From the NCBI RefSeq assembly GCF_030462475.1, contig NZ_JASMRZ010000005.1, forward strand, positions 62,001-126,000: DNA of 64,000 nt, read 5' to 3'. This document shows, one piece after another, positions 1 through 64,000 of this stretch. Below the pieces are notes generated by a model. It made no database searches, had not been told where the DNA came from, and saw nothing but the letters and a program-made list of their open reading frames with translations. Made by a program: the position numbers and the translations under genes. Origin of the DNA: Variovorax sp. CAN15. Its GTDB lineage: Bacteria; Pseudomonadota; Gammaproteobacteria; Burkholderiales; Burkholderiaceae_C. Position 1 is the stretch's first letter; each line of letters opens with the position of its first letter.

Positions 1-213
1 GCGCTCGAACGCATCGCGGGCAAGGAAGCCGCCGGCCTGATCGACTGGGAGCCCGATGCCGCCATCGCGAAGATCGTCACCAGTTGGCCCAGCCGCATCC
101 ACGCTGTGCGCGCCGAGGCCCTGGGCCTGAAGGCCGACGCCAGCTTCGACGCGATCCTGCGTGACTACGTGCGCGAGAACGCGCAGGCTGTGAAGCTTCC
201 GCTGAAGGACTGA
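1..213 (+). CDS. denD: D-erythronate dehydrogenase DenD, C-terminal fragment
   Basis: The window opens inside this gene; 70 C-terminal residues and a TGA stop are visible. DenD is an NAD-dependent SDR/epimerase-family enzyme that oxidises D-erythronate to 2-oxo-tetronate. The tail (EPDAAIAKIV, a conserved WP, then ADASFDAILRDY) resembles the C-terminus of DenD as I remember it, and otnK, otnC and otnI follow directly, which is the usual setting. The catalytic Rossmann part lies outside the window, so assignment rests on the tail plus context. otnK starts 5 bp after the stop. Confidence 0.7.
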   Translation, partial: ALERIAGKEAAGLIDWEPDAAIAKIVTSWPSRIHAVRAEALGLKADASFDAILRDYVRENAQAVKLPLKD

Positions 214-218
214 ATGCC

Positions 219-1490
219 ATGGCAAAGCTCGTGCTCGGCTGCATCGCCGACGATTTCACCGGCGCCACCGACCTCGCCAACAACCTCGTGCGCGCCGGCA
301 TGCGGGTGGTGCAGGCCATCGGCGTGCCCGAAGGTCCCCTTGATGTCGACGTGGATGCGGTCGTCGTTGCGCTCAAGTCGCGCACCGTCGCACCGGCCGA
401 TGCCATCGCCCAGTCGCTGGATGCCCTGCGCTGGCTGCAGTCGCAGGGTGCGCAGCAGATCTACTTCAAGTACTGCTCCACCTTCGACAGCACGCCCCAA
501 GGCAACATCGGCCCCGTGACCGAGGCGCTGATGGACGCGATGGGGTGCGACTTCACCATCGCCACGCCCGCCTTCCCCGACAACAAGCGCACCGTGTTCA
601 AGGGCTACCTGTTCGCGGGCGACGTGCTGCTCAACGAGAGCGGCATGCAGAACCACCCCCTCACGCCGATGACCGACCCCAACCTCGTGCGCGTGCTGCA
701 GGCGCAGTGCAGGCGCAAGGTGGGGCTCGTCGACTACGCGGTGGTGGCGCGCGGTGCCGCCGCCATCGAGGAGCGCATCGCGCAGCTCAAGGCCGAGGGC
801 GTTTCCATCGCCATCGTCGACGCGGTGTCTAACGACGACCTGCTGCGCATGGGCCCGGCGCTCGCGAAGAGGCCGCTGGTGACGGCCGGATCGGGCGTGG
901 CCATCGGCCTGCCGGCCAACTTCGGCCTCGCGCCCTCGTCGCAGGCGAGCGCGCTGCCCAAGTCCGGCGGCAAGTCGGCCGTGGTCTCGGGCAGCTGCTC
1001 GCTGGCCACCAACCGGCAGGTGCTCGACTTCATCCAGCGCGGCGGCGCGGCGCTGGCCATCGATCCGCTGCGCATCGCGGCTGGCGTGGATGTCGCGGCC
1101 GAAGTGCTTGCATGGGCCACGCCGCTGATCGACAAGGGCCCGGTGCTCGTCTACTCCACCGCCGAGGCTGGCGCCGTGAAGTCGGTGCAGGGCCGCCTCG
1201 GCGTGGAAGAGGCCGGCGCGATGGTCGAGCGCACCATCGCCGCCATCGCGCGTGGGCTGGTCGAGCGCGGCGTGCACCGGCTGGTGGTGGCCGGCGGCGA
1301 GACCTCGGGCGCCTGCGTGCAGGCGCTGGGCATCGCGCAGATGCAGATCGGCCCGCAGGTCGACCCGGGCGTGCCGTGGTGCCATGCGCGCTCCGAGGCC
1401 GCGCCGGAGGCCGGCGTGCACATCGCGCTGAAGTCCGGCAACTTCGGCAGCGACGATTTCTTCACCAAGGCATTTACAGTGCTCGGATGA
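219..1490 (+). CDS. otnK: 3-oxo-tetronate kinase OtnK (four-carbon acid sugar kinase)
   Basis: A 423-residue protein of the DUF1537 / four-carbon acid sugar kinase family, which phosphorylates 3-oxo-tetronate at C4 in the cytosol. The N-terminal signature IADDFTGATD is near residues 9-18. The C-terminal half carries the nucleotide-binding GGETSGACVQAL stretch and ends with KSGNFGSDDFF, typical of the family, and the length is normal. The ATG at 219 has GAAGGA about 8 bases upstream inside the end of denD. The stop overlaps the otnC start as ATGA, so the two are translationally coupled. Confidence 0.93.
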   Translation: MAKLVLGCIADDFTGATDLANNLVRAGMRVVQAIGVPEGPLDVDVDAVVVALKSRTVAPADAIAQSLDALRWLQSQGAQQIYFKYCSTFDSTPQGNIGPVTEALMDAMGCDFTIATPAFPDNKRTVFKGYLFAGDVLLNESGMQNHPLTPMTDPNLVRVLQAQCRRKVGLVDYAVVARGAAAIEERIAQLKAEGVSIAIVDAVSNDDLLRMGPALAKRPLVTAGSGVAIGLPANFGLAPSSQASALPKSGGKSAVVSGSCSLATNRQVLDFIQRGGAALAIDPLRIAAGVDVAAEVLAWATPLIDKGPVLVYSTAEAGAVKSVQGRLGVEEAGAMVERTIAAIARGLVERGVHRLVVAGGETSGACVQALGIAQMQIGPQVDPGVPWCHARSEAAPEAGVHIALKSGNFGSDDFFTKAFTVLG

Positions 1491-2167
1491 CCGAGAGCAT
1501 GACCGAGAACCAAGCCCGCGAGGAAATCTGCCGCGTCGGCCGCAGCCTGTTCGAGCGCGGCTATGTGCACGCCACGGCCGGCAACATCAGCGTGCGGCTG
1601 GACGACGGCGGCTTTCTCATCACGCCCACCGACGCCTGCCTCGGCTTTCTCGACCCGGCGCGGCTCGCGAGGCTCGACGCGCAAGGTCGGCAGACCGGCG
1701 GCGACCGCGCCAGCAAGACCATCGCGCTGCACACGCGCATCTACGCTGCCGCGCGGAAGTTCGATGCGGACACCGCCTGCGTGATCCACACGCACAGCAC
1801 GCACTGCGTCGCGCTCACGCTGAAGGCGCCCGGCGACGAACTGCTGCCCGCGCTCACGCCTTACTTCGTGATGAAGGTGGGCCATGTGCCGGTCATCCCG
1901 TATCACCGCCCCGGCGCGCCCGAAGCCGCCGAGCAGGTCGCCCAGGCCATCGAGCGCTTCGGCGCCGCCGGCACGCCGATCCGCGCCGTGATGCTCACGC
2001 GCCTCGGTCCCAACGTGTGGCACGACACGCCGGCCGCCGCCATGGCCGTGCTCGAGGAACTCGAGGAAACCGCCAGGCTCCAGCAGCTCGCGCAGGCCGC
2101 AAGGCCCGAGCCGCTGGATGCCGATCAGATCGATGAACTGCGCCGCACTTTCGGCGCGCGCTGGTAG
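1487..2167 (+). CDS. otnC: 3-oxo-tetronate 4-phosphate decarboxylase OtnC (class II aldolase fold)
   Basis: A 226-residue class II aldolase/adducin-family protein. OtnC decarboxylates 3-oxo-tetronate 4-phosphate to dihydroxyacetone phosphate, the last step of the pathway. N-terminal HATAGNISVR and the metal-binding IHTHSTH are present. At the place where fuculose-aldolase relatives have the third zinc histidine (NHGP), this protein reads TRLGPNVWHD, so that position is Leu with a His six residues later. This may be a subgroup trait. The start at 1487 overlaps the otnK stop (ATGA); a second in-frame ATG lies at 1499. Confidence 0.88.
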   Translation: MTESMTENQAREEICRVGRSLFERGYVHATAGNISVRLDDGGFLITPTDACLGFLDPARLARLDAQGRQTGGDRASKTIALHTRIYAAARKFDADTACVIHTHSTHCVALTLKAPGDELLPALTPYFVMKVGHVPVIPYHRPGAPEAAEQVAQAIERFGAAGTPIRAVMLTRLGPNVWHDTPAAAMAVLEELEETARLQQLAQAARPEPLDADQIDELRRTFGARW

Positions 2168-2179
2168 TAAAAACACCCC

Positions 2180-3001
2180 ATGCCCCAATTCGCAGCCAAT
2201 CTCTCGATGCTCTATCCGGAGCTCGCCTTTCTCGACCGCTTCGACGCCGCCGCGAAGGACGGTTTCAAGGCCGTGGAATACCTCTTCCCCTACGACTTCT
2301 CGAAGGAAGAAATCGTCGCCCGGCTGAAGCACAACGGCCTGCAGCAGGTGCTTTTCAACGGCCCGCCGGGCGACTGGAACGGCGGCGAGCGCGGACTGGC
2401 CTGCCTGCCGGGGCGCGAGGCCGAGTTCCGCGAGGGCATCGCCAGGGCCATCGACTACGCCGTGGCGCTCGACTGCCCGCGCATTCACGTCATGGCCGGC
2501 CTCGTGCCACAAGGACAGCAGCGCGACGCGCTGCAGCCCGTGTACGTCGACAACCTGCGCTGGGCTGCCGCCGAGGCCGCCAAGGCGGGCCGCGACGTGC
2601 TGATCGAGCCGATCAACACGCGCGACATTCCGGGCTTCTTCATCAACCGGCAGGACCATGCGCACGAGATCGTCGAGACCGTGGGCGCGCCCAACCTCAA
2701 GGTGCAGATGGACCTGTACCACTGCCAGATCGTCGAGGGCGACGTGGCGATGAAGATCCGCAAGTACCTGCCGACCGGCCGCGTCGGCCACATCCAGATC
2801 GCGGGCGTGCCCGAGCGCAACGAGCCCGACACCGGCGAGCAGAACTACCCCTACCTCTTCGACGTGCTCGACGAGGTGTCGGCGCAGTGCGGCTGGCAGG
2901 GCTGGGTGGGCTGCGAGTACCGGCCGCGCCGCGGCTCGGAGCCCGGCGGCACTTCGGCCGGCCTCGGCTGGCTGCGCGACTGGAAGCAGCGGCGCGCATG
3001 A
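2180..3001 (+). CDS. otnI: 2-oxo-tetronate isomerase OtnI
   Basis: A 273-residue TIM-barrel protein of the hydroxypyruvate isomerase-like family (xylose isomerase superfamily). OtnI converts 2-oxo-tetronate, the DenD product, to 3-oxo-tetronate for OtnK. Visible family features are [13 protein letters not shown] at the N-terminus, VEYLFPYD, and the metal or substrate acidic residues in [21 protein letters not shown] and GCEYRP. The gene starts 12 bp after otnC and its stop overlaps the next start as ATGA. With denD, otnK and otnC this completes a D-erythronate-type route to a glycolytic intermediate. Confidence 0.9.
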
Positions 3002-4197
3002 AGCTCGAAGGGCTGCGCATTCCGGCGCCGCTGCGTGGCTTCGCGGCGGGCGAGGCGCAGCTGTTCGACATCGTGCTGGCGGGCGACAGGGTCGGATCGA
3101 TCACGCCCAGCGCACAACAGCAGCAGGCCAGGGGCACGCTGCTGAGCGCTTTGGTCGAGGCGCATGCGCACATCGACAAGAACTACACCGTGCAGGACGT
3201 TGGCGCCGCGCAGGGCAACCTGTTCGTCGCCATCGAGCGCATGAACCGCCACCGCGAGAGCTGGACCGGCGAATCGCTGCGCCTGCGCATGGAGCACGCG
3301 CTGCGCGACGCCTGGCAGTCAGGCACCCGCGCGCTGCGCACGCACCTCGACTGGGTGCAGCCCGAGCCGCCGGCCGCGCTGGCGGTGTTCGAGGCGCTGC
3401 GCGAGGAATGGCGCGGGCGCATCGAGCTGCAGTTCGTCTCGCTCACGCCGCTGGACCTGTTCGCCGAGATGGCGGTGGGCGAGCGCGTCGCGCGCGAGGT
3501 GAAGCGCGCGAGAGGCGTGCTCGGCGCCTTCGTCTACCGCAACGACGGCATCGTCCACAAGCTGGGGCGGGTGTTCGACCTGGCGCAGCAGCACGGCCTG
3601 GCGCTCGACTTCCATGTCGACGAAGGCCTGGACATCGAGGCCACCGGCCTGCGCAGCATCGCCCAGCTGGTGCGTGCGCGCGACTTCAGGCAGGGCGTGG
3701 TCTGCGGCCATGCCTGCTCGCTCTCGGTGCAGGAAGACGCGGTGGCCGCCGAGACGCTCGCGCTGTGCGCCGGCGCGGGCATCCACCTCGTCGCGCTGCC
3801 CACCACCAATCTTTACCTGCAGGGCGCGTGGGACCGCACGCCGGTGAGTCGCGGCATCACGCGCATCCGCGAAGCGGCGGCACGGGGCTTGCGTGCGAGC
3901 CTGGCGACCGACAACGTGCAGGACGCCTTCTATCCCTACGGCAGCTACGACCTGCTGGAGACCTTCGGCCTCGGCGTGCAGGCGGCGCACCTCGCGCCGG
4001 CCGACGACTGGCTCGACACCATCACCGTGAACCCCGCGAAGGCGCTGGGGCTCGCGTGGGACGGACGCATCGCGCCGGGCTGCCCGGCCGACCTGCTGGT
4101 GTTGTCGGCCACCGGGGAACATGAACTGATCGGCCCGCGCGGGCGGCAACGCACCGTCATCCGCGCCGGCCAAGTATTGGAGAGCAGCGAACGATGA
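2998..4197 (+). CDS. CodA-like metal-dependent amidohydrolase
   Basis: A 399-residue amidohydrolase-superfamily enzyme resembling cytosine deaminase-type proteins. Metal and catalytic motifs are in order: [20 protein letters not shown] and ATDN. Substrate is not predictable from these. The start at 2998 overlaps the otnI stop (ATGA), and its own stop overlaps the RidA gene, so it is translationally wired into the tetronate operon. Inference: it may hydrolyse a cyclic amide, lactone or deaminable precursor feeding the pathway, or belong to the nitrogen-compound locus on the opposite strand. Family confidence is high; function is open. Confidence 0.8.
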
Positions 4198-4649
4198 GCA
4201 TGGGCAAGCCGATGGCCAACTACGCGGCCGCCAAGCGCGTGGGCGATTTCGTCTTCATGAGCGGCGTGGTCGCCGTCGACCCGGCCACGCGCCGCGCGGT
4301 CGCCGGCTACGACGCCATCCCCGAAGAAGCGCGTACCGCCTTGCAAAGCGTGGGCTACGCCACCGGCCAGATGTCGGTGGATGTGTTCGAGGCGCCCATC
4401 GTCGCGCAGAGCTGGTTCGTGCTGGAGCGCATCCGCCAGATCGCGGCCGAGCATGGCGGCACGATGGAAGACGTGGTGAAGCTGGTGCAGTACTTCCGCC
4501 ATCTGCCGCACTACGCCTTCTACAACCGGGTGCGCGGCCTGTTCTATCCGGGCGAGCCGCCAGTGAGCACGGTGGTGGAGGTGTCGCGCTTCCTGCCGGG
4601 GGACGAGGTGCTGGTGGAGGTGGAAGCCACGATGTACCTGCCGCAATAG
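4194..4649 (+). CDS. RidA family protein (YjgF/YER057c/UK114)
   Basis: A 151-residue RidA-superfamily protein. Such proteins hydrolyse reactive enamine/imine intermediates, and some subfamilies (RutC type) act in pyrimidine catabolism. Typical features are GDFVFMSGVVAVDP near the N-terminus, the helix ending VVKLVQYFRHL, and the C-terminal PVSTVVEVSRFLPGDEVLVEVEATMY. It lacks the classical C-R-A-A-V context around the catalytic arginine, so archetypal RidA activity is not assured. It overlaps the amidohydrolase by ATGA and is the last gene of the operon; a structured repeat follows six bases after the stop. Confidence 0.8.
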   Translation: MSMGKPMANYAAAKRVGDFVFMSGVVAVDPATRRAVAGYDAIPEEARTALQSVGYATGQMSVDVFEAPIVAQSWFVLERIRQIAAEHGGTMEDVVKLVQYFRHLPHYAFYNRVRGLFYPGEPPVSTVVEVSRFLPGDEVLVEVEATMYLPQ

Positions 4650-4654
4650 GTACT

Positions 4655-4746
4655 CCCCCAGGCTTCGCGCACTTCGTGTCGCTTCGCCAACCCCTCGCCG
4701 GGGGCGACACCTGCGGCCCGGCGGAGCCGGTTCCGCGGTGTCCGCG
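4655..4746 (+). repeat. Intergenic hairpin repeat, copy 1 (forward)
   Basis: About 92 bp between the convergent RidA and TetR genes. It starts CCCCCAGGCT and contains CACTTCGTGTCGCTTCGCC, a C-run/G-run hairpin, then a second stem built from ACACC-GCGG-CCGGC paired with GCCGG-CCGC-GGTGT. The same layout recurs at eight other places in the window. It probably ends both transcripts, although neither arm is followed by a good T-run. Confidence 0.85.
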
Positions 4747-4759
4747 AAAAGTCCTGTTC

Positions 4760-5434
4760 TTATCTGACGCCGGCGCCCTTGAGCAGGAACTCGGTCACCT
4801 GCTCGATCAGGTAGCGCCGGTCCTTGCCGTCCTTGTCCTGGCCCTGCTGGGCCGTGTCGCGGAAGTAGGCGGCCTGCGTGGCGTGGTCGGCGTAGAACTG
4901 CGTCACGGCCCAGATGTGGAACAGCACCAGCATCGGGTCGGCCTCGTCCATCAGGCCCTGGGTCATCCAGTTGCGGATCACGGCGGCGGCCTGGTCGGTG
5001 CGCTGCTTGCTCGTCTCCATCATGTCGTTGATGACCGGCGCACCGCGCAGCATCTCGGCGGTGAAGATGCGGGAGCGCAGCGGGTGCTCGAACGAGAACA
5101 TCATCTTGCGGCGGATCAGGTCGCCCAGCACCTTGCGCGGGCCGAAGGCCTCGTCGCTGAAGCCGAACACCACGATCCAGTCGTTGAGGATGTCCTGCAG
5201 CACCTGGCGGTACAGCGCCTCCTTGCTGTCGATGTAGTAGTGCAGCTGCGCCTTCGACAGCCCCGCCTTGTCGGCGATGGCCTGCGTCGACGCGCCGGCC
5301 AGCCCCTCGCTCGCGAACACCTCGATGGCGGCCTGGTTGATGAGGCCGAGCACCTGCGTGTACTTGCGCGAGCGGCCGCGCGTGGCGGGCGCCTCGCCGT
5401 CGCTCTCTTCCGTGATCGCGGTGCGTGCATTCAC
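4760..5434 (-). CDS. RutR-like TetR family transcriptional regulator
   Basis: A 224-residue TetR protein. The helix-turn-helix STQAIADKAGLSKAQLHYY lies near residues 38-56. The rest (SKEALYRQVL, EMLRGAPVI, LFHIWAVTQFYADHATQ) follows E. coli RutR, the uracil/thymine-responsive pyrimidine regulator, over its whole length as far as I recall that sequence. The start is GTG at 5434, overlapping the preceding reductase stop as GTGA; no upstream ATG in frame is plausible. It is last in a minus-strand operon headed by a creatininase-like gene whose promoter holds a RutR-like palindrome. Confidence 0.85.
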   Translation of the reverse strand: MNARTAITEESDGEAPATRGRSRKYTQVLGLINQAAIEVFASEGLAGASTQAIADKAGLSKAQLHYYIDSKEALYRQVLQDILNDWIVVFGFSDEAFGPRKVLGDLIRRKMMFSFEHPLRSRIFTAEMLRGAPVINDMMETSKQRTDQAAAVIRNWMTQGLMDEADPMLVLFHIWAVTQFYADHATQAAYFRDTAQQGQDKDGKDRRYLIEQVTEFLLKGAGVR

Positions 5435-6399
5435 AGCTGCAGTTCCAGTTCCAGCCCCTTGGCGCGCGAGCAGCACAGCGCCACCTTGTGGCGGCGCTCG
5501 CTGCCCGTGAGGCAGAAGTCGCGGTGCTCGGCGCCCTCGCCATCGCCCTCGACCACGCAGGTGCCGCACAGCCCTTGCTGGCACGACACCGGAATGTCGA
5601 TGCCGACCTCGTGCAGCGCGTCGACGGCGGTCTGGTCGGCCGCCACCGGCACCGTGATGCCGCGCCTGGCGAGCCTGAGCGTGAAGGGCAGGCCGGCGGC
5701 CGCGCCCGCGTCGGTGGGCGCGGCGAAGTACTCGGCATGCAGCGCGTCTTCGGGCCAGTGCGCGGCGGCGTCGCGCACCGCCTGCATGAAGCCGCCGGGG
5801 CCGCACACGTACAGATGCGTGCCGGGAGCGTGCCCTGCCAGCAGCGAACGCAGGTCGATGCGCTGGGAAGAGGCATCGCCCTGGTCGAGATGCAGGCGCA
5901 GGTGCGGCGCCAGCGCAGGCATGCGCAGCGCGTCGGCGAAAGCCAGGTGCTCCTCGCTGCGCGCGAACACGCACAGCGTGAAGGCCGCGCCGCGCGCCGC
6001 GAGCGCCTGCGCCATCGCCAGCAGCGGCGTCATGCCGATGCCGCCGGCCAGCAGCAGGTGATGCGTGGCCTCCTCGCGCAGCGGGAAGGTGTTGCGCGGC
6101 GCGCTGATCGGCAGCAGGTCGCCCTCGCGTACGCGCTCGTGCATCGAGGCCGAGCCGCCGCGACTCGACAGCTCGCGCTTCACGCCGATCACGTAGCGCC
6201 CCGCGTTCGCGGCCGATGGCGCGCGCGCCAGCGAGTACTGGCGCGAGAAGCCGCCGGGCATGTGCACGTCGATGTGCGCGCCGGCCTCGTAGGAAGGCAG
6301 CGGCCGGCCCCACGGGTGGGCCAGCTCGAAGGCCAGGATTTCCGGCGTCTGGCGCGAGATGCGTTCGACGCGGACGGTGAGCGTGCGTTCGAGGCTCAT
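5431..6399 (-). CDS. PDR/VanB family oxidoreductase (ferredoxin-type reductase)
   Basis: A 322-residue phthalate dioxygenase reductase-like electron-transfer protein. The FMN-binding FSRQYSLA is at roughly residues 50-57, the NAD-binding GGIGMTPLLAMA and CGPGGFM are in the middle, and a plant-type 2Fe-2S domain at the C-terminus has the C-x4-C-x2-C pattern (SCQQGLCGTC) plus a distal Cys. Such proteins feed electrons from NAD(P)H to a Rieske or similar oxygenase, yet no oxygenase gene is in the operon. The partner must be encoded elsewhere or be one of the flavoproteins here. Confidence 0.88.
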   Translation of the reverse strand: MSLERTLTVRVERISRQTPEILAFELAHPWGRPLPSYEAGAHIDVHMPGGFSRQYSLARAPSAANAGRYVIGVKRELSSRGGSASMHERVREGDLLPISAPRNTFPLREEATHHLLLAGGIGMTPLLAMAQALAARGAAFTLCVFARSEEHLAFADALRMPALAPHLRLHLDQGDASSQRIDLRSLLAGHAPGTHLYVCGPGGFMQAVRDAAAHWPEDALHAEYFAAPTDAGAAAGLPFTLRLARRGITVPVAADQTAVDALHEVGIDIPVSCQQGLCGTCVVEGDGEGAEHRDFCLTGSERRHKVALCCSRAKGLELELQL

Positions 6400-6436
6400 G
6401 GTGTTGTGTCTCCCTCTGGAGTCGGTGGCTCTTGCG

Positions 6437-7027
6437 CTAGATGCTGCCCAGCTTGCGCGAGACGCGTTCGATGAAATGGGTGCGGTCGCTCGCGGTGACG
6501 GCGTTCATGTCGTGCAGCTGCAGCCAGGTCACCTTGCAGCGCCACGCGAAGAGTGCGCGCAGCGCCCGCGTGAAGAGCCGCCTGCCCGGATCGCCGATGG
6601 CCATCACGAACCAGCGCGGCGAGCCGCCGGTGGTCACCACCGTGAGCCGCCGGATGTGCCGCATGCCCGACTTCGCGAGCTGCCCCTTGCGTTCCGCCGG
6701 CAGGAAGGCCACGCCCGGCAGCCACACCCGTTCGAGCCAGCCCTTGAGCATCGACGGCGGCCCGTGGAACCAGGTGGGAAACACGAACACCAGGTGCTCG
6801 GCCCACAGCAGCGCTTCGACGTGGGGTTTCACACGTTCGCGTATCAGGGCGGGGTTGTCGAGGTAGGCGATGCGCTCTTCGCATGTCAGCGTGGGGTCGA
6901 AGCCCTCGGCGTACAGGTCGATGGCCTTGACGGGATGTCGCGGCTGGAGCGCCTCGAGGGCGGTGCGGTAGAGCGCGTGGTTGAAACTGTCAGGGTTCGG
7001 ATGGCAGTGGACGACTAGCGTTTTCAT
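6437..7027 (-). CDS. Flavodoxin-fold NAD(P)H dehydrogenase (quinone)-like protein
   Basis: A 196-residue protein of the NAD(P)H quinone reductase / KefF-MdaB flavodoxin-like family. KTLVVHCHPNPDSFNHAL at the N-terminus is the FMN phosphate loop, and VFVFPTWFHGPPSMLKGWLERVWLPGVAF is the standard middle motif (quoted in part: PTWFHGPPSMLKGW). It probably reduces quinone-like or electrophilic compounds with two electrons. It lies 37 bp upstream of the PDR reductase on the same strand and is likely co-transcribed with it. The physiological substrate is unknown. Confidence 0.8.
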   Translation of the reverse strand: MKTLVVHCHPNPDSFNHALYRTALEALQPRHPVKAIDLYAEGFDPTLTCEERIAYLDNPALIRERVKPHVEALLWAEHLVFVFPTWFHGPPSMLKGWLERVWLPGVAFLPAERKGQLAKSGMRHIRRLTVVTTGGSPRWFVMAIGDPGRRLFTRALRALFAWRCKVTWLQLHDMNAVTASDRTHFIERVSRKLGSI

Positions 7028-7072
7028 GGTTGAGGGCCGGTTCGCCCGGCGGTTGTTGGCCGCCGGCGAGAC

Positions 7073-7142
7073 GGGGTCAGAGCCCAGGGGGTGAAAGGCC
7101 GCGCGGTGCCTTATGGCAACCCAGGCGCCGGCATCTGACCCC
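7073..7142. repeat. REP-like palindromic element
   Basis: Nine-base arms GGGGTCAGA (7073-7081) and TCTGACCCC (7134-7142) form a perfect inverted repeat around a GC-rich interior that can itself fold (GGTGCC...GGCAACC). GGGGTCAG palindromes resemble REP sequences associated with RAYT transposases in other proteobacteria. It sits in the 156-bp gap between the binding-protein gene and the quinone reductase gene, so it could act as a transcript stabiliser or attenuator. Only one copy is seen in the window. Confidence 0.5.
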
Positions 7143-7183
7143 GGCGCAAGCCCCGCGCGACCCGCGGGAAAAAATCGGTGTGC

Positions 7184-8212
7184 CTACTTGCCCGTGAGCT
7201 TCTTGCGCACGTCGATGCCGACGCCCTTGTTCACGAACTGCGTGGTGACCACCTTCGACAGGTCGACCTCGCCGGGCTTGTACAGGCCGGCCTTGACCAT
7301 CTTGTCGTAGAAGTCCTTCACGCGGGCCTCGTCCATCGCGCCGATGCCCTTGGTGAGCGATTCGCCGCTGTCGACGATGCCCATCTTCTTCATCAGCTCG
7401 ATGGAGCCCTGCGAGGAGGCCACGGGCGAGTCGGGGTTGATCCTGGCGATCATCTCGTTGGCGGCCTTGTTGTCGCCGTAGAGGTAGTTGTTCCAGCCGA
7501 TGATCGATGCCTCGACGAACTTGCGCACCGTCTCGGGCCTGGTCTTCACCATGTCGGCGCGCGTCTCGATGGTGGTCGAGTAGGTCGAGAAGCCGTTGTC
7601 GGCCAGGAGCTGCACCACCGGGTCGAAGCCGGCCTGCGCCTTGATCGACAGCGGCTCGGAGATGGCGTAGCCCTGCTGGATCGACTTCTTGTCGGCCAGG
7701 AACGGGCCCACGTTGAAGGTGTAGGGCTTGAGCTGCGAGTCCTTGAAGCCGTGCTCCGACTTCATCCACTGCCAGAAGCTGAACTGGCCGTCCTTGCCGA
7801 TGAAGGCCACGGGCGCCTTGGTCATGTCCTTGAAGGTGTCGAACCCCTGGCCGGGGTGCGCGAACATGGCCTGCGGGTCCTTCTGGAAGAAGGCGGCCAC
7901 CACCACGGTGGGTACGCCGTTCTTCACGTTGTCGAAGGACTGCAGCAGGTTGCCGGTCATCAGGAAGTCGACCTTGCCGGCCGGCAGCATCGGCCGGTTG
8001 TTGACCATCGGGCCGCCCTGCTGGATGTCGACGTCGAGGCCGTACTTCTTGTAGGTGCCGTCCACCAGCGCCTGGTAGAAGCCGCCGTGGCCGGCCTGCG
8101 CCTTCCAGTTGGTGGCGAACACCACTTTTTCCTGCGCCTGCACGGCGAAGGCGGCGGCAGCGAGCGCTATGCCGAGGGCAAGCGGACGGATGGTCAGAGC
8201 GGGAACGCGCAT
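7184..8212 (-). CDS. ABC transporter substrate-binding protein (NMT1/THI5-like)
   Basis: A 342-residue periplasmic binding protein. The signal peptide is about 26 residues (MRVPALTIRPLALGIALAAA, then AVQAQ/E). The mature part KVVFATNWKAQAGHGGFYQAL and the DVDIQQGGPMVNN region match the NMT1/THI5-like family, whose members bind pyrimidine-type molecules, riboflavin, taurine, nitrate or aromatic acids. The chosen ATG at 8212 gives a clean signal peptide and has AGGAG upstream; an upstream ATG at 8350 would bury it. It belongs with the permease and ATPase at 9.9-11.6 kb. Confidence 0.85.
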   Translation of the reverse strand: MRVPALTIRPLALGIALAAAAFAVQAQEKVVFATNWKAQAGHGGFYQALVDGTYKKYGLDVDIQQGGPMVNNRPMLPAGKVDFLMTGNLLQSFDNVKNGVPTVVVAAFFQKDPQAMFAHPGQGFDTFKDMTKAPVAFIGKDGQFSFWQWMKSEHGFKDSQLKPYTFNVGPFLADKKSIQQGYAISEPLSIKAQAGFDPVVQLLADNGFSTYSTTIETRADMVKTRPETVRKFVEASIIGWNNYLYGDNKAANEMIARINPDSPVASSQGSIELMKKMGIVDSGESLTKGIGAMDEARVKDFYDKMVKAGLYKPGEVDLSKVVTTQFVNKGVGIDVRKKLTGK

Positions 8213-8395
8213 GGCAGTGGACTCCTGGGTTGAATGCGAGATGAGATTTTCGTGTTGGTCGAGGGGTTTTTTTCGGGGCGCGTGCGCAGGCCGTCGGGTA
8301 CTCCCCTCCGCGAATGTCCCCCGTCGGCGTGAGCGCGCCCTGAACAGCAACGCTCAGAAGACCACCCACGACGAGCGAAAAGCCAAGGTTTCATT
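8213..8395. other. 183-bp gap between FAD oxidase and binding-protein genes
   Basis: No ORF with a credible start or protein character fits here. A CCGTCGG direct repeat (near 8298 and 8329) and a short A-run on the minus strand near 8270 are visible, but no hairpin with a T-run. A start site within the operon for the binding-protein gene is possible; the sequence does not settle it. Confidence 0.4.
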
Positions 8396-9778
8396 TCAGC
8401 GCTCGACAGCCATGCCGGCAGTCCAGCCGCGCGTCTTGCCCGGGTTCATCAGGCCCATCGGGTCGCTGCGCTTCTTGAACTCGATCTGCTGCGTGTCGAT
8501 GGTCTTCATGCCGCCGTCCTCGATGGTCACGACGTGCGGGTTGAAGATCACGCAGCCGCCCTGCGACTCGATCTCCCGGATCACCTCGTACTGGTGCGCC
8601 TCGCCCTTCCAGCGCACCAGCAGGATGCCGAAGGTGCCGCACTCGCCATTGGCGCGCGCGAAGTCCTGGTGCTGCAGCACGTCGCCGCCGAAGATTTCGA
8701 GGTGCCGCTCGACCACCGCCGGATCGAAGGGCTGGGCGTAGGCCACCTGCAGGTAGGTCCAGCTGCGGTCGGCCTTCAGTGCCTGCAGCGTGGTGTGGTT
8801 GAAGGCGCACTCATAGGCGGGCGGCAGCCCTTCGGCGAGCAGCTCGGCCTCGGTGCCGGCCACCGAGATCGTGCCGCCCTGTGCGTCGGCGAGCGCGCGG
8901 AACTCGGCCATCGATTCGGGCGAGACCATCGCGAACACCGCGTGCCGGTCGGCGGGGAAGCGGTCGCGCATGGCGGTGTAGTAGGGCGAGAAGCGCGCCT
9001 CCACCGTCGAGAGCAGGAAGATGTCGAGCGAGGGCGCCTGCGCGGCGATGCCGAAGTCGAGCGCGCCGCGGTATGTGTCGAACAGCACCGTGCAATGCAC
9101 CCAGTCGACGGCCGGGCTCAGCGCCACTTCCACGTCGAGGATCACGCCGTTGGTGCCGTAGGCGTGGTGCACCTGCTGGATCTCGTCGCCGTGCAGTTCG
9201 ATGACGCGCGGCTCGCGCTCCACCGTCATCACGCGCGCGCGCAGCAGGTTGCCGGGGTCGCGCAGGATGCCGTGGCGGAACGAGCCGATGCCGCCGAAGC
9301 CGCCCGCGATGAAGCCGCCGATGGAGGCCACGTGCCAGGTCGAGGGCCACATGCGCAGCGCCTGCCCGGTCTCGCGCGCGGCGAGGTCGATGTCGTGCAT
9401 GCGCGCGCCGGCCTCCACGCGGATGCTGCCCTCGCGGATGTCGAGCACGCGGCACATCTGCGTCACGTCGAGCACGATGCCGCCTTCCAGCGGCACGCAC
9501 TGGCCGTAGTTGCCGGTGCCGCCCGCGCGCACCGTGAGCGGCAGCTTCCACTTCGCGGCCACGGCCGCGGCCTGGCGCACGTCGTCCTCGGTGCCGACCT
9601 TCACCACCAGGTCGGCCACGCAGCCCGCGAGCTGCGCGGTGAGGATGGGGCTGTACCAGTAGAAGTCCTTCGACAGCTGCTTGCGCTGGCCCGGCGCGGT
9701 GATCACGTTGAGGCCGCGCAGGTCCTCGCGCACGGCGTTCCAGTCGACGTTTGCAGGGGAAACGTGTTCGGAGCTCAT
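8396..9778 (-). CDS. FAD-binding oxidase (FAD_binding_4 / glycolate oxidase-like)
   Basis: A 460-residue flavoprotein of the PCMH-type FAD-binding family (GlcD, VAO relatives). The FAD domain shows the pattern PLTVRAGGTGNYGQCVPLEGG, the diphosphate-binding glycine loop, and later ASIGGFIAGGFGGIGS. It would oxidise an alcohol, hydroxy-acid or amine with FAD. The ATG at 9778 has a GGAG upstream (GACGGAGCGCCG) and removes a 43-residue extension that is only translated repeat DNA. It is third from the front of the operon after the permease, separated from it by repeat copy 2. Confidence 0.82.
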   Translation of the reverse strand: MSSEHVSPANVDWNAVREDLRGLNVITAPGQRKQLSKDFYWYSPILTAQLAGCVADLVVKVGTEDDVRQAAAVAAKWKLPLTVRAGGTGNYGQCVPLEGGIVLDVTQMCRVLDIREGSIRVEAGARMHDIDLAARETGQALRMWPSTWHVASIGGFIAGGFGGIGSFRHGILRDPGNLLRARVMTVEREPRVIELHGDEIQQVHHAYGTNGVILDVEVALSPAVDWVHCTVLFDTYRGALDFGIAAQAPSLDIFLLSTVEARFSPYYTAMRDRFPADRHAVFAMVSPESMAEFRALADAQGGTISVAGTEAELLAEGLPPAYECAFNHTTLQALKADRSWTYLQVAYAQPFDPAVVERHLEIFGGDVLQHQDFARANGECGTFGILLVRWKGEAHQYEVIREIESQGGCVIFNPHVVTIEDGGMKTIDTQQIEFKKRSDPMGLMNPGKTRGWTAGMAVER

Positions 9779-9810
9779 CGGCGCTCCGTCAAGGGGGACT
9801 CTTCGCAAGG

Positions 9811-9899
9811 GAACACCGCGGAACCGGCTTTGCCGGGCCGCAGGTGTTGCCCCCGGTAGGGGGTTGGCGAAGCGACACGAAGTGCGCGCAGCCTGGGGG
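9811..9899 (-). repeat. Intergenic hairpin repeat, copy 2 (reverse)
   Basis: An 89-bp copy in reverse orientation, from GAACACCGCGG to GCCTGGGGG, filling most of the space between the permease stop and the FAD oxidase start. Both genes run on the minus strand, so this copy lies inside the transcription unit. The forward sense begins about 8 bp after the permease stop. The CCCCCGGTAGGGGG hairpin and the long GC-rich stem are intact, so partial attenuation between upstream transporter genes and downstream enzymes is plausible. Confidence 0.85.
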
Positions 9900-9907
9900 C
9901 GAGCCAA

Positions 9908-10798
9908 CTACCTTTCACGGCGCATCTCGCTTTCGTGCCAGTGGCCCAACACCAGACGCGACAGTGCCGCGAACACGATGAAGATCACGATGCCCAGCAA
10001 GGACACCAGCAGCAGCGCCGCGAACATCATCGGAATCTCGGTGCGGAAGCTCGATTCGAGGATGCGCGAGGCCAGCCCCGTTTCCTTGCCCGCCGTGCCG
10101 GCCGTGAACTCGGCCACCACCGCGCCGATCAGGCTCAGCCCGCCCGCGATCTTCAGGCCCGCCATGAAGTAGGGCAGCGCGCTGGGCGCCAGCAGGTAGC
10201 GGAAGGTCTGCCAGGGCGAGGCCTTGTAGAGCTGGAACAGGTCGCGCAGGTTGCTGTCGGCGCTCTTCAGGCCGATGACTGTGTTCGACAGGATCGGGAA
10301 GAAGGCCACGATCCATGCGCACAGCAGCAGGGCCGCCGTGGTGCTCGACACGTAGATCAGGATCAGCGGCGCGATCGCGATGATCGGCGTCACCTGCAGG
10401 ATCACGGCGATGGGGAACAGGCCGATCTCCACCCATTTGAACAGCGCGAAGGCGATCGCCAGCAGCACGCCGCCCACGATGGCCGCGACCAGCGCCAGCA
10501 GCGTGAGCTTCACCGTGAACCACAGCGCGCTCGACAGTGAATCCCAGTTGTCGAACAGCGTGCGGATGATGAGCGAGGGCGCGGGCAGGATGTAGTGCGG
10601 GATGTTGTTGGCGCGAACCGTCCATTCCCACGCCAGCAGCAGCAGCGCGACGATGGCCGCGGGCACCACGATGCGCAGCAACGACTCGCGCCGGCGCAGA
10701 CGGTCTTCGTGCGCGCGCAGCGAAGCCTCGGAGGGCGCGGCGCCGGCATCCGCGAGAGGGCCGGCTGCGTTGGTCTCAGTGATCGATGTCGACGCCAT
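9908..10798 (-). CDS. ABC transporter permease (SsuC/TauC type)
   Basis: A 296-residue inner-membrane permease with about six transmembrane segments; the first is VVPAAIVALLLLAWEW. The EAA-like cytoplasmic loop is near DLFQLYKASPWQTFRYLLAPSALPYF (shown in part: ASPWQTFRYLLAPSALP), as in NMT1-type importers. I chose ATG 10798 because GGAG lies 6-7 bases upstream; an ATG at 10810 is possible (300 residues). The start lies inside the end of the ATPase gene, giving tight coupling. It works with the 10776 ATPase and the 7184 binding protein. Confidence 0.87.
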   Translation of the reverse strand: MASTSITETNAAGPLADAGAAPSEASLRAHEDRLRRRESLLRIVVPAAIVALLLLAWEWTVRANNIPHYILPAPSLIIRTLFDNWDSLSSALWFTVKLTLLALVAAIVGGVLLAIAFALFKWVEIGLFPIAVILQVTPIIAIAPLILIYVSSTTAALLLCAWIVAFFPILSNTVIGLKSADSNLRDLFQLYKASPWQTFRYLLAPSALPYFMAGLKIAGGLSLIGAVVAEFTAGTAGKETGLASRILESSFRTEIPMMFAALLLVSLLGIVIFIVFAALSRLVLGHWHESEMRRER

Positions 10799-11585
10799 GC
10801 AGGGCTCCATGCAGCGATTGCGACACCGCGGTGCAGTGTGCGTTGTAGCGGGTCGAGGTGCGGAAGTCTTCGCCGCGCGGATAGGGCTCGTCGATGCGGA
10901 TCTCGTCGATCACGCGGCCGGGCCGCGCCGCCATCACCACGATGCGGTTCGACAGATACACCGACTCGTACACGCTGTGCGTGACGAACACCACCGAGAA
11001 GCGGTGCTCGCGCCAGATGGCCAGCAGGTCGTTGTTGAGCTTGATGCGCGTCATCTCGTCGAGCGCGGCGAAGGGCTCGTCCATCAGCAGCAGGCGCGGG
11101 TGCGTGACCAGCGCGCGGGCGATCGACACGCGCATCTTCATGCCGCCCGAGAGCTCGCGCGGATACACGTCGGCGAAGCGCGAGAGGCCGACCATCTCCA
11201 GCGCCTGCTTCACCACCGGCGCGGCGGCGTCGCGGCTGGTGCCGGCGAGCTTGAGCGGCAGCCAGACGTTGTCGAACACCTTGGCCCAGGGCATGAGCGT
11301 GGGTTCCTGGAACACGAAGCCCAGGTCGCGGTCGGTCTTGCCGTTCTTGTGGGTGGCGGCACTGCTCCAGTGCATGTCGCCCGAACTCAGGCGCGTGAGC
11401 CCCGCGATGAGGCGCAGCGCGGTGCTCTTGCCGCAGCCCGAGGGGCCGAGGAAGCTGATGAAGTCGTGCTCGCCGATGTCCAGCGTCATGCCCTGCAGCG
11501 CGAGCGTGCCGTTGGCGAAGCGCTTGCTGACGTTGCGCAGGCTGACCAGCGGCGCGCCGGCAGCGGTGGTGGCGTCGGCGCTCAT
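10776..11585 (-). CDS. ABC transporter ATP-binding protein (SsuB/TauB type)
   Basis: A 269-residue ATPase. Walker A GPSGCGKST, Q-loop FVFQEPTLMPW, signature LSGGMKMRVSIARAL, Walker B LLLMDEPFAALDE and the switch His in VTHSVYE are all present. It energises uptake by the adjacent permease. Its ATG overlaps the creatininase-like gene stop by four bases, so amidohydrolase and transporter are co-translated. This strongly links the imported compound to the amidohydrolase substrate. Confidence 0.93.
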   Translation of the reverse strand: MSADATTAAGAPLVSLRNVSKRFANGTLALQGMTLDIGEHDFISFLGPSGCGKSTALRLIAGLTRLSSGDMHWSSAATHKNGKTDRDLGFVFQEPTLMPWAKVFDNVWLPLKLAGTSRDAAAPVVKQALEMVGLSRFADVYPRELSGGMKMRVSIARALVTHPRLLLMDEPFAALDEMTRIKLNNDLLAIWREHRFSVVFVTHSVYESVYLSNRIVVMAARPGRVIDEIRIDEPYPRGEDFRTSTRYNAHCTAVSQSLHGALHGVDIDH

Positions 11586-12403
11586 TTCCAGGCGGGCTGG
11601 TTGGCCAGGCGCGAGAGCGGGAAGCGGTCGACCTCCTGCAGCAGTTCGACGAAGCGGCGGCCCACGTGGTCGAGCACGGCCGCGCCTTTCTCGGCGGTGG
11701 CGCGCGTGGCGTCGCCGGCGGCGCCTGCCGGGTTGATGTCGTGCATCTGCCAGCCGAGCTTGCCGCTGGGCGTGATCGAGAGGAATTTGTTCTCGGCGGC
11801 CAGCTGCTCGGTCATGGAGCTGAAGTTGCGGAACTGGTCGCGGCGCACGTAGTCGGGCGTGAGGTGCAGCATCACCGAGCTCTCGAGATCGCCGGCGTGG
11901 ATGCCGTGCTTGCCTTCATGCGCGGTGAACAGGCCCTCCGGCAGGCCCAGCGTGTACCAGTTGGCGGCCACGACCATCATGCCGTGCTCCTCGCGCAGGT
12001 CGCGCGCGACGATGTCCATCACGCTCATCTGGCCGCCGTGGCTGTTGTAGAGCACCAGCTTGCGCACGCCGGCTTTGGCGACGCAGGCGCCGATGTCCTT
12101 CCACATCGAGATCAGCGTGTTTGCCGACACGGTGAGCGTGCCGGGGTAGCGCGAATGCTCGTTGCTCTTGCCGTAGGGCACGGTGGGCAGGAACAGCGCC
12201 GGCAGGTCGTCGGGCAGGTGCGGCAGCGTGGCGCGCACCATGCCGTCGATGGTGGCGGTGTCGGTCGACATCGGCAGATGCGGGCCGTGCTGCTCGGTGG
12301 CGCCCACCGGCAGCACGGCGATGAGCCGTTCGCGGTCGAGGCGGGAGAACTCTTCGCTGGTCAGGTCGGACCAGAAGCGGCTGCGCAGGGGCGGCGGATT
12401 CAT
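11582..12403 (-). CDS. Creatininase-family amidohydrolase
   Basis: A 273-residue member of the creatininase family (creatininase, FAPy deformylase, MftE relatives), metal-dependent hydrolases of cyclic amides or formamides. Metal-ligand motifs are visible: GATEQHGPHLPMSTD, YNSHGGQ, and HAGDLESSVML. Real creatininase cannot be distinguished from other members by eye. First gene of the operon; the 161-bp upstream region holds a RutR-like palindrome. Together with the importer and flavoproteins it points to use of a nitrogen-containing small molecule, possibly a heterocycle. The specific substrate is inference. Confidence 0.85.
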   Translation of the reverse strand: MNPPPLRSRFWSDLTSEEFSRLDRERLIAVLPVGATEQHGPHLPMSTDTATIDGMVRATLPHLPDDLPALFLPTVPYGKSNEHSRYPGTLTVSANTLISMWKDIGACVAKAGVRKLVLYNSHGGQMSVMDIVARDLREEHGMMVVAANWYTLGLPEGLFTAHEGKHGIHAGDLESSVMLHLTPDYVRRDQFRNFSSMTEQLAAENKFLSITPSGKLGWQMHDINPAGAAGDATRATAEKGAAVLDHVGRRFVELLQEVDRFPLSRLANQPAWK

Positions 12404-12445
12404 CGTGGGTGTACCTCGTGGCGCCGGGCGTGGCGGTGGCTTAAA

Positions 12446-12461
12446 TTATCCATACGGTCAA
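12446..12461 (-). promoter_or_regulatory. RutR-like operator upstream of the creatininase operon
   Basis: On the minus strand the 16-mer reads TTGACCGTATGGATAA. Compared with the RutR consensus I recall (TTGACCA-N2-TGGTCAA), 11 of 14 defined positions agree. It lies 43-58 bp before the ATG at 12403 and contains a -10-like GATAAT at its downstream edge, a placement suited to repression. A second small palindrome, TATCC-GT-GGATA, is at 12473-12484. The operon's last gene encodes a RutR-like TetR protein. Confidence 0.5.
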
Positions 12462-12564
12462 AAAAGATGGGCTATCCGTGGATACCCGACGAATTTCGCC
12501 ATGCAAGTGGCGTGCCATCAAATTTGCCCAATTGGTATGAAATAGCCGTCGCGCGAGCGCCGGC

Positions 12565-14190
12565 TCAGCGCCGCACGATGTAGCGCGTGATGACCGGCGA
12601 CGACTCGCCGATGTGGAAAGCGAGCCGCCGTTCGCGCAGCGCCATGTCGCTGGCCGTCGCGCGGTTGAAGCGGCGCAGGTGGTCGGTCCAGGTCTCGTCG
12701 ACGATCTGTTCCACGTAGCGCTCGGGCTGCGCGATGTCGTGCAGCAGCTCCCAGCCGATGGCGCCCTGGCTCAGGCGCGCGCGGCGCGTCTGCTGCATCA
12801 CGAGGTGAAAGGCGGCGGCGCGCGACGGCTCGATGAGGTATTCGACGGTGATCACCACGCGGCCGTTTTCCTCCGGTGCCTGCGTCGGCGGACCGACGGC
12901 CCAGCCGGCCTGCGCGGGGCTGGTGTCGTCCTCGCCGCTCAGGTCGGTCACCCAGCGCAGCGCCGCGAGCATCAGCAGCGTGCCGCTGACGGCCGCCACG
13001 CACAGGCTCTCGACCAGCGAGGTGACGGTGGCCACCTGCCCCCAGATGGCCGCGCCGATCGCGCTCGCGCCCATGATCGCCATCTGGTACATCGACATGC
13101 CGCGCGCGCGCACCCAGTCGGGCAGCGCGAGCTGGGCCGACACCGAGAGCGAGTTGGCCACCGTGATCCACGCCATGCCGCCGAAGAACATCGCCGGCAC
13201 CGCGATCCACGCATTGGGCGCGAAGGCCATCACCGCCGTGGCGCCCGACTGCAGCAGCGTGCCGCGCAGCACCAGCTGGTCGCGCCCCATCGCCTGGCGC
13301 AGCCGCGGCAGGAACAGCACCGCGACGATCGCGCCCGCGCCCATGGCCGCCAGCAGCAGCGTGAAGGTGCCCGCGCCGCCGCCCTGGAGGTTGCGCGCCA
13401 GCAGGGGCAGCAGCGCCAGCAGCGCGGTCGAGTGGAAGAAGAAGATCGAGATGCGCGTGAGCACCGCGCGCATGCGCTGCGACTGCCGCACGAACTGCAC
13501 GCCCACGCGCATTGCGCTGATGAGCTTCTCGCGGCCCAGCGGGTTGGGCGTGTGCTCGCGCCGCCAGCGCAGCACCACGAAGCCCGAGGCCACCGACAGC
13601 ACCGCGTTCAGCGCGAACACCCAGATGCTGCCCGCGCTCGCGATCAGCATGCCGGCGGTGAGCGGGCCCACGATGCGCGACGCGTTCATCGCGATGCCGT
13701 TCAGGCCCAGCGCTGCCGGCAGCTGCGTGCGCGGCACCAGCTCGGGCACGATGGCCGCGAATACCGGCCAGCGCAGTGCCAGCCCGATGCCGTTGGCGAA
13801 AGTCAGCGCCAGCAGCAGCGGCGCGGTCATGAGGTCGAGCGCCAACGCGGCGCACAGCACGATGGCGGTGCCGGCCAGCCAGAACTGCGTGGCCACCAGC
13901 CAGCGCCGGCGGTCGAGGATGTCGGCCAGCGCGCCGCTGGGCAGGCCCAGAAGGAACACCGGCAGCGTGGAGGCCGACTGCACCAGCGCCACCCAGATCG
14001 GCGAAGAAGTGAGCGTGGTCATCATCCACGCGGCGGCCACATCGTTCATCCACATGCAGATGTTGGCGACGAGCCATGTGCTCCACAGCATGCGGAACAC
14101 GGGGAGCTGAAGGGGCACGAGCGCCGCGAACTTCGTCGGCTGCGGCCTCGCTGGCGGGATGGGTGTCTCTTCGGGGGATATGGGCGGCAT
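12565..14190 (-). CDS. MFS transporter, MFS_3 (EntS-like) family with cytoplasmic C-terminal domain
   Basis: A 541-residue protein. About 12 hydrophobic segments span residues 25-410, beginning PVFRMLWSTWLVANICMWMND, the usual start of the MFS_3 / transmembrane secretion effector family that includes the enterobactin exporter EntS. The roughly 100 C-terminal residues (VVITVEYLIEP...RARLSQGAIGWELL...FHIGESSPVITRY) form the soluble alpha/beta domain common in these longer versions. Probably exports a small molecule. It stands alone: stop 161 bp before the creatininase start and its own start after repeat copy 3. Confidence 0.85.
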   Translation of the reverse strand: MPPISPEETPIPPARPQPTKFAALVPLQLPVFRMLWSTWLVANICMWMNDVAAAWMMTTLTSSPIWVALVQSASTLPVFLLGLPSGALADILDRRRWLVATQFWLAGTAIVLCAALALDLMTAPLLLALTFANGIGLALRWPVFAAIVPELVPRTQLPAALGLNGIAMNASRIVGPLTAGMLIASAGSIWVFALNAVLSVASGFVVLRWRREHTPNPLGREKLISAMRVGVQFVRQSQRMRAVLTRISIFFFHSTALLALLPLLARNLQGGGAGTFTLLLAAMGAGAIVAVLFLPRLRQAMGRDQLVLRGTLLQSGATAVMAFAPNAWIAVPAMFFGGMAWITVANSLSVSAQLALPDWVRARGMSMYQMAIMGASAIGAAIWGQVATVTSLVESLCVAAVSGTLLMLAALRWVTDLSGEDDTSPAQAGWAVGPPTQAPEENGRVVITVEYLIEPSRAAAFHLVMQQTRRARLSQGAIGWELLHDIAQPERYVEQIVDETWTDHLRRFNRATASDMALRERRLAFHIGESSPVITRYIVRR

Positions 14191-14243
14191 GTGGCGCTAT
14201 TTTGGCCCCGGCGCCAGCAGGTCCCGCGATCCTGTCATCGCGC

Positions 14244-14334
14244 GAACACCGAGGAACCGGCTTCGCCGGGCCTCGGGTGTTGCCCCCTGCAAGGGGGAAG
14301 GCGTGCGCGACACGAAGTGCGCGAAGCCTGGGGG
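14244..14334 (-). repeat. Intergenic hairpin repeat, copy 3 (reverse)
   Basis: A 91-bp reverse copy from GAACACCGAGG to GCCTGGGGG between the amino-acid permease stop (14340) and the MFS start (14190), both on the minus strand. It keeps the CCCCCTGCAAGGGGG hairpin and CCGGCTTCGCCGG stem. The outer stem has a substitution (GAGG for GCGG) matched by a change on the other arm (CCTCGGGTGT), so pairing is conserved by compensation. Confidence 0.85.
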
Positions 14335-14339
14335 TGTGC

Positions 14340-15110
14340 CTACGTCCTTTCGCTGCGGGCCAGGCGGTGTTCGAGGCGGCGCAGCAGGGTGGTGAGGATC
14401 AGCGTCATGACCCAGTAGATGACCGAGATCGCGAGGTACGGCTCCCAGTAGCGCGCATAGGCGCCGGCCACGGTGCGCGCGGCATACGCCAGCTCGGCCA
14501 GGCCGATGGCGGAGACGAGGGATGTGTCCTTCAGCAGCGCGATCGCGTTGTTGCCCAGCGGCGGCAGCATGCGGCGGAAGGCCTGCGGCAGCACCACGTA
14601 GCGCATCACCTGCGCGGGCGAGAAGCCCAGCGAACGGCCCGCGTCGAACTGGCCGCGCGAGATCGACTGGATGCCCGCGCGGAAAACTTCCGAGATGTAG
14701 GCCGCCGAGTTGAGCGTGAGCGCCACCACGCCCGAGATGAGTGCGCCGTGCTCCTGCTTGAGCGTGCGCGCCAGTTCGCCGTCGATCAGGATGCCCGAGG
14801 TCGGGTGGATGAACACCGGCATCACCGCGAAGTGGATCAAGAGGATCTGCACGAACAGCGGCGTACCCCGGAAGAAGCTCACGTACACCGTGGCCGGCCA
14901 GCGCAGGAAGAAGCGTGCCACCCAGGTCCATGGCGCGTGGCGCGGGTGCGCCAGCCGCGCGAGCGCGAGGCACAGGCCCCAGCTCGCGCCCAGCAGCACG
15001 CAGACCACCGTCATGCGCAGCGTCATCCATGCGCCCTGCCAGAACAGGTCCTTGTACTCAACGAGGATGTCCCATCGGAACCATCCAAACAGCAGGATCG
15101 GTTGTTCCAT
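14340..15110 (-). CDS. Amino acid ABC transporter permease (HisM/GlnP family)
   Basis: A 256-residue polar-amino-acid permease with about five membrane segments. The family loop is clear: YVSFFRGTPLFVQILL, AAYISEVFRAGIQSI, and the EAA motif DAGRSLGFSPAQVMRYVVLPQAFRRMLPP (shown in part: GRSLGFSPAQVMRYVVLPQA). It pairs with the binding protein upstream on the same strand. No ATP-binding gene and no second permease is adjacent, so it must form a homodimer and borrow an ATPase. The Shine-Dalgarno GGGGGAG before its ATG lies at the edge of repeat copy 4. Confidence 0.9.
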   Translation of the reverse strand: MEQPILLFGWFRWDILVEYKDLFWQGAWMTLRMTVVCVLLGASWGLCLALARLAHPRHAPWTWVARFFLRWPATVYVSFFRGTPLFVQILLIHFAVMPVFIHPTSGILIDGELARTLKQEHGALISGVVALTLNSAAYISEVFRAGIQSISRGQFDAGRSLGFSPAQVMRYVVLPQAFRRMLPPLGNNAIALLKDTSLVSAIGLAELAYAARTVAGAYARYWEPYLAISVIYWVMTLILTTLLRRLEHRLARSERT

Positions 15111-15120
15111 CTATTGCTCT

Positions 15121-15213
15121 CCCCCAGGCTGCGCGCACTTCGTGTCGCTTCTCCAACCCCCTGCCGGGGGCAATACCAGCGGCCCGGCTGAGCCGGCTCC
15201 GCGGTATTCCTGG
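15121..15213 (+). repeat. Intergenic hairpin repeat, copy 4 (forward)
   Basis: A 93-bp forward copy, CCCCCAGGCTGCGC to GGTATTCCTGG, between the binding-protein stop (15230) and the permease start (15110). Relative to this minus-strand operon it is inverted, so transcripts read ...GCCTGGGGGAGAGCAATAG before the permease ATG. The G-rich end therefore doubles as ribosome binding site. Stem substitutions are again paired: AATACC with GGTATT. Confidence 0.85.
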
Positions 15214-15229
15214 CCTATGCCGTGCAGGT

Positions 15230-15994
15230 TCATCGGACGTTCGGGTCCTTGTTGAACCACTTCTTGTAGATCGTCACGTAGCTGCCGTCGGCGCGGATGG
15301 CGGCGAGGCCGGCCGTGAGCTTGTCCAGAAGCGGCTTGTCGCCCTTCTTCACGACGATGCCGAAGCCTTCTTCGGGAAAGGACTTGTCGTCCAGCGTCTT
15401 CAGATCGGGGTTCTGCGCCACGCGATAGGCGATCACGCCGTTGTCGCCCATGGCGGCATCGACGCCGCCGCCGGCCAGCTCGGAAATGATGAGCGGCGTG
15501 CTCTCGAAGCGCCGGATGTCCGGGTTGGTCTTGCCGAACTCGCGCGAGGCGATGTCGTCGGCGGTGGAGGCGCTGACCACGGCGATCTTCTTGCCGGCCA
15601 GGTCCTTCAGCGATGCGACCTTGCTGTTCTTCGGCAGCGCGATCAGCTGGCGGGCCGCGAAGTACGGCGGGGTGAAGTCGTAGCTCTGCTTGCGCTTCTC
15701 GTTGATGGTGACGCCCGAGATCACGAGGTCGACGTCGCCGTTGTTCAGCGCGCCGAAGATGCCGGTGAAGGGTGTGTTGACGACCTTGATCTTCAGGCCT
15801 TGCTGCCTGGCGATGGCGTTGATGATGTCGATGTCGAAGCCGACGATCTGCTTGTCCTTGTTCTCGAAGGCGAAGGGCGCGTAGGTGGCGCTGGAAGCCA
15901 CGATCAGCTCGCGGTTCTGGGCCTGGACACCCAGCGAGAAGGCTGCGCTGGCGGAAAGAAGAACGAGCGACAGGGCGCGCCGGATGCGGTTCAT
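15230..15994 (-). CDS. Amino acid ABC transporter substrate-binding protein
   Basis: A 254-residue periplasmic binding protein of the SBP_bac_3 family. Signal peptide MNRIRRALSLVLLSASAAFS with cleavage after VQAQ; mature start ELIVASSATYAPFAFENK. The signature GFDIDIINAIARQQG follows. Residues around GDVDLVISGVTINEKRKQSYDF (shown in part: ISGVTINEKRKQSYDF) suggest a basic or polar amino acid ligand. ATG 15994 has GGAGATA upstream. It begins the operon with the permease and is divergent from the GTPase cassette across a 258-bp gap. Confidence 0.9.
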   Translation of the reverse strand: MNRIRRALSLVLLSASAAFSLGVQAQNRELIVASSATYAPFAFENKDKQIVGFDIDIINAIARQQGLKIKVVNTPFTGIFGALNNGDVDLVISGVTINEKRKQSYDFTPPYFAARQLIALPKNSKVASLKDLAGKKIAVVSASTADDIASREFGKTNPDIRRFESTPLIISELAGGGVDAAMGDNGVIAYRVAQNPDLKTLDDKSFPEEGFGIVVKKGDKPLLDKLTAGLAAIRADGSYVTIYKKWFNKDPNVR

Positions 15995-16252
15995 GGAGTA
16001 TCTCCGGGGGAAATGGCGGACATGGCCGCCCAAGAAGGGCAAAGGTGCGGGATTTTAGGCTCCGGCCGCGGGGCGCCTGCCGCGCCGCAGCCGGCATGGG
16101 TGTGGCGTCGAGACCCTCCCGGTTAACAAATGATGTGGATTTCTTCTCGATGCCTGCCCCAATTTCAGGCGTCGGACCGATTTGGAATACGCAAATAGTT
16201 AACAAGACTAACAATGGCGAACATTTGAAAACAAGCAATCAGGGAAGAAGGT
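15995..16252. promoter_or_regulatory. Divergent intergenic region, AT-rich on its right side
   Basis: A 258-bp spacer between divergent genes. The half from about 16115 to 16250 is markedly AT-richer than the surroundings and carries GTTAAC at two places (near 16122 and 16197) and ACAAGACTAACAATGGCGAAC. It likely holds promoters for both the amino-acid transporter and the GTPase cassette. No confident -35/-10 pair was identified. Confidence 0.4.
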
Positions 16253-16894
16253 ATGTCTCTCGTACTGGGTGTCATGGGGCTCCCTCAGGTTGAGGTCGAG
16301 CTCCTGAGAATCATCGTGCGCCTCAGCTCCAATCTCCGTTCGCGCTGGACCGTCAGCGAATCGCGATCCTGCGACCTGCTGCTGATGGACGGCGATTTCC
16401 CCGCTTCCGAATGGCAGGCGCTCAGGGCGCGCTTCGTCGTGCCTGTGGTGACCCGCGGCGATGCCGCCGCCAGGAGCGCCAGCCGCGCGCTCGCGCGGCC
16501 CATCTATGCCGAGGAGCTGGTGGAGCTGCTCAACGAGGTCGGGCCGGGCACAGCGTCCGCCGAAGCCGCGCGTGCCGCCGTGCGCCCGCCCGGCATGCGT
16601 GCCTCGCTGGTGCGCTGGCCCTCGCAGGCGACGCTGCGGCGCCATCCGGCCTTCGTGCGGCTTGCCGCCGCGCTTTCCAGGAGCATGCAATCGGCCGAGA
16701 GCCTCAGCGTGCTCGGCCGCGTGGACGTCGAGGTGTGCAGCACTTTTCTCGGCCTGCTCGACGGCGAAGGCGCCCTGGCGTGGGCCGAGCAGGCGCCTGC
16801 GCCTTCCGCGTCCCGCGCGTCCGCCGGCGGCGATGCCGCGCGGAGCAAGCGGGGCCTGCTCGCGCGCATCCGCCAGCGCCTCGGGCTGGCCTGA
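16253..16894 (+). CDS. Pseudo-receiver-like protein heading a GTPase/roadblock cassette
   Basis: A 213-residue protein I do not recognise by name. The first 100 residues look like a shortened receiver fold: a hydrophobic strand (LVLGVMGLP), a helix, CDLLLMDGD with acidic residues at the place of the phospho-acceptor, VVPVVTRGD, and ARPIYAEELVELLNEV in the position of the conserved K-P plus final helix (Lys is replaced by Arg). The remainder is Arg/Ala-rich, contains an Ala-Ser linker, and ends in a basic helix (RGLLARIRQRLGLA). ATG 16253 follows GAAGAAGG. The GTPase gene starts 13 bp later, implying joint function, perhaps as input or effector. Confidence 0.7.
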   Translation: MSLVLGVMGLPQVEVELLRIIVRLSSNLRSRWTVSESRSCDLLLMDGDFPASEWQALRARFVVPVVTRGDAAARSASRALARPIYAEELVELLNEVGPGTASAEAARAAVRPPGMRASLVRWPSQATLRRHPAFVRLAAALSRSMQSAESLSVLGRVDVEVCSTFLGLLDGEGALAWAEQAPAPSASRASAGGDAARSKRGLLARIRQRLGLA

Positions 16895-16907
16895 ACGGAG
16901 CACGGCC

Positions 16908-17450
16908 ATGAGGGACTACAAGCTCGTCTTCACGGGCCCGATGGGCGTGGGCAAGACCACGGCCATCGCCGCCATCAGCGAAACACCACCGGTCAGCACC
17001 GAGGTCGCCAATGCCGACGCCTCTGTCGCCAAGGCCACCACCACCGTCGGGCTCGACTTCGGCCAGGTCACGCTGGACAACGGCGACCGCCTGCGCCTGT
17101 ACGGCACGCCGGGGCAGGCCCGCTTCGACTTCATGTGGAAGATCCTGGTGCGCGACGCGCTGGGCTTCGCCATCCTCATCGACAACAGCCGGCCAGACCC
17201 GCTCGCCGACATGGCGGCCTACCTCGACGGCTTCGCGGGCGCGCTCGAGAAGATGCCTTGTGCGATCGGCGTCAGCCGGCTGCCCACCCATCCCTTTCCC
17301 ACGCTCGACGACTATGCGCACGCACTGGCGGCGCGCGGGCTGGTGCTGCCGGTGATGGCGACCGATCCGCGCCGCAGGGACGACGTCGTCGCGCTGATCG
17401 AGACGCTGCTGATGCAGATAGAGGCGCTCGACGAAGAGATCGCGCCATGA
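16908..17450 (+). CDS. Ras-like small GTPase (MglA/conservon CvnD type)
   Basis: A 180-residue P-loop GTPase. G1 is GPMGVGKT at residues 10-17. G3 reads LYGTPGQARFDFMW, with the usual DxxGQ aspartate absent, as in bacterial MglA and conservon GTPases. The G4 region is CAIGVSRLPTH instead of NKxD, also typical of this bacterial group. It should act as a nucleotide-controlled switch whose partner is a roadblock protein. GGAG lies 7 bases before ATG 16908. Its stop overlaps the next gene as ATGA, consistent with a GTPase-roadblock complex made in fixed ratio. Confidence 0.88.
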   Translation: MRDYKLVFTGPMGVGKTTAIAAISETPPVSTEVANADASVAKATTTVGLDFGQVTLDNGDRLRLYGTPGQARFDFMWKILVRDALGFAILIDNSRPDPLADMAAYLDGFAGALEKMPCAIGVSRLPTHPFPTLDDYAHALAARGLVLPVMATDPRRRDDVVALIETLLMQIEALDEEIAP

Positions 17451-17830
17451 GGATTCCCCACGAAATCAAGCTGCGCGCCGCGGCCGAGGTGCTGCGCGTG
17501 CTGGAAGACGTGAACGGCATCGCCTGCGTGGTCATCGCCACGCCGGACGGCTTCGAGATCGCCAGCGCCAGCCAGCGCCACTTCGAGCCCGCGCGCATCG
17601 CCGCGATGGCGAGTTCGATCTCCGCCATTGGCGCCGTCGTGTCGCAGGAGGCGCGGCTGGGCCGCTGCACCTGCATCACGGTGGCCACCGACAAGGGATT
17701 CGCGCTCGTCAGCCCGGTGCGCAACGGCGAGACCGAACTGGTGGTGAACGTCATCGCAGACGCCAATGCGGTGCTGGCGCAGGTGATGTACCGGACCGCC
17801 GCCTGCGTGCGTGTGCTCGAGGCGCCCTGA
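17447..17830 (+). CDS. Roadblock/LC7 domain protein 1
   Basis: A 127-residue single-domain roadblock/LC7 protein. The pattern is an N-terminal helix (IKLRAAAEVLRVLEDV), GIACVVIATPDGFEIAS, a helix rich in Ala/Ser (RIAAMASSISAIGAVVSQEA), then CTCITVATDKGFALVSPV and a final helix. In MglB-MglA and conservon systems such proteins dimerise and act as GAP or scaffold for the partner GTPase. ATGA overlap with the GTPase gene. It is followed by a 104-bp gap with a strong hairpin before the second roadblock gene. Confidence 0.87.
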   Translation: MRIPHEIKLRAAAEVLRVLEDVNGIACVVIATPDGFEIASASQRHFEPARIAAMASSISAIGAVVSQEARLGRCTCITVATDKGFALVSPVRNGETELVVNVIADANAVLAQVMYRTAACVRVLEAP

Positions 17831-17854
17831 GCAGCCTGCGGAAAACAACATCGG

Positions 17855-17884
17855 GCGGGGGCGGTTTGCATGCGACGCCCCCGC
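17855..17884 (+). terminator. Internal hairpin between the two roadblock genes
   Basis: Perfect 9-bp arms GCGGGGGCG (17855-17863) and CGCCCCCGC (17876-17884) with a 12-base loop. There is no T-run after it, so it is more likely an attenuator or RNA-processing/stability element than a full terminator. It lies between the coupled GTPase-roadblock pair and the downstream roadblock gene. Confidence 0.5.
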
Positions 17885-17934
17885 TTCATCCCTTCATTCG
17901 CATGACTTGAACCGAACCACAGGAAATCATTGAA

Positions 17935-18294
17935 ATGGCCTCGATCCAGAACAGCCTCGAAAACCTCCTGACCGCCGACGGCGCCCTGTGCGCAGCCGTG
18001 GTCGACTCCGCCAGCGGCATGATGCTGGGCGCCATCGGCTCCGGTGTCGATCTCGAAGTGGCGGCCGCCGGGAACACCGAGGTGGTGCGCGCCAAGCTCA
18101 AGACGATGCGCGCGCTCGGCCTGAACGACGCCATCGAGGACATCCTGATCACCCTCGGCAAGCAGTACCACCTTCTGCGCCCCATGGCTCAGAAAGAAGG
18201 CGTGTTCATCTACTTCGTGCTGGACAAGTCCAAGTCGAACCTGGCGCTGGCCCGCCGCAAGCTGCAGGACGTCGAGAAGGAAATGGCCTTCTGA
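17935..18294 (+). CDS. Roadblock/LC7 domain protein 2
   Basis: A 119-residue second roadblock/LC7 protein, clearly different from the first. It has SLENLLTADGALCAAVVDSASGMMLGAIG, then VVRAKLKTMRALGLNDAIEDILITLGKQYHLLRPM (only parts cited: DILITLGKQYHLLRP) and VFIYFVLDKSKSNLALAR. The last pattern, a dimer-interface strand followed by a helix, is typical. AGGA precedes ATG 17935. Two roadblock genes beside one GTPase suggests either a heteromeric regulator or two alternative partners. A strong terminator follows. Confidence 0.85.
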   Translation: MASIQNSLENLLTADGALCAAVVDSASGMMLGAIGSGVDLEVAAAGNTEVVRAKLKTMRALGLNDAIEDILITLGKQYHLLRPMAQKEGVFIYFVLDKSKSNLALARRKLQDVEKEMAF

Positions 18295-18338
18295 GCTTCC
18301 GGGCAGAAGGCCGTCACCCGCCCACGGGCGGATCGCCG

Positions 18339-18368
18339 GGCCGGCTCCCTTGCGGGGGGCCGGCCTTT
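18339..18368 (+). terminator. Rho-independent terminator after the roadblock operon
   Basis: GGCCGGCTCCC (18339-18349) pairs with GGGGGCCGGCC (18355-18365), 11 bp with one G-U, loop TTGCG, followed by TTTCTT. It reaches to the stop of the convergent Lrp gene and could serve both directions. A smaller hairpin, CCGCCC-AC-GGGCGG, is at 18318-18331. Confidence 0.8.
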
Positions 18369-18370
18369 CT

Positions 18371-18880
18371 TCATTCCATCCCCTGGGCCGTGCGCGCGCG
18401 GGTGCCTCCGCCCAGGTGCGCCAGCGGCAGCGCACTGCTGGCTTTCACCTCGCCCAGCGAGAAGCTGGTGTGCAGGTCCTTCACGTTCGGCAGGTTCATC
18501 AGGTGCTGGCGCGCGAAGGCCGAGAAGCTGTCGAGGTCCTGGGCCACCACCTGCAGCTCGAAGGTGCCGGTGCCGCTGATGTAGTGGCAGGCGATCACGT
18601 CGGGCAGCTTGCGGATCGCGTCCTCCAGCCGTCGCGTGGCCTCGTGGGTGACGCGCTCGGTATCGACCCGCACGAAGGCGAGCACGCCCAGGCCGATCTT
18701 GTGGCGGTCGATCTCGGCGTGGTAGCCCTTGATGAAGCCGGCTTCCTCCAGCGCGCGCACCCGGCGCCAGCAGGGCGCGGCCGACAGGCCCACGCGCTGC
18801 GCAAGCTCGGCGTTGGTAAGGCGTCCGTCGGCCTGCAGTTCTTGCAGGATTGCGAGGTCGAACTTGTCAATGCTTTCCAT
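18371..18880 (-). CDS. Lrp/AsnC family transcriptional regulator
   Basis: A 169-residue Lrp/AsnC protein. The N-terminal winged helix reads DKFDLAILQELQADGRL...ELAQRVGLSAAPCWRRVRALEEAG, and a RAM/ASNC ligand domain follows (VLAFVRVDTE, DVIACHYISGTGTFELQVVA). ATG 18880 begins at the canonical ESIDKFD; an upstream in-frame ATG at 18967 would add an unlike 29 residues. Divergent, 175 bp from the indolepyruvate ferredoxin oxidoreductase gene, so it probably senses an amino acid and controls that gene. Confidence 0.9.
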   Translation of the reverse strand: MESIDKFDLAILQELQADGRLTNAELAQRVGLSAAPCWRRVRALEEAGFIKGYHAEIDRHKIGLGVLAFVRVDTERVTHEATRRLEDAIRKLPDVIACHYISGTGTFELQVVAQDLDSFSAFARQHLMNLPNVKDLHTSFSLGEVKASSALPLAHLGGGTRARTAQGME

Positions 18881-19055
18881 AAGTGCCGATGTTAAGCAAG
18901 ATTCTTTCTGGAAGCTCGTTTTTCCGGGCAAAGAACGCAAACACCTGTCGCGGACCCCGGCATACACTTTGCGTGATCATGGGCTCGTGCCCTACCCGGG
19001 CACAGACCCAGAAACAGCCAGGCCCACGAGGCCCTGCCAAACGGAGACAAACGAC

Positions 19056-22000
19056 ATGAATGCACCGCTACCCGCGCACATTCGCAAGGCCCTCGAAACC
19101 GTCACGCTGGACGACAAATACTCCCTCGACTACGGCCGCGCATTCATGAGCGGCGTGCAAGCCCTGGTGAAGCTGCCCATGCTGCAGCGGCTGCGGGACC
19201 AGCAGGCCGGCAAGAACACCGCCGGCTTCATCAGCGGCTATCGCGGCTCCCCGCTCGGCGGCTACGACCAGGCGCTGTGGAAGGCCAGCAAGTTCCTCAA
19301 AGAGCAGAACATCGTCTTCCAGCCCGGCGTGAACGAAGAGCTGGCCGCCACCGCGCTATGGGGCACCCAGCAACTGGGCTTCTCCCCGCAGGGCACCAAC
19401 AAGTTCGACGGCGTCTTCGGCATCTGGTACGGCAAGGGCCCGGGCGTGGACCGCTGCTCGGACGTCTTCAAGCACGCCAACATGGCCGGCACCACCGAGT
19501 TCGGCGGCGTGATCGCGGTGGCGGGCGACGACCACATCTCCAAGAGCTCCACCGCCGCTCACCAGAGCGACCACATCTTCAAGGCCTGCGGCACGCCGGT
19601 GTTCTTCCCGGCGAACGTGCAGGAAATCCTCGACCTGGGCATCCACGCCTTCGCCATGAGCCGCTTCTCGGGCGTGTGGTCGGGCATGAAGACGATCCAG
19701 GAGATCGTCGAGTCGAGCGCCACGGCCATGATCGACCCCGAGCGCGTGGAGATCGTCATTCCCACCGACTTCGAGATGCCGCCCGGCGGCCTGCACATCC
19801 GCTGGCCCGACCATGCGCTGGAGCAGGAAGCCCGGCTCATGCACTACAAGTGGTACGCCGCGCTGGCCTACATCCGCGCCAACCGGCTCAACCACAACGT
19901 GATCGAGGGCCCCAACGACCGCTTCGGCATCATGGCCAGCGGCAAGGCCTACAACGACACCCGCCAGGCGCTCATCGACCTGGGCCTGGACGACGCGGCC
20001 TGCCGCCAGCTCGGCATCCGCCTGCACAAGGTGGGCGTGGTGTGGCCGCTGGAGGCGCAGCTCACGCGCCAGTTCGCCACCGGCCTGCAAGAAATTCTGG
20101 TGGTCGAGGAGAAGCGCCAGGTCATCGAATACCAGCTCAAGGAAGAGCTCTACAACTGGCGCCCCGACGTGCGGCCCAACGTGGTCGGCAAGTTCGACGA
20201 GGGCGAGGTGCACGCGGCCGAGGGCTACTCGGGCGGTGAATGGTCGATGCCCAACCCGACCTCGCACACGCTGCTGCGCGCCAACGCCGACCTGAACCCG
20301 GCGCTCATCGCCAAGGCCATCGCCACGCGCCTGAAGAAGACCGGCCTGCTGGCCGCCGCCGGCGCCGACATGGCCGCGCGCATCGACGCGCAGCTCGCCA
20401 TCCTCGAAGCCAAGGAGCGTTCGATGGTGGTGCAGCAGGCTTCCACCAGCGTGGTCGACGCCACGCGCCAGCCCTGGTTCTGCTCGGGCTGCCCGCACAA
20501 CACCAGCACCGTGGTGCCCGAGGGCTCGCGCGCGATGGGCGGCATCGGCTGCCACTTCATGGCGACCTGGATGGACCGCTCCACCATCGGCTTCACGCAG
20601 ATGGGCGGCGAGGGCGTGCCATGGGTGGGCCAGCAGCCCTTCACCACAGACCAGCACATCTTTGCGAACCTGGGCGACGGCACGTATTTCCACAGCGGCC
20701 TGCTCGCCATCCGCCAGAGCATCGCGGCTGGTGTGAACATCACCTACAAGATCCTCTACAACGACGCGGTCGCCATGACCGGCGGCCAGCAGGTCGGCGA
20801 ACGGCCCGAAGGCCACTCGGTGCTGCAGATTGCCGAGAGCCTGCATGCCGAGGGCGCGGTGAAGGTCGTCATCGTCACCGACGAGCCCGAGAAGTACGAG
20901 GGCGTGAACATCCCCGGCGACCACGTGCAGGTCAAGCACCGCGACCTGCTCGACGACGTGCAGCGCGAGTTCCGCAAGATCGCGGGCACCACGGCCATCA
21001 TCTACGACCAGACCTGCGCCACCGAGAAGCGCCGCCGCCGCAAGCGCGGCACGGCCGTCGATCCGGCCAAGCGCGTGGTCATCAACGAGCTGGTCTGCGA
21101 AGGCTGCGGCGACTGCAGCGTGCAGAGCAACTGCCTGAGCGTGGAGCCGCTGGAGACCGAGTTCGGCCGCAAGCGCACCATCAACCAGAGCAGCTGCAAC
21201 AAGGACATGAGCTGCCTGAAGGGCTTCTGCCCGAGCTTCGTGACGGTCGAGGGCGGCCAGCTCAAGAAGAAGGGCAAGAACAAGGCGGCCACGCCGGCCG
21301 AGTTCGGCCTGCTGCCCGAGCCCTCGATTCCGTCGCTGGCCGGCGGCAGGGTGTGGGGCGTGGTGGTGGCGGGCGTCGGCGGCACCGGCGTCATCACCAT
21401 CGGCCAGCTGCTGGGCATGGCGGCGCACATCGAGGCCAAGGGCATCGTCACGCAAGATGCCGCCGGCCTTGCGCAGAAGGGCGGCGCCACCTGGAGCCAC
21501 GTGCTCATCGGCGATACGCAGGACGACATCCGCACCACGCGTGTGGGCACGGCGGCGGCCGACCTGATCCTGGCCTGCGATCCGCTGGTCACCGTGAACT
21601 CCGAGACCATGGCGCGCATGCGCGAAGGGCGCACGCACGTGGCGCTCAACAGCCACAGCGCGCCGACGGCGGCCTTCGTGCGCAACGCCAACTGGAAGAA
21701 CCCCGAGGAAGCCTGCGCCGCCGAGATCGCGCGCGCCGTGGGCGTGGACGGCGTGGGCAGCTTCGACGCCGACGCCACCGCGACCACGCTGATGGGCGAC
21801 ACCATCTACGTCAACCCGATGATCCTGGGCTACGCCTGGCAGAAGGGCTGGATCCCGCTGGCGCACGAGTCGCTGATGCGCGCCATCGAACTGAACGCCG
21901 TGGCCGTCGAGAACAACAAGGCCGCCTTCGAATGGGGCCGCCAGGCAGCGGTGCGGCCGGAAGAACTGCAAAAGCGCGTGCGCCCGGGCCAGGTCATCGA

Positions 22001-22667
22001 GTTCAAGAAGCGCGAGTCGGTCGAGAGCATCGTCGCGCGCCGCGCGGAGTTCCTCACCGGCTACCAGAACGCCGCCTACGCCGACGAATACAAGCGCTTC
22101 GTGGGCAAGGTGCAGCAGGCCGAGTCGTCCGTGGGCAAGAGCACCGCGCTGTCCGAAGCGGTGGCGCGGTATCTTTTCAAGCTGATGGCGTACAAGGATG
22201 AGTACGAAGTCGCCCGCCTGCACACCGACCGCACTTTCCTCGACCGCGTCGAGGGCATGTTCGAAGGCGACTACAAGCTCAACTACCACCTGGCGCCGCC
22301 GATCATCGCGAGGAAGAACGCCAAGGGGCAGCTGCAGAAGCAGAAGTTCGGCCCCTGGATGCTGACCGGCTTCAGGTTCCTCGCGAAGCTCAAGGGCCTG
22401 CGCGGCACGGCGCTCGACGTCTTCGGGCGCACCGAGGAGCGCCGCACCGAGCGCGCGCTGATCGGCGAGTACCGCGCCAGCATCGAGGAAGTGATCGGCG
22501 CGCTGCGCGCCGACAACCACGCGCTGGCACTGGAGATCGCCAGCCTGCCCGAGCAGATCCGCGGCTACGGCCACGTGAAGGACCGCAACCTGGCGGCTGC
22601 CCGCACCCGCTGGAGCGAGCTGATGGCCAGGTGGCGCAACCCGCAGGGGCAGCGCGCGGCGGCCTGA
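19056..22667 (+). CDS. Indolepyruvate ferredoxin oxidoreductase family protein (fused)
   Basis: A 1203-residue fusion of the alpha/beta-type thiamine-dependent 2-oxoacid oxidoreductase with a gamma domain. It oxidatively decarboxylates aryl or branched 2-oxoacids to acyl-CoA, passing electrons to ferredoxin. The pyrimidine part starts GFISGYRGSPLGGYD; the TPP-binding part includes GIGCHFMATWMDRS and NLGDGTYFHSGLLA. A cysteine cluster near residues 685-730 (CEGCGDCSVQSNC...CNKDMSCLKGFC) likely binds 4Fe-4S. The C-terminal Rossmann-like gamma domain starts VVVAGVGGTGVITIGQLLGM. ATG 19056 has GGAGAC upstream. Presumably used for aromatic amino acid catabolism. Confidence 0.92.
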   Translation: MNAPLPAHIRKALETVTLDDKYSLDYGRAFMSGVQALVKLPMLQRLRDQQAGKNTAGFISGYRGSPLGGYDQALWKASKFLKEQNIVFQPGVNEELAATALWGTQQLGFSPQGTNKFDGVFGIWYGKGPGVDRCSDVFKHANMAGTTEFGGVIAVAGDDHISKSSTAAHQSDHIFKACGTPVFFPANVQEILDLGIHAFAMSRFSGVWSGMKTIQEIVESSATAMIDPERVEIVIPTDFEMPPGGLHIRWPDHALEQEARLMHYKWYAALAYIRANRLNHNVIEGPNDRFGIMASGKAYNDTRQALIDLGLDDAACRQLGIRLHKVGVVWPLEAQLTRQFATGLQEILVVEEKRQVIEYQLKEELYNWRPDVRPNVVGKFDEGEVHAAEGYSGGEWSMPNPTSHTLLRANADLNPALIAKAIATRLKKTGLLAAAGADMAARIDAQLAILEAKERSMVVQQASTSVVDATRQPWFCSGCPHNTSTVVPEGSRAMGGIGCHFMATWMDRSTIGFTQMGGEGVPWVGQQPFTTDQHIFANLGDGTYFHSGLLAIRQSIAAGVNITYKILYNDAVAMTGGQQVGERPEGHSVLQIAESLHAEGAVKVVIVTDEPEKYEGVNIPGDHVQVKHRDLLDDVQREFRKIAGTTAIIYDQTCATEKRRRRKRGTAVDPAKRVVINELVCEGCGDCSVQSNCLSVEPLETEFGRKRTINQSSCNKDMSCLKGFCPSFVTVEGGQLKKKGKNKAATPAEFGLLPEPSIPSLAGGRVWGVVVAGVGGTGVITIGQLLGMAAHIEAKGIVTQDAAGLAQKGGATWSHVLIGDTQDDIRTTRVGTAAADLILACDPLVTVNSETMARMREGRTHVALNSHSAPTAAFVRNANWKNPEEACAAEIARAVGVDGVGSFDADATATTLMGDTIYVNPMILGYAWQKGWIPLAHESLMRAIELNAVAVENNKAAFEWGRQAAVRPEELQKRVRPGQVIEFKKRESVESIVARRAEFLTGYQNAAYADEYKRFVGKVQQAESSVGKSTALSEAVARYLFKLMAYKDEYEVARLHTDRTFLDRVEGMFEGDYKLNYHLAPPIIARKNAKGQLQKQKFGPWMLTGFRFLAKLKGLRGTALDVFGRTEERRTERALIGEYRASIEEVIGALRADNHALALEIASLPEQIRGYGHVKDRNLAAARTRWSELMARWRNPQGQRAAA

Positions 22668-22699
22668 TCTTCAGGGCCGCTTCAGGACCGGCCGACCAT

Positions 22700-22728
22700 G
22701 CAAAGAGCGCCCATCGGGCGCTCTTTGC
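22700..22728 (+). terminator. Terminator after the indolepyruvate oxidoreductase gene
   Basis: Perfect 13-bp inverted repeat: GCAAAGAGCGCCC (22700-22712), loop ATC, GGGCGCTCTTTGC (22716-22728). The descending arm ends in CTCTTTGC, giving a partial U-tract. The stem starts 32 bp after the stop codon at 22667. Confidence 0.85.
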
Positions 22729-22967
22729 TATTGAAACGGGAGCAGAACGACGGCTTCCCGGGCAGCCGGAAAGCCCTCCCCGCCGCGCCGGATAAGGGCT
22801 CCGGGCCGCCATCCGCGCCGAATACAATGCCCGGTGCTGTGCGCGGCCAGGCCCCGCCGCGCTTTGACTTGCGGTCCGCATCCCTCGCGACCGCGAAGCC
22901 CAAGGAACCGCGGGCGTGACCCGCGCTCCCGCCGCTTTCTTTCCTTTTCCCTCTGCTGGAGACTCTC
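22729..22967 (+). promoter_or_regulatory. yajC-secDF leader with a -10-like element
   Basis: The 300-bp region between the oxidoreductase stop and yajC holds the preceding terminator and then this leader. TACAAT at 22823-22828, in the context GAATACAATGCCC, is a good sigma-70 -10; no matching TTGACA is present. No gene is seen in the leader. The tgt gene that often precedes yajC is absent here. Confidence 0.45.
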
Positions 22968-23297
22968 TTGTTCATTTCCTCTGCTTTCGCCCAGACCGCG
23001 CCCGCCGCAGGCGGCGGCGACATGATGTCCTCGCTCGGCAGCATGCTGCCCCTGGTGCTGATGTTCGTGGTGCTGTATTTCGTCATGATCCGGCCCCAGA
23101 TGAAGCGCCAGAAGGAAGCCCGCGCCATGATCGAGGCCCTGGCCAAGGGCGACGAAGTCGCCACCGCCGGCGGCGTGCTCGGCAAGATCACCTCGCTGGG
23201 TGACCAGTACCTCGGCCTCGAAATCGCCAACGGCGTCGAGATCAAGATCCAGCGCAGCGCCGTTGTGCAGGTCCTGCCCAAGGGCGCCGTCAAATAA
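22968..23297 (+). CDS. yajC: Preprotein translocase subunit YajC
   Basis: A 109-residue small inner-membrane protein of the SecDF-YajC accessory complex. One membrane segment (LPLVLMFVVLYFVMI) is followed by the signature RPQMKRQKEA and GDEVATAGGVLGKI. The start is TTG at 22968: GGAG lies 7 bases upstream, the sequence FISSAFAQTA matches typical YajC N-termini, and no ATG is available before residue 19. It is followed by secD and secF on the same strand. Confidence 0.93.
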   Translation: MFISSAFAQTAPAAGGGDMMSSLGSMLPLVLMFVVLYFVMIRPQMKRQKEARAMIEALAKGDEVATAGGVLGKITSLGDQYLGLEIANGVEIKIQRSAVVQVLPKGAVK

Positions 23298-23375
23298 AAG
23301 CGTGAGCTGACCTTGCGCCTTCGGGCGCGGGGCCCCAATTCACGCCGTGTTCCGTTTCAGAAAAAGCGCTTTCTC

Positions 23376-25259
23376 ATGAACCGTTACCCGGTCTGGAAGT
23401 ACGCGATCATCGTGGTCGTGCTGCTCGTGGGGCTCATCTACGCCCTCCCCAATTTCTTCGGTGAGGCGCCTGCTGTGCAGGTGTCGGCAGCCAAGTCGAC
23501 CGTCAAGATCGACGCGTCGACCCAGGCCAGGGTGGAGGGGCTGCTCAAGGCGGCAGGCCTCACGCCCGACCTGCTGACCCTCGATCCCACCGCGGTGCGG
23601 GTTCGCTTCGCAACCCCTGACGACCAGATCAAGGCGCGCGACACGCTGCAGCAAGCGCTGGTGCCCGACGCGGACGACGCCTCCTACACGGTGGCGCTGA
23701 ACCTCGTGTCGCGCTCGCCCTCGTGGCTGACGGCGCTGCACGCCTTCCCGATGTACCTGGGCCTCGACCTGCGCGGCGGCGTCGACTTCCTGCTGCAGGT
23801 CGACATGCGAGGCGTGCTCGACAAGAAGGCCGAGTCCTTCGCCGGCGACATCCGCACGGGCCTGCGCGAGAAGAAGGTGCGCGGCAGCGCCGTGAACCGC
23901 AATGGCCAGACCGTCGAGATCACGCTGCGCGATGCCGACAGCGTCGATATCGCCCGGCGCCTGATCCAGGACCAGATGCCCGACCTGAGCACCGTCGAGA
24001 CCCAGCAGGGCAGCGAATGGCGCATCGTGGCCAGCATCAAGCCCGAGGCCGCGCGCCGCTTCCAGGACGCGGCGCTCAAGCAGAACGTGACCACGCTGCA
24101 CAACCGGATCAACGAACTCGGCGTGGCCGAGCCCGTGATCCAGCAGCAGGGCATCGACCGCATCGTCGTGCAGCTGCCCGGCATGCAGGACCCGGCCCAG
24201 GCCAAGCGCATCATCGGCCGCACCGCCACGCTCGAGATGCGCCTGGTGGACGAAAGCGCCGAGGGCCGCGCCGCCGAACTGAGCGGCGGCCCCGTGCCCT
24301 TCGGCTCGGAGAAATTCCTCGACCGCCAGGGCCGTCCGGTGATCGTGAAGAAGCAGGTGCTCGTCACCGGCGAGAACCTCACCGACGCGCAGCCCGGCTT
24401 CGACCAGCAGAGCAATCAGCCCAAGGTCGACCTGACCATGGACTCCAAGGGCGGCACCATCATGCGTGACGTCAGCCGCGAGAACTACAAGAAGCGCATG
24501 GCCATGCTGATCTTCGAGAAGGGCAAGGGCGAAGTGCTCACGGCTCCCTCGATCAACGGCGAGCTTGGCAACCGCTTCCAGATCTCCGGCTCGATGAGCG
24601 TGGCGGAGGCCAACGACCTCGCGCTGCTGCTGCGCGCCGGCTCGCTGGCCGCGCCGATGGAAATCATCCAGGAGCGCACCATCGGCCCGACGCAGGGCGC
24701 CGAGAACATCAAGAAGGGCTTCGACAGCGTGATGTACGGCTTCGCCGCGATCATGGTGTTCATGTGCATCTACTACGCGCTGTTCGGCCTGTTCTCGTCG
24801 ATCGCGCTGGCCGTCAACCTGCTGCTGCTGGTGGCCATTCTTTCCATCCTGCAGGCCACGCTCACGCTGCCGGGCATCGCGGCCATGGCGCTGGCCATCG
24901 GCGTGGCCATCGACTCCAACGTGCTGATCAACGAGCGGGTGCGCGAGGAACTGCGCAACGGGGCGTCGCCGCAGGCGGCGATCCACGCGGGCTACGAACG
25001 CGCCTGGGGCACGATCCTGGACTCCAACGTGACCACGCTGATCGCGGGTATCGCGCTGCTGGCCTTCGGCTCGGGCCCGGTGCGCGGCTTCGCGGTGGTG
25101 CACTGCATCGGCATCGTCACCTCGATGTTCTCGGCGGTGTTCTTCTCGCGCGGTCTCGTCAACTTCTGGTACGGCCAGAAGAAGAAGCTCAAGTCGGTTT
25201 CCATCGGCACGGTGTGGCGCCCCTCGACCGACGGTACGGCCGTGGCCGAAACCAAGTAA
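23376..25259 (+). CDS. secD: Protein translocase subunit SecD
   Basis: A 627-residue RND-like membrane protein that uses proton motive force to finish protein export. The first membrane segment is WKYAIIVVVLLVGLIYALPN; D1 signature GLDLRGGVDFLLQVD; a large periplasmic P1 domain; then five further membrane segments from about residue 450, with AMALAIGVAIDSNVLINERVREEL (part: IGVAIDSNVLINERVREE) and a GRE-type loop. ATG 23376 begins MNRYPVWKY, the usual SecD start. secF follows after 24 bp. Confidence 0.95.
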   Translation: MNRYPVWKYAIIVVVLLVGLIYALPNFFGEAPAVQVSAAKSTVKIDASTQARVEGLLKAAGLTPDLLTLDPTAVRVRFATPDDQIKARDTLQQALVPDADDASYTVALNLVSRSPSWLTALHAFPMYLGLDLRGGVDFLLQVDMRGVLDKKAESFAGDIRTGLREKKVRGSAVNRNGQTVEITLRDADSVDIARRLIQDQMPDLSTVETQQGSEWRIVASIKPEAARRFQDAALKQNVTTLHNRINELGVAEPVIQQQGIDRIVVQLPGMQDPAQAKRIIGRTATLEMRLVDESAEGRAAELSGGPVPFGSEKFLDRQGRPVIVKKQVLVTGENLTDAQPGFDQQSNQPKVDLTMDSKGGTIMRDVSRENYKKRMAMLIFEKGKGEVLTAPSINGELGNRFQISGSMSVAEANDLALLLRAGSLAAPMEIIQERTIGPTQGAENIKKGFDSVMYGFAAIMVFMCIYYALFGLFSSIALAVNLLLLVAILSILQATLTLPGIAAMALAIGVAIDSNVLINERVREELRNGASPQAAIHAGYERAWGTILDSNVTTLIAGIALLAFGSGPVRGFAVVHCIGIVTSMFSAVFFSRGLVNFWYGQKKKLKSVSIGTVWRPSTDGTAVAETK

Positions 25260-25283
25260 GACGCAGAAGAAAGACGCACAGCC

Positions 25284-26237
25284 ATGGAATTCTTCCGCAT
25301 CCACAAGACCATCCCGTTCATGCGCCACGCGCTGGTGCTGAACATCGTTTCCGTCGTCACCTTCCTGCTGGCGGTGTTCTTCCTTTTCCACCGCGGGCTG
25401 CACCTGTCGGTGGAGTTCACCGGCGGCACGGTGATGGAAGTCGCCTACAACCAGTCGGCCGACGTCGGCAAGGTCCGCGAAATCGTCGGCAAGCTGGGCT
25501 ACACCGAAGTGCAGGTGCAGAGCTTCGGCAAGTCGGTGCAGATCCGCCTGCCGGTGAAGAAGGGCGCGACCTCCGCCCAGCAGAGCGCCGAGGTGATGGA
25601 CTCGCTGAAGGCCGCCGACCCGTCGGTCGAGCTGCGCAGCAACGAATTCGTCGGCCCGCAGGTCGGCGACGAGCTCACCACCAACGGCCTGAAGGCGCTG
25701 GGCATGGTGGTCGTCGGCATCATGATCTACCTGGCGCTGCGCTTCGAATGGAAGTTCGCGCTGGCGACCGTGCTGGCGAACCTGCACGACGTGGTGATCA
25801 TCCTGGGCTTCTTCGCCTTCTTCCAGTGGGAGTTCTCGCTGGCGGTGCTGGCGGCGGTGCTTGCGGTGCTGGGCTATTCGGTGAACGAGTCGGTCGTGAT
25901 CTTCGACCGCATCCGCGAGAACTTCCGCCGCTACCGCAAGATGTCGACCGTCGAGATCATCGACAACGCGATCACCTCGACCATCAGCCGGACCATCATC
26001 ACCCACGGTTCCACCCAGCTGGTGGTGCTGTCGATGTTCTTCTTCGGCGGCCCGACGCTGCACTACTTCGCTCTGGCGCTGACCATCGGCATCTGCTTCG
26101 GCATCTATTCGTCGGCCTTCGTGGCGGCGGCCATCGCCATGTGGCTCGGCGTGAAGCGCGAGGATCTGGTCAAGGGCGGCCCGACCAAGCGCGACGGCGG
26201 CTCCGGGGACGACCCGAATGCCGGCGCTGTCGTCTGA
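25284..26237 (+). CDS. secF: Protein translocase subunit SecF
   Basis: A 317-residue partner of SecD. Signature VEFTGGTVMEVAY near residues 45-57, a short periplasmic domain, then membrane segments with LGYSVNESVVIFDRIRENFR (20 residues) and TISRTIITHGSTQL, the conserved SecF motifs. ATG 25284 begins MEFFRIHKTIPFM. The C-terminus is a short hydrophilic tail. No clear terminator follows; a CCGCAC-TT-GTGCGG hairpin at 26318-26331 lies before the next gene. Confidence 0.95.
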   Translation: MEFFRIHKTIPFMRHALVLNIVSVVTFLLAVFFLFHRGLHLSVEFTGGTVMEVAYNQSADVGKVREIVGKLGYTEVQVQSFGKSVQIRLPVKKGATSAQQSAEVMDSLKAADPSVELRSNEFVGPQVGDELTTNGLKALGMVVVGIMIYLALRFEWKFALATVLANLHDVVIILGFFAFFQWEFSLAVLAAVLAVLGYSVNESVVIFDRIRENFRRYRKMSTVEIIDNAITSTISRTIITHGSTQLVVLSMFFFGGPTLHYFALALTIGICFGIYSSAFVAAAIAMWLGVKREDLVKGGPTKRDGGSGDDPNAGAVV

Positions 26238-26317
26238 CGGATACTCCAGGGTTCGGCAATCCAGGGCTGCGGCGGCGCAAACCGGCGTCGCGGCTCGCAT
26301 GCAACGCCGGGCAATCT

Positions 26318-26331
26318 CCGCACTTGTGCGG
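26318..26331 (+). other. Small hairpin between secF and the DUF1631 gene
   Basis: CCGCAC and GTGCGG arms with a two-base TT gap, no T-run. It lies in the 162-bp gap between secF and the next gene. Possibly a weak attenuator, possibly chance in GC-rich DNA. Confidence 0.25.
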
Positions 26332-26399
26332 CAGCCCGTCCCGATGCAAGCTCCGGTTGTCGCCGACGAACCGACCACCCTGGCCCTTCCGACCTTTCA

Positions 26400-28826
26400 A
26401 TGAGCATTGCGCGGTCCGCTTCTTCCCTGCAGCTCGCACGCGAGACGCGTGAGCGTTTCGTATCGGCCACGGAAGGCGCGATCGCCCCGCTGGCACGCGC
26501 GATCCGGGACAGGTTGACGGCGATGGCGTCCGAGGCCGGCACCGCCCGCGCCATGCAGGAGAACCGCGACGACTTCGTCGCCTTCCAGGGGCAGGCCACC
26601 CATTGGGTCAGCCTCAGCCAGGCCGGCTGGCGCAAGGCGCTGGCCGCCAGCTCTGGCAGCGCGGGCACCCTGCCCTCGGCGCTGCGGCTCGAACTGATCG
26701 GCGACGAGGTGGTGGAAAGCAACATCCTCTCCTCGCGCCTCGCGCAGCTCATCCACGACAAGGCCAGCTTCGAGCTCAGCGACCTGCGCCTGCGCATCCA
26801 GCACCTCGAAGGCACGACCGAGCTCGATGCCAAGGACGTGCTCAAGCCCGAGACGCTGGCCAAGCTGCTGGTCGAGCAATGGCTCGCGGCCGGGCTGAGT
26901 CGTGGCCTCTGGACCCGTGTGCAGGACACGGTGCAGCAGGGGCTGGTCGATGTGATCGTCAAGGCCTACGAGAGCGCCAACGCCTATCTGATCGCCAACG
27001 GCGTGATGCAGGAGATCGATCTCAAGAGCTTCGTACGGCGCACGGGCAATGCGGGCGGCGGAAGCGGTGGCGGCAGCGGCGGATCGGGCGCCGCGCCTAT
27101 GGACAGCGGCATGTCCGGCATCCACCATCCATCGCAGGTCCCGGGCCGGGGCGTGGAGCGGCCCGGCTTCGGATTCGAAGGCCAGCAGCTTTCCGTGCCG
27201 TCCACGGTGGCTTCCACCACAATTACCGGCGGCTCGCCGCTGATGATCGCGCGGCAGCGCGCGCAGACCGCTCTGCTGAGCCTCAAGCGCTTCGTGACCG
27301 CCCGCATCGGCGGCGACCCGGGGGCCGCTGGCGGCGCATTCCAGGCGGGCGGCACGGAAGGACGCGCCACGACGAGCCCCGGCAGCCAGGCTGGCGGCGG
27401 TGGAGGTGCCAGCCCGGCGCCGCGCGCGTTCTCCAGGACATTCGCCGGTGCCATCGCTGAAGCCGAGGCCGCGTACCGGATGGCCGCTACCCAATACATG
27501 GAAGGCGCGGCCGAACAGGCCACGCTGATGCAGCAGACGGCCGTCGACCTGCGCCGGCGCACGGCAGAACTCAAGAAGCGCGCTCCAACCACGGCAGACA
27601 AGGCCACCGTCGAGATCGTCGCGCTGATGTTCCAGGCCATCCTGGCCGAGGAGCGCATTCCGTTTTCGGCGCGCGTGTGGTTCGCGCGCCTGCAGATGCC
27701 GGTGCTGCGCGTGGCCATCGCCGAGCCCGAATTCTTCGGAACCCTGCAGCACCCCGCGCGCATGCTGATCGACCGCATGGGCTCGTGCGTGATGGGCTTC
27801 GATGCGGCCGCCATCAGCGGCAGCGCGCTCGAAGGCGAGATCCGCCGCGTGGTGCAGGTCATCGAGCAATACCCCGAGACCGGCCAGCGCGTGTTCAAGC
27901 TGGTGTTCGACGAGTTCGTCGCCTTCCTCAACCGCTACCTGACGCAGAGCGACACCACGCAGCGCGTGATGAGCGTGGCGCAGCAGGTCGAGCAGAAGGA
28001 GACGATGGCGATCCAGTACACCATCGAGCTGCGCAAGATGTTGAACGACATGCCGGTGCGCGACGAGATCCGGGAGTTCCTCTTCAAGATCTGGGCCGAG
28101 GTGCTGGCCATCGCCGCGCTGCGCTACGGCGCGCAGGGCGAGCAGACCGTGATGCTCAAGCGCGTGGCTTCCGATCTGGTGTGGGCCGCGAGCGCCAAGC
28201 CCAACCGCACCGACCGCGCCCGCGTCATCCAGGACCTGCCGCAGCTGCTGCAGCGCCTGCGCCAGGGCATGGCGCTGCTGGGCATCGTCGACGAGCCGCA
28301 GGAAGCGCATATCAAGGCCATCGGCGCCACGCTGTCCGACGCCTTCCTGTCGAAGACCGAGGCGATCCCGCAGGCCAAGATCGAGGCAATGGCCGAGCGG
28401 CTGGCGCACCTGGAAGACTTCGTGAGCGACGTTGGCGGCACCGCCGACCTGCCGCTGGACGCACACAGCATCGAGCTGCTGCTGGGCGTGGACGCGGCAT
28501 CGATCGAGGTCATTCCCGACACGGCCGGCGCCAAGGTGCCCGAGGACATGGTCGCCTGGGCGCAGGAACTGCAGGTGGGCAACTGGTTCATGCTCGATCA
28601 CAACGACCGCGTGAGCCAGGTGCAGTTCGTCTGGCGCAGCGATCGAAAGCAACTGCACCTGTTCGCATCGGGAGATGGCCACAGCTTCCTGATCCAGGCC
28701 GGTCGGCTGGCGGCCTATCTGCAGGCCGGCCTGCTGGTGCCGGCGGAAGAGGAAACGCTCACGGTGCGCGCCACGCGCGAAGCGCTGGCGAAGCTCGATG
28801 CCAATCCCGAGCGCCTTCTGAACTAG
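26400..28826 (+). CDS. DUF1631 family protein
   Basis: An 808-residue protein of DUF1631, a family common in beta- and gammaproteobacteria and without a firmly established function that I know of. Visible order: an N-terminal helical part (about 1-220), a Gly/Ser-rich linker near 220-240 (GGGSGGGSGGSG), a second low-complexity linker near 325-350, a long helical part (FRVAIAEPEFF-like and AARMLIDRMG context: LQHPARMLIDRMG), and a C-terminal beta-rich part (VGNWFMLDHNDRVSQVQFVW, 20 residues) that resembles a PilZ-like barrel. No catalytic motif stands out. It could be a c-di-GMP-linked regulator, which is inference only. Confidence 0.8.
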   Translation: MSIARSASSLQLARETRERFVSATEGAIAPLARAIRDRLTAMASEAGTARAMQENRDDFVAFQGQATHWVSLSQAGWRKALAASSGSAGTLPSALRLELIGDEVVESNILSSRLAQLIHDKASFELSDLRLRIQHLEGTTELDAKDVLKPETLAKLLVEQWLAAGLSRGLWTRVQDTVQQGLVDVIVKAYESANAYLIANGVMQEIDLKSFVRRTGNAGGGSGGGSGGSGAAPMDSGMSGIHHPSQVPGRGVERPGFGFEGQQLSVPSTVASTTITGGSPLMIARQRAQTALLSLKRFVTARIGGDPGAAGGAFQAGGTEGRATTSPGSQAGGGGGASPAPRAFSRTFAGAIAEAEAAYRMAATQYMEGAAEQATLMQQTAVDLRRRTAELKKRAPTTADKATVEIVALMFQAILAEERIPFSARVWFARLQMPVLRVAIAEPEFFGTLQHPARMLIDRMGSCVMGFDAAAISGSALEGEIRRVVQVIEQYPETGQRVFKLVFDEFVAFLNRYLTQSDTTQRVMSVAQQVEQKETMAIQYTIELRKMLNDMPVRDEIREFLFKIWAEVLAIAALRYGAQGEQTVMLKRVASDLVWAASAKPNRTDRARVIQDLPQLLQRLRQGMALLGIVDEPQEAHIKAIGATLSDAFLSKTEAIPQAKIEAMAERLAHLEDFVSDVGGTADLPLDAHSIELLLGVDAASIEVIPDTAGAKVPEDMVAWAQELQVGNWFMLDHNDRVSQVQFVWRSDRKQLHLFASGDGHSFLIQAGRLAAYLQAGLLVPAEEETLTVRATREALAKLDANPERLLN

Positions 28827-28899
28827 CTGGCCGGGCCTCTGGTGTTGCCCCCGGTAGGGGGTTGGCGCAGCGGATACGCAGTGCCGCGCAGCCTGGGGG
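28827..28899 (-). repeat. Intergenic hairpin repeat, copy 5 (reverse, truncated)
   Basis: A 73-bp reverse copy lacking the outer GGTGTTCC...GGAACACC arm on its left side; it begins directly at the DUF1631 stop codon with CTGGCCGGGCC. The CCCCCGGTAGGGGG hairpin remains, and the conserved block has drifted (GCGGATACGCAGTGCCGCGC). It fills the space between convergent genes. Confidence 0.75.
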
Positions 28900-28904
28900 C
28901 GGGC

Positions 28905-29426
28905 CTAATGCGCCGTGCGGCCTTCGCGGCTCTCGCACAGTTCATCGAGCACCAATGCATCGGGCTCGATGCCGGTGCTCCAGTGCACCATCAGAACGAT
29001 GATCTTCAACTCGTCGAGCGCGACCGGATCGCCCGGCGCGGCCATCGCGCGCTCGATGACGATCTCGCGCAGCCCGCAAGGCAGCACGTTCGACGATTCG
29101 AGAAAGCGGATGAAACCGAGGCACTCGGCACCGAGGTGGTCCTGCTCGGCCTGTGAGTAGATGCGCATCGCGTTGTCCGACTGCGGCAGCGCCGCCTCGG
29201 GCCTGCCCCTGAGAACCACGGTGGCGCTGGCCTCGTCGTTGTCAGGGCTGTGTTCGATCTGCAGGCCTTGCGTTGCAAGGCTGAGGCCGTCGAGCCAGTG
29301 AAGGGCTTCGCGGATCTCCTCTGCCTCGAAGCCATGTGCACTGAGCTTGCGGCCCAGCTGCTCGGGTTCGGGGCAGGCGTCGCCGCGCCAGTAGTTTTCG
29401 TAGACAAAAACAAGCACTTCGAACAT
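28905..29426 (-). CDS. smg: Smg/DUF494 family protein
   Basis: A 173-residue Smg (DUF494) protein, found next to dprA and topA in many proteobacteria; molecular role unknown. Typical features are FEVLVFVYENYW at the N-terminus and LGFIRFLESSNVLPCGLREIVIERAMA (part: VLPCGLREIVIERAM) near residue 115. ATG 29426 starts at the canonical MFEVLVFVYENYW; an upstream in-frame ATG at 29690 would overlap dprA. topA, the usual next gene, is not here; repeat copy 5 and a DUF1631 gene occupy the position. Confidence 0.9.
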   Translation of the reverse strand: MFEVLVFVYENYWRGDACPEPEQLGRKLSAHGFEAEEIREALHWLDGLSLATQGLQIEHSPDNDEASATVVLRGRPEAALPQSDNAMRIYSQAEQDHLGAECLGFIRFLESSNVLPCGLREIVIERAMAAPGDPVALDELKIIVLMVHWSTGIEPDALVLDELCESREGRTAH

Positions 29427-29460
29427 GGGCCCAATATAGCCGACGTTCGTGCAATGCCGA

Positions 29461-30615
29461 CTAGGTGGATGCCACTCGTTGGAAGAGACCACCGGGCAAT
29501 CGTGAGACATGCCCGTCCAGCTCGAGTTCGAGCATCTTCGCCTGCAGCGCGGCCGCGCCCCAGCCGGTGCGCGCGCCGAGGGCATCGAGGCTTGCCGGCT
29601 CGAAGCCGAGGGCCTCCAGCAGCGGATCTTCCGGCGATGAAGATGCAGCCATGTTCGTCGCGCTGCCGGAGGCCGGAGAAGCCGCGGCAATGCGCGGAGC
29701 CTGAAGCGGCGGCAACTCTTCGAGGATGTCGTTCACCGATTCCACGAGCTTCGCGCCCTGCCGGATCAGCGCATGGCAGCCGCGCGATTGCGGCGAATGG
29801 ATCGAGCCCGGTATCGCGAACACTTCCTTGCCCTGCTCCGAGGTGAGCCGCGCGGTGATCAGCGAGCCGGATTGCAGCGCGGCCTCGACCACCAGCGTGC
29901 CGCGTGCCAGTCCGGCGATGAGGCGGTTGCGCTTCGGAAAATTCTGCGTGAGCGGCGGCGTGCCCAACGGCAGCTCGCTCACGATCAGCCCTTGCAACGT
30001 GATGCGGTGGGCAAGGTCACGGTGCCGCGCAGGGTAGACGCGGTCGAGCCCGGTGCCCACCACGGCCACCGTCGCGAGCCGGGAGGCATCGCCTGCGGCA
30101 TCGAGCGCGCCCTGGTGCGCTGCGCCATCCACGCCCAGCGCCAGCCCCGACACCACGGGCAGCCCTGCTTCGCCGAGCGCCCGCCCGAAGCTGCGCGCGT
30201 TCGTGGCACCCTGCGGCGTCGGGTTGCGGCTGCCCACGACGGCGATGCTGTGGCCCAGCTGCGTGAGGTCGAAGCCGGCGGCTCCCAGCACGTAGAGCAT
30301 CAGCGGCGGGTCGGCCATTTCGAGCAGGGAGTCCGGGTAGCCGGCGTCACCGAGCGTGACGACGCGGCGCGAGACCTTGTCGTCGCCCGCCTGCAGCCAT
30401 TGCCAGGTCAGGTCGATCTGCGCCTGCAGGCCGGTCGGCGGCTGCAGCAGCGCTTCGGCCTGCGCATGCGAGACGATCTCGCGCAGCGCGGCATCGGGCC
30501 GCGTGAAGATCTGCTCGGGCAGCCCGAAGGCCGCGAGCAGACGGCGCGCGGCACCGTCGCCGATGCCGGGCGTCAGCGAAAGCCGCAGCCAGCCTGCGAG
30601 TTCTGCGCGTTCCAA
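29461..30615 (-). CDS. dprA: DNA processing protein DprA
   Basis: A 384-residue DprA/Smf protein, which loads RecA onto incoming single-stranded DNA during transformation. An N-terminal SAM-like region (LSLTPGIGDGAARRLLAAFG, 20 residues) is followed by the Rossmann-like core: AVVGSRNPTPQG, VVSGLALGVDGAAHQGAL, VGTGLDRVYPARHRDLA and FPKRNRLIAGLARG. The C-terminal winged-helix DML1-like domain is near 320-384 (LGFEPASLDALGARTGW). Same-strand with smg (34 bp) and the LysM gene, the usual betaproteobacterial order. Confidence 0.95.
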   Translation of the reverse strand: MERAELAGWLRLSLTPGIGDGAARRLLAAFGLPEQIFTRPDAALREIVSHAQAEALLQPPTGLQAQIDLTWQWLQAGDDKVSRRVVTLGDAGYPDSLLEMADPPLMLYVLGAAGFDLTQLGHSIAVVGSRNPTPQGATNARSFGRALGEAGLPVVSGLALGVDGAAHQGALDAAGDASRLATVAVVGTGLDRVYPARHRDLAHRITLQGLIVSELPLGTPPLTQNFPKRNRLIAGLARGTLVVEAALQSGSLITARLTSEQGKEVFAIPGSIHSPQSRGCHALIRQGAKLVESVNDILEELPPLQAPRIAAASPASGSATNMAASSSPEDPLLEALGFEPASLDALGARTGWGAAALQAKMLELELDGHVSRLPGGLFQRVAST

Positions 30616-30649
30616 TCGAGTGTGCGAGAAGAAAGGCCGGGGCCGCGGG

Positions 30650-31867
30650 TCAGGGATTGACGAGGAAGTCGCCGGCGCGCGGAGTGTCGTTGATTTCGAG
30701 CACCAGCGCGTACGAAACCTTCTCGAAGGTGCGGAACACCATCAGCAGGCCGATGCGCTCGTTGGGCAGCTTGATGGTTTCCTTGCGCGCGCCGGTGCGG
30801 TCGAGGATGGTCTCGCCGTTCTTCAGGATCGCCAGCACGTGGCCGTTGTCGATACCGTCGCGCGTGCCCTTGTTGATGGCCACCACCTGGTTCTGCGCCG
30901 CGAACTGCACCGCGTTGCCGTAGACCGAGATGATGCGGCCCTCGACCTGAGTCGACGGCGCGCGCGGCACGTAGCTCAGCAGCTGGCGCGGGGGCTCCGG
31001 CAGCAGTCGGTCGCCGGCGCGCATCTCCTCGCGCGAGGCGATGATGTCGATGCTGGCGGGCACGACGGTGATGACGTCCTTGTCCTCGACCGTCTCGACG
31101 GTGGTCGATTCGCCGCGCTGCAGACGCGCCTTGCCCAGGTACTGCGCCTCGTACCCGAGGATTTCGCCCGTGCCAGGGTCCTTCAGCGGCGTGGCGCTGC
31201 GGAAGACGCGGAAGTTCTGCACCGGGCCCGGCACCTCGACCAGCGGCGCCTCGGCGGTGCCGCGGGCATAGGCCCGGTCGCCGCGGGACAGCAGCACGCG
31301 GCTGTCGTTGCCGGCCACGATGCGCGGTGCGGCTTCGAGCGTGCCCGCGTCCACCACGATGGGTTCGCTCAGGAAGGGCTCGATGACGCTCGGGTTGAGC
31401 GTGGGCAGCGCCATGCCGGCCAGTGAGTCGAAACGGGTGCGCGGTGACAGCTTGATGGTTCCGCCGTCGCCGCTGGTGCCGCCGCGGCGGGTGATCAGGC
31501 GGGCGCGGCCGCCCGTCTTGTCCAGGTAGAGCACCTGGCCGGGATAGATCCGGTGCGGGTTGGCGATTTCATTGATGTTCATGCCCCACAACTCCGGCCA
31601 GCGCCACGGGCGCAGCAGGTAGAGGCGGGAGATGGCCCAGAGCGTGTCGCCCGGCTTCACGGTGTATTCGTCGGGCGCATTGGGCGCCAGTTCGCTCAGC
31701 GGCACGCCGGCCTGGGCGGTCTGCTGGGCGGTGGCGCGCTGCTGCGGCGTGATGGGGTAGTTCTGGGCCCAGGCCGTCGTGGCGCCGCAACTGCCGATCA
31801 CCGCCAGGGCTGTCAGCGTGGCAAGGAAAGAAGGGCGCTGGCGGTCGGTGAGTCTGAGCTTTTTCAT
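30650..31867 (-). CDS. LysM peptidoglycan-binding domain protein, exported
   Basis: A 405-residue secreted protein. Signal peptide MKKLRLTDRQRPSFLATLTA with cleavage after TTAWA. One LysM domain at about residues 68-115 (YTVKPGDTLWAISRLYLL through NPHRIYPGQVLYL). The remaining part is a beta-rich region also found in the TPR/LysM proteins located upstream of dprA in Burkholderiales. ATG 31867 gives the signal peptide; a 47-residue upstream extension does not look like coding sequence. It is divergent from def. A cell-envelope role is likely. Confidence 0.87.
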   Translation of the reverse strand: MKKLRLTDRQRPSFLATLTALAVIGSCGATTAWAQNYPITPQQRATAQQTAQAGVPLSELAPNAPDEYTVKPGDTLWAISRLYLLRPWRWPELWGMNINEIANPHRIYPGQVLYLDKTGGRARLITRRGGTSGDGGTIKLSPRTRFDSLAGMALPTLNPSVIEPFLSEPIVVDAGTLEAAPRIVAGNDSRVLLSRGDRAYARGTAEAPLVEVPGPVQNFRVFRSATPLKDPGTGEILGYEAQYLGKARLQRGESTTVETVEDKDVITVVPASIDIIASREEMRAGDRLLPEPPRQLLSYVPRAPSTQVEGRIISVYGNAVQFAAQNQVVAINKGTRDGIDNGHVLAILKNGETILDRTGARKETIKLPNERIGLLMVFRTFEKVSYALVLEINDTPRAGDFLVNP

Positions 31868-32025
31868 GTCTGATGGGTGAGCGCGCGACGTATCGCTGCG
31901 CATACGAATCTCACAATTTGCTACGAATTCTGCGCTGAAGCCCTTGAGAGGGCAACGTTTTCGGGCTACGGAGCCGCGTGTCGTCGCGGAATTGGCGAAA
32001 ATAGCCACAACTTTCCCTCGATTTC

Positions 32026-32544
32026 ATGGCCAAACGAAACATTCTGAGTTACCCGGACAAGCGCCTGCACACCGTGGCCAAGCCGGTGCAGGGCGTCGAC
32101 GCGCGCATCAAGACTCTGGTAGCCGACATGCTGGAAACCATGTACGACGCCAACGGCATCGGCCTTGCCGCGACCCAGATCGACGTGCACGAGCGCCTCG
32201 TCGTCATCGACGTGTCCGAAGAGCGTAACCAGCCGATCGTGCTGATCAACCCCGAGATCATCTGGGCCAGCGAGGAAAAGGTCCTGAACGAGGAAGGCTG
32301 CCTCTCGGTGCCCGGCATCTACGACGGCGTGATGCGTTCCACCTCGGTGAAGGTGCAGGCGCTCGACGAGGACGGCGAGACGCGCACCATCGAAGCCGAA
32401 GGCCTGCTGGCCGTGTGCATCCAGCACGAACTCGACCACCTGCTGGGCAAGGTGTTCGTCGAATACCTCTCTCCCCTGAAGCGCAACCGCATCAAGAGCA
32501 AGCTGCTGAAGCAGCAGCGCGAAGAGATGCGGGAGCGGGCTTGA
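32026..32544 (+). CDS. def: Peptide deformylase
   Basis: A 172-residue peptide deformylase that removes the formyl group from nascent proteins. The three motifs are complete: GIGLAATQ (44-51), EGCLSVP (metal ligand C92) and QHELDH (H134 and H138 ligands, E135 catalytic). Located just before a lipoprotein gene and fmt, the usual def-fmt pairing: Fmt adds the formyl group that Def removes. ATG 32026 begins [10 protein letters not shown], the family start. Confidence 0.97.
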
Positions 32545-32549
32545 TCCCC

Positions 32550-33065
32550 ATGAACGCGGGCCGGCGCTCCAGATCCCTCGCCGCACTGGCGCTCGCCGCC
32601 GCTGCGGGCCTGGGGCTCCTGGCCGGCTGCGCCAGCGAACCGACCCGCATCCAGCCCGGCACCTCGGCTGCCGAAACCATCCAGCGCCTGGGCGCGCCCA
32701 CCGGCCGCTACCCGCTCAACGGCGGCGGCGAGCGGCTGCAGTACTCGCGCATGCCGGCCGGCTTCGAGGTGATCGATATCGACATGGACGCCTCGGGCAA
32801 GGTGGTTTCGGTGACGCAGGTGCTCAGCGAGGCGCGCTTCGGCCAGGACATCAAGGTCAACCAGTGGCGCCAGAACGACGTGATGGCCTTCTACGGCCGG
32901 CCCTATGAGATCACCCGCGTCAGTTCCTTCGACGGCGCCGTCTGGACCTGGCGCTACAAGGCCGTGAACGAGCGCCGCATGCTGTACATCTACATCGATC
33001 CGACCGACGTGGTCCGGCGCTATCACACGGGGGACGATCTCGAGCTCGATCGGATCCGGGATTGA
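32550..33065 (+). CDS. BamE/SmpA-like lipoprotein
   Basis: A 171-residue predicted lipoprotein. A basic N-terminus and hydrophobic segment end in the lipobox LLAGC, so Cys27 would be acylated. The mature part has the pattern of BamE/SmpA/OmlA-type domains: [18 protein letters not shown], then paired strands ([23 protein letters not shown]). Whether it works in outer-membrane protein assembly is not shown by sequence. It starts 5 bp after def and its stop overlaps the fmt start as TTGA. Confidence 0.75.
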
Positions 33066-34024
33066 ACCGCCTCAGAGTCGTCTTCGCGGGCACGCCCGAG
33101 TTCGCGCGCGTCGCGTTGGAGGCCATCGCCGCCGCAGGCCATGAGGTCGTGCTGGTGATGAGCCAGCCCGACCGCCCCGCCGGCCGCGGCATGAAGCTGC
33201 AGGCCTCCCCCGTCAAGCAGTGCGCCGTGGCCAACGGCTGGCCCGTGGCCCAGCCGCGCAGCCTGCGTCTGGACGGCAAGTACCCCGACGAGGCCTCGGC
33301 CGCGCGCGACACCCTGCTGGCCCTGAAGCCCGACGTGATGGTGGTCGCCGCCTACGGCCTGATCCTGCCGCAGTGGGTGCTCGACCTGCCGGCGCACGGC
33401 TGCCTGAACATCCACGCGAGCCTGCTGCCGCGCTGGCGCGGCGCCGCGCCGATCCATCGCGCCATCGAGGCGGGCGACGCGCAGACCGGCATCACCATCA
33501 TGCAGATGGATGCCGGCCTCGACACCGGCGACATGCTGCTGCGCGAGGCCGTCGACATCGGCGCGGGCGACAACACCGCCCGTCTGCACGACCGCCTGGC
33601 CGAGCTCGGCGGCAGGATGATCGTCGAGGCGCTCGCGCGCATCGGCACGCTCACCCGCACGCCGCAGCCGGCCGAAGGCGTCACCTACGCCAGCAAGGTC
33701 GAGAAGCACGAGGCGCTGGTCGACTGGGCCCAGCCCGCCGAGGCCATCGTGCGCCGCGTGCTGGCCTTCGACCCGTTCCCGGGCGCCAACAGTCCGCTGG
33801 ACGGCGAAACCATCAAGCTCTGGGCCGCCCGCGCCGAGAGGTCTTCAGCGGCTGCGGCCACGCCGGGCACCATCCTGACCGTGGACCCTGCTGGCGTGAC
33901 GGTGGCCGCTGCCCCTGGCTCGGCCGTCCTCCTCACGGAACTGCAGCGGCCCGGCGGCAAGCGCCTGCCGGTGGCCGACTTCCTGCACGGCTTCGACCTG
34001 AAGCCCGGGCAGGTGTTCGGCTGA
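33062..34024 (+). CDS. fmt: Methionyl-tRNA formyltransferase
   Basis: A 320-residue Fmt, which formylates initiator Met-tRNA with 10-formyl-[21 protein letters not shown] opens the protein; the catalytic region reads [20 protein letters not shown] (20 residues), followed by [17 protein letters not shown]. The start is TTG at 33062, overlapping the lipoprotein stop; it places the canonical start four residues before VVFAGTPEF and no ATG serves. The stop shares one base with the azlC start (TGATG). Confidence 0.95.
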
Positions 34025-34764
34025 TGTTCCTCTCGCAAAGCATCCGGGGCCGCCCCGAGTTCCGCGTCGGCGCGCGCGACATGACCCCCGTGGCGCTGGG
34101 CATCGGCGCCTGGGGGCTGATGACCGGTGTGGCCATGGTCAAGTCGAACATGAGCCTGGTCGAGGCGGTGGCGATGACGCTGCTGGTCTACGCGGGCAGC
34201 TCGCAGCTGGCGGCCATTCCGCTGCTCGTCGCCGGGGCGCCGGCCTGGGTGGTCCTGGCGACGGGCTTCTGCGTCAACCTGCGCTTCGTGGTGTTCAGCC
34301 TGCATCTGCGGCCCTACCTCATGCACATGCCGCGCTGGCGCCGCATGCTGCACGGCTACCTCACGGCCGACATGAGCTATGCGCTCTTCACGAAGAAGTA
34401 CACCAAGCCGCCGCTGACCGTGGCCGAGCAGCAGGCGCAGGAGGCCTACCTCACCGGCAACTACTTCGTCACCTGGTGCGCCTGGATGGGCATGAGCCTG
34501 CTGGGCATCGCGCTGGCCAACTTCATTCCCCAGAGCTGGGGCCTGGGCTTCGCCGGCGTGCTGAGCCTGGTCGCCATCGTCTGCTCGATGGCGACGACGC
34601 GGCTGCGAGTGCTGGCCGCGCTGATCGCCGGCGCCACCGCGGTCGCCGCCTACGCGCTGCCGCTGAAGCTCAACATCGTGGTGGCCATCGGCGTGGCCGT
34701 GCTGCTGTGCTTCTGGCTCGAGAAGCAGCTCGGACTCGACCCGAACGCGGAGGACGACAAGTGA
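34024..34764 (+). CDS. azlC: AzlC family branched-chain amino acid exporter, large subunit
   Basis: A 246-residue membrane protein of the AzlC (LIV-E) family, which with AzlD exports branched-chain amino acids. VALGIGAWGLMTGVAMVKS and SLVEAVAMTLLVYAGSSQLAA (part: MTLLVYAGSSQLAA) are the family signature, followed by the conserved CVNLRFVVFS. About six or seven membrane segments. ATG 34024 overlaps the fmt stop. The end, ...GACAAGTGAGC, looks like an old GTGA junction with azlD that is now split by repeat copy 6. Confidence 0.9.
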   Translation: MFLSQSIRGRPEFRVGARDMTPVALGIGAWGLMTGVAMVKSNMSLVEAVAMTLLVYAGSSQLAAIPLLVAGAPAWVVLATGFCVNLRFVVFSLHLRPYLMHMPRWRRMLHGYLTADMSYALFTKKYTKPPLTVAEQQAQEAYLTGNYFVTWCAWMGMSLLGIALANFIPQSWGLGFAGVLSLVAIVCSMATTRLRVLAALIAGATAVAAYALPLKLNIVVAIGVAVLLCFWLEKQLGLDPNAEDDK

Positions 34765-34864
34765 GCGCCGCCCGGCCGCCCGAAGGCGCTCGCCCCCTCC
34801 GTCCGGAGGGGGGAGGAGAAGCGACACGAAGTGCGCGGAGCCTGGGGGAGGGGAGCAAGTGAGC
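34758..34864 (+). repeat. 9-bp direct repeat bracketing repeat copy 6
   Basis: CAAGTGAGC occurs at 34758-34766 (spanning the azlC stop) and again at 34856-34864 (spanning the azlD GTG start). Exactly one copy would be expected if azlC and azlD overlapped as GTGA. The layout is that of a target-site duplication flanking an insertion of about 89 bp. Confidence 0.6.
34767..34855 (-). repeat. Intergenic hairpin repeat, copy 6 (reverse, variant B)
   Basis: An 89-bp element between azlC and azlD. The right end GCGACACGAAGTGCGCGGAGCCTGGGGG is the shared family end (cited part: GAAGTGCGCGGAGCCTGG). The left part is a variant: GCCGCCCGGCCGCC followed by a CCCCCTCCGTCCGGAGGGGG hairpin instead of the long GCCGG stem. 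Its GGGGGAGGGG edge lies 5-10 bases before the azlD GTG and is the only credible ribosome binding site for that gene. Confidence 0.75.
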
Positions 34865-35209
34865 AGTACTGCAAGCGCGACCACCGACTGGTGGACCATG
34901 GCCGTGATCGTCGGCCTGGCCCTGGTCACCGTGTTCACGCGCTGCTTCTTCTTCATCCTCGACCGGCCCTGGGGCCTGCCCGATTGGGCGCACCGCGCGC
35001 TGCACTACGCACCGGCCGCCGCGCTCGCGGGCGTGATCGCGCCCGAGATCGTCATGACGCAGGGCCACCTCATCACCACGCTGCACGACGCGCGCCTGTA
35101 CGCGGCGGTGGTCGGCGCCGCGTACTTCTACTGGCGGCGCGGCGTGCTCGGCACGATGCTCGCGGGCATGGCTGTGTACCTGCCGCTGCACCTCGGGCTG
35201 GGCTGGTAG
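34859..35209 (+). CDS. azlD: AzlD family protein, small exporter subunit
   Basis: A 116-residue membrane protein with about four segments, the AzlD partner of AzlC. TMAVIVGLALVTVFTRCFFFI is followed by ALHYAPAAALAGVIAPEIV, the typical AzlD order. Start chosen as GTG 34859: it begins just after a G-rich SD at the edge of repeat copy 6, and the next ATG (34898, residue 14) would cut into the first membrane segment. In most genomes azlC and azlD touch or overlap; here 94 bp intervene. Confidence 0.87.
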   Translation: MSSTASATTDWWTMAVIVGLALVTVFTRCFFFILDRPWGLPDWAHRALHYAPAAALAGVIAPEIVMTQGHLITTLHDARLYAAVVGAAYFYWRRGVLGTMLAGMAVYLPLHLGLGW

Positions 35210-35210
35210 G

Positions 35211-35283
35211 CGGCCGCCGCCGGGCCGCCCCTCCCCCTCGGGGGGAATTGCACGTAGCGAAGCGAAGTGAAAAGCCCGGGGGC
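35211..35283 (-). repeat. Intergenic hairpin repeat, copy 7 (reverse, variant B, divergent)
   Basis: About 73 bp after the azlD stop: GGCCGCCGCCGGGCCGCC, a CCCCCTCGGGGGG hairpin, then GTAGCGAAGCGAAGTGAAAA and GCCCGGGGG. It shares architecture with copy 6 (GC-rich left end, C/G hairpin, GAAGTG block, final G-run) but little exact sequence. It fills the space between convergent azlD and the Bug-protein gene. Confidence 0.5.
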
Positions 35284-35293
35284 TCCCGGTTCG

Positions 35294-36268
35294 TCAATCG
35301 AGCTTCACGCCGGCCGTCTTGATGATGTTGCCCCAGCGCTCGCTCTCCGCGCGAGACAGCTTGTAGAAGTCCTGCGGCGTCCCCGGCAGTGCCTCGAAGC
35401 CGAAGTCCGCGAACAGCTTCACCACCTTCGGCGCCTTCATCGCCTTGTGCAGTTCGGCGTTGAGCCGCGCCACCGCTTCCGGCGGCATGCCGGCCGGGCC
35501 GATCAGGCCGTGGAAGGCGTAGGCGTTGACGTCGGGGAAGCCGGCCTCGACGAAGGTCGGCACGTCCGGCAGGGCGCCTGCGCGCTGCGGCAGCGCGATG
35601 GCCAGCACCCGCACCTTGCCCGACTTGATGATCGGCAGGCCCGAGGCCAGGTCCAGCATCATCGTCGGCACCTGGCCGCCCATCACGTCGGTCATGGCCG
35701 GTGCGGCGCCCTTGTACGGCACGTGCGTGATCGTCAGGCCGGCCTTCTGCTTGAAGAGTTCCATCGCCATGTGGTGCGGCGAGCCGTTGCCGGGCGAGGC
35801 GTAGCTCACCTTGTCAGGGTTGGCCTTCACGTAGCGCACGAACTCCGCCACGTTCTTCGCGGGAAAGTCGGGGTGCACCACCAGCGCCACCGGAAAGCGG
35901 CCGATGGTGCCGATGTAGGTGAAGTCGCTCGCGGGCTTGTAGGGCAGCTTGGCGAACATGTGCTCGTTGAAGAGCAGCGCGGCGTTCTCGGCCTGCATGA
36001 TGGTGTAGCCGTCGGGCCTGGCCTGCATCATCACGCCCACGCCGATGTTGGTGGAGGCGCCCGGCCGGTTGTCGATGATGAGCGGCTGCCCCAGCGAGGG
36101 CTGCATCGCCTCGGCCAGCGTGCGCGCCAGGTTGTCGGTGCCGCCGCCGGCCACGTAGGGCACGATCCACTTGATCGGCTGGGTGGGGTAGGCCGCCGGC
36201 TGCGCCGATGCAAGGCTGGTGGCCAGCGCGAAGGCCGAGGCCAGCAGGGGAAGAAAAAATCGCTTCAT
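35294..36268 (-). CDS. Bug/TctC family tripartite tricarboxylate transporter binding protein
   Basis: A 324-residue periplasmic binding protein of the Bug (TctC) family, hugely expanded in Bordetella, Variovorax and relatives. Signal peptide MKRFFLPLLASAFALATSLA, cleavage after ASA; mature PTQPIKWIVPYVAGGGTDNLAR (part: IKWIVPYVAGGGTDNLAR) is the classic start. The motif LGQPLIIDNRPGA and later ASPGNGSPHH bind a carboxylate ligand. No TctA/TctB genes are adjacent, so it is an orphan receptor. It ends a catabolic operon and may sense or deliver its aromatic or organic acid substrate. Confidence 0.92.
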   Translation of the reverse strand: MKRFFLPLLASAFALATSLASAQPAAYPTQPIKWIVPYVAGGGTDNLARTLAEAMQPSLGQPLIIDNRPGASTNIGVGVMMQARPDGYTIMQAENAALLFNEHMFAKLPYKPASDFTYIGTIGRFPVALVVHPDFPAKNVAEFVRYVKANPDKVSYASPGNGSPHHMAMELFKQKAGLTITHVPYKGAAPAMTDVMGGQVPTMMLDLASGLPIIKSGKVRVLAIALPQRAGALPDVPTFVEAGFPDVNAYAFHGLIGPAGMPPEAVARLNAELHKAMKAPKVVKLFADFGFEALPGTPQDFYKLSRAESERWGNIIKTAGVKLD

Positions 36269-36308
36269 CGTCTCTTGTCTCCGTTGCTCGTTTTGAAATC
36301 GGTTCAGG

Positions 36309-37274
36309 TCATGTGCCGCGCAGGACCTGCCATAGCTCGCGGTCGCGCTCGGCGGTCCACACCACCGGGTGCTCGATGCCGCGCAGCTCGTCATATGCGC
36401 GCGAGACATCGAAGGGCAGCACGTGCTGGAACACTGGCCAGTCGCCGAAGCGCGGCGTCATCGCCGCCTCGGCGCGCGCGAAGCAGCCCTTGAGCGTCTC
36501 ACCCGCCGCGATGCCGGCCTTCACGCTCTCGAGCAGCGTCGAGAGGAATGCCTTGGTGAGCCCGATGGCCTCGGCGCAGGCGGCTTCGTCCTGCAGCACC
36601 GCGCCACGGCCGGGCACCAGCACGCGCGGCTTGAGTGCCGCCACCGCGTCGAGCGTGCCGGCCCAGTCGCCGATGTAGGCGTCGCCGGCATACACGCCGC
36701 AGCGGTTCTCGACCACGTCGCCGGAAAAGAGCACGCCGCAGTCGGGCAGCCACGCGACCGCATCGCCGCCCGAGTGGCCCCGGCCCAGCGACATCAGCCG
36801 CAGCTCGCGGCCGCCGCCCAGCGGCAGCGCCATCTCGCGGTCGAAGACCTTCGTGGGGATGGTCAGGCCCGGTATCTCCTCGACGCCAGCGAACAGGCGC
36901 GGAAAGCGGCCGACCTCCGAATCGAAATCGGCCCGGCCGCGCGTGCGTATCCAGTAGAGCGTGCCGCTGCTGGCGACGATGTCGCGCACCTCCGCGAAGG
37001 CGCTTGCGCCCATCACGCGCACCGCGTGGTAGTGCGTGAGCACGATGGTGCGGATCGGCTTGTCGGTCACCGTGCGGATGGCGGCGAGGAAGTCGCGCGC
37101 CATGCGCGGCGTGGGGCGCGTGTCGATCAGCACCACGTGCTCGTCGCCGACGACGAAGCCGCAGTTGGGATCGAAGTCGCTGATGTAGCCGTAGGCGCCG
37201 GGGCCGAGCTGCTGCAGCCGGGGCTTCTGCTCGCGCGTGTCGGAGGCGGATGCGAAGGAAACGGTCGTGGTCAT
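36309..37274 (-). CDS. MBL-fold hydrolase with incomplete metal motif
   Basis: A 321-residue metallo-beta-lactamase-fold protein. The usual HxHxDH appears as THYHAVRV: both first histidines are present but the Asp and following His are replaced. Later metal-type residues are seen in GRGHSGGDAVAW and LFSGDVVENR. As far as I recall, this HYHAVRV form is a subgroup trait of proteins located near aromatic hydroxylases, so it is probably functional with a single metal site or altered chemistry. ATG 37274 overlaps the DUF2783 stop. Bug-protein gene follows after 40 bp. Confidence 0.75.
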   Translation of the reverse strand: MTTTVSFASASDTREQKPRLQQLGPGAYGYISDFDPNCGFVVGDEHVVLIDTRPTPRMARDFLAAIRTVTDKPIRTIVLTHYHAVRVMGASAFAEVRDIVASSGTLYWIRTRGRADFDSEVGRFPRLFAGVEEIPGLTIPTKVFDREMALPLGGGRELRLMSLGRGHSGGDAVAWLPDCGVLFSGDVVENRCGVYAGDAYIGDWAGTLDAVAALKPRVLVPGRGAVLQDEAACAEAIGLTKAFLSTLLESVKAGIAAGETLKGCFARAEAAMTPRFGDWPVFQHVLPFDVSRAYDELRGIEHPVVWTAERDRELWQVLRGT

Positions 37275-37489
37275 GGGGTGTGGTGGTCGTCCGTTGTCGT
37301 AGTGGGTTCTTCTTCGGCCGCCGCGCGGATGCAGGCGAGCAGCACGTCCTGGTCGGCGCACTGGTTGGCCAGCAGCAGCACGAGGCGCGCGTTGAGGTCG
37401 GCGCTCTGCGCCTCGCTGCGGCCTTCGTGGGCGGCGAGCAGCGCGGCGTAGAAGCCGTCGGGGTCGGGGATGCGGGGCTCGGTGATCAT
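37271..37489 (-). CDS. DUF2783 domain small protein
   Basis: A 72-residue protein, PDPDGFYAALLAAHEGRSEAQ then LNARLVLLLANQCADQDVLLACI, matching the DUF2783 type of small helical protein that accompanies FAD-dependent monooxygenases. A two-helix shape ends in an acidic/His tail (EEEPTTTTDDHH). Its ATG overlaps the monooxygenase stop by four bases and its stop overlaps the MBL-hydrolase start, so the three are translationally coupled. Possibly a stabilising partner of the hydroxylase; function is unproven. Confidence 0.8.
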   Translation of the reverse strand: MITEPRIPDPDGFYAALLAAHEGRSEAQSADLNARLVLLLANQCADQDVLLACIRAAAEEEPTTTTDDHHTP

Positions 37490-39138
37490 GGGTTGCGCTC
37501 GTTGGCGGCCAGTGCGGTGCGCACGGCGGAGGCGATGGCCTGGGGCGTGGCGCTCGCCAGCACGGCGGCGCGATAGGCGTCGGGGCGCACGAGCACGAAG
37601 CTGCCCGCGTCGCCGGCGCCGAGATGGGCCGCGAGCTTCTCGTCGGCCTGCAGCGTGGGCAGGCCGCTGTCGCCGCCCACGGCCAGCAGGCGCAAGGGCA
37701 ATGAAGCCATCGCATCGACCGCCGCTCCCGCCTGCCCGCGCGTCGGCGCGAACCACAGGCCGATGCAATGCGTGCCCTCGGCCAGCAGCTGCATCAGCGT
37801 GGTCTCGCGGCCGTCGGACCAGCGCAGCGGCAGGTTCTGCGCCGAGCGCGCGCCTTCGGGCAGCAGCGGCGCGGGCGGATAGTCGTTGGCGACCGACATG
37901 CGGCCGGTGTTCACCAGCGCCCGCGCGAACGGATGATGCGCCGCCAGCGCTACCACCGCGCGGCGCAGCGTGTGCTCGGCCGGCGAGCGCGGCGCGAGAA
38001 AGCGTGCCGAGCGGCTCGTGACCTGCAGGTTCTGCTTCGCGGCGGGCTGGCGCTCCGCGTCGTAGCTGTCGAGCAGCGCGTCGCCGGCCTTGCCCTGCGC
38101 GACCAGCGCGAGCTTCCAGCCGAGGTTGGCCGCATCCTGGATGCCGGTGTTGCCGCCGCGTGCGCCGAAGGGGCTCACCACGTGCGCCGCGTCGCCGATG
38201 AAGAACACATTGCCGTGGCGGAAGCTGTCGAGCAGGTGGTCGCGATAGCCGTAGGGGCCGATCCAGACGAACTCGAACTCCACGTCCGGCCCGAGCTGCT
38301 CGCGCAGCCGCGCCCCCGCCACCTCGGGCTTGCTGATGTAGGCGGTGTCGCAGTCCTCGGGCATCTGGTAGTCGATGCGCCACACGCCGTCGGCCATCAG
38401 GTGCTGCCACACGCCGCGGCCTTCGTTGAAGGGCGCGTCCACCCAGGTCCAGCGCTCGGTGGGCAGCGGCTTCCTGAAGCGCACGTCGCTGATGCACCAG
38501 CGGTCGGTGCTGCGCGAGGCGTGCGCCTCGATGCCGAGCTGCGTGCGGATCGCGCTGTTGGCGCCGGTGGCGTCGATCAGCCGATCGGCCTCGATGGTGT
38601 AGCTGCCGGCGGGCGTCTCGACTTCCAGGCGCACGCCGTCGGCGAGCTGCTCCACGCGCGTGACGCGGTTCTTCCAGCGCAGGTCGGTCAGTCCCAGTTC
38701 GATGATGCGGTCGACCAGGAACCACTCGATGTAGAACTGCTGCAGGTTGATGAAAGGCGGCTGCCGCGAGACGCTGTTGGCCTGCAGGTTGAAGTTGTAG
38801 ACCTCCTGCTCGCCCGAGAAAGTGCGCCCGAACGACCAGGTGATGCCCTTGGCCGCGATGCGTTCGTAGATGCCAAGCCGCTCGAAGATCTCCAGGCTCT
38901 TCTGCGCGTAGCAGATGCCGCGCGACGAGGCGCCGCGCACGCCGACGGTGTCGTCCTCGTCGAGCAGCACGGCGCACACGCCGCGCTGCGCGAGGTCGCA
39001 GGCCAGCGTGAGGCCCGAGGGGCCGGCGCCGACGATCACGATGGGGTGGCGCGTGACGGCAGTGCTTTCCAGCTCGGGCGGTGGCGTGAAGGGCCAGACC
39101 GGCAGCTCGTAGGCCGGCGCGAAAGCGAAGTTTTCCAT
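37486..39138 (-). CDS. FAD-dependent aromatic monooxygenase (MhpA-like)
   Basis: A 550-residue group A flavoprotein hydroxylase of the PHBH/MhpA type. GxGxxG in IVIVGAGPSGLTLACDLA near residue 33, the DG-type middle region, and GDAAHVVSPFGARGGNTGIQ (20 residues) for FAD ribityl binding are present. A thioredoxin-like C-terminal region completes the length. It probably adds a hydroxyl to a phenolic acid using NAD(P)H and oxygen. It is third in an operon with a VOC protein and an alpha/beta hydrolase, suggesting hydroxylation, ring cleavage and hydrolysis. Substrate is unknown. Confidence 0.87.
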   Translation of the reverse strand: MENFAFAPAYELPVWPFTPPPELESTAVTRHPIVIVGAGPSGLTLACDLAQRGVCAVLLDEDDTVGVRGASSRGICYAQKSLEIFERLGIYERIAAKGITWSFGRTFSGEQEVYNFNLQANSVSRQPPFINLQQFYIEWFLVDRIIELGLTDLRWKNRVTRVEQLADGVRLEVETPAGSYTIEADRLIDATGANSAIRTQLGIEAHASRSTDRWCISDVRFRKPLPTERWTWVDAPFNEGRGVWQHLMADGVWRIDYQMPEDCDTAYISKPEVAGARLREQLGPDVEFEFVWIGPYGYRDHLLDSFRHGNVFFIGDAAHVVSPFGARGGNTGIQDAANLGWKLALVAQGKAGDALLDSYDAERQPAAKQNLQVTSRSARFLAPRSPAEHTLRRAVVALAAHHPFARALVNTGRMSVANDYPPAPLLPEGARSAQNLPLRWSDGRETTLMQLLAEGTHCIGLWFAPTRGQAGAAVDAMASLPLRLLAVGGDSGLPTLQADEKLAAHLGAGDAGSFVLVRPDAYRAAVLASATPQAIASAVRTALAANERNP

Positions 39139-39145
39139 GTCTGCC

Positions 39146-40267
39146 CTAAAGCGCGTGCGCGAATTCGGCGATGGCGTCGGCCGCCTTCGGAATCAGCTCC
39201 GGCTGCCCCGCCAGGTAGTGGTTGCCGCCCACGATGTCGACATTGCGGATGCGCGAGCCGCCCGCCGCCATCCACGCATTGCGCGTGCTCGGGAAGGTCG
39301 ACTGGTCGCCCGTGTAGGTCAGCAGCAGCTTCGGCACCGAGGTGCGCGCGAGATTCGTCGGCCCGTCGGCCTGCGAGCGCGACGACCACTGCGAGAGAAA
39401 GGCCGTGAGCGAGGTGGTGCGCCCCATCGCGTTGGCCGAGTAGTTCACCTGCCGCGCGTCGCCCCACACGCTGCCAGGCAGGCGGTCGTTGGGGTCGAGC
39501 GAGAGGTCCACGCAGCGCGGGTCGGCGTGCGTGCGGTAGACGACGAAGGTCTGGTCGCGCGGCGCGCCGGGTGTGTTGCGCAGCAGCGCGAGGCGGTCGA
39601 GGCACCACTGCTCGATGCGATCCAGCCGCGCCTTCTGCGCGGCGCTGAAGCGCGCGAGGAAGTCGCTGTCGTAGGGCACGCGGTGGCGCGCGTCGTACAT
39701 GTCGAGCTCGGGATCGACCGAGAGCGGGTCGTGCTCGTCGGTGACCGAGGGGTCGATCCAGTCGCGCATCAGCCGGGTGCGGCCCAGGTGCGCGGCGCAC
39801 AGCGCGATGCCGTCCACGGGCGGCAGGTCGCTGGCGTGCAGGTGCGTGGGGTCGCCGTCGGGAAGGTGCGTGGCGGTGAGCTTCTCGGCCTGCGCCTGGT
39901 AGAAGGCCGAGAGCGCGGCGCCGCCGGAGTTGCCGACGAGGAACACCTTCTCGTAGCCCGCCGCGCGCAGGTATTGCACGCCGGCGCCCAGGTCCTGAAT
40001 GGCGCGCTCCATCAGCAGCACCGTGTCGTTGCCCACGAAGCGCGAGTTGAGCCCCATGCAGCAGATGCCGCGCTCGGCCAGCGGGCCGATCAGGTAGTGG
40101 CCCATGAAGTTGCTCGTGGGGTGCATCACGATCGCGGCGATCTTCTTCGGGCCCTGCGGCGCGCGGTAGGCGCCGTAGATGCGCGGGCGCAGCAGCTGCA
40201 GGCCCGACTGGCTCTCCATGGCCGCGCCGGGCTTCACGTCGATGACGGCGAGTTGCAGTTCAGGCAT
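39146..40267 (-). CDS. Alpha/beta hydrolase
   Basis: A 373-residue alpha/beta-hydrolase-fold protein. The nucleophile elbow is VGNSGGAA with Ser114; a late His in VGGNHYLAG is the candidate base; an oxyanion region is VMHPTSNFMG. An inserted cap of about 150 residues between the elbow and C-terminal core makes it longer than typical meta-cleavage hydrolases. Overlaps the VOC gene by eight bases. In this operon it likely hydrolyses a ring-cleavage product or an ester of the aromatic substrate. Confidence 0.8.
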   Translation of the reverse strand: MPELQLAVIDVKPGAAMESQSGLQLLRPRIYGAYRAPQGPKKIAAIVMHPTSNFMGHYLIGPLAERGICCMGLNSRFVGNDTVLLMERAIQDLGAGVQYLRAAGYEKVFLVGNSGGAALSAFYQAQAEKLTATHLPDGDPTHLHASDLPPVDGIALCAAHLGRTRLMRDWIDPSVTDEHDPLSVDPELDMYDARHRVPYDSDFLARFSAAQKARLDRIEQWCLDRLALLRNTPGAPRDQTFVVYRTHADPRCVDLSLDPNDRLPGSVWGDARQVNYSANAMGRTTSLTAFLSQWSSRSQADGPTNLARTSVPKLLLTYTGDQSTFPSTRNAWMAAGGSRIRNVDIVGGNHYLAGQPELIPKAADAIAEFAHAL

Positions 40268-40820
40268 GCGGCGTGCCCTTCGCGGCGGCGGCGCGCAGGC
40301 CAGCCTTGCGCTCGGTCCAGGCGTCGAGTTCGGCGCGCGCGCGCAGCGCGTGCGCGTCCATCTCGGCCTGCGGCACGGTCGGCGTGGTGAGTTCCACGCG
40401 GATGCCGTTGGGGTCGAAGAAGTAGATCGATTCGATGATGTGGTGGTCGGTCACGCCCAGCACCTCGACGCCCGCGCCTTCGAGCCGCGCCTTGGCGGCC
40501 AGCAGGTCGGCCACCGAATCCACGCGCAGAGCGATGTGGTTCACCCACGAGGGCGTGTTGGGCGAGGGCAGCGCGGCGACGTCGTCGCCCAGGTCGAAGA
40601 AGGCGATGAACGAGCCGTCGCGCATGCGGAAGAAGATGTGCACGTAGGGGCAGTACTCGCCCGTGCTCGGCACGTGGTCGCTCTTGATGACATGGGCCAG
40701 CGGCAGGCCCAGCAGGTCTTCGTAGAAGCGGCGGGTTTCCTCGCTGTCGCGGCAGCGCCAGGCGAAGTGGTGCAGCCCGTGGATGGGCGGTGGGGGTGCC
40801 GTGTTAGCGGTCGTCGGCAT
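40260..40820 (-). CDS. VOC family protein (extradiol dioxygenase-like)
   Basis: A 186-residue vicinal-oxygen-chelate fold protein. Candidate metal ligands are in LHHFAWRC, NHIALRVD and NGIRVELTTP, i.e. the two-His-one-Glu set of extradiol dioxygenases and glyoxalases. ATG 40820 was chosen because GGAG lies 9 bases upstream; an ATG at 40859 has no such signal. It is the first gene of a six-gene minus-strand operon and sits divergent from a LysR gene. Ring cleavage is likely but not proven. Confidence 0.8.
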   Translation of the reverse strand: MPTTANTAPPPPIHGLHHFAWRCRDSEETRRFYEDLLGLPLAHVIKSDHVPSTGEYCPYVHIFFRMRDGSFIAFFDLGDDVAALPSPNTPSWVNHIALRVDSVADLLAAKARLEGAGVEVLGVTDHHIIESIYFFDPNGIRVELTTPTVPQAEMDAHALRARAELDAWTERKAGLRAAAAKGTPHA

Positions 40821-40883
40821 GGCTCGTTTCTCCGGTGAGCCGGTATTGGGCGATGCCACGTCTTATGATGCAATCGAAATTAA

Positions 40884-40899
40884 TTCATCGATTGATGAA
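40884..40899. promoter_or_regulatory. Palindromic LysR-type operator candidate
   Basis: TTCATC-GATT-GATGAA, perfect 6-bp arms, in the 91-bp divergent spacer between the VOC gene and the LysR gene, in an AT-rich tract that contrasts with the surroundings. It lies 13 bp before the LysR ATG and is a plausible autoregulatory and activation site. Confidence 0.55.
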
Positions 40900-40911
40900 G
40901 TATTCATATAT

Positions 40912-41820
40912 ATGAACCTCACCCTGCGCCAGTTGCGCGCCTTCGCCGCCGTGGCCGAGAGCGGCAGCTTCACCGCCGCGGCACAGCAGCTGCACCTCAC
41001 GCAGTCGGCGCTCAGCGTGCTGGTGCGCGAGCTGGAACGCGAGATGGGCGTGCAGCTGCTCGACCGCAACACCCGGCGCGTGCAGCTGTCGGAGGCGGGG
41101 CGCGAGTTCCTGCCCTCGGTGCACCGGCTGCTGGGCGACCTGGCCGGCGCGGTGGCCGGCGTCACGGATTTGCGTGACAAGAAGAAAGGCTTGCTACGGC
41201 TTGCCGCGCCGCAACTCATGGCCTGCACGCTGATGCCGCGCGTGATCGCGCTCTACCGCGAGCAGTACCCCGACGTCGACGTGCGCCTGGCCGACACCCT
41301 GCCCGAGCACCTGCTGGCCGGCGTGGCGGCGGGCGACGTGGAACTGGCCGTGGGGCAGGACGTGGCGGTCGACGACGCCATCGAGCGCCGCACGCTGCTG
41401 CGCGACCGGCACTGGCTGATCTGCCCGCCCGGCCATGCCTTCGCGAGCCGCCGCAAGGTGCGATGGCACGAACTGGGGCCCTACACCTTCATCGCGCCCA
41501 CGCGCGACTTCCGCCAGCGCGTGCTGCCCGAGCTGGCCCCCGCCGAGCGCGAGTACATGCTGCGCCCCGGCACGCAGGAGGTGTCGTACATGACCACCGC
41601 GCTGGGCATGGTGGCCTCGGGACTGGGGCTGACCGTGTGCCCCACGTACTCGGCACCGCTGGTGCGCGCCCACGGCCTGCAGATGGTGCGGCTGGAGTCG
41701 CCCGACTTCCATCGCGAGGTGTGCGTCTACAGCGCGGCGCGGCGGTCCTTGTCGCCGGCGGGCGCGAGCTTCGTGGAGGTTCTGGAGGGTTTCGCGCGCG
41801 AACAGCAGCAGAAAGACTGA
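40912..41820 (+). CDS. LysR family transcriptional regulator
   Basis: A 302-residue LysR protein. The N-terminal helix-turn-helix is typical: LTLRQLRAFAAVAESGSFTA (20 residues), AAQQLHLTQSALSVLVRELE and LLDRNTRRVQLSEAG. A periplasmic-binding-like effector domain follows from about residue 90. ATG 40912 is the family start; an upstream in-frame ATG would add 43 residues from the operator region. Divergent from, and probably the regulator of, the aromatic-type operon at 35.3-40.8 kb. Confidence 0.92.
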   Translation: MNLTLRQLRAFAAVAESGSFTAAAQQLHLTQSALSVLVRELEREMGVQLLDRNTRRVQLSEAGREFLPSVHRLLGDLAGAVAGVTDLRDKKKGLLRLAAPQLMACTLMPRVIALYREQYPDVDVRLADTLPEHLLAGVAAGDVELAVGQDVAVDDAIERRTLLRDRHWLICPPGHAFASRRKVRWHELGPYTFIAPTRDFRQRVLPELAPAEREYMLRPGTQEVSYMTTALGMVASGLGLTVCPTYSAPLVRAHGLQMVRLESPDFHREVCVYSAARRSLSPAGASFVEVLEGFAREQQQKD

Positions 41821-41875
41821 GGAAAAGCATCGACGCCCGGCAAGAGGCGCGTAGAGGCGGCGATGGGGCCAAAAC

Positions 41876-41881
41876 TACAAT
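41876..41881 (+). promoter_or_regulatory. -10-like element before pgk
   Basis: TACAAT in the context AAAACTACAATGCAG, 42 bp before the pgk ATG and 55 bp after the LysR stop. The same AATACAATGC-type context precedes yajC. No good -35 is visible. Confidence 0.4.
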
Positions 41882-41923
41882 GCAGGCCGATCCCCGTCTT
41901 CCAATCTTCTCCAGGTTTCTCCA

Positions 41924-43117
41924 ATGAACGTCATTCGATTCACCGACCTCTGCGCGCAGGGCAAGGCCGCCGGCCAGCGTGTCTTCATCCGTGCAGACCT
42001 CAACGTGCCGCAGGACGACGCCGGCAACATCACCGAAGACACGCGCATCCGCGCCTCGGTGCCCTGCATCAAGCTGGCGCTGGACGCCGGTGCCGCGGTG
42101 ATGGTCACTTCGCACCTGGGCCGCCCGACCGAGGGCGAGTTCAAACCCGAAGATTCGCTGGCCCCGGTCGCCAAGCGCCTGGGCGAGCTGCTTGGACGTG
42201 AAGTGCCGCTGGTCTCCAACTGGGTCGATGGCGTCGACGTGAAGCCCGGCCAGGTCGTGCTGCTGGAGAACTGCCGCGTCAACAAGGGCGAGAAGAAGAA
42301 CGACGAAGGCCTGGCCCGCAAGCTGGCCGCGCTCACCGACATCTACGTGAACGATGCCTTCGGCACAGCGCACCGCGCCGAGGCGACCACCTACGGCATC
42401 GCGCAGTTCGCCAGGATCGCCGCCGCCGGCCCGCTGCTGGCGGCCGAGATCGACGCCATCACCAAGGCGCTGGCGCAGCCCAAGCGCCCGCTGGTGGCCA
42501 TCGTCGCGGGCTCGAAGGTGAGCACCAAGCTGACCATCCTCAAGAGCCTGTCGGCCAACGTCGACCAGCTCATCGTGGGAGGCGGCATCGCCAACACCTT
42601 CATGCTGGCCGCGGGCCTGAAGATTGGCAAGTCGCTGGCCGAGCCCGATCTGGTCGACGAAGCCAAGGCGGTGATCGACGCCATGCGCGCGCGCGGCGCC
42701 GACGTGCCTATTCCCGTGGACGTGGTCACGGCCAAGACCTTCGCGGCCGATGCGGCCGCCACCGTCAAGGACGCGAGCGACGTGGCCGACGACGACCTGA
42801 TCCTCGACATCGGCCCCAAGACAGCCGCGATCCTGGCTGCGCAGCTGCGCGAAGCCGGCACCATCGTCTGGAACGGCCCGGTGGGCGTGTTCGAGTTCGA
42901 CGCCTTCGCGGGCGGCACCAAGGCCATCGCGCAGGCCATCGCCGAGAGCAGCGCCTTCTCGATCGCCGGCGGCGGCGACACGCTGGCGGCCATCGCCAAG
43001 TACGGCATCGAGAAGCAGGTCGGCTACATCTCGACCGGCGGCGGCGCCTTTCTTGAAGTGCTGGAGGGCAAGACCCTGCCGGCCTTCGAGATCCTGTCGA
43101 AGCGCGCGGCCGGCTGA
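41924..43117 (+). CDS. pgk: Phosphoglycerate kinase
   Basis: A 397-residue cytosolic glycolytic/Calvin enzyme interconverting 1,3-bisphosphoglycerate and 3-phosphoglycerate with ATP. N-terminal substrate motif [24 protein letters not shown]; the [11 protein letters not shown] region; and the nucleotide-binding [13 protein letters not shown] with [19 protein letters not shown] (19 residues) at the end. Full length. It is followed by pyk 107 bp downstream, the standard betaproteobacterial order. Confidence 0.97.
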
Positions 43118-43224
43118 ACCGGCTTGGGCCGGGTTCCGGGGCTCATCGAGGAAAAACCCATGGGTGACTTCCGCCAGGCACACAAAGTGTATACAGTAGC
43201 GAATACAAAACGGAGACTACCCTC

Positions 43225-44673
43225 ATGAGCACGGACCGCATTCCCCGCCACGCCACCAAGATCGTCGCCACCCTCGGTCCGGCGTCCAGCTCCCCTGAAC
43301 TGCTGGAGAAGATGATCCAGGCCAAGGTCAGCGTGGTGCGGCTGAACTTCAGCCACGGTACGGCGCAGGACCACATCGACCGCGCCACCATGGTGCGCGA
43401 AGCCGCCCGCAAGGCGGGGCGCGAAGTGGCCATCATGGCCGACCTGCAGGGCCCCAAGATCCGCGTCGGCAAGTTCGCGCAGGGCAAGGTCTGGCTGGAG
43501 CCGGGCGCCAAGTTCGTGCTCGACGCCTCGCGCACCGAGCTCGGCGACGCCGATGCCGTGGGCCTCGACTACAAGGACCTGCCGCGCGACGTGAAGCCCG
43601 GCGACAGGCTGCTGCTGAACGACGGCCTCATCGTGCTGACCGTCGACGCCGTCCGGGGCGAGGCGGTGCACACCACCGTCAAGCTCGGCGGCGAGCTGTC
43701 GAACAACAAGGGCATCAACAAGCAGGGCGGCGGCCTCACGGCGCCCGCGCTGACGGCCAAGGACATGGAAGACATCAAGACCGCGATGAGCTTCCAGGCC
43801 GACTACGTGGCCGTGAGCTTCCCCAAGAACGCCACCGACATGGAAATGGCGCGCCAGCTGTGCAACGTGGCGGCCGCCGAGTACGGCCACAAGCCCGGCA
43901 TGATCGCCAAGATCGAACGCGCCGAGGCCATTCCGAAGCTCGAAGAGATCCTGCGCGCCAGCGACGGCATCATGGTTGCGCGCGGCGACCTCGCGGTCGA
44001 GGTGGGCAACGCGGCGGTGCCCGCGCTGCAGAAAAAGATGATCCGCATGGCCCGCGAGATGGACAAGGTGGTCATCACCGCGACCCAGATGATGGAGTCG
44101 ATGATCACCAACCCCGTGCCCACCCGCGCCGAGGTGAGCGACGTGGCCAACGCCGTGCTCGACGGCACCGATGCCGTCATGCTCTCCGCCGAAACCGCCT
44201 CGGGCCGCTACCCGCTCGAGACCGTGCAGGAGATGAGCCGCATCTGCGAGGCCGCCGAAGCCGCCGAAGACAAGCAGCTCGACGCCGACTTCAGCGGCCA
44301 GAACTACAGCCGCATCGACCAGTCCATCGCCATGGGCGCGCTCTTCACCGCCCATCACCTGGGCGCCAAGGCCATCGTCGCGCTCACCGAATCGGGCTCC
44401 ACCCCGCTGTGGATGAGCCGCCACCGCGCGCACATCCCCATGTACGCGCTGACCTCGCGCCTGTCGACGCAGCGCAAGATGGCGCTCTACCGCAACGTGC
44501 GCCCGCTGCTCATGGATTCGGAAAGCGACCGCGACACCGCGCTGCTGCAGGCCGAGAACCACCTGAAGAAGCGCGGCATCGTGCAAAGCGGCGATGTCTA
44601 CGCCATCACCTGCGGCGAGCCGATGGGTGCTCCGGGGGGCACCAACATGCTCAAGATCTGCAGAGCAAGTTAA
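43225..44673 (+). CDS. pyk: Pyruvate kinase
   Basis: A 482-residue pyruvate kinase, making pyruvate and ATP from phosphoenolpyruvate. KIVATLGPASSSPELLEKMI near the start, VRLNFSHGT, IMADLQGPKIRVG, the catalytic-loop Lys in MIAKIERAEAIPKLEEIL and the signature MVARGDLAVEVG are all visible. Gene begins after GGAGAC at ATG 43225. Repeat copy 8 begins six bases after the stop. In related genomes fba commonly follows; here acdS-acdR and an esterase intervene. Confidence 0.97.
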   Translation: MSTDRIPRHATKIVATLGPASSSPELLEKMIQAKVSVVRLNFSHGTAQDHIDRATMVREAARKAGREVAIMADLQGPKIRVGKFAQGKVWLEPGAKFVLDASRTELGDADAVGLDYKDLPRDVKPGDRLLLNDGLIVLTVDAVRGEAVHTTVKLGGELSNNKGINKQGGGLTAPALTAKDMEDIKTAMSFQADYVAVSFPKNATDMEMARQLCNVAAAEYGHKPGMIAKIERAEAIPKLEEILRASDGIMVARGDLAVEVGNAAVPALQKKMIRMAREMDKVVITATQMMESMITNPVPTRAEVSDVANAVLDGTDAVMLSAETASGRYPLETVQEMSRICEAAEAAEDKQLDADFSGQNYSRIDQSIAMGALFTAHHLGAKAIVALTESGSTPLWMSRHRAHIPMYALTSRLSTQRKMALYRNVRPLLMDSESDRDTALLQAENHLKKRGIVQSGDVYAITCGEPMGAPGGTNMLKICRAS

Positions 44674-44678
44674 GCAAA

Positions 44679-44772
44679 CCCCCAGGCTTCGCGCACTTCG
44701 TGTCGCTGCGCCAACCCCCTTGCAGGGGGCAACACCTGCGGCCCGGCAGAGCCGGTTCCGCGGTGTTCCTGG
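44679..44772 (+). repeat. Intergenic hairpin repeat, copy 8 (forward)
   Basis: A 94-bp, near-consensus forward copy. It begins CCCCCAGGCTTCGCGC, has the CCCCCTTGCAGGGGG hairpin, the AACACC-GCGG-CCGGC stem with its complement and ends GGTGTTCCTGG. It fills the gap between the convergent pyk and acdS genes and may terminate both. Confidence 0.88.
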
Positions 44773-44775
44773 AAC

Positions 44776-45792
44776 TTATCCGTTCCTGAAAAGGAAGCTG
44801 TAGGCGTTCAGGGCGGGCACGCCGCCCAGGTGCGCGTACAGCACTTTCGAGCCCGCCGGGAATTCGCCCAGGCGCACCTTCTCGATCATCCCGTGCATCG
44901 ACTTGCCCTCGTACACGGGGTCGGTCAGCATGGCCTCGAAGCGCGCGCTCAGGCGGATGGCTTCGAGCGTGCCCTCGTTGGGCAGGCCGTACTCGGGGCC
45001 GCCGAAGCGGCGGTCGAGCACGATGTCCTTCTCGGTGATGTCGCGGCCCAGCTCCACCAGTTCGGCCGTGTTCTTCGCGATGCGCAGGATCTGGTCGAAA
45101 GTCTGCTGCGGCTTTGCCGAGGCGTCGATGCCGATCACGCGGTCGGCGCGGCCGTCGGCGGCGAAGCCCACCACCATGCCGGCCTGCGTGCTGCCCGTTA
45201 CCGAGCAGACCACGATGTAGTCGAACTTGAAGCCCAGTTCGGCCTCCTGCTGGCGCACTTCCTCTGCGAAGCCGACGAAGCCCAGGCCGCCGCGCGGATG
45301 CTCCGAGCAGCCCGCCGGAATCGGAAACGGCTTGCCGCCGGCCTTGCGCACGCTCTCCATGGCGTCTTCCCAGCTCTTGCGGATGCCGATGTCGAAGCCG
45401 GCTGCGTCCAGGCGCACGTCGGCGCCCATGATGCGTGACATCTCGATGTTGCCGACCCGGTCGTACACCGCGTCGGAATAGTTGACCCAGTTCTCCTGCA
45501 CCAGCACGCACTTCATGCCGAGGTGCGCCGCCACCGCCGCGACCTGCCGCGTCTGGTTCGACTGGATGCCGCCGATGGACACCAGCGTGTCGTAGCCGCC
45601 TTCGATCGCCTCGGGGATCAGGTATTCGAGCTTGCGCGTCTTGTTGCCGCCGAAGGCCAGGCCGCTGTTGCAGTCCTCGCGCTTGGCGTAGAGATCGACC
45701 TTGCCGCCCAGGTGCGCGCTCAGGCGCTTGAGCGGCTGGATGGGCGTGGGGCCGAAGGTCAGCGGGTGACGGGGAAACTTCTCGAGGTTCAT
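44776..45792 (-). CDS. acdS: 1-aminocyclopropane-1-carboxylate (ACC) deaminase
   Basis: A 338-residue PLP enzyme cleaving the ethylene precursor ACC to ammonia and 2-oxobutanoate. Diagnostic residues fall at the reference numbers: PLP Lys51 in [11 protein letters not shown], Tyr268, Tyr294-Glu295 in DPVYEGKS and Leu322 in [12 protein letters not shown]. Glu295 plus Leu322 separates true ACC deaminase from D-cysteine desulfhydrase homologues. Length equals that of the Pseudomonas sp. ACP enzyme. Divergent from the acdR gene across 142 bp. A trait of plant-associated bacteria, well known in Variovorax paradoxus. Confidence 0.96.
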
Positions 45793-45899
45793 CGCGGCGG
45801 TTCCAGGAAGGAGGTGGTGAAGGCCTTGATCGTAGAAACAATGCCGCGCAACGTGCTTGCGAAGTTTTCTGGATTCATCAGCGAAAAAGATGCACTATC

Positions 45900-45917
45900 G
45901 AAAGAAGTAAAACTTTC
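45900..45917. promoter_or_regulatory. Inverted repeat in the acdS-acdR divergent spacer
   Basis: GAAAG (45900-45904) and CTTTC (45913-45917) flank an AT-rich 8-base centre, 18 bp before the acdR ATG. The whole spacer from about 45850 is AT-rich compared with the genes. AcdR/Lrp binding sites of similar character are known in acdS promoters, so an AcdR box is plausible. Confidence 0.45.
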
Positions 45918-45934
45918 ATTCCGACAAGAATCAG

Positions 45935-46420
45935 ATGAGCACAACAAAATTGCGTGACACGCCGGAGCTCGATCGCACCGACCGCGCCATCCTGCGCACC
46001 ATGCAGCGCGATGCCTCGCTGTCGAACGTGGCGCTGGCCGCCAGGGTCAACCTGAGCCCGGCCGCCTGCCTGCGCCGCGTGGAGCGGCTGAAGGCGGCGG
46101 GCCTCATCAAGGGCATCGTCGCGCTGCTCGACCCCGACGCGCTTGAGGTGGGCATGCTCGTGATGATCGGCGTGGTGCTCGACCGCTCCACGCCCGACTC
46201 CTTCGCCAATTTCGAGAAAGCCGCCCAGAAGGTCTCGGGCTGCCTCGAATGCCACGTGGTCTCGGGCGAGTTCGACTACTTCATGCTCGTGCGCACCCGC
46301 GACAACGACAGCTTCAACCGCCTGCACGCCGAGCAGTTGCTCTACCTGCCCGGGGTGCGGCAGATCCGCACCTTCGTCGTGCTCAAGCAGGTGCTGTCGA
46401 CCACGCAGCTGCCGGTCTGA
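45935..46420 (+). CDS. acdR: AcdR, Lrp-family regulator of ACC deaminase
   Basis: A 161-residue Lrp/AsnC protein. The winged helix reads ELDRTDRAILRTMQRDASLS and VALAARVNLSPAACLRRVERLKAAGLI (part: LSPAACLRRVERLKAAG); the RAM domain contains CLECHVVSGEFDYFMLVRTRD (part: ECHVVSGEFDYFMLV). Its divergent position next to acdS identifies it as AcdR, which activates acdS when ACC is present. ATG 45935 was chosen at the beginning of the family-like sequence. Confidence 0.9.
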   Translation: MSTTKLRDTPELDRTDRAILRTMQRDASLSNVALAARVNLSPAACLRRVERLKAAGLIKGIVALLDPDALEVGMLVMIGVVLDRSTPDSFANFEKAAQKVSGCLECHVVSGEFDYFMLVRTRDNDSFNRLHAEQLLYLPGVRQIRTFVVLKQVLSTTQLPV

Positions 46421-46446
46421 CGAAACCGGCGGCCGCCGGCGTGCGT

Positions 46447-47385
46447 ATGGTGGTGATGAGCCATTCCGTCATCGCATCATTCCGCCGGCACCGCCGCGCG
46501 TTCTCCACCACCCTCTGCACCCTTGCGGCTGCCGCGCTCGCGGCCTGCTCGCCGATCAAGGTGATCGACCGGCTGGTGCCTACCGACACCTACCGGTTCC
46601 AGGGCGGCATCGCCTACGGTCCGGCCCCGCGCCAGCTGCTCGACGTGTACCAGCCGCCGCCGACGACAGCGCCTGCCCCGGGCGCGCGGCCGCTGGTAGT
46701 GTTTTTCTTCGGCGGCACCTGGACCACGGGCGACCGCGCGAGCTTCCGCTTCGTCGGCGAAGCGCTCGCGTCGCGCGGGGCTGTGGTGGCAATTCCGGAC
46801 TACGGCCTGTCGCCCACCTTCACCTACCCCGTGTTCGTGCGTGACAGCGCGCTGGCCGTCAAATGGGCGCTCGACAATGCCGCGCGGCTGGGCGCCGACC
46901 CGAAGCAGGTGTACGTCATGGGCCACAGCTCCGGCGGCTACAACGCCGCGATGGTGGCGCTCGACGGGCGCTGGCTCGGCGAACTGGGCGCCAGCCCGAA
47001 GCAGCTGGCGGGCTGGATCGGCCTGGCCGGCCCCTACGACTTCCTGCCCATCGGCGATCCGCAGGCACAGGCCGCCTTCAACTGGCCGGACACGCCGCGC
47101 GACTCGCAGCCGCTGGCGCACGTCACTCCGGCCGCGCCGCGCGCGCTGCTCATGGCCGCCTCCAAGGACAACCTGGTCTACCCCGACCGCAACACCGGCC
47201 AGATGGCTGCGGCGCTGCGCGCGGCGGGCGTGCCGGTACAAGTCCGGATGTATGACAACCTGAGCCACGTGACGCTGATCGGCGCCTTCGCCAAGCCTGT
47301 CCAGTGGCTGGGCGGCCCGGTGCTGCCGCCCGTCATGGAATTCCTCGGACTGGCGTCGGTCCTGTCCCACAAGGGGGCTCGGTAG
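46447..47385 (+). CDS. Alpha/beta hydrolase, predicted lipoprotein (carboxylesterase-like)
   Basis: A 312-residue protein. An N-terminal basic stretch and hydrophobic segment end in LAAAALAAC, a lipobox, so export and lipid attachment are expected. The hydrolase core has [13 protein letters not shown] as the oxyanion loop, [11 protein letters not shown] as nucleophile elbow, [12 protein letters not shown] for the acid and [11 protein letters not shown] for the His, as in BD-FAE-type esterases. ATG 46447 (alternatively 46456). It lies 26 bp after acdR and before fba, in the block that interrupts the glycolytic gene order. Confidence 0.8.
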
Positions 47386-47449
47386 AATTACGGCAGTTTT
47401 TCTCGTCTTTCCGCCTTCTTCTTTTCCTAATTCCCGCGAGGTATTTCCC

Positions 47450-48514
47450 ATGGCACTCGTCTCGATGCGCGAACTGCTCGACCATGCCGCAGCCAATGGC
47501 TACGGCATTCCGGCCTTCAACGTCAACAACCTCGAACAGGTCCAGGCCGTCATGGAGGCCGCCAAGGAAACCGGTGCCCCCGTCATCCTGCAGGCCAGCG
47601 CAGGCGCCCGCAAGTACGCCGGCGAAGCCTTCATCAAGCACCTGATCCAGGCCGCCATCGAGCAGTATCCGAACATCCCGCTGGTCATGCACCAGGACCA
47701 CGGCCAGAGCCCGGCCATCTGCCAGGGCGCCATCGACCTCGGCTTCTCCTCCGTCATGATGGACGGCTCGCTGCACGAAGACGGCAAGACGCCCGCTTCC
47801 TTCGACTACAACGTCGACGTGACCCGCAAGGTCGTGCAGCTGGCGCACAAGGTCGGCGTGACCGTCGAAGGCGAGCTGGGCTGCCTGGGCTCGCTCGAGA
47901 CCGGCATGGCCGGCGAGGAAGACGGCATCGGCGCCGAAGGCGTGCTCGACCACTCCGCGCTGCTGACCGACCCCGAGGAAGCCGCCCAGTTCGTCAAGGC
48001 CACGCAGCTCGACGCGCTGGCGATCGCCATCGGCACCAGCCACGGCGCCTACAAGTTCACCCGCAAGCCCACCGGCGACATCCTGTCGATCCAGCGCGTC
48101 AAGGAAATCCACGCCCGCCTGCCCAACACCCACCTGGTGATGCACGGCTCGTCGTCGGTGCCTCAGGACCTGCTCGAAATCATCCGCAAGCACGGCGGCA
48201 ACATGAAGGAAACCTACGGCGTGCCCGTCGAGGAAATCCAGGAAGCCATCAAGTACGGCGTGCGCAAGATCAACATCGACACCGACATCCGCCTGGCCAT
48301 GACCGGCGCGGTGCGCAAGTTCCTGTTCGAGAACCCCGAGAAGTTCGACGCCCGCGAATGGCTCAAGCCCGCGCGCGAGGCAGCCAAGCAGATCTGCAAG
48401 CAGCGCTACATCGAGTTCGGCTGCGAAGGCCAGGGCGCCAAGATCAAGGGCGACACGCTGCAAGTCGTCGCCGCCAAGTACGCCAAGGGCGAACTGGCCC
48501 AGGAAGTCATCTAA
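47450..48514 (+). CDS. fba: Fructose-bisphosphate aldolase, class II
   Basis: A 354-residue zinc-dependent aldolase (CbbA/Fba type) interconverting fructose 1,6-bisphosphate with dihydroxyacetone phosphate and glyceraldehyde 3-phosphate. Zinc-ligand region [14 protein letters not shown], then [25 protein letters not shown] and [14 protein letters not shown]. The C-terminus is full. A TAGAAT element 58 bp upstream may be its -10. A good terminator follows at 48536, then purC. Confidence 0.96.
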
Positions 48515-48535
48515 GCACTTCCCCGCGATCAGACG

Positions 48536-48559
48536 GCCACCGTTCGCGGTGGCTTTTTT
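48536..48559 (+). terminator. Rho-independent terminator after fba
   Basis: GCCACCG (48536-48542), TTCG tetraloop, CGGTGGC (48547-48553), then six Ts. A textbook UUCG-capped terminator. Confidence 0.92.
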
Positions 48560-48616
48560 CTGCGCGCACAATCCGCTTTTCCCGTCAGCCATCCGTTTCC
48601 CCACCGCACCAGCCCC

Positions 48617-49522
48617 ATGACCACCGTCCACACCTCCTCCATCCAGAGCCTGCCCCTTCTTGCGCGCGGCAAGGTGCGCGACAACTACGCCGTCGGCGAA
48701 GACCGCATCCTGATGGTCGCGAGCGACCGCCTGAGCGCCTTCGACGTGATCATGGGCGAGCCCATCCCGGGCAAGGGCGAGATCCTCACGAAGATGGCCC
48801 TGTGGTGGTTCGACCGCCTCGGCCAGATCTGCCCCAACCACCTGACCGGCGACGCGCCCGAGAGCGCCGTCACCGCCGACGAGGTGCCGCAGGTCATCGG
48901 CCGCTCGATGCTGGTCAAGCGCCTGAAGCCGATCCCGGTCGAGGCCGTGGTGCGCGGCTACCTGGCCGGCAGCGGCTGGAAGGAATACCAGGAATCGCGC
49001 TCGGTCTGCGGCGTGCCGCTGCCCGAGGGCCTGACCAACGCCAGCAAGCTGCCGCGACCCATCTTCACGCCCGCCGCCAAGGCCGCGGCCGGCGAGCACG
49101 ACGAGAACATCAGCTACGAGCGCGTGGTCGAGATCGTCGGCCCCAAGCTGGCCCAGCAGATCCGCGAGACCAGCATCGCCATCTACGAAACCGCCGCGCA
49201 GATCGCCCTGGCCAAGGGAATGATCATTGCCGACACCAAGTTCGAGTTCGGCCTGGACGAGAACGGCACGCTGGTGCTGATGGACGAAGTGCTCACCCCC
49301 GACAGCTCGCGCTACTGGCCGGTCGAGGGCTACCAGGCCGCGCTGGCCGCCGGCGCCAACCCCCCGAGCTACGACAAGCAGTTCGTGCGCGACTGGCTCG
49401 AAGCCACCAAGATCAACGGCAAGCCCTGGGACAAGACGCCCCCGGCGCCGCGCCTGCCGGCCGAGGTCATCGAGAAGACGGCGGCCAAGTACCGCGAGGC
49501 GCTGGAGCGGCTGACGGGCTGA
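48617..49522 (+). CDS. purC: Phosphoribosylaminoimidazole-succinocarboxamide synthase
   Basis: A 301-residue SAICAR synthetase joining CAIR and aspartate in purine synthesis. [20 protein letters not shown] (20 residues), [32 protein letters not shown] and [12 protein letters not shown] are family motifs. It is the long form usual in betaproteobacteria. purE and purK lie 1.6 kb downstream, separated by two convergent minus-strand genes. Confidence 0.96.
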
Positions 49523-49530
49523 GTCTGTCC

Positions 49531-49557
49531 AGCGGCAGGCGCTCAGCGCCCGCCGCT
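49531..49557. terminator. Bidirectional hairpin at the purC/META convergence
   Basis: AGCGGC-A-GGCGCT / AGCGCC-C-GCCGCT, a 12-bp stem with one mismatch and a one-base centre. It starts 8 bp after the purC stop and overlaps the last codons and stop of the META-domain gene. No T-run, so efficiency as an intrinsic terminator is uncertain. Confidence 0.4.
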
Positions 49558-49992
49558 GCTGCTCAGCAGCGCCGCCGTCCGCCCGCTGGCATCCAGCAGC
49601 GCCAGCCGGTTCGGTCCCGCCAGCCGGTAACTGGCGGTGCTCTGCAGCGCCGAGATGAATTGCGCCTCGTTGGCGCCGCGCGTCGGGTCGGTGCATGCCA
49701 TGCGGGTCGAGGCCATCTGGCCGATCCTCAGGGTGCCGCCGGTGCGCGTGAAGGTGCCCGAGATGCGGTTGCAGCCGCCCGAGCCGCTCACGCGTCCGCT
49801 GCTGCGGTCGAACTGCACCTGGGCGCCGCTGCCTGGCGCGACCGGCTCGTCGCCCAGTTGCACCAGCTGCCAGGCCGGGCCCTCGATCGGCTCGTCGAGG
49901 CTGATGCCGCTGCCGCAACCGGCCAGCGTGGCCAGCAGCGCCGTGGCGGCAAGGGCGGGGAAAAGCGCGGTGCGGCGGGCGAAGGAGCGCAT
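49543..49992 (-). CDS. META/HslJ domain lipoprotein
   Basis: A 149-residue lipoprotein. Signal and lipobox ATALLATLAGC, then a META domain: WQLVQLGDEPV, GRVSGSGGCNRISGTF and RIGQMASTRMAC, the hallmarks of HslJ-like proteins. HslJ in E. coli is linked to heat shock and novobiocin resistance; no enzyme activity is established. ATG 49992 has AGGAAC in the preceding bases. It shares a strand with the thioredoxin gene upstream but is separated by a terminator. Confidence 0.87.
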   Translation of the reverse strand: MRSFARRTALFPALAATALLATLAGCGSGISLDEPIEGPAWQLVQLGDEPVAPGSGAQVQFDRSSGRVSGSGGCNRISGTFTRTGGTLRIGQMASTRMACTDPTRGANEAQFISALQSTASYRLAGPNRLALLDASGRTAALLSSSGGR

Positions 49993-50092
49993 GGCCAGTG
50001 TTCCTTTTTCGATCTGCAACAAGTTGAATCGGGCGTGATCGTATGCGACGGCGCCTGGCCCGCCAATGCCGCCCCTTTGCCGCCGGGCCATG

Positions 50093-50115
50093 AAAAAAGC
50101 GACCCGGAGGCCGCT
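50093..50115 (-). terminator. Rho-independent terminator after the thioredoxin gene
   Basis: On the minus strand AGCGGCC, loop TCCG, GGTCGCT (one G-U pair), then a run of six Ts (plus-strand A-run at 50093-50098). It lies 24 bp after the stop at 50139. Confidence 0.85.
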
Positions 50116-50138
50116 TTCTTTCTTTGGAAGAGAGGGGA

Positions 50139-51059
50139 TCAGCTCAACACCACGCTGCTGAGGCGGCGCCGGTAGGTGGCCACCACCGGGTCGTCCGGCG
50201 GGATCTGTCCGTCGGCCACCTTCACCTTCGGCGGCTCGATGATGTCGAGGACGGCGATGTAGGTCTTGCGGGCGAGGTCCTCGCTCCAGGTCTTGTCGCG
50301 CATCAGGATGTCGAGCAGCTCGTCCATCGCGTCGGTCCAGCGCTGGGCGGCCATCAGCAGGCGGGCGCGGCCGAAGCGGGCGTCGAAGTCGCGCTTGTTG
50401 GCGGCGATCCTGGCGTCGAAATCGGCGATGGCCGGCGCGGCGCCGGCGGGCGGTGCTGCGAAATCGATAGCATCCATCCAGCGCTGCAGCGTGTCGAAGC
50501 GGCGCACCACCGAAGTCTTGGCGATCACCGGGGCGAAGGCGACCTTGGCGTCGTCCACGCGGCCTTCCTGCAGCAGCAGCTTGACGTAGTCGAAGCGGGC
50601 GTCGTCGTTGGCGGGGTCGGTGGCCACCGCGTGCTGCAGCTTCTCGAGCGCGCCCTGGGTGTCGCCGCCGGCCAGCGCTTCCTGCGCGGCGGCTTCTTCC
50701 GATGCGGCCTCGGCTTCGTCGGCGCCGGGCACGTGCTTGTCGAGGAATTCGCGGATCTTCTCGGCCGGGATGGCACCGACGAAGCCGTCCACGGGCTGGC
50801 CGTCCTTGAACATCACGCAGAACGGGATGCTGCGCACGCCGAACATCTCGGACAGCTGCGACGAAATCTGCGGCACCTTGTCGGCGTCGAGCTTGGCCAG
50901 CGTGAAGCGTCCGCCGTACTCGACTTCGAGCTTTTCGAGCACCGGGCCCAGCTGCTTGCAGGGGCCGCACCATTCGGCCCAGATGTCCAGCAGCACTGGC
51001 GCGGCGACCGAGGCTTCGATCAGTTCAGCCTGGAAATTTTCGAGAGTGATGTCGATCAT
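50139..51059 (-). CDS. Thioredoxin-TPR protein CnoX/YbbN-like
   Basis: A 306-residue protein: an N-terminal thioredoxin domain with [10 protein letters not shown] (Cys31, Cys34) and [14 protein letters not shown], then a C-terminal TPR-like helical region (about 125-306). This is the CnoX/YbbN architecture, a holdase and redox co-chaperone. Unlike E. coli YbbN, which lacks the classic active site, this one has a canonical CGPC. ATG 51059 is followed by IDITLENFQ. Divergent from purE across 36 bp. Confidence 0.88.
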
Positions 51060-51095
51060 CGGAACCAACTGAGGGTGAAACGTAAAATTGAAACC

Positions 51096-51647
51096 ATGAA
51101 CGAAACCATTCAGGTCGGTGTAGTGATGGGCTCCAACTCCGATTGGGAGACGATGCGCAACGCGGTCGAGATTCTCCAGCAATTCGGAATCGGGCACGAA
51201 GCCAGGGTGGTCTCGGCCCACCGGATGCCCGATACGCTCTTCGAATACGCGGAAAGCGCCGCCGGGCGCGGGCTTGCCGCAATCATCGCCGGCGCGGGCG
51301 GCGCGGCCCACCTGCCGGGCATGCTGGCCTCCAAGACCACGGTGCCGGTGCTCGGCGTTCCGGTGGCCAGCCGTCATCTGCAGGGCGTCGACTCGCTCTA
51401 CAGCATCGTGCAGATGCCCAAGGGCGTGCCGGTCGCCACCTTCGCGATCGGCAATGCGGGCGCGGCCAACGCGGCGCTGTTCGCGGTGTCGATGCTGGCG
51501 GTGAACAACCCCGCGCTGCGCGCGAAGCTCGACGCCTTCCGCGCCGCGCAGACCGCCGCCGCCGAGGCCATGACCCTGCCCCCGGCCCCCGCCGGCGAGG
51601 CGCCCCCCGTGTCTCCTTTCTCGCCGCAAGGCGGAGGTGCCCTGTGA
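51096..51647 (+). CDS. purE: 5-(carboxyamino)imidazole ribonucleotide mutase
   Basis: A 183-residue class I PurE converting N5-CAIR to [46 protein letters not shown] and [11 protein letters not shown] are the family core, ending near residue 160. The remaining tail is Pro/Ala-rich and probably disordered. The stop overlaps the purK GTG start as GTGA, so the two consecutive enzymes are translationally coupled; the purK ribosome binding site (GGCGGAGG) lies in the PurE tail codons. Confidence 0.96.
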
Positions 51648-52864
51648 GCAGCAGGAACGGCGACCTGCCCATCCTCCCGGGCGCCACGCTCGGCGTGCTC
51701 GGCGGCGGACAGCTGGGGCGCATGTTCGTCCACGCCGCGCAGCGCATGGGCTACTTCACCGCGGTGCTCGACCCCGACACCGACAGCCCCGCCGGCCGCG
51801 TGAGCCATCACCACATCCACACCGACTACGACGACATCGACGGCCTCGCCCGCCTTGCCGGCCTGGCCGACGCGGTGACCACCGAGTTCGAGAACGTGCC
51901 CGCGCCCTCGCTGGAGCATCTCGCGGTGGCGCGCCCGGTGTCGCCGGCCGCCCCGGCCATCGCCATCGCGCAGGACCGCATCGCCGAGAAGGCGCACTTC
52001 ACCCGCTGCGGCGTGCCCTGCGCGCCCTACGCCGTCATCGAAACCGCCGCGCAGCTCGCCGCCGTCGACGACAACCTGCTACCCGGCATCCTCAAGACCG
52101 CGCGCCTGGGCTACGACGGCAAGGGCCAGCAGCGCGTGAAGACGCGCGACGAGCTGGTCGACGCCTGGCAGGCCGCGGGCTGCGTACCCTGCGTGCTCGA
52201 GAAGATGCTGCCGCTGGAATTCGAGTGCTCGGTCATCCTCGCGCGCGGACGCGACGGCCAGATCGTGCACTTCCCGCCGCAGCGCAACCTGCACCGCGAC
52301 GGCATCCTGGCCGTGACCGAGGTGCATCCGCAGAACATGCCCAAGACGGTGGCGCAGGGCGCCGTCAACTCGGCCAGGAGCATCGCCAACGGCCTGGACT
52401 ACGTGGGCGTGCTGTGCGTCGAATTCTTCGCGCTGGCCGACGGCTCGCTGGTCGTCAACGAGATGGCGCCGCGCCCGCACAACAGCGGCCACTACACCAT
52501 GGAAGCCTGCGACGTGTCGCAGTTCGAGCTGCAGGTGCGCACCCTCGCCGGCCTGCCGCTGGCCGCGCCGCGCCAGCACAGCCCCGCGATCATGCTCAAC
52601 CTGCTGGGCGACCTGTGGTTCCCTGCCGGCACCGAAAACAAGGCTGACGGCAAGGCCGACAAGCCGGTCGCGCCGCGCTGGAGCGAAGTGCTCGCCCTGC
52701 CCGGCGCGCACCTGCATCTCTACGGAAAGATCGAGCCCCGCCGTGGCCGCAAGATGGGCCACCTCACGCTGACCGGCGCCACGCTGGAGGCGGTGCGCGC
52801 CACGGCCTCGCAGGCCGCGCTGCTGCTGGGCCTGCCGCCGGTGACCACCGCCGACCTCGCATGA
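51644..52864 (+). CDS. purK: 5-(carboxyamino)imidazole ribonucleotide synthase
   Basis: A 406-residue ATP-grasp enzyme carboxylating AIR. Start is GTG 51644 with GGAGG 7 bases upstream, directly overlapping the purE stop. [20 protein letters not shown] (20 residues), [38 protein letters not shown] (17 residues) and LHLYGK are the standard motifs. It supplies N5-CAIR to PurE. The stop overlaps the next gene as ATGA. Confidence 0.96.
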
Positions 52865-53862
52865 TCCTCGACGGCCGTTCTCCCGAAGCCATTGCCGAGG
52901 CCGCGCGCGTGCTGCGCGCTGGCGGGCTGGTGGCCTTCCCGACCGAGACCGTCTACGGCCTGGGTGCCGACGCGAGCAGCGACACCGCGGTGGCCGGCAT
53001 CTTCGAGGCCAAGGGCCGGCCGTCGGACCATCCGCTGATCGTCCATGTGGCGGCCGGCGTCAAGGGCACCGAGTCGCTCTCGCGTTTCGCGCAGCCGCTG
53101 CCGCCCTTCGCGCAGAAGCTGGTGCAGGCCTTCTGGCCCGGTCCGCTCACGCTGATCGTCACGCGCCAGCCCGGCGCGGGCGCGGCCGCCGCCGGAGGGC
53201 AGGACACCATCGGCCTGCGCTGCCCCTCGCATCCCGTGGCGCAGGCGCTGCTCGAAGCCTGCGCCGAGCAGGGCGTGCCCGGCCTCGCGGGGCCCAGCGC
53301 CAACCGCTTCGGCCGCGTGAGCCCGACCACCGCGCAGCACGTGCACGACGAGTTCGGCGACGAACTGCTGGTGATCGACGGCGGTGCCTGCGACGTGGGC
53401 ATCGAGTCGACCATCGTCGACTGCAGCCGCGGCGCGCCCGTGCTGCTGCGCCCCGGCCTCATCACGCGCACGCAGATCGAGGCCGCCTGCGGCGAAAAGC
53501 TCGCCGACCGGGAGGTGCTCGAAACGCCCGACCCGCGCGCCTCGGGCACGCTCGAAGCCCACTACGCGCCGAACGCCAAGGTGCGGCTGATGGACGCCAA
53601 GTCGATCCAGACCGGCCTCGACGTGCTCGGCGCGAATGCCGCGCACATCGCCGTGTGGTCGCGCACCGCGGTGCGCAGCCGCTCGCAGCGCGTGCTGCTG
53701 CGGCGCATGCCCGACGATGCGGCGGCCAGCGCGCAGCTGCTGTTCGCGGTGCTGCGCGAGTTCGACGCGCAGGGCGTGAAGCTGATCTGGGTGGAGACGC
53801 CGCCCGATACGCATGAGTGGGAAGGCGTGAAAGACCGCCTCCAGAGAGCGTCGGCGGCCTGA
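52861..53862 (+). CDS. L-threonylcarbamoyladenylate synthase (Sua5/YwlC type)
   Basis: A 333-residue Sua5-type protein that makes threonylcarbamoyl-AMP for the t6A modification of tRNA. The catalytic YrdC domain (about 1-200) has GGLVAFPTETVYGLGADAS and KGRPSDHPLIVHV, with PLTLIVTR and GPSANRFGRVSPTTAQHV (18 residues). A linker and C-terminal Sua5 domain (about 215-333) follow. It is translationally coupled to purK (ATGA). TsaB, which acts later in the same pathway, is encoded 5 kb downstream. Confidence 0.94.
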   Translation: MILDGRSPEAIAEAARVLRAGGLVAFPTETVYGLGADASSDTAVAGIFEAKGRPSDHPLIVHVAAGVKGTESLSRFAQPLPPFAQKLVQAFWPGPLTLIVTRQPGAGAAAAGGQDTIGLRCPSHPVAQALLEACAEQGVPGLAGPSANRFGRVSPTTAQHVHDEFGDELLVIDGGACDVGIESTIVDCSRGAPVLLRPGLITRTQIEAACGEKLADREVLETPDPRASGTLEAHYAPNAKVRLMDAKSIQTGLDVLGANAAHIAVWSRTAVRSRSQRVLLRRMPDDAAASAQLLFAVLREFDAQGVKLIWVETPPDTHEWEGVKDRLQRASAA

Positions 53863-53872
53863 ACCTGGCTAA

Positions 53873-53966
53873 CCCCCAGGCTTGCCCACTTCGTGTGGCC
53901 GCCCACCCCCTCCTTGCAGGGGGCAACACCAGCGGCCCGGCAAAGCCGGTTCCGCGGTGTTCCTGG
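53873..53966 (+). repeat. Intergenic hairpin repeat, copy 9 (forward)
   Basis: A 94-bp forward copy, CCCCCAGGCTTGCCC to GTTCCTGG, between the convergent Sua5 and esterase genes. Internal differences (GTGTGGCCGCCCACC) change the middle block, but the C/G hairpin and the ACACC-GCGG-CCGGC stem with AAA loop are kept. Confidence 0.87.
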
Positions 53967-53980
53967 AAGGGGCTCTTCGT

Positions 53981-55582
53981 TCAGCCGCCTGCCGCCAGCA
54001 CGCCCTGGAAGAAGCCTCTCGCCGAGGCAAGGCAGAACGGCGGCGCCAGCGTGCCGTGGTACGCCAGCGTGACGGCCTGCGCCTTGTCCGATGCGCTGCC
54101 CGATGTGTTCTGTGCCAGCAGGGCCTTGGCCTGCGCGAAGCCGGCGCGGGCGGTGGAGTAGGCGTCGATGGCTGCAGAGTCCTCCAGGTCCACCACGGAG
54201 AGCAGGCTGGAGGGCATGCCCTTGGCGCGGAAGTAGCCCGAGGTGGCGCGGGTGCTCACGAAGTTCACCGTCGGGTCGTTGGCGCCGCCGCACATCAGCA
54301 TCGGCCGGGTCGGCACCCAGTTGCGCAGGTCGTTGGCGACGGCCGCCTTGCGGAAACCCGTGGCGGGCTTGCAGTCCAGCGGCGAGGTGGTGCTCAGCGA
54401 AGCCGCCGTGGGCGGCAGCGCGTTGCCGGGGCAGGGGTTGCCCTGGATGTCGCCCGCCGCCTGCGTCAGGAAGCTCTGCTTGATGAGGTTGTTGGCGCCG
54501 TAGAAGATCGACAGCTCCGGACTCACCGGCCCCGGCGTGGCGTTCGCCGGGAACAGCGCGAGCTGCGGCAGCTTGCCGCTGCTGAAGAGCGTGCCGGGCG
54601 AGGCGCTGGGCAGCAGCGTGTCGATGCCGCTGGCGTACTGCGCTTCGTACACGTCGCTGGTGGAGCTGTAGACATTGCCGAACTGCTGCTGCCAGCTGGT
54701 CGACAGCAGCGGCACGAACAGCGTGGAGCCCAGCGCCGGCCAGCCCAGGTAGGTGTAGTCGGACAGCAGGCTGATGGCCGAGGGCGCCGACAGCGGCGCC
54801 GACGCCGTCACCGCCTTGCCCGTGGCCTGCATCTCGCGGTGCGCCGCCATCGCCACGTAGCCGCCCTGCGAATAGCCGGTGATGAAGAGCGAGCCGGCGT
54901 CGTTCGCGCCGATGCCCGAGAAGGTCTTGCGCGCCGCCGTGAGCGCGTCGACCATGTCCTTGCCCTGCTGGTCGCCGTCGAGGTACGGGTGGTAGGGCAG
55001 CGTCGACTTGTCGTAGCCCGCGTAGTTGGGCGCCACCACGATGTACCCCTGCGCCGCGAACATGGCGGCGACCATCAGGCCCTCGCCGGCGGCGGCCTGG
55101 GTGCTGTCGGTCCACTTGGCGAGGTTGTAGGCCTTGGCGGCGGTGGTGCCGTGGGCATAGAGCACCACCGGCCGCTGGCCGCCGCAGGCCACGTCGGAGC
55201 CGGTGGGCACCATGATCGCGGCGGTGGCGTTGGTGGCTTCGTTCTTCGCGCCGATGGTGCGGTATTCGAGATAGCGCAGGTCCACGCCGCACTTGGGCGT
55301 TCCCGCTACCTGCAGCAGCGCCTTGCCCTGGTCGCTGGCCTGCAGGCTGGCGGTGAACTGGCTGGCCGTCAGCGAGGCTGTCTTCTCGGGCGGGTCGGTG
55401 ACCACCGAGCCCCGGCCGGTGTCGGCCGCCGGCGGGGGAACGCCCACGCCAATGCCGATGCCTCCTCCGCCTCCACCCCCGCCGCAGGCGGCGAGCAGCA
55501 GCAATGTCGCGGCGCTTGCGACGGCCGTCGAGGCGGCCGCCTTGCGCAGGGGTCTGGAAGGCTGGGAGTAAGGCTGGTTCAA
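53981..55582 (-). CDS. Secreted/lipoprotein alpha/beta hydrolase (lipase-like)
   Basis: A 533-residue exported hydrolase. N-terminal hydrophobic segment and lipobox LLLAAC, followed by a run of eight glycines and a Pro-rich linker. The hydrolase domain carries PVVLYAHGTTAAKAYN as oxyanion region, ITGYSQGGYVAMAAHREM (18 residues) as nucleophile elbow and FVPLLSTSW-type cap residues, as in secretory lipase/feruloyl-type families. Start is TTG 55582, with AGGAGA 6-7 bases upstream; no ATG gives both SD and signal. Substrate unknown; ester hydrolysis likely. Confidence 0.78.
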   Translation of the reverse strand: MNQPYSQPSRPLRKAAASTAVASAATLLLLAACGGGGGGGGIGIGVGVPPPAADTGRGSVVTDPPEKTASLTASQFTASLQASDQGKALLQVAGTPKCGVDLRYLEYRTIGAKNEATNATAAIMVPTGSDVACGGQRPVVLYAHGTTAAKAYNLAKWTDSTQAAAGEGLMVAAMFAAQGYIVVAPNYAGYDKSTLPYHPYLDGDQQGKDMVDALTAARKTFSGIGANDAGSLFITGYSQGGYVAMAAHREMQATGKAVTASAPLSAPSAISLLSDYTYLGWPALGSTLFVPLLSTSWQQQFGNVYSSTSDVYEAQYASGIDTLLPSASPGTLFSSGKLPQLALFPANATPGPVSPELSIFYGANNLIKQSFLTQAAGDIQGNPCPGNALPPTAASLSTTSPLDCKPATGFRKAAVANDLRNWVPTRPMLMCGGANDPTVNFVSTRATSGYFRAKGMPSSLLSVVDLEDSAAIDAYSTARAGFAQAKALLAQNTSGSASDKAQAVTLAYHGTLAPPFCLASARGFFQGVLAAGG

Positions 55583-55730
55583 GGTATGTCTCCTGCGCTG
55601 ATGCGCCTGTATGGAATCGAACGACCGTCCGATTCTGTGCAGCGGCCATGCCGCACGCAAGCGGGCGTTTGCCCGCAGAAGACTTCAGTACACAGCGCTG
55701 CACGGCCGGCAGGCGGCCTTCCGTCGCACC

Positions 55731-57161
55731 TCAGTTGTCCTGCGAGGCCCAGTCGACCAGCGCGTCGAATGCCGCGCGCGCGGCGCCTGCGTTCTCGCCA
55801 TTGGCGATGGCCACCAGCACGTAGCGCCGCCCGCTCGCGCCGTCCACGTAGCCGGCCACGCCCGAGGCGTCGCGCAGCGTGCCCGTCTTCAGGTGCGCCG
55901 AGCCGCCGGAGCGCAGCGTGCGCTTCTTCAGCGTGCCGTCCACGCCCATGGCCGGCAGCGAGGACATCAGCTCCGGCATCACCGGCGAGCGCCACGCCAC
56001 CTGCAGCATCTTTCCGAGCGCGGCGGCGCTGATGCGCTCGTCGCGCGACAGGCCCGAGCCGTTCTCGAACACCGGCTGCGCCTCGCCGGTGCCGATGCGC
56101 TCGCGCCACCACTGGCCCATGGCCGCGCGCGAGGCCTCGAAGGTGCCGCGGTTCTTCTGCGCGAGACCGATCGTGAGGAACAGCTGCTGCGCCATCACGT
56201 TGTTGCTGTACTTGTTGATGTCGCGGATCACCTCGGCCAGCGGCGGCGACTCGAACTCGAAGGCCGGCTTCAGCCCCGCGGGCACGCGCCCCTCGCGCAT
56301 CTGCCCGCCGACGCGCCCGCCCATCTCGGCCCACATGCCGCCGATGGCGCGCATGGCGTAGGTGCGCGGGTCGCCGTAGGCCACGGCCCAGCTCTTCTCG
56401 CCGCAGCCGCTGGGAAAGCCGCCGTTGAAGCGGATGCGGTTCACGTCCGTGAAGTCGGCGCGCAGCGTGCCGCGCCAGTCGCCGCATTCGCCGGGCAACA
56501 GCGCCACGGTCTGCGGCATCGCCACGCTGGCCAGCGGGGGCTCGTAGCTCACGCGCGCGATCTGGCCGGCGCGGTCGGGCGCGAAGGTCATGTTGACCGA
56601 CTTGAAGTTCACCAGCAGCGCATCGGGCGAGGCGTTGTAGGGCCGCAGCGGCTCGCCGTCGAAGGCCGAGGGGTCGCCCTCCACCGTGGTCTCGAAGGCG
56701 CTGCGGTCGAGAACGATGTCGCCGCTCACCGTGGTGATGCCCAGCCCCTGCACGTGGCGCAGCAGCAGCCACGCCCGCTCCAGCACCAGCTTCGGATCGC
56801 CCTGGCCCTTGATGTAGAGGTTGCCGTTGAGCACGCCGTTGTTCACCGTGCCGTCCACGTAGACCGGCGTGGTCCAGCTGTAGGCGGCGCCCAGCAGGTC
56901 GAGCGCGGCGTAGGTGGTGACCAGCTTCATGATCGACGCCGGGTTCACCGGCGCCTGCGTGCGCCACGCCAGGCGCGGCTGGCGCGTGCCGTCGGCCTCG
57001 GCGACCAGCATGGTCACCGACTCGCGCGGCACCTTGGCGCGGGCGAGGGCGGCGTCGACCTGGGTGGGGAGGGCTTGGAGAGCTTGCTGGGCGAACGCGC
57101 CGGCCGGGGCCAGCGTTGCGAGGGTCAGTGCGCAGGCCGCGCGGCGAAAGGCAGAAGGCAT
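55731..57161 (-). CDS. dacB: D-alanyl-D-alanine carboxypeptidase/endopeptidase (PBP4 family)
   Basis: A 476-residue S13 peptidase trimming peptidoglycan cross-links in the periplasm. Signal peptide ends near AGAFAQ. Catalytic motifs: SIMK (Ser76, Lys79), YSNN and HLKTGT. The inserted domain between SxxK and SxN is normal for class C PBP4. ATG 57161 was chosen for the clean signal peptide; ATG 57188 overlaps the nudK end. Same strand, 7 bp after nudK, so possibly co-transcribed. Confidence 0.94.
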   Translation of the reverse strand: MPSAFRRAACALTLATLAPAGAFAQQALQALPTQVDAALARAKVPRESVTMLVAEADGTRQPRLAWRTQAPVNPASIMKLVTTYAALDLLGAAYSWTTPVYVDGTVNNGVLNGNLYIKGQGDPKLVLERAWLLLRHVQGLGITTVSGDIVLDRSAFETTVEGDPSAFDGEPLRPYNASPDALLVNFKSVNMTFAPDRAGQIARVSYEPPLASVAMPQTVALLPGECGDWRGTLRADFTDVNRIRFNGGFPSGCGEKSWAVAYGDPRTYAMRAIGGMWAEMGGRVGGQMREGRVPAGLKPAFEFESPPLAEVIRDINKYSNNVMAQQLFLTIGLAQKNRGTFEASRAAMGQWWRERIGTGEAQPVFENGSGLSRDERISAAALGKMLQVAWRSPVMPELMSSLPAMGVDGTLKKRTLRSGGSAHLKTGTLRDASGVAGYVDGASGRRYVLVAIANGENAGAARAAFDALVDWASQDN

Positions 57162-57168
57162 CCGCCCA

Positions 57169-57756
57169 TTATCCCGGCGGGAAAACATGCAGCTTCGCGT
57201 GATACAGCAGCATCACCGTCTTGGCGTCCGCGATGCGGCCGTCGGCCACCATGGCCAGCGCCTCGTCGATGCCGGCTTCCAGCACCTCGATGTCCTCGCC
57301 TTCCTCGGCCAGCCCGCCGCCTTCGCCGACGCGCATCGAGGCCTCGTAGGGCGCGACGAAGAAATGCAGCTTCTCGGTGACCGAGCCGGGGCTCATGAAG
57401 CATTCGAAGACCTTGCGCACCTCGCCCAGCCGGTAGCCGAGTTCTTCCTCGACCTCCGCGCGGATGCGCTCCTCGGGCGCCGCGTCGTCGAGCAGCCCGG
57501 CGGCGGCCTCGATCAGCAGGTCGTCATGCCCGTTGACGAAGGCCGGGTAGCGGAACTGGCGCGTGAGCAGCACGGTGCGCCGCTCGAGGTTGTAGGGCAG
57601 CAGCGTGGCGCCGTTGCCGCGGTCGTAGGTTTCGCGGTGCATGCGCTGCCACTGGCCGTCGTTGCGGCGCCAGTCGAAGGCGGTGGTGCGCAGGGTGTAC
57701 CAGTTGTCGGAAAGGAGGGTGACTTCGTGCACCCGGACGCGGTCTTGAAGAGTCAT
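57169..57756 (-). CDS. Nudix hydrolase, NudK (GDP-mannose pyrophosphatase)-like
   Basis: A 195-residue Nudix protein. LSDNWYTLRTTAFDWRR, ETYDRGNGATLLPYN and RQFRYPAFVNGHDD match E. coli NudK over the full length as I remember it. The Nudix box reads GLLDDAAPEERIRAEVEEEL, with the first Glu replaced by Ala but the catalytic EVEEELG intact. FMSPGSVTEKLHFF follows. Likely hydrolyses a nucleoside-diphosphate sugar. Divergent from a DeoR regulator by 79 bp; dacB follows. Confidence 0.85.
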   Translation of the reverse strand: MTLQDRVRVHEVTLLSDNWYTLRTTAFDWRRNDGQWQRMHRETYDRGNGATLLPYNLERRTVLLTRQFRYPAFVNGHDDLLIEAAAGLLDDAAPEERIRAEVEEELGYRLGEVRKVFECFMSPGSVTEKLHFFVAPYEASMRVGEGGGLAEEGEDIEVLEAGIDEALAMVADGRIADAKTVMLLYHAKLHVFPPG

Positions 57757-57778
57757 GGCGCCGAGCATATGTGCATGT

Positions 57779-57806
57779 TCGTGCAATAACAAGAAAAATC
57801 GTGCAA
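57779..57806. promoter_or_regulatory. Direct-repeat operator candidate between nudK and the DeoR gene
   Basis: TCGTGCAA occurs at 57779-57786 and again at 57799-57806, exactly 20 bp apart (two helical turns), in an AT-rich spacer 30-57 bp before the DeoR ATG. Direct repeats at that spacing are common DeoR/GlpR-type operators, so autoregulation and control of nudK-dacB are plausible. Confidence 0.5.
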
Positions 57807-57835
57807 AAGACGGTGCCAGCCGATACCATCGGCCG

Positions 57836-58660
57836 ATGCTCACCAGCCAGCGCAAGCAACACATCCTCTCGGTCCTGCGGCGCGACGGCAATGTCGTCGC
57901 CAAGTCGCTCAGCGAAGAACTGGGCCTGTCGGAAGACACCATCCGCCGCGACCTGCGCGAGCTCGCGGGCGAGGGCCTGCTGCAGCGGGTGCATGGCGGC
58001 GCGCTGCCGCTGGCGGCGGCCGAGGCCGACTTCGCGGGCCGCCAGCAGCTCGCGCCTGACGAGAAGGTGGCCATCGGCCGCGCCGCCGCGCGACTGGTGA
58101 AGCCGGGGCAGGTGGTGTTCATCGACGGCGGCACCACCGCCGTGCAACTCGCGCGCCACCTGCCGCTGAACCTGCAGGCCACGGTGGTCACGCACAGCCC
58201 GCCGGTGGCGATGGAGCTGGCCTCGCACGCGGGCATCGAGGTGGTGCTGATCGGCGGTCGGCTCTTCAGGCATTCGATGGTGGCGGTGGGCTCGGCGGCG
58301 ATGGCGGCCATTTCCCGAATCCACGCCGACTCCTATTTCATGGGCGTCACCGGCGTGCACGCCGAGGCCGGGCTGACCACGGGCGACCTGGAAGAAGCCG
58401 AGATCAAGCGCGCGCTGATGGCCTCTGCGGCCGAGACGGTGGTGATGGCCTCGTCGGAAAAGATCGGCGCGGCGTCGGCCTGGGTGGTCAATCCGGTGGC
58501 GTCGGCCAGCACCCTGCTGGTCTCGCCGCTGGCGCCGGCCGGGGCGCTGGCGTCGCTGCGCCGCACGGGGCTGGCGATCCTGCGCAGCGACAACGCGGAG
58601 ATTCCACAGGACGGTGCCGATATCGCAGGCCGGGCTTCGGGATTGCCCGGCCCTCGATAA
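57836..58660 (+). CDS. DeoR/GlpR family transcriptional regulator
   Basis: A 274-residue DeoR-family regulator. The N-terminal helix-turn-helix is KQHILSVLRRDGNVVAKSLS and SEDTIRRDLRELAGEGLLQR (20 residues), then VHGGALP. A sugar-phosphate-binding-type domain follows: VVFIDGGTTAVQLARHLP, TVVTHSPPVAMEL, VLIGGRLFRHSMVAVGS (17 residues). ATG 57836. Ligand likely a phosphorylated sugar or nucleoside. Divergent from nudK; tsaB begins 7 bp after its stop. Confidence 0.92.
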   Translation: MLTSQRKQHILSVLRRDGNVVAKSLSEELGLSEDTIRRDLRELAGEGLLQRVHGGALPLAAAEADFAGRQQLAPDEKVAIGRAAARLVKPGQVVFIDGGTTAVQLARHLPLNLQATVVTHSPPVAMELASHAGIEVVLIGGRLFRHSMVAVGSAAMAAISRIHADSYFMGVTGVHAEAGLTTGDLEEAEIKRALMASAAETVVMASSEKIGAASAWVVNPVASASTLLVSPLAPAGALASLRRTGLAILRSDNAEIPQDGADIAGRASGLPGPR

Positions 58661-58661
58661 T
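58656..58661 (+). promoter_or_regulatory. -10-like element at the tsaB start
   Basis: GATAAT overlaps the DeoR stop codon and lies only 6 bases before the tsaB ATG. If used, tsaB mRNA would be leaderless or nearly so. No Shine-Dalgarno is visible before this ATG, which fits; GGG at 58665-58667 is too close. Confidence 0.3.
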
Positions 58662-58667
58662 CGCGGG

Positions 58668-59384
58668 ATGCCTCTTACCGCGCCCAAGCTGCTTGCCTTC
58701 GACACCAGCACCGAGCATCTCTCGGTTGCAGTGCTGCATGGCGACAAATTGCTGGCGCACGACGGCGCCGGCGGCGCGCAGGCCTCCAGCACCCTGCTTC
58801 CGCTGATCCGGCAACTGCTGGGCGAAGCCGGGCTCGCGCTGGCCGAACTCGACGCCATCGCCTTCGGACGCGGCCCGGGCTCCTTCACCGGACTGCGCAC
58901 CGCCTGCTCGGTGGCCCAGGGCCTGGCCTTCGGCGCCAAGGTGCCGCTGCTGCCGGTCGACACCCTGCTCGCCGTGGCCGAGGAAGCGCGCCATGCCTTC
59001 GGCGCGCGGCAGGTGGTGGCGGCGCTCGATGCGCGCATGGAACAGGTCTATGCCGCGCGCTACGACTTCGCGGCGCACGGCCCGCTCGGCCAGCCCGAAG
59101 GCGGCGAGGAGCCGCTGCTGCTGGCCCCCGAGGAGCTCGAAGTGCCCGCCGGCTGGGCGCTCGCCGGCAATGCCTTCGCCGCCTACGGCCCGCGCCTGGC
59201 CCCGGCTGCCGCCCGCCACGAGGCGCTGCCGATGGCCGCCGCCATGCTGCGGCTGGCGCCCGCGCTGCTCGCGGCCGGGCGCACCGTGCCGGCAGCGCAG
59301 GCCTGGCCGCTGTACGTTCGCGATAAAGTGGCGCAAACCACCGAAGAGCGCGCCGCCATCAAGGCGGCCGCAGCAGCACGCTAG
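58668..59384 (+). CDS. tsaB: tRNA threonylcarbamoyladenosine biosynthesis protein TsaB
   Basis: A 238-residue ASKHA-fold protein that pairs with TsaD in transfer of threonylcarbamoyl to tRNA A37. LLAFDTSTEHLSVAVLHG at the N-terminus, ELDAIAFGRGPGSFTGLRTA (20 residues) and VAQGLAFG are diagnostic. ATG 58668. Followed by rimI (13 bp), uracil-glycosylase-like gene and pyrF, a common betaproteobacterial set. Confidence 0.95.
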   Translation: MPLTAPKLLAFDTSTEHLSVAVLHGDKLLAHDGAGGAQASSTLLPLIRQLLGEAGLALAELDAIAFGRGPGSFTGLRTACSVAQGLAFGAKVPLLPVDTLLAVAEEARHAFGARQVVAALDARMEQVYAARYDFAAHGPLGQPEGGEEPLLLAPEELEVPAGWALAGNAFAAYGPRLAPAAARHEALPMAAAMLRLAPALLAAGRTVPAAQAWPLYVRDKVAQTTEERAAIKAAAAAR

Positions 59385-59397
59385 CCAGCCACCTCGC

Positions 59398-59940
59398 ATG
59401 AGCGCCGTCCTCCAGCCCGTCGAAGCCCGCCTCGAACCGCTCACCGTCGAGCGGATCGATGCCGTCTGCGCGGTCGAGCAGACGGCCTACAGCCACCCCT
59501 GGACGCGCGCCAACTTCACCGATTCCATGGCCGTGGGCTACCACTGCCAGTGCCTGCTGGCTCCCGGCGCGGCGCCTGGCGTGAATTCGCCGGTCAGGCA
59601 GCTGGGCGAGACGCTGATCGGCTACTTCGTCGCCATGAAGGGCGTCGACGAGGTGCACCTGCTGAACATCACCGTGGCGCCGCCCTTCCAGCGCCAGGGC
59701 TGGGCGCCGCTCATGCTCGAGGCGCTGGGCGGCTGGTCGCGCGCCGAGGGGGCGCAGTGGCTCTGGCTCGAAGTGCGCCAGAGCAACCAGCGCGCGCTCG
59801 ACATCTACCTGCGCCAGGGCTTCCGCAGCGTCGGCGTGCGCAAGGGCTATTACCCGGCGCACGACGGCAAGCGCGAGGACGCGGTCGTCATGAGCCTGCG
59901 CCTGAACGAAAGCCCCACCGCCTGGGGAGGCCTGCGATGA
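59398..59940 (+). CDS. rimI: Ribosomal protein S18-alanine N-acetyltransferase RimI
   Basis: A 180-residue GNAT acetyltransferase. [20 protein letters not shown] (20 residues), [17 protein letters not shown] for acetyl-CoA and [20 protein letters not shown] (20 residues) give the RimI pattern. Compared with E. coli RimI there is an insertion of about 20 residues near position 55 ([11 protein letters not shown]). tsaB-rimI adjacency is widespread. Stop overlaps the next start as ATGA. Confidence 0.93.
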
Positions 59941-60740
59941 ACGCTGCAGTGCAGACATTGAGGCTGGACGCCCGCCAGCGCGCCATGCTCGACGAGATGG
60001 GCGTGAAGGTCTGGTGGCCGGTGCCCGAGGCTGCCGAAGCGGTCGAAGTGGCCCCTGCACCCGAAGCCGTCGCGCCGGCCGAAGAGGAAATCGCCGTCGT
60101 CGACGAGCGCCAGGAAGCCGAAATGCCGGTGGCCGCACCGCCGCCGCCCGTGGCGCGGCCTGCCGTGGCGCCCGCACCGGCTCCTCGGCCGGCAGCCGCG
60201 CCGGTCGCCCAGGGCGCCGCCATTCTGGTCGAAGCGCCTTGCCGGCTTTACGCCGAAGCCGGCGCGACCGATGCCGTGCAAGGCGGCTGGCTCGTCGTCG
60301 CCGACATGCCGCCCGAGGCCGACGGCCGCCACGGCGATCCCTTCGCGGGCGACGCCGGCCGCCTGCTCGACAACATGCTGCGCGCCCTGAAGCTGCACGA
60401 CGGCCGCACGCCGGTGCACCTCATGCGCACCCACCGCGGCGTGGCCGCCGGCCAGCCCGGCAGCCCGCGCGCCATGGACGAAGTCTTCGGCGAGCACGCG
60501 GCGGCAATCGCCCCGCGCGTCGTGCTGGCCATGGGCCCGCTGGCGGCCCAGAGCCTGATGCGCAGCGGCGACCCGCTGGGCAAGCTGCGCGGGCGCGTCG
60601 TGCCGCTGGATTCCGTCAATGGTGCCTCGGTGGTCGCCACCTACCATCCGGCCTATTTGCTGCGCAACCCGGCGGACAAGGCCCGCGCCTGGGCCGACCT
60701 CTGCCTGGCCGCCGAACAGCACTCGCCGGCGTCGAACTGA
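59937..60740 (+). CDS. Uracil-DNA glycosylase family protein lacking the Fe-S cysteines
   Basis: A 267-residue protein placed where family 4-type uracil-DNA glycosylases follow rimI. The C-terminal motif [13 protein letters not shown] and [16 protein letters not shown] match the family. However motif A, normally GEAPG, reads ADMPP, and only two cysteines exist in the whole protein, so the four-Cys 4Fe-4S cluster cannot form. Residues 30-95 are a Pro/Ala-rich linker. Either catalytically changed or non-catalytic. ATG 59937 overlaps the rimI stop. Family confidence moderate, activity uncertain. Confidence 0.78.
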
Positions 60741-60784
60741 GCCGTGAACCTGGCCTCGAGGCGGGCCAACTAAAATCCCGGCCC

Positions 60785-61609
60785 ATGACTTTCCTCGACA
60801 AGCTGGCCGCCGCACAGCAAAAAAACGGTTCTTTGCTTTGCGTGGGGCTCGATCCGGAGCCCGCCAGGTTCCCGGGCCAGTTCAAGGGCGACGCCAGCCG
60901 CATCTATGACTTCTGCGCCCGCATCGTCGACGCGACGGCCGACTTGGTCATCGCCTTCAAGCCGCAGATCGCCTACTTCGCCGCCCATCGCGCCGAAGCC
61001 CAGCTCGAGAAGCTGATGGAGCACATGCGCCGCAACACGCCCGGCGTGCCGGTGATCCTCGATGCCAAGCGCGGCGACATCGGCTCCACCGCCGAGCAGT
61101 ACGCCCTCGAAGCCTTCGAGCGCTACGGCGCCGACGCGGTGACGCTCTCGCCCTTCATGGGTTTCGATTCGGTGGCGCCCTACCTCAAGCACGAGGGCAA
61201 GGGCGCCTTCCTGCTGTGCCGCACCAGCAACCCCGGCGGTTCCGACCTGCAGGGCCAGCGGCTGGCGGACGTGGAGGGGCAGCCCTTCCTGTACGAGCAC
61301 GTCGCCAGGCTGGCGCAGGGCCCGTGGAACCTCAACGGCCAGCTCGGGCTGGTGGTGGGCGCGACCTACCCGGCGGAAATCGAGCGCGTGCGCGAACTCG
61401 CGCCGACCGTGCCGCTGCTGATTCCGGGCGTCGGCGCCCAGGGCGGCGACGCGGTCGCCACGGTGCGCGCCGGCTGGCGCGCCGATGCGCCGATCGTCGT
61501 GAACTCGTCGCGCGCCATCATCTATGCGTCCTCGGGCGACGATTTCGCCGATGCGGCCAAAGCCGCCGCGCGCACCATGCGCGATACCCTCGAAGCCGCC
61601 AAGCCCTGA
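60785..61609 (+). CDS. pyrF: Orotidine 5'-phosphate decarboxylase
   Basis: A 274-residue class II OMP decarboxylase giving [31 protein letters not shown], the catalytic [18 protein letters not shown] (18 residues) and [10 protein letters not shown] are typical of the group II enzymes. A TAAAAT element at 60771-60776, eight bases before ATG 60785, may be a -10 giving a short or absent leader. Convergent with the XRE gene (3-bp gap). Confidence 0.96.
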
Positions 61610-61612
61610 GGC

Positions 61613-62347
61613 TCAGGCGCGACGGAGCCTTGTAAAGGCCTCGAACTCCCAGTTCCGCATCCCCAGCAGCAGCGTGTAGCCCTCGCGGTCCTTGGCGGCC
61701 AGCTTCTGGTCGGTCTGGTGCTGCTGCGCGAAGTCCTGCGCCACGCGCTGCAGGCGTTCCAGGAAGGCCGGCGCCAGCGAGCGGCTGATCTGGCCGTGCA
61801 CCAGCAGCAGGCCCTCGGCCGGGCCGTCGAAGCCGCCCTTGTAGTAGTCGAGCACCACGTTCTCGCGGAAGAACTCCATCACCGGGCCGTGCGGCCGCCA
61901 GCGGAAGGTCTTGGCGAGCTTCAGGCGATACCGGTTGAGCGGGCGCAGCTCGATGATGCCGATGCGGTCCAGCTGCGCCAGGAAGCCGATGCACTCGGCC
62001 TCGCTCACGCGGTAGGCCGCCACGATCTGCTCCAGCGTCCACTGGCTCAGCACGCTGATGGCCACCAGCAGCAGTTTCTTGTCCTTGACCACCGCCTTTT
62101 CCTGCTCGTGCGTCAGTTCCTTCAGCAGCGGCTGGGCGTCGGCCACGCGGCGCGCCAGCTCGGCGAAATCGATCTTCAGCGCCCGGCAGATGGCGTCCAC
62201 GCGGGACAGCGGCATGTCGCTCTTGGCCAGCATCCGCTTGACGCTGGATTCGGCCATGTCGAGCGACCGCGCCAGGTCGGCGTAGGTCATGCGCGCGCTT
62301 TTGAGTTCGTTCTTGAGGGCCTGGACGAGATCGACGGTGGTGCTCAT
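61613..62347 (-). CDS. XRE-family helix-turn-helix regulator with long C-terminal domain
   Basis: A 244-residue DNA-binding protein. An N-terminal helix-turn-helix (LKNELKSARMTYADLARSLD, ESSVKRMLAKSDMPLSRVD, 20 and 19 residues) is followed by a long domain with a possible second winged-helix-like part near 105-150 (EQIVAAYRVSEAECIGFLAQ) and a C-terminal region containing VMEFFRENVVLDYYKGGF. I do not know a named subfamily. ATG 62347. Divergent from the ceramidase-like gene; a strong palindrome lies 29-47 bp upstream. Confidence 0.8.
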   Translation of the reverse strand: MSTTVDLVQALKNELKSARMTYADLARSLDMAESSVKRMLAKSDMPLSRVDAICRALKIDFAELARRVADAQPLLKELTHEQEKAVVKDKKLLLVAISVLSQWTLEQIVAAYRVSEAECIGFLAQLDRIGIIELRPLNRYRLKLAKTFRWRPHGPVMEFFRENVVLDYYKGGFDGPAEGLLLVHGQISRSLAPAFLERLQRVAQDFAQQHQTDQKLAAKDREGYTLLLGMRNWEFEAFTRLRRA

Positions 62348-62375
62348 GGGCCGGAAGCGTACACGGGCGCCGGCA

Positions 62376-62394
62376 GGTATCAATTGGAGATACC
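62376..62394. promoter_or_regulatory. Palindromic operator candidate between XRE and ceramidase-like genes
   Basis: GGTATC (62376-62381) and GATACC (62389-62394), perfect 6-bp arms with a 7-base AT-rich centre. Position 29-47 bp before the XRE ATG suggests autoregulation. A second inverted repeat, ATCGA-TTC-TCGAT, is at 62419-62431 on the ceramidase-like gene side. Confidence 0.55.
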
Positions 62395-62492
62395 GTCAGG
62401 TGTGAATTAATGCCTCGTATCGATTCTCGATGCCTCTGGAGGGGTGCGGACCCTAAATTCCGCCCCAGTTCAGACCACCACCGAGGACCGCC

Positions 62493-63347
62493 ATGCTTCT
62501 GCCCTCTCTCAGCCGCCGCGAACGCGGGCTGCTTTTCGCCCTTTTGCTGCTTGCCCTGATCGGCTTCTTCGGCCCCGAGCTGCCGGCCGCCGACGTCGCC
62601 ATCGCCTCGGTGTTCGCCGACACCCGCGCCTGGCACGGGCTGCCCAACGCCATGGACGTGCTGAGCAACATTCCCTTCGTGGTGATCGGCCTGTGGGGCC
62701 TGTACCGGCTCAACCGCATCGACCGCTCGCACCAGGAGGCGCTGTCGCAGTTCCCGCTGGCCCCGCCCGCCAGCGACCCGCCGGACAACACGCTGGACTG
62801 CGCCTGGCTGTTCTTCGCCGGCCTGATCGCCACCGCCGCCGGTTCCGCCTTCTTCCACCTCCTGCCCGACGGCCCCCGGCTCGCGGCCGACCGCGCCGGC
62901 ATGGCAGTGGCCTTCGCCGGGCTGATCGGGGTGGCGGTGTGTGAACGAGTGAGCCAGCGCGCCGGCTGGCCCGCCGCCTGGTTCGTGCTCACGGCCGGGC
63001 TGCTCTCGGCCGAGGTGTTCCAGGAGACCGGTAACGTCATGCCCTGGGCGCTGGTGCAGTTCGGCGGCATGGCGCTGGTGGTGACGCTGGCGCTGGCCTC
63101 GCCGATGCGCAAGTCGGTGGGGCTGAAGCTGGGCTGGGTCATCTTCTTCTACGTGCTGGCCAAGGGCTTCGAGCTGGCCGACCACCAGATCTACGAGTTC
63201 ACGCAGCAGACGGTGTCGGGCCACACGCTCAAGCACCTGACGGCCTCGCTCGCCGGGCTGCCCGTGGTGATCGCGCTGCGCAAGCTGGAGATGCGCTGGG
63301 AAGCCGCGCTGCGGCACAATCCGGGCGCCGCCGCCGTGGCCGCATGA
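62493..63347 (+). CDS. Alkaline ceramidase-like membrane protein (CREST superfamily)
   Basis: A 284-residue membrane protein with about seven or eight segments. Candidate zinc site: Ser118, His122, Asp133 in AAGSAFFHLLPDGPRLAADR and His244, His248 in SGHTLKHL. The spacings S-4-H-11-D and H-4-H equal those I recall for human alkaline ceramidase ACER3 (S77, H81, D92, H217, H221). So a CREST-family lipid amidase or related hydrolase of the inner membrane is likely. Substrate (ceramide, ornithine lipid or other) is open. The next gene starts 15 bp later. Confidence 0.78.
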   Translation: MLLPSLSRRERGLLFALLLLALIGFFGPELPAADVAIASVFADTRAWHGLPNAMDVLSNIPFVVIGLWGLYRLNRIDRSHQEALSQFPLAPPASDPPDNTLDCAWLFFAGLIATAAGSAFFHLLPDGPRLAADRAGMAVAFAGLIGVAVCERVSQRAGWPAAWFVLTAGLLSAEVFQETGNVMPWALVQFGGMALVVTLALASPMRKSVGLKLGWVIFFYVLAKGFELADHQIYEFTQQTVSGHTLKHLTASLAGLPVVIALRKLEMRWEAALRHNPGAAAVAA

Positions 63348-63361
63348 GGAGCACTCTTCGA

Positions 63362-64000
63362 ATGACAAATCCCGCCGCCGCAGCAGAAGCAGCCACGCCC
63401 GTGACTCACGAGGAGAACGCCCACGCCAACCAGTTCGCGCTCCTCGGGCAGCGGCGCTTCGCGCCCTTCTTCTGGACCCAGTTCGCGGGTGCCGCGAACG
63501 ACAACCTCTTCAAGTTCGCCTTCACCGTGATGGTGACCTACCAGCTCCAGCTGAGCTGGATGCCGCCTTCCATGGCGGGCCTGGTGATCGGCGCGCTGTT
63601 CATCCTGCCCTTTTTGCTGTTCTCGGCCACCTCCGGGCAGCTCACCGACAAGTTCGACAAGACGAAGATGATCCGCTTCGTCAAGAACCTCGAGATCGCG
63701 ATCATGCTGATCGCCGCCTGGGGCTTCGTCACGGCCAACGCGGTGGTGCTGCTGGGCTGCGTGTTCCTCATGGGGCTGCATTCCACGCTGTTCGGGCCGG
63801 TCAAGTTCGCCTACCTTCCGCAGGTGCTCGACGCGCGCGAGCTCACGGGCGGCAACGGCATGGTCGAGATGGGCACCTTCGTCGCCATCCTGCTGGGGCA
63901 GGTGGCAGGCGGGCTGCTGGTGGCCCTGCCGAACGTCGGCCACACGAGCGTGGCCGTGGGCTGCGTGCTGCTGGCACTGGTGGGCCGGGGCGTGGCGCAG
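63362..64000 (+). CDS. LplT-like MFS transporter, N-terminal part
   Basis: 213 residues are visible before the window ends; the gene continues. QRRFAPFFWTQFAGAANDNL (20 residues) with FKFAFTVMVTYQ is the start of MFS proteins related to LplT lysophospholipid transporters, often fused to or followed by acyltransferase domains. Later LFGPVKFAYLPQVL and GGNGMVEMGTFVAILLGQ fit the same family. It lies 14 bp after the ceramidase-like gene, hinting at a shared membrane-lipid role. Confidence 0.85.
   Translation, partial: MTNPAAAAEAATPVTHEENAHANQFALLGQRRFAPFFWTQFAGAANDNLFKFAFTVMVTYQLQLSWMPPSMAGLVIGALFILPFLLFSATSGQLTDKFDKTKMIRFVKNLEIAIMLIAAWGFVTANAVVLLGCVFLMGLHSTLFGPVKFAYLPQVLDARELTGGNGMVEMGTFVAILLGQVAGGLLVALPNVGHTSVAVGCVLLALVGRGVAQ

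Follow-up and report, generated by a model that had tools for sequence, protein, structure and literature searches.

A GTPase and roadblock cassette of Variovorax sp. CAN15 is very probably a Group 3 MglA system and may be a membrane-based polarity switch

The four-gene cassette in the window (the whole stretch of DNA analysed, 64,000 nucleotides of Variovorax sp. CAN15) is very probably a Group 3 MglA system in which one GTPase is accompanied by two MglB-type proteins. The best explanation of the data as a whole, that this system serves as a membrane-based polarity/pilus switch, has about an even chance of being right. Group 3 MglA systems were defined by Wuichet and Sogaard-Andersen in 2014 (PMC4316618). 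According to the accessible text of that paper, their gene set consists of MglA, one or two MglB proteins and a protein with a receiver-like N-terminus and a winged-helix C-terminus; nearly all hosts are beta- or gamma-proteobacteria, and the GTPase carries a deviant G4 motif and DAR in G5. The window cassette likewise coupled an MglA-type GTPase to two roadblocks behind a conserved protein with a receiver-like N-terminus, its G4 (S-R-L-P) departed from [NT]KxD and had no Asp, its G5 (D-P-R) was D-A-R-like, and Variovorax falls within the beta/gamma-proteobacterial host range. Among 47 GTPases compared, Lys occupied the G4 position in 8, and the Asp and the Arg of G5 were each present in 40. 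The cassette thus shares gene set, host range, deviant G4 and D-x-R in G5 with Group 3, and no difference excluding its membership was found in the accessible text. The original prediction had held that this composition could not be named, and a published system of the same families under a name was to count as its refutation; PMC4316618, as far as its accessible text goes, describes one with the same families, host range and receiver-like first protein. The composition is already known, and the cassette is very probably a further member of Group 3.

The predicted gene content was borne out. Four genes lie on the same strand between 16253 and 18294, as confirmed by their open reading frames (Table 1), and the GTPase and roadblock 1 genes share an ATGA overlap, as had been noted. 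Profile searches, structure models and Foldseek confirmed the Ras-like GTPase and two different roadblocks: roadblock 1 matched Robl_LC7, and the roadblock 2 model had an MglB fold, with Myxococcus xanthus MglB matched at 2.9e-6. The first protein was predicted to have a receiver fold lacking the acidic pair, in line with the degenerate receiver that had been proposed. Neither a histidine kinase nor a DUF742 protein was among the four proteins (open reading frames, Pfam/NCBIfam search), which agrees with the earlier description of a conservon-like logic without these two parts. No pilus genes were recognised adjoining the cassette in the list of open reading frames. An RNA hairpin between the roadblock genes was rejected, the gap giving z -1.1 in the window and z <= -2 in just 4 of 28 gaps (L003, L011, L030, L048). 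At one locus (L008, G097:C61) a 466-base gap separates the roadblock genes, and an open frame in it, with weak profile scores, is a possible third, divergent roadblock.

Table 1. Features of the cassette, in window coordinates
Feature	Position	Strand	Evidence
Head protein, 213 aa: pseudo-receiver, winged-helix-like domain, linker, C-terminal helix	16253..16894	+	ORF; AlphaFold2 model
Pseudo-receiver domain, ~residues 1-97; without acidic pair, with Asp46	16253..16543	+	
Winged-helix-like domain, ~residues 113-179	16589..16789	+	Model secondary structure; profile matches
Basic amphipathic C-terminal helix, ~residues 198-212, proposed membrane anchor	16844..16888	+	Model helix; motif
Small Ras-like GTPase, MglA family, Group 3, 180 aa	16908..17450	+	
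Roadblock 1, MglB-like, 127 aa	17447..17830	+	Robl_LC7 1.6e-5, over cut-off
Roadblock 2, MglB-like, 119 aa, best-conserved part	17935..18294	+	Model; Foldseek; mean identity

The head protein had no match in Pfam/NCBIfam. Its AlphaFold2 model (pLDDT 75, pTM 0.46) yielded the receiver fold in a structure search, and the best Foldseek match was NarL, a DNA-binding response regulator. The region that follows may be a winged helix: the secondary structure in the model of the whole protein fits one, profile matches were to DprA (0.0013) and SmtB (0.0021), and DprA_WH was matched by 7 of 19 members (best 0.016). The winged helix is the usual fold for DNA binding. Across 44 head proteins, a few of them lacking the N-terminus, Gly and Leu were the most frequent residues at the acidic-pair positions (26/44 each), the Lys position held Lys in 8 and the position of Asp46 held Asp in 23. 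Since the acidic pair was missing and Lys was kept so rarely, a phospho-regulated receiver is unlikely.

Of the 44 head proteins, 37 carried a basic amphipathic motif within their last 30 residues, as did 4 of 123 controls; the contrast is descriptive because the pattern was drawn from the head-protein tails after they had been inspected. The controls were script-called proteins, 48 of them encoded in the window and 75 in six other contexts. The misses included L005, whose head gene is cut by a contig end, and the class of L002 (4 loci), which did not match the strict pattern; with L005 left out, 16 of the 18 clusters formed at 40% identity had one or more members with the motif. Net charge over the last 20 residues was +3.8 in head proteins versus +0.9 in controls. 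The hydrophobic moment was higher in the tails (0.60 versus 0.49, P 1.3e-4), a modest gain given a control 95th percentile of 0.78. In the model of the window head protein, a helix at residues 198-209 comes after a linker with pLDDT <50. The tails of E. coli FtsA (GSWIKRLNSWLRKEF) and MinD (GFLKRLFGG) are of the same type, and the head protein has, by model and motif, what marks these proteins, a basic amphipathic helix at the extreme C-terminus. The membrane-targeting sequence of MinD is amphipathic and has weak affinity, and a membrane-targeting sequence is also reported for FtsA (accessible text of PMC6803595). This resemblance suggests that the head protein binds the membrane via its tail.

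A second type of cassette, with two MglB1-type genes, was headed by a further gene. Among 30 wider contexts, a gene for a TPR-like protein stood directly before the head gene in all 9 of this type, in none of the 12 of the window type and in none of the remaining nine, including L076 with its 442-aa head protein. Seven contexts (L088, L089, L090, L091, L093, L094, L095) matched the TPR profile with E-values no higher than 4e-109, and four of these supplied the seeds of the profile; matches in L092 and L096 were weak (3e-10 and 1e-7). The four seed proteins start with a hydrophobic stretch, and the TPR protein of these cassettes is predicted from its sequence to be membrane-anchored. Pfam TPR models were matched by three of the four seeds. 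The seeds also carried a DPLxEA-type repeat, a pattern found again in the FimV of 3 of 7 genomes. The TPR profile matched FimV frames at 7e-11 to 8e-7, scores for which TPR repeats might be enough. TIGR03504, the curated model of the FimV C-terminus, matched none of 4 TPR proteins in a scan at E 0.1. We call the gene FimV-like, not FimV, because it shares the repeat and leaves TIGR03504 unmatched. FimV proper was a separate gene, over the cut-off in all 7 genomes tested, that of the window included. A gene for a PhnD-like protein (PF12974) was also seen in 6 of the 30 contexts (L076, L088, L090, L092, L096, L102), three of them seeds. Its products in L088, L090 and L092 had no obvious signal peptide, and a role as a cytosolic ligand sensor is conceivable.

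Gene order, which had been put forward as a check on the original prediction, was conserved. Head and MglB genes were located by iterated profiles in flanks of about 1.5 kb, so that more distant partners would escape. Within these limits, the head gene lay upstream in the same orientation in 40 of 44 GTPase loci, and at least one MglB gene followed downstream in 37 and two in 34. The exact order of the window recurred in 25 loci and the order with two MglB1-type genes in 9. The head genes counted include four matched mainly in the C-terminal half (L026, L028, L029, L034) and one whose match begins at profile position 37 (L027). The head gene was absent from the flanks at four loci (L020, L021, L025, L032); in the wider contexts of these loci the GTPase stood alone in three (L097-L099) and had an upstream roadblock in one (L104). 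No shared neighbour gene was recognised by eye around the window-type cassettes. In one seemingly decaying cassette (L009 and L066, G133:C50), the head gene and GTPase were kept, roadblock 1 was not found and the roadblock 2 match spanned just 35 residues.

Three complete four-gene cassettes are present in the genome of the window. The other two complete cassettes (L002, G000:C107; L003, G000:C161) have head proteins of different classes, and the GTPases outside the window are 62% and 59% identical to that of the window. A GTPase match was obtained in 19 of 200 genomes of the order and in 11 of 41 genomes in a search of relatives (own genome included in both), and in 9 of 24 other genomes of the genus; the module is therefore patchy in distribution. 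These genomes were the source of the 44 GTPase loci described above. Relatives of the head protein with a named organism, as well as all 4 loci of a further search, came from Variovorax.

Protein distances between the cassette parts were correlated (r 0.83-0.95) over 26 complete cassettes, for which relatedness alone would suffice; the 26 are 28 minus L004 and L036, apparently one cassette seen twice. Mean identity in this set rose from 28% in the head protein through 36% in roadblock 1 and 51% in the GTPase to 71% in roadblock 2, whose standing as the most conserved part may be new. Roadblock 2 was present in 11 of 200 genomes. Six copies were fetched from outside cassettes, two of which stood alone (L069, L072) and two lay in longer frames with no Pfam domain over the cut-off (L067, L070). 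In the other two, a single frame encodes the roadblock-2-type domain together with a BLUF photoreceptor domain (L071:6503-8107) or together with a receiver and DUF4388 (L068:6777-8018). The genomes holding L067 and L068 (G152, G175) gave no GTPase match. These copies outside cassettes, some in genomes without a GTPase match, suggest that roadblock 2 has partners besides the cassette GTPase.

How the system acts may be read in several ways. The role proposed for Group 3 in the accessible text of PMC4316618 is transcription control, in which the head protein, as an atypical response regulator, would bind DNA through its winged helix, and the GTPase and roadblocks would replace phosphorylation. 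A receiver joined to a winged helix is indeed the layout of a response regulator, and the NarL match points the same way. However, the conserved membrane-anchor-like tail is ill suited to a plain DNA binder, as is the membrane-anchored TPR partner in related cassettes, and the receiver lacks its acidic pair. We consider this role unlikely, while still a serious competitor. Because of the tail motif, the FimV-like TPR gene and the conservation of roadblock 2, the sequence evidence favours a membrane-based polarity/pilus switch over the transcription idea.

A soluble signalling complex, in which the tail would be a peptide that docks onto the GTPase or one of the roadblocks and the output would be neither polarity nor transcription, appears improbable. 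It would accommodate the co-occurrence of tail, GTPase and roadblocks and their co-varying distances, and conservon kinases too carry conserved short C-terminal motifs (LPxR; accessible text of PMC4316618). However, the tail resembles the known membrane-targeting helices of FtsA and MinD and carries the net positive charge given above. An actinobacterial-type (Group 2) conservon in a betaproteobacterium can be set aside with near certainty. The CvnABCD conservon likewise couples a small GTPase to a roadblock in an operon, and the deviant G4 and the DxR form of G5 are common to Groups 2 and 3 according to the accessible text of PMC4316618; in contrast, the window cassette lacks the histidine kinase and DUF742 protein and has a second roadblock and a pseudo-receiver head protein, whose receiver fold is the mark of Group 3 in the same text. 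Membership in the Rup family was also set aside, as none of the Rup sequences in the accessible text of PMC4316618 was coupled to MglB.

For the membrane-based switch, we propose a mechanism of tethered scaffold, GTPase switch and polar pilus output, which has slightly less than an even chance of being correct. The head protein would be tethered to the inner membrane by its C-terminal amphipathic helix. Its pseudo-receiver and winged helix would be docking surfaces that bring the GTPase and roadblock 1 together, and phosphorylation-controlled DNA binding would not be their role. The roadblocks would determine whether the GTPase is in its GTP or its GDP form, and the GTP form would act on an effector at the cell pole, with type IV pili as the most likely output via a FimV-type TPR protein, as MglA acts via SgmX. 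Membrane binding, GAP activity and the polarity and pilus output are steps that we infer. Extended to Group 3 at large, the proposal is tentative: these systems would be membrane-bound type IV pilus polarity switches, not transcription switches, with the head protein as an FtsA/MinD-style anchor and scaffold and a FimV-like TPR protein as effector. One subtype would encode this effector within its cassette; in the subtype of the window it would be FimV itself, encoded elsewhere in the genome. The proposal is weakened by the published transcription role, by the lack of recognised pilus genes beside the window cassette, by the missing TPR gene in cassettes of its type, and by the association of PilT with the cassette, which was not significant (19/19 versus 173/200, P 0.055). 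A seeming fusion of a PilC-like protein to the head-protein C-terminus (P0108) comes from a metagenome contig of 1,985 bases, probably a chimera.

The nearest functional precedents lie in two organisms. M. xanthus MglA/MglB, RomR and SgmX resemble the proposed system in the MglA-type GTPase, the MglB fold, a receiver-domain partner (RomR) and a TPR effector acting on pili (SgmX), through which MglA acts on pili according to the accessible text of PMC7519303. In contrast, the M. xanthus GTPase belongs to Group 1 and has another G3, SgmX is not FimV, and mglA there is not near the genes of its partners (accessible text of PMC4316618). In the betaproteobacterium Snodgrassella, Group 3 mglA is found with coupled mglB genes as in the window; the phenotype reported, on colony morphology and gut colonisation and potentially through pili, comes from an orphan third mglB, and the receiver-like protein is not discussed in the accessible text (PMC11112851). 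The literature searched, which covered few subscription journals, yielded no biochemical study of Group 3 and no paper joining FimV, roadblock and GTPase. Neither the tail motif nor the FimV-like TPR gene was mentioned in the accessible text of PMC4316618; the head-protein tail motif may be new, as may the TPR gene heading the two-MglB1 cassettes. Together, the tail and the FimV-like TPR gene set a specific alternative beside the role in transcription that has been guessed at in print. If Group 3 systems are membrane-bound pilus switches, they would be a parallel to Myxococcus MglA-SgmX built from different parts.
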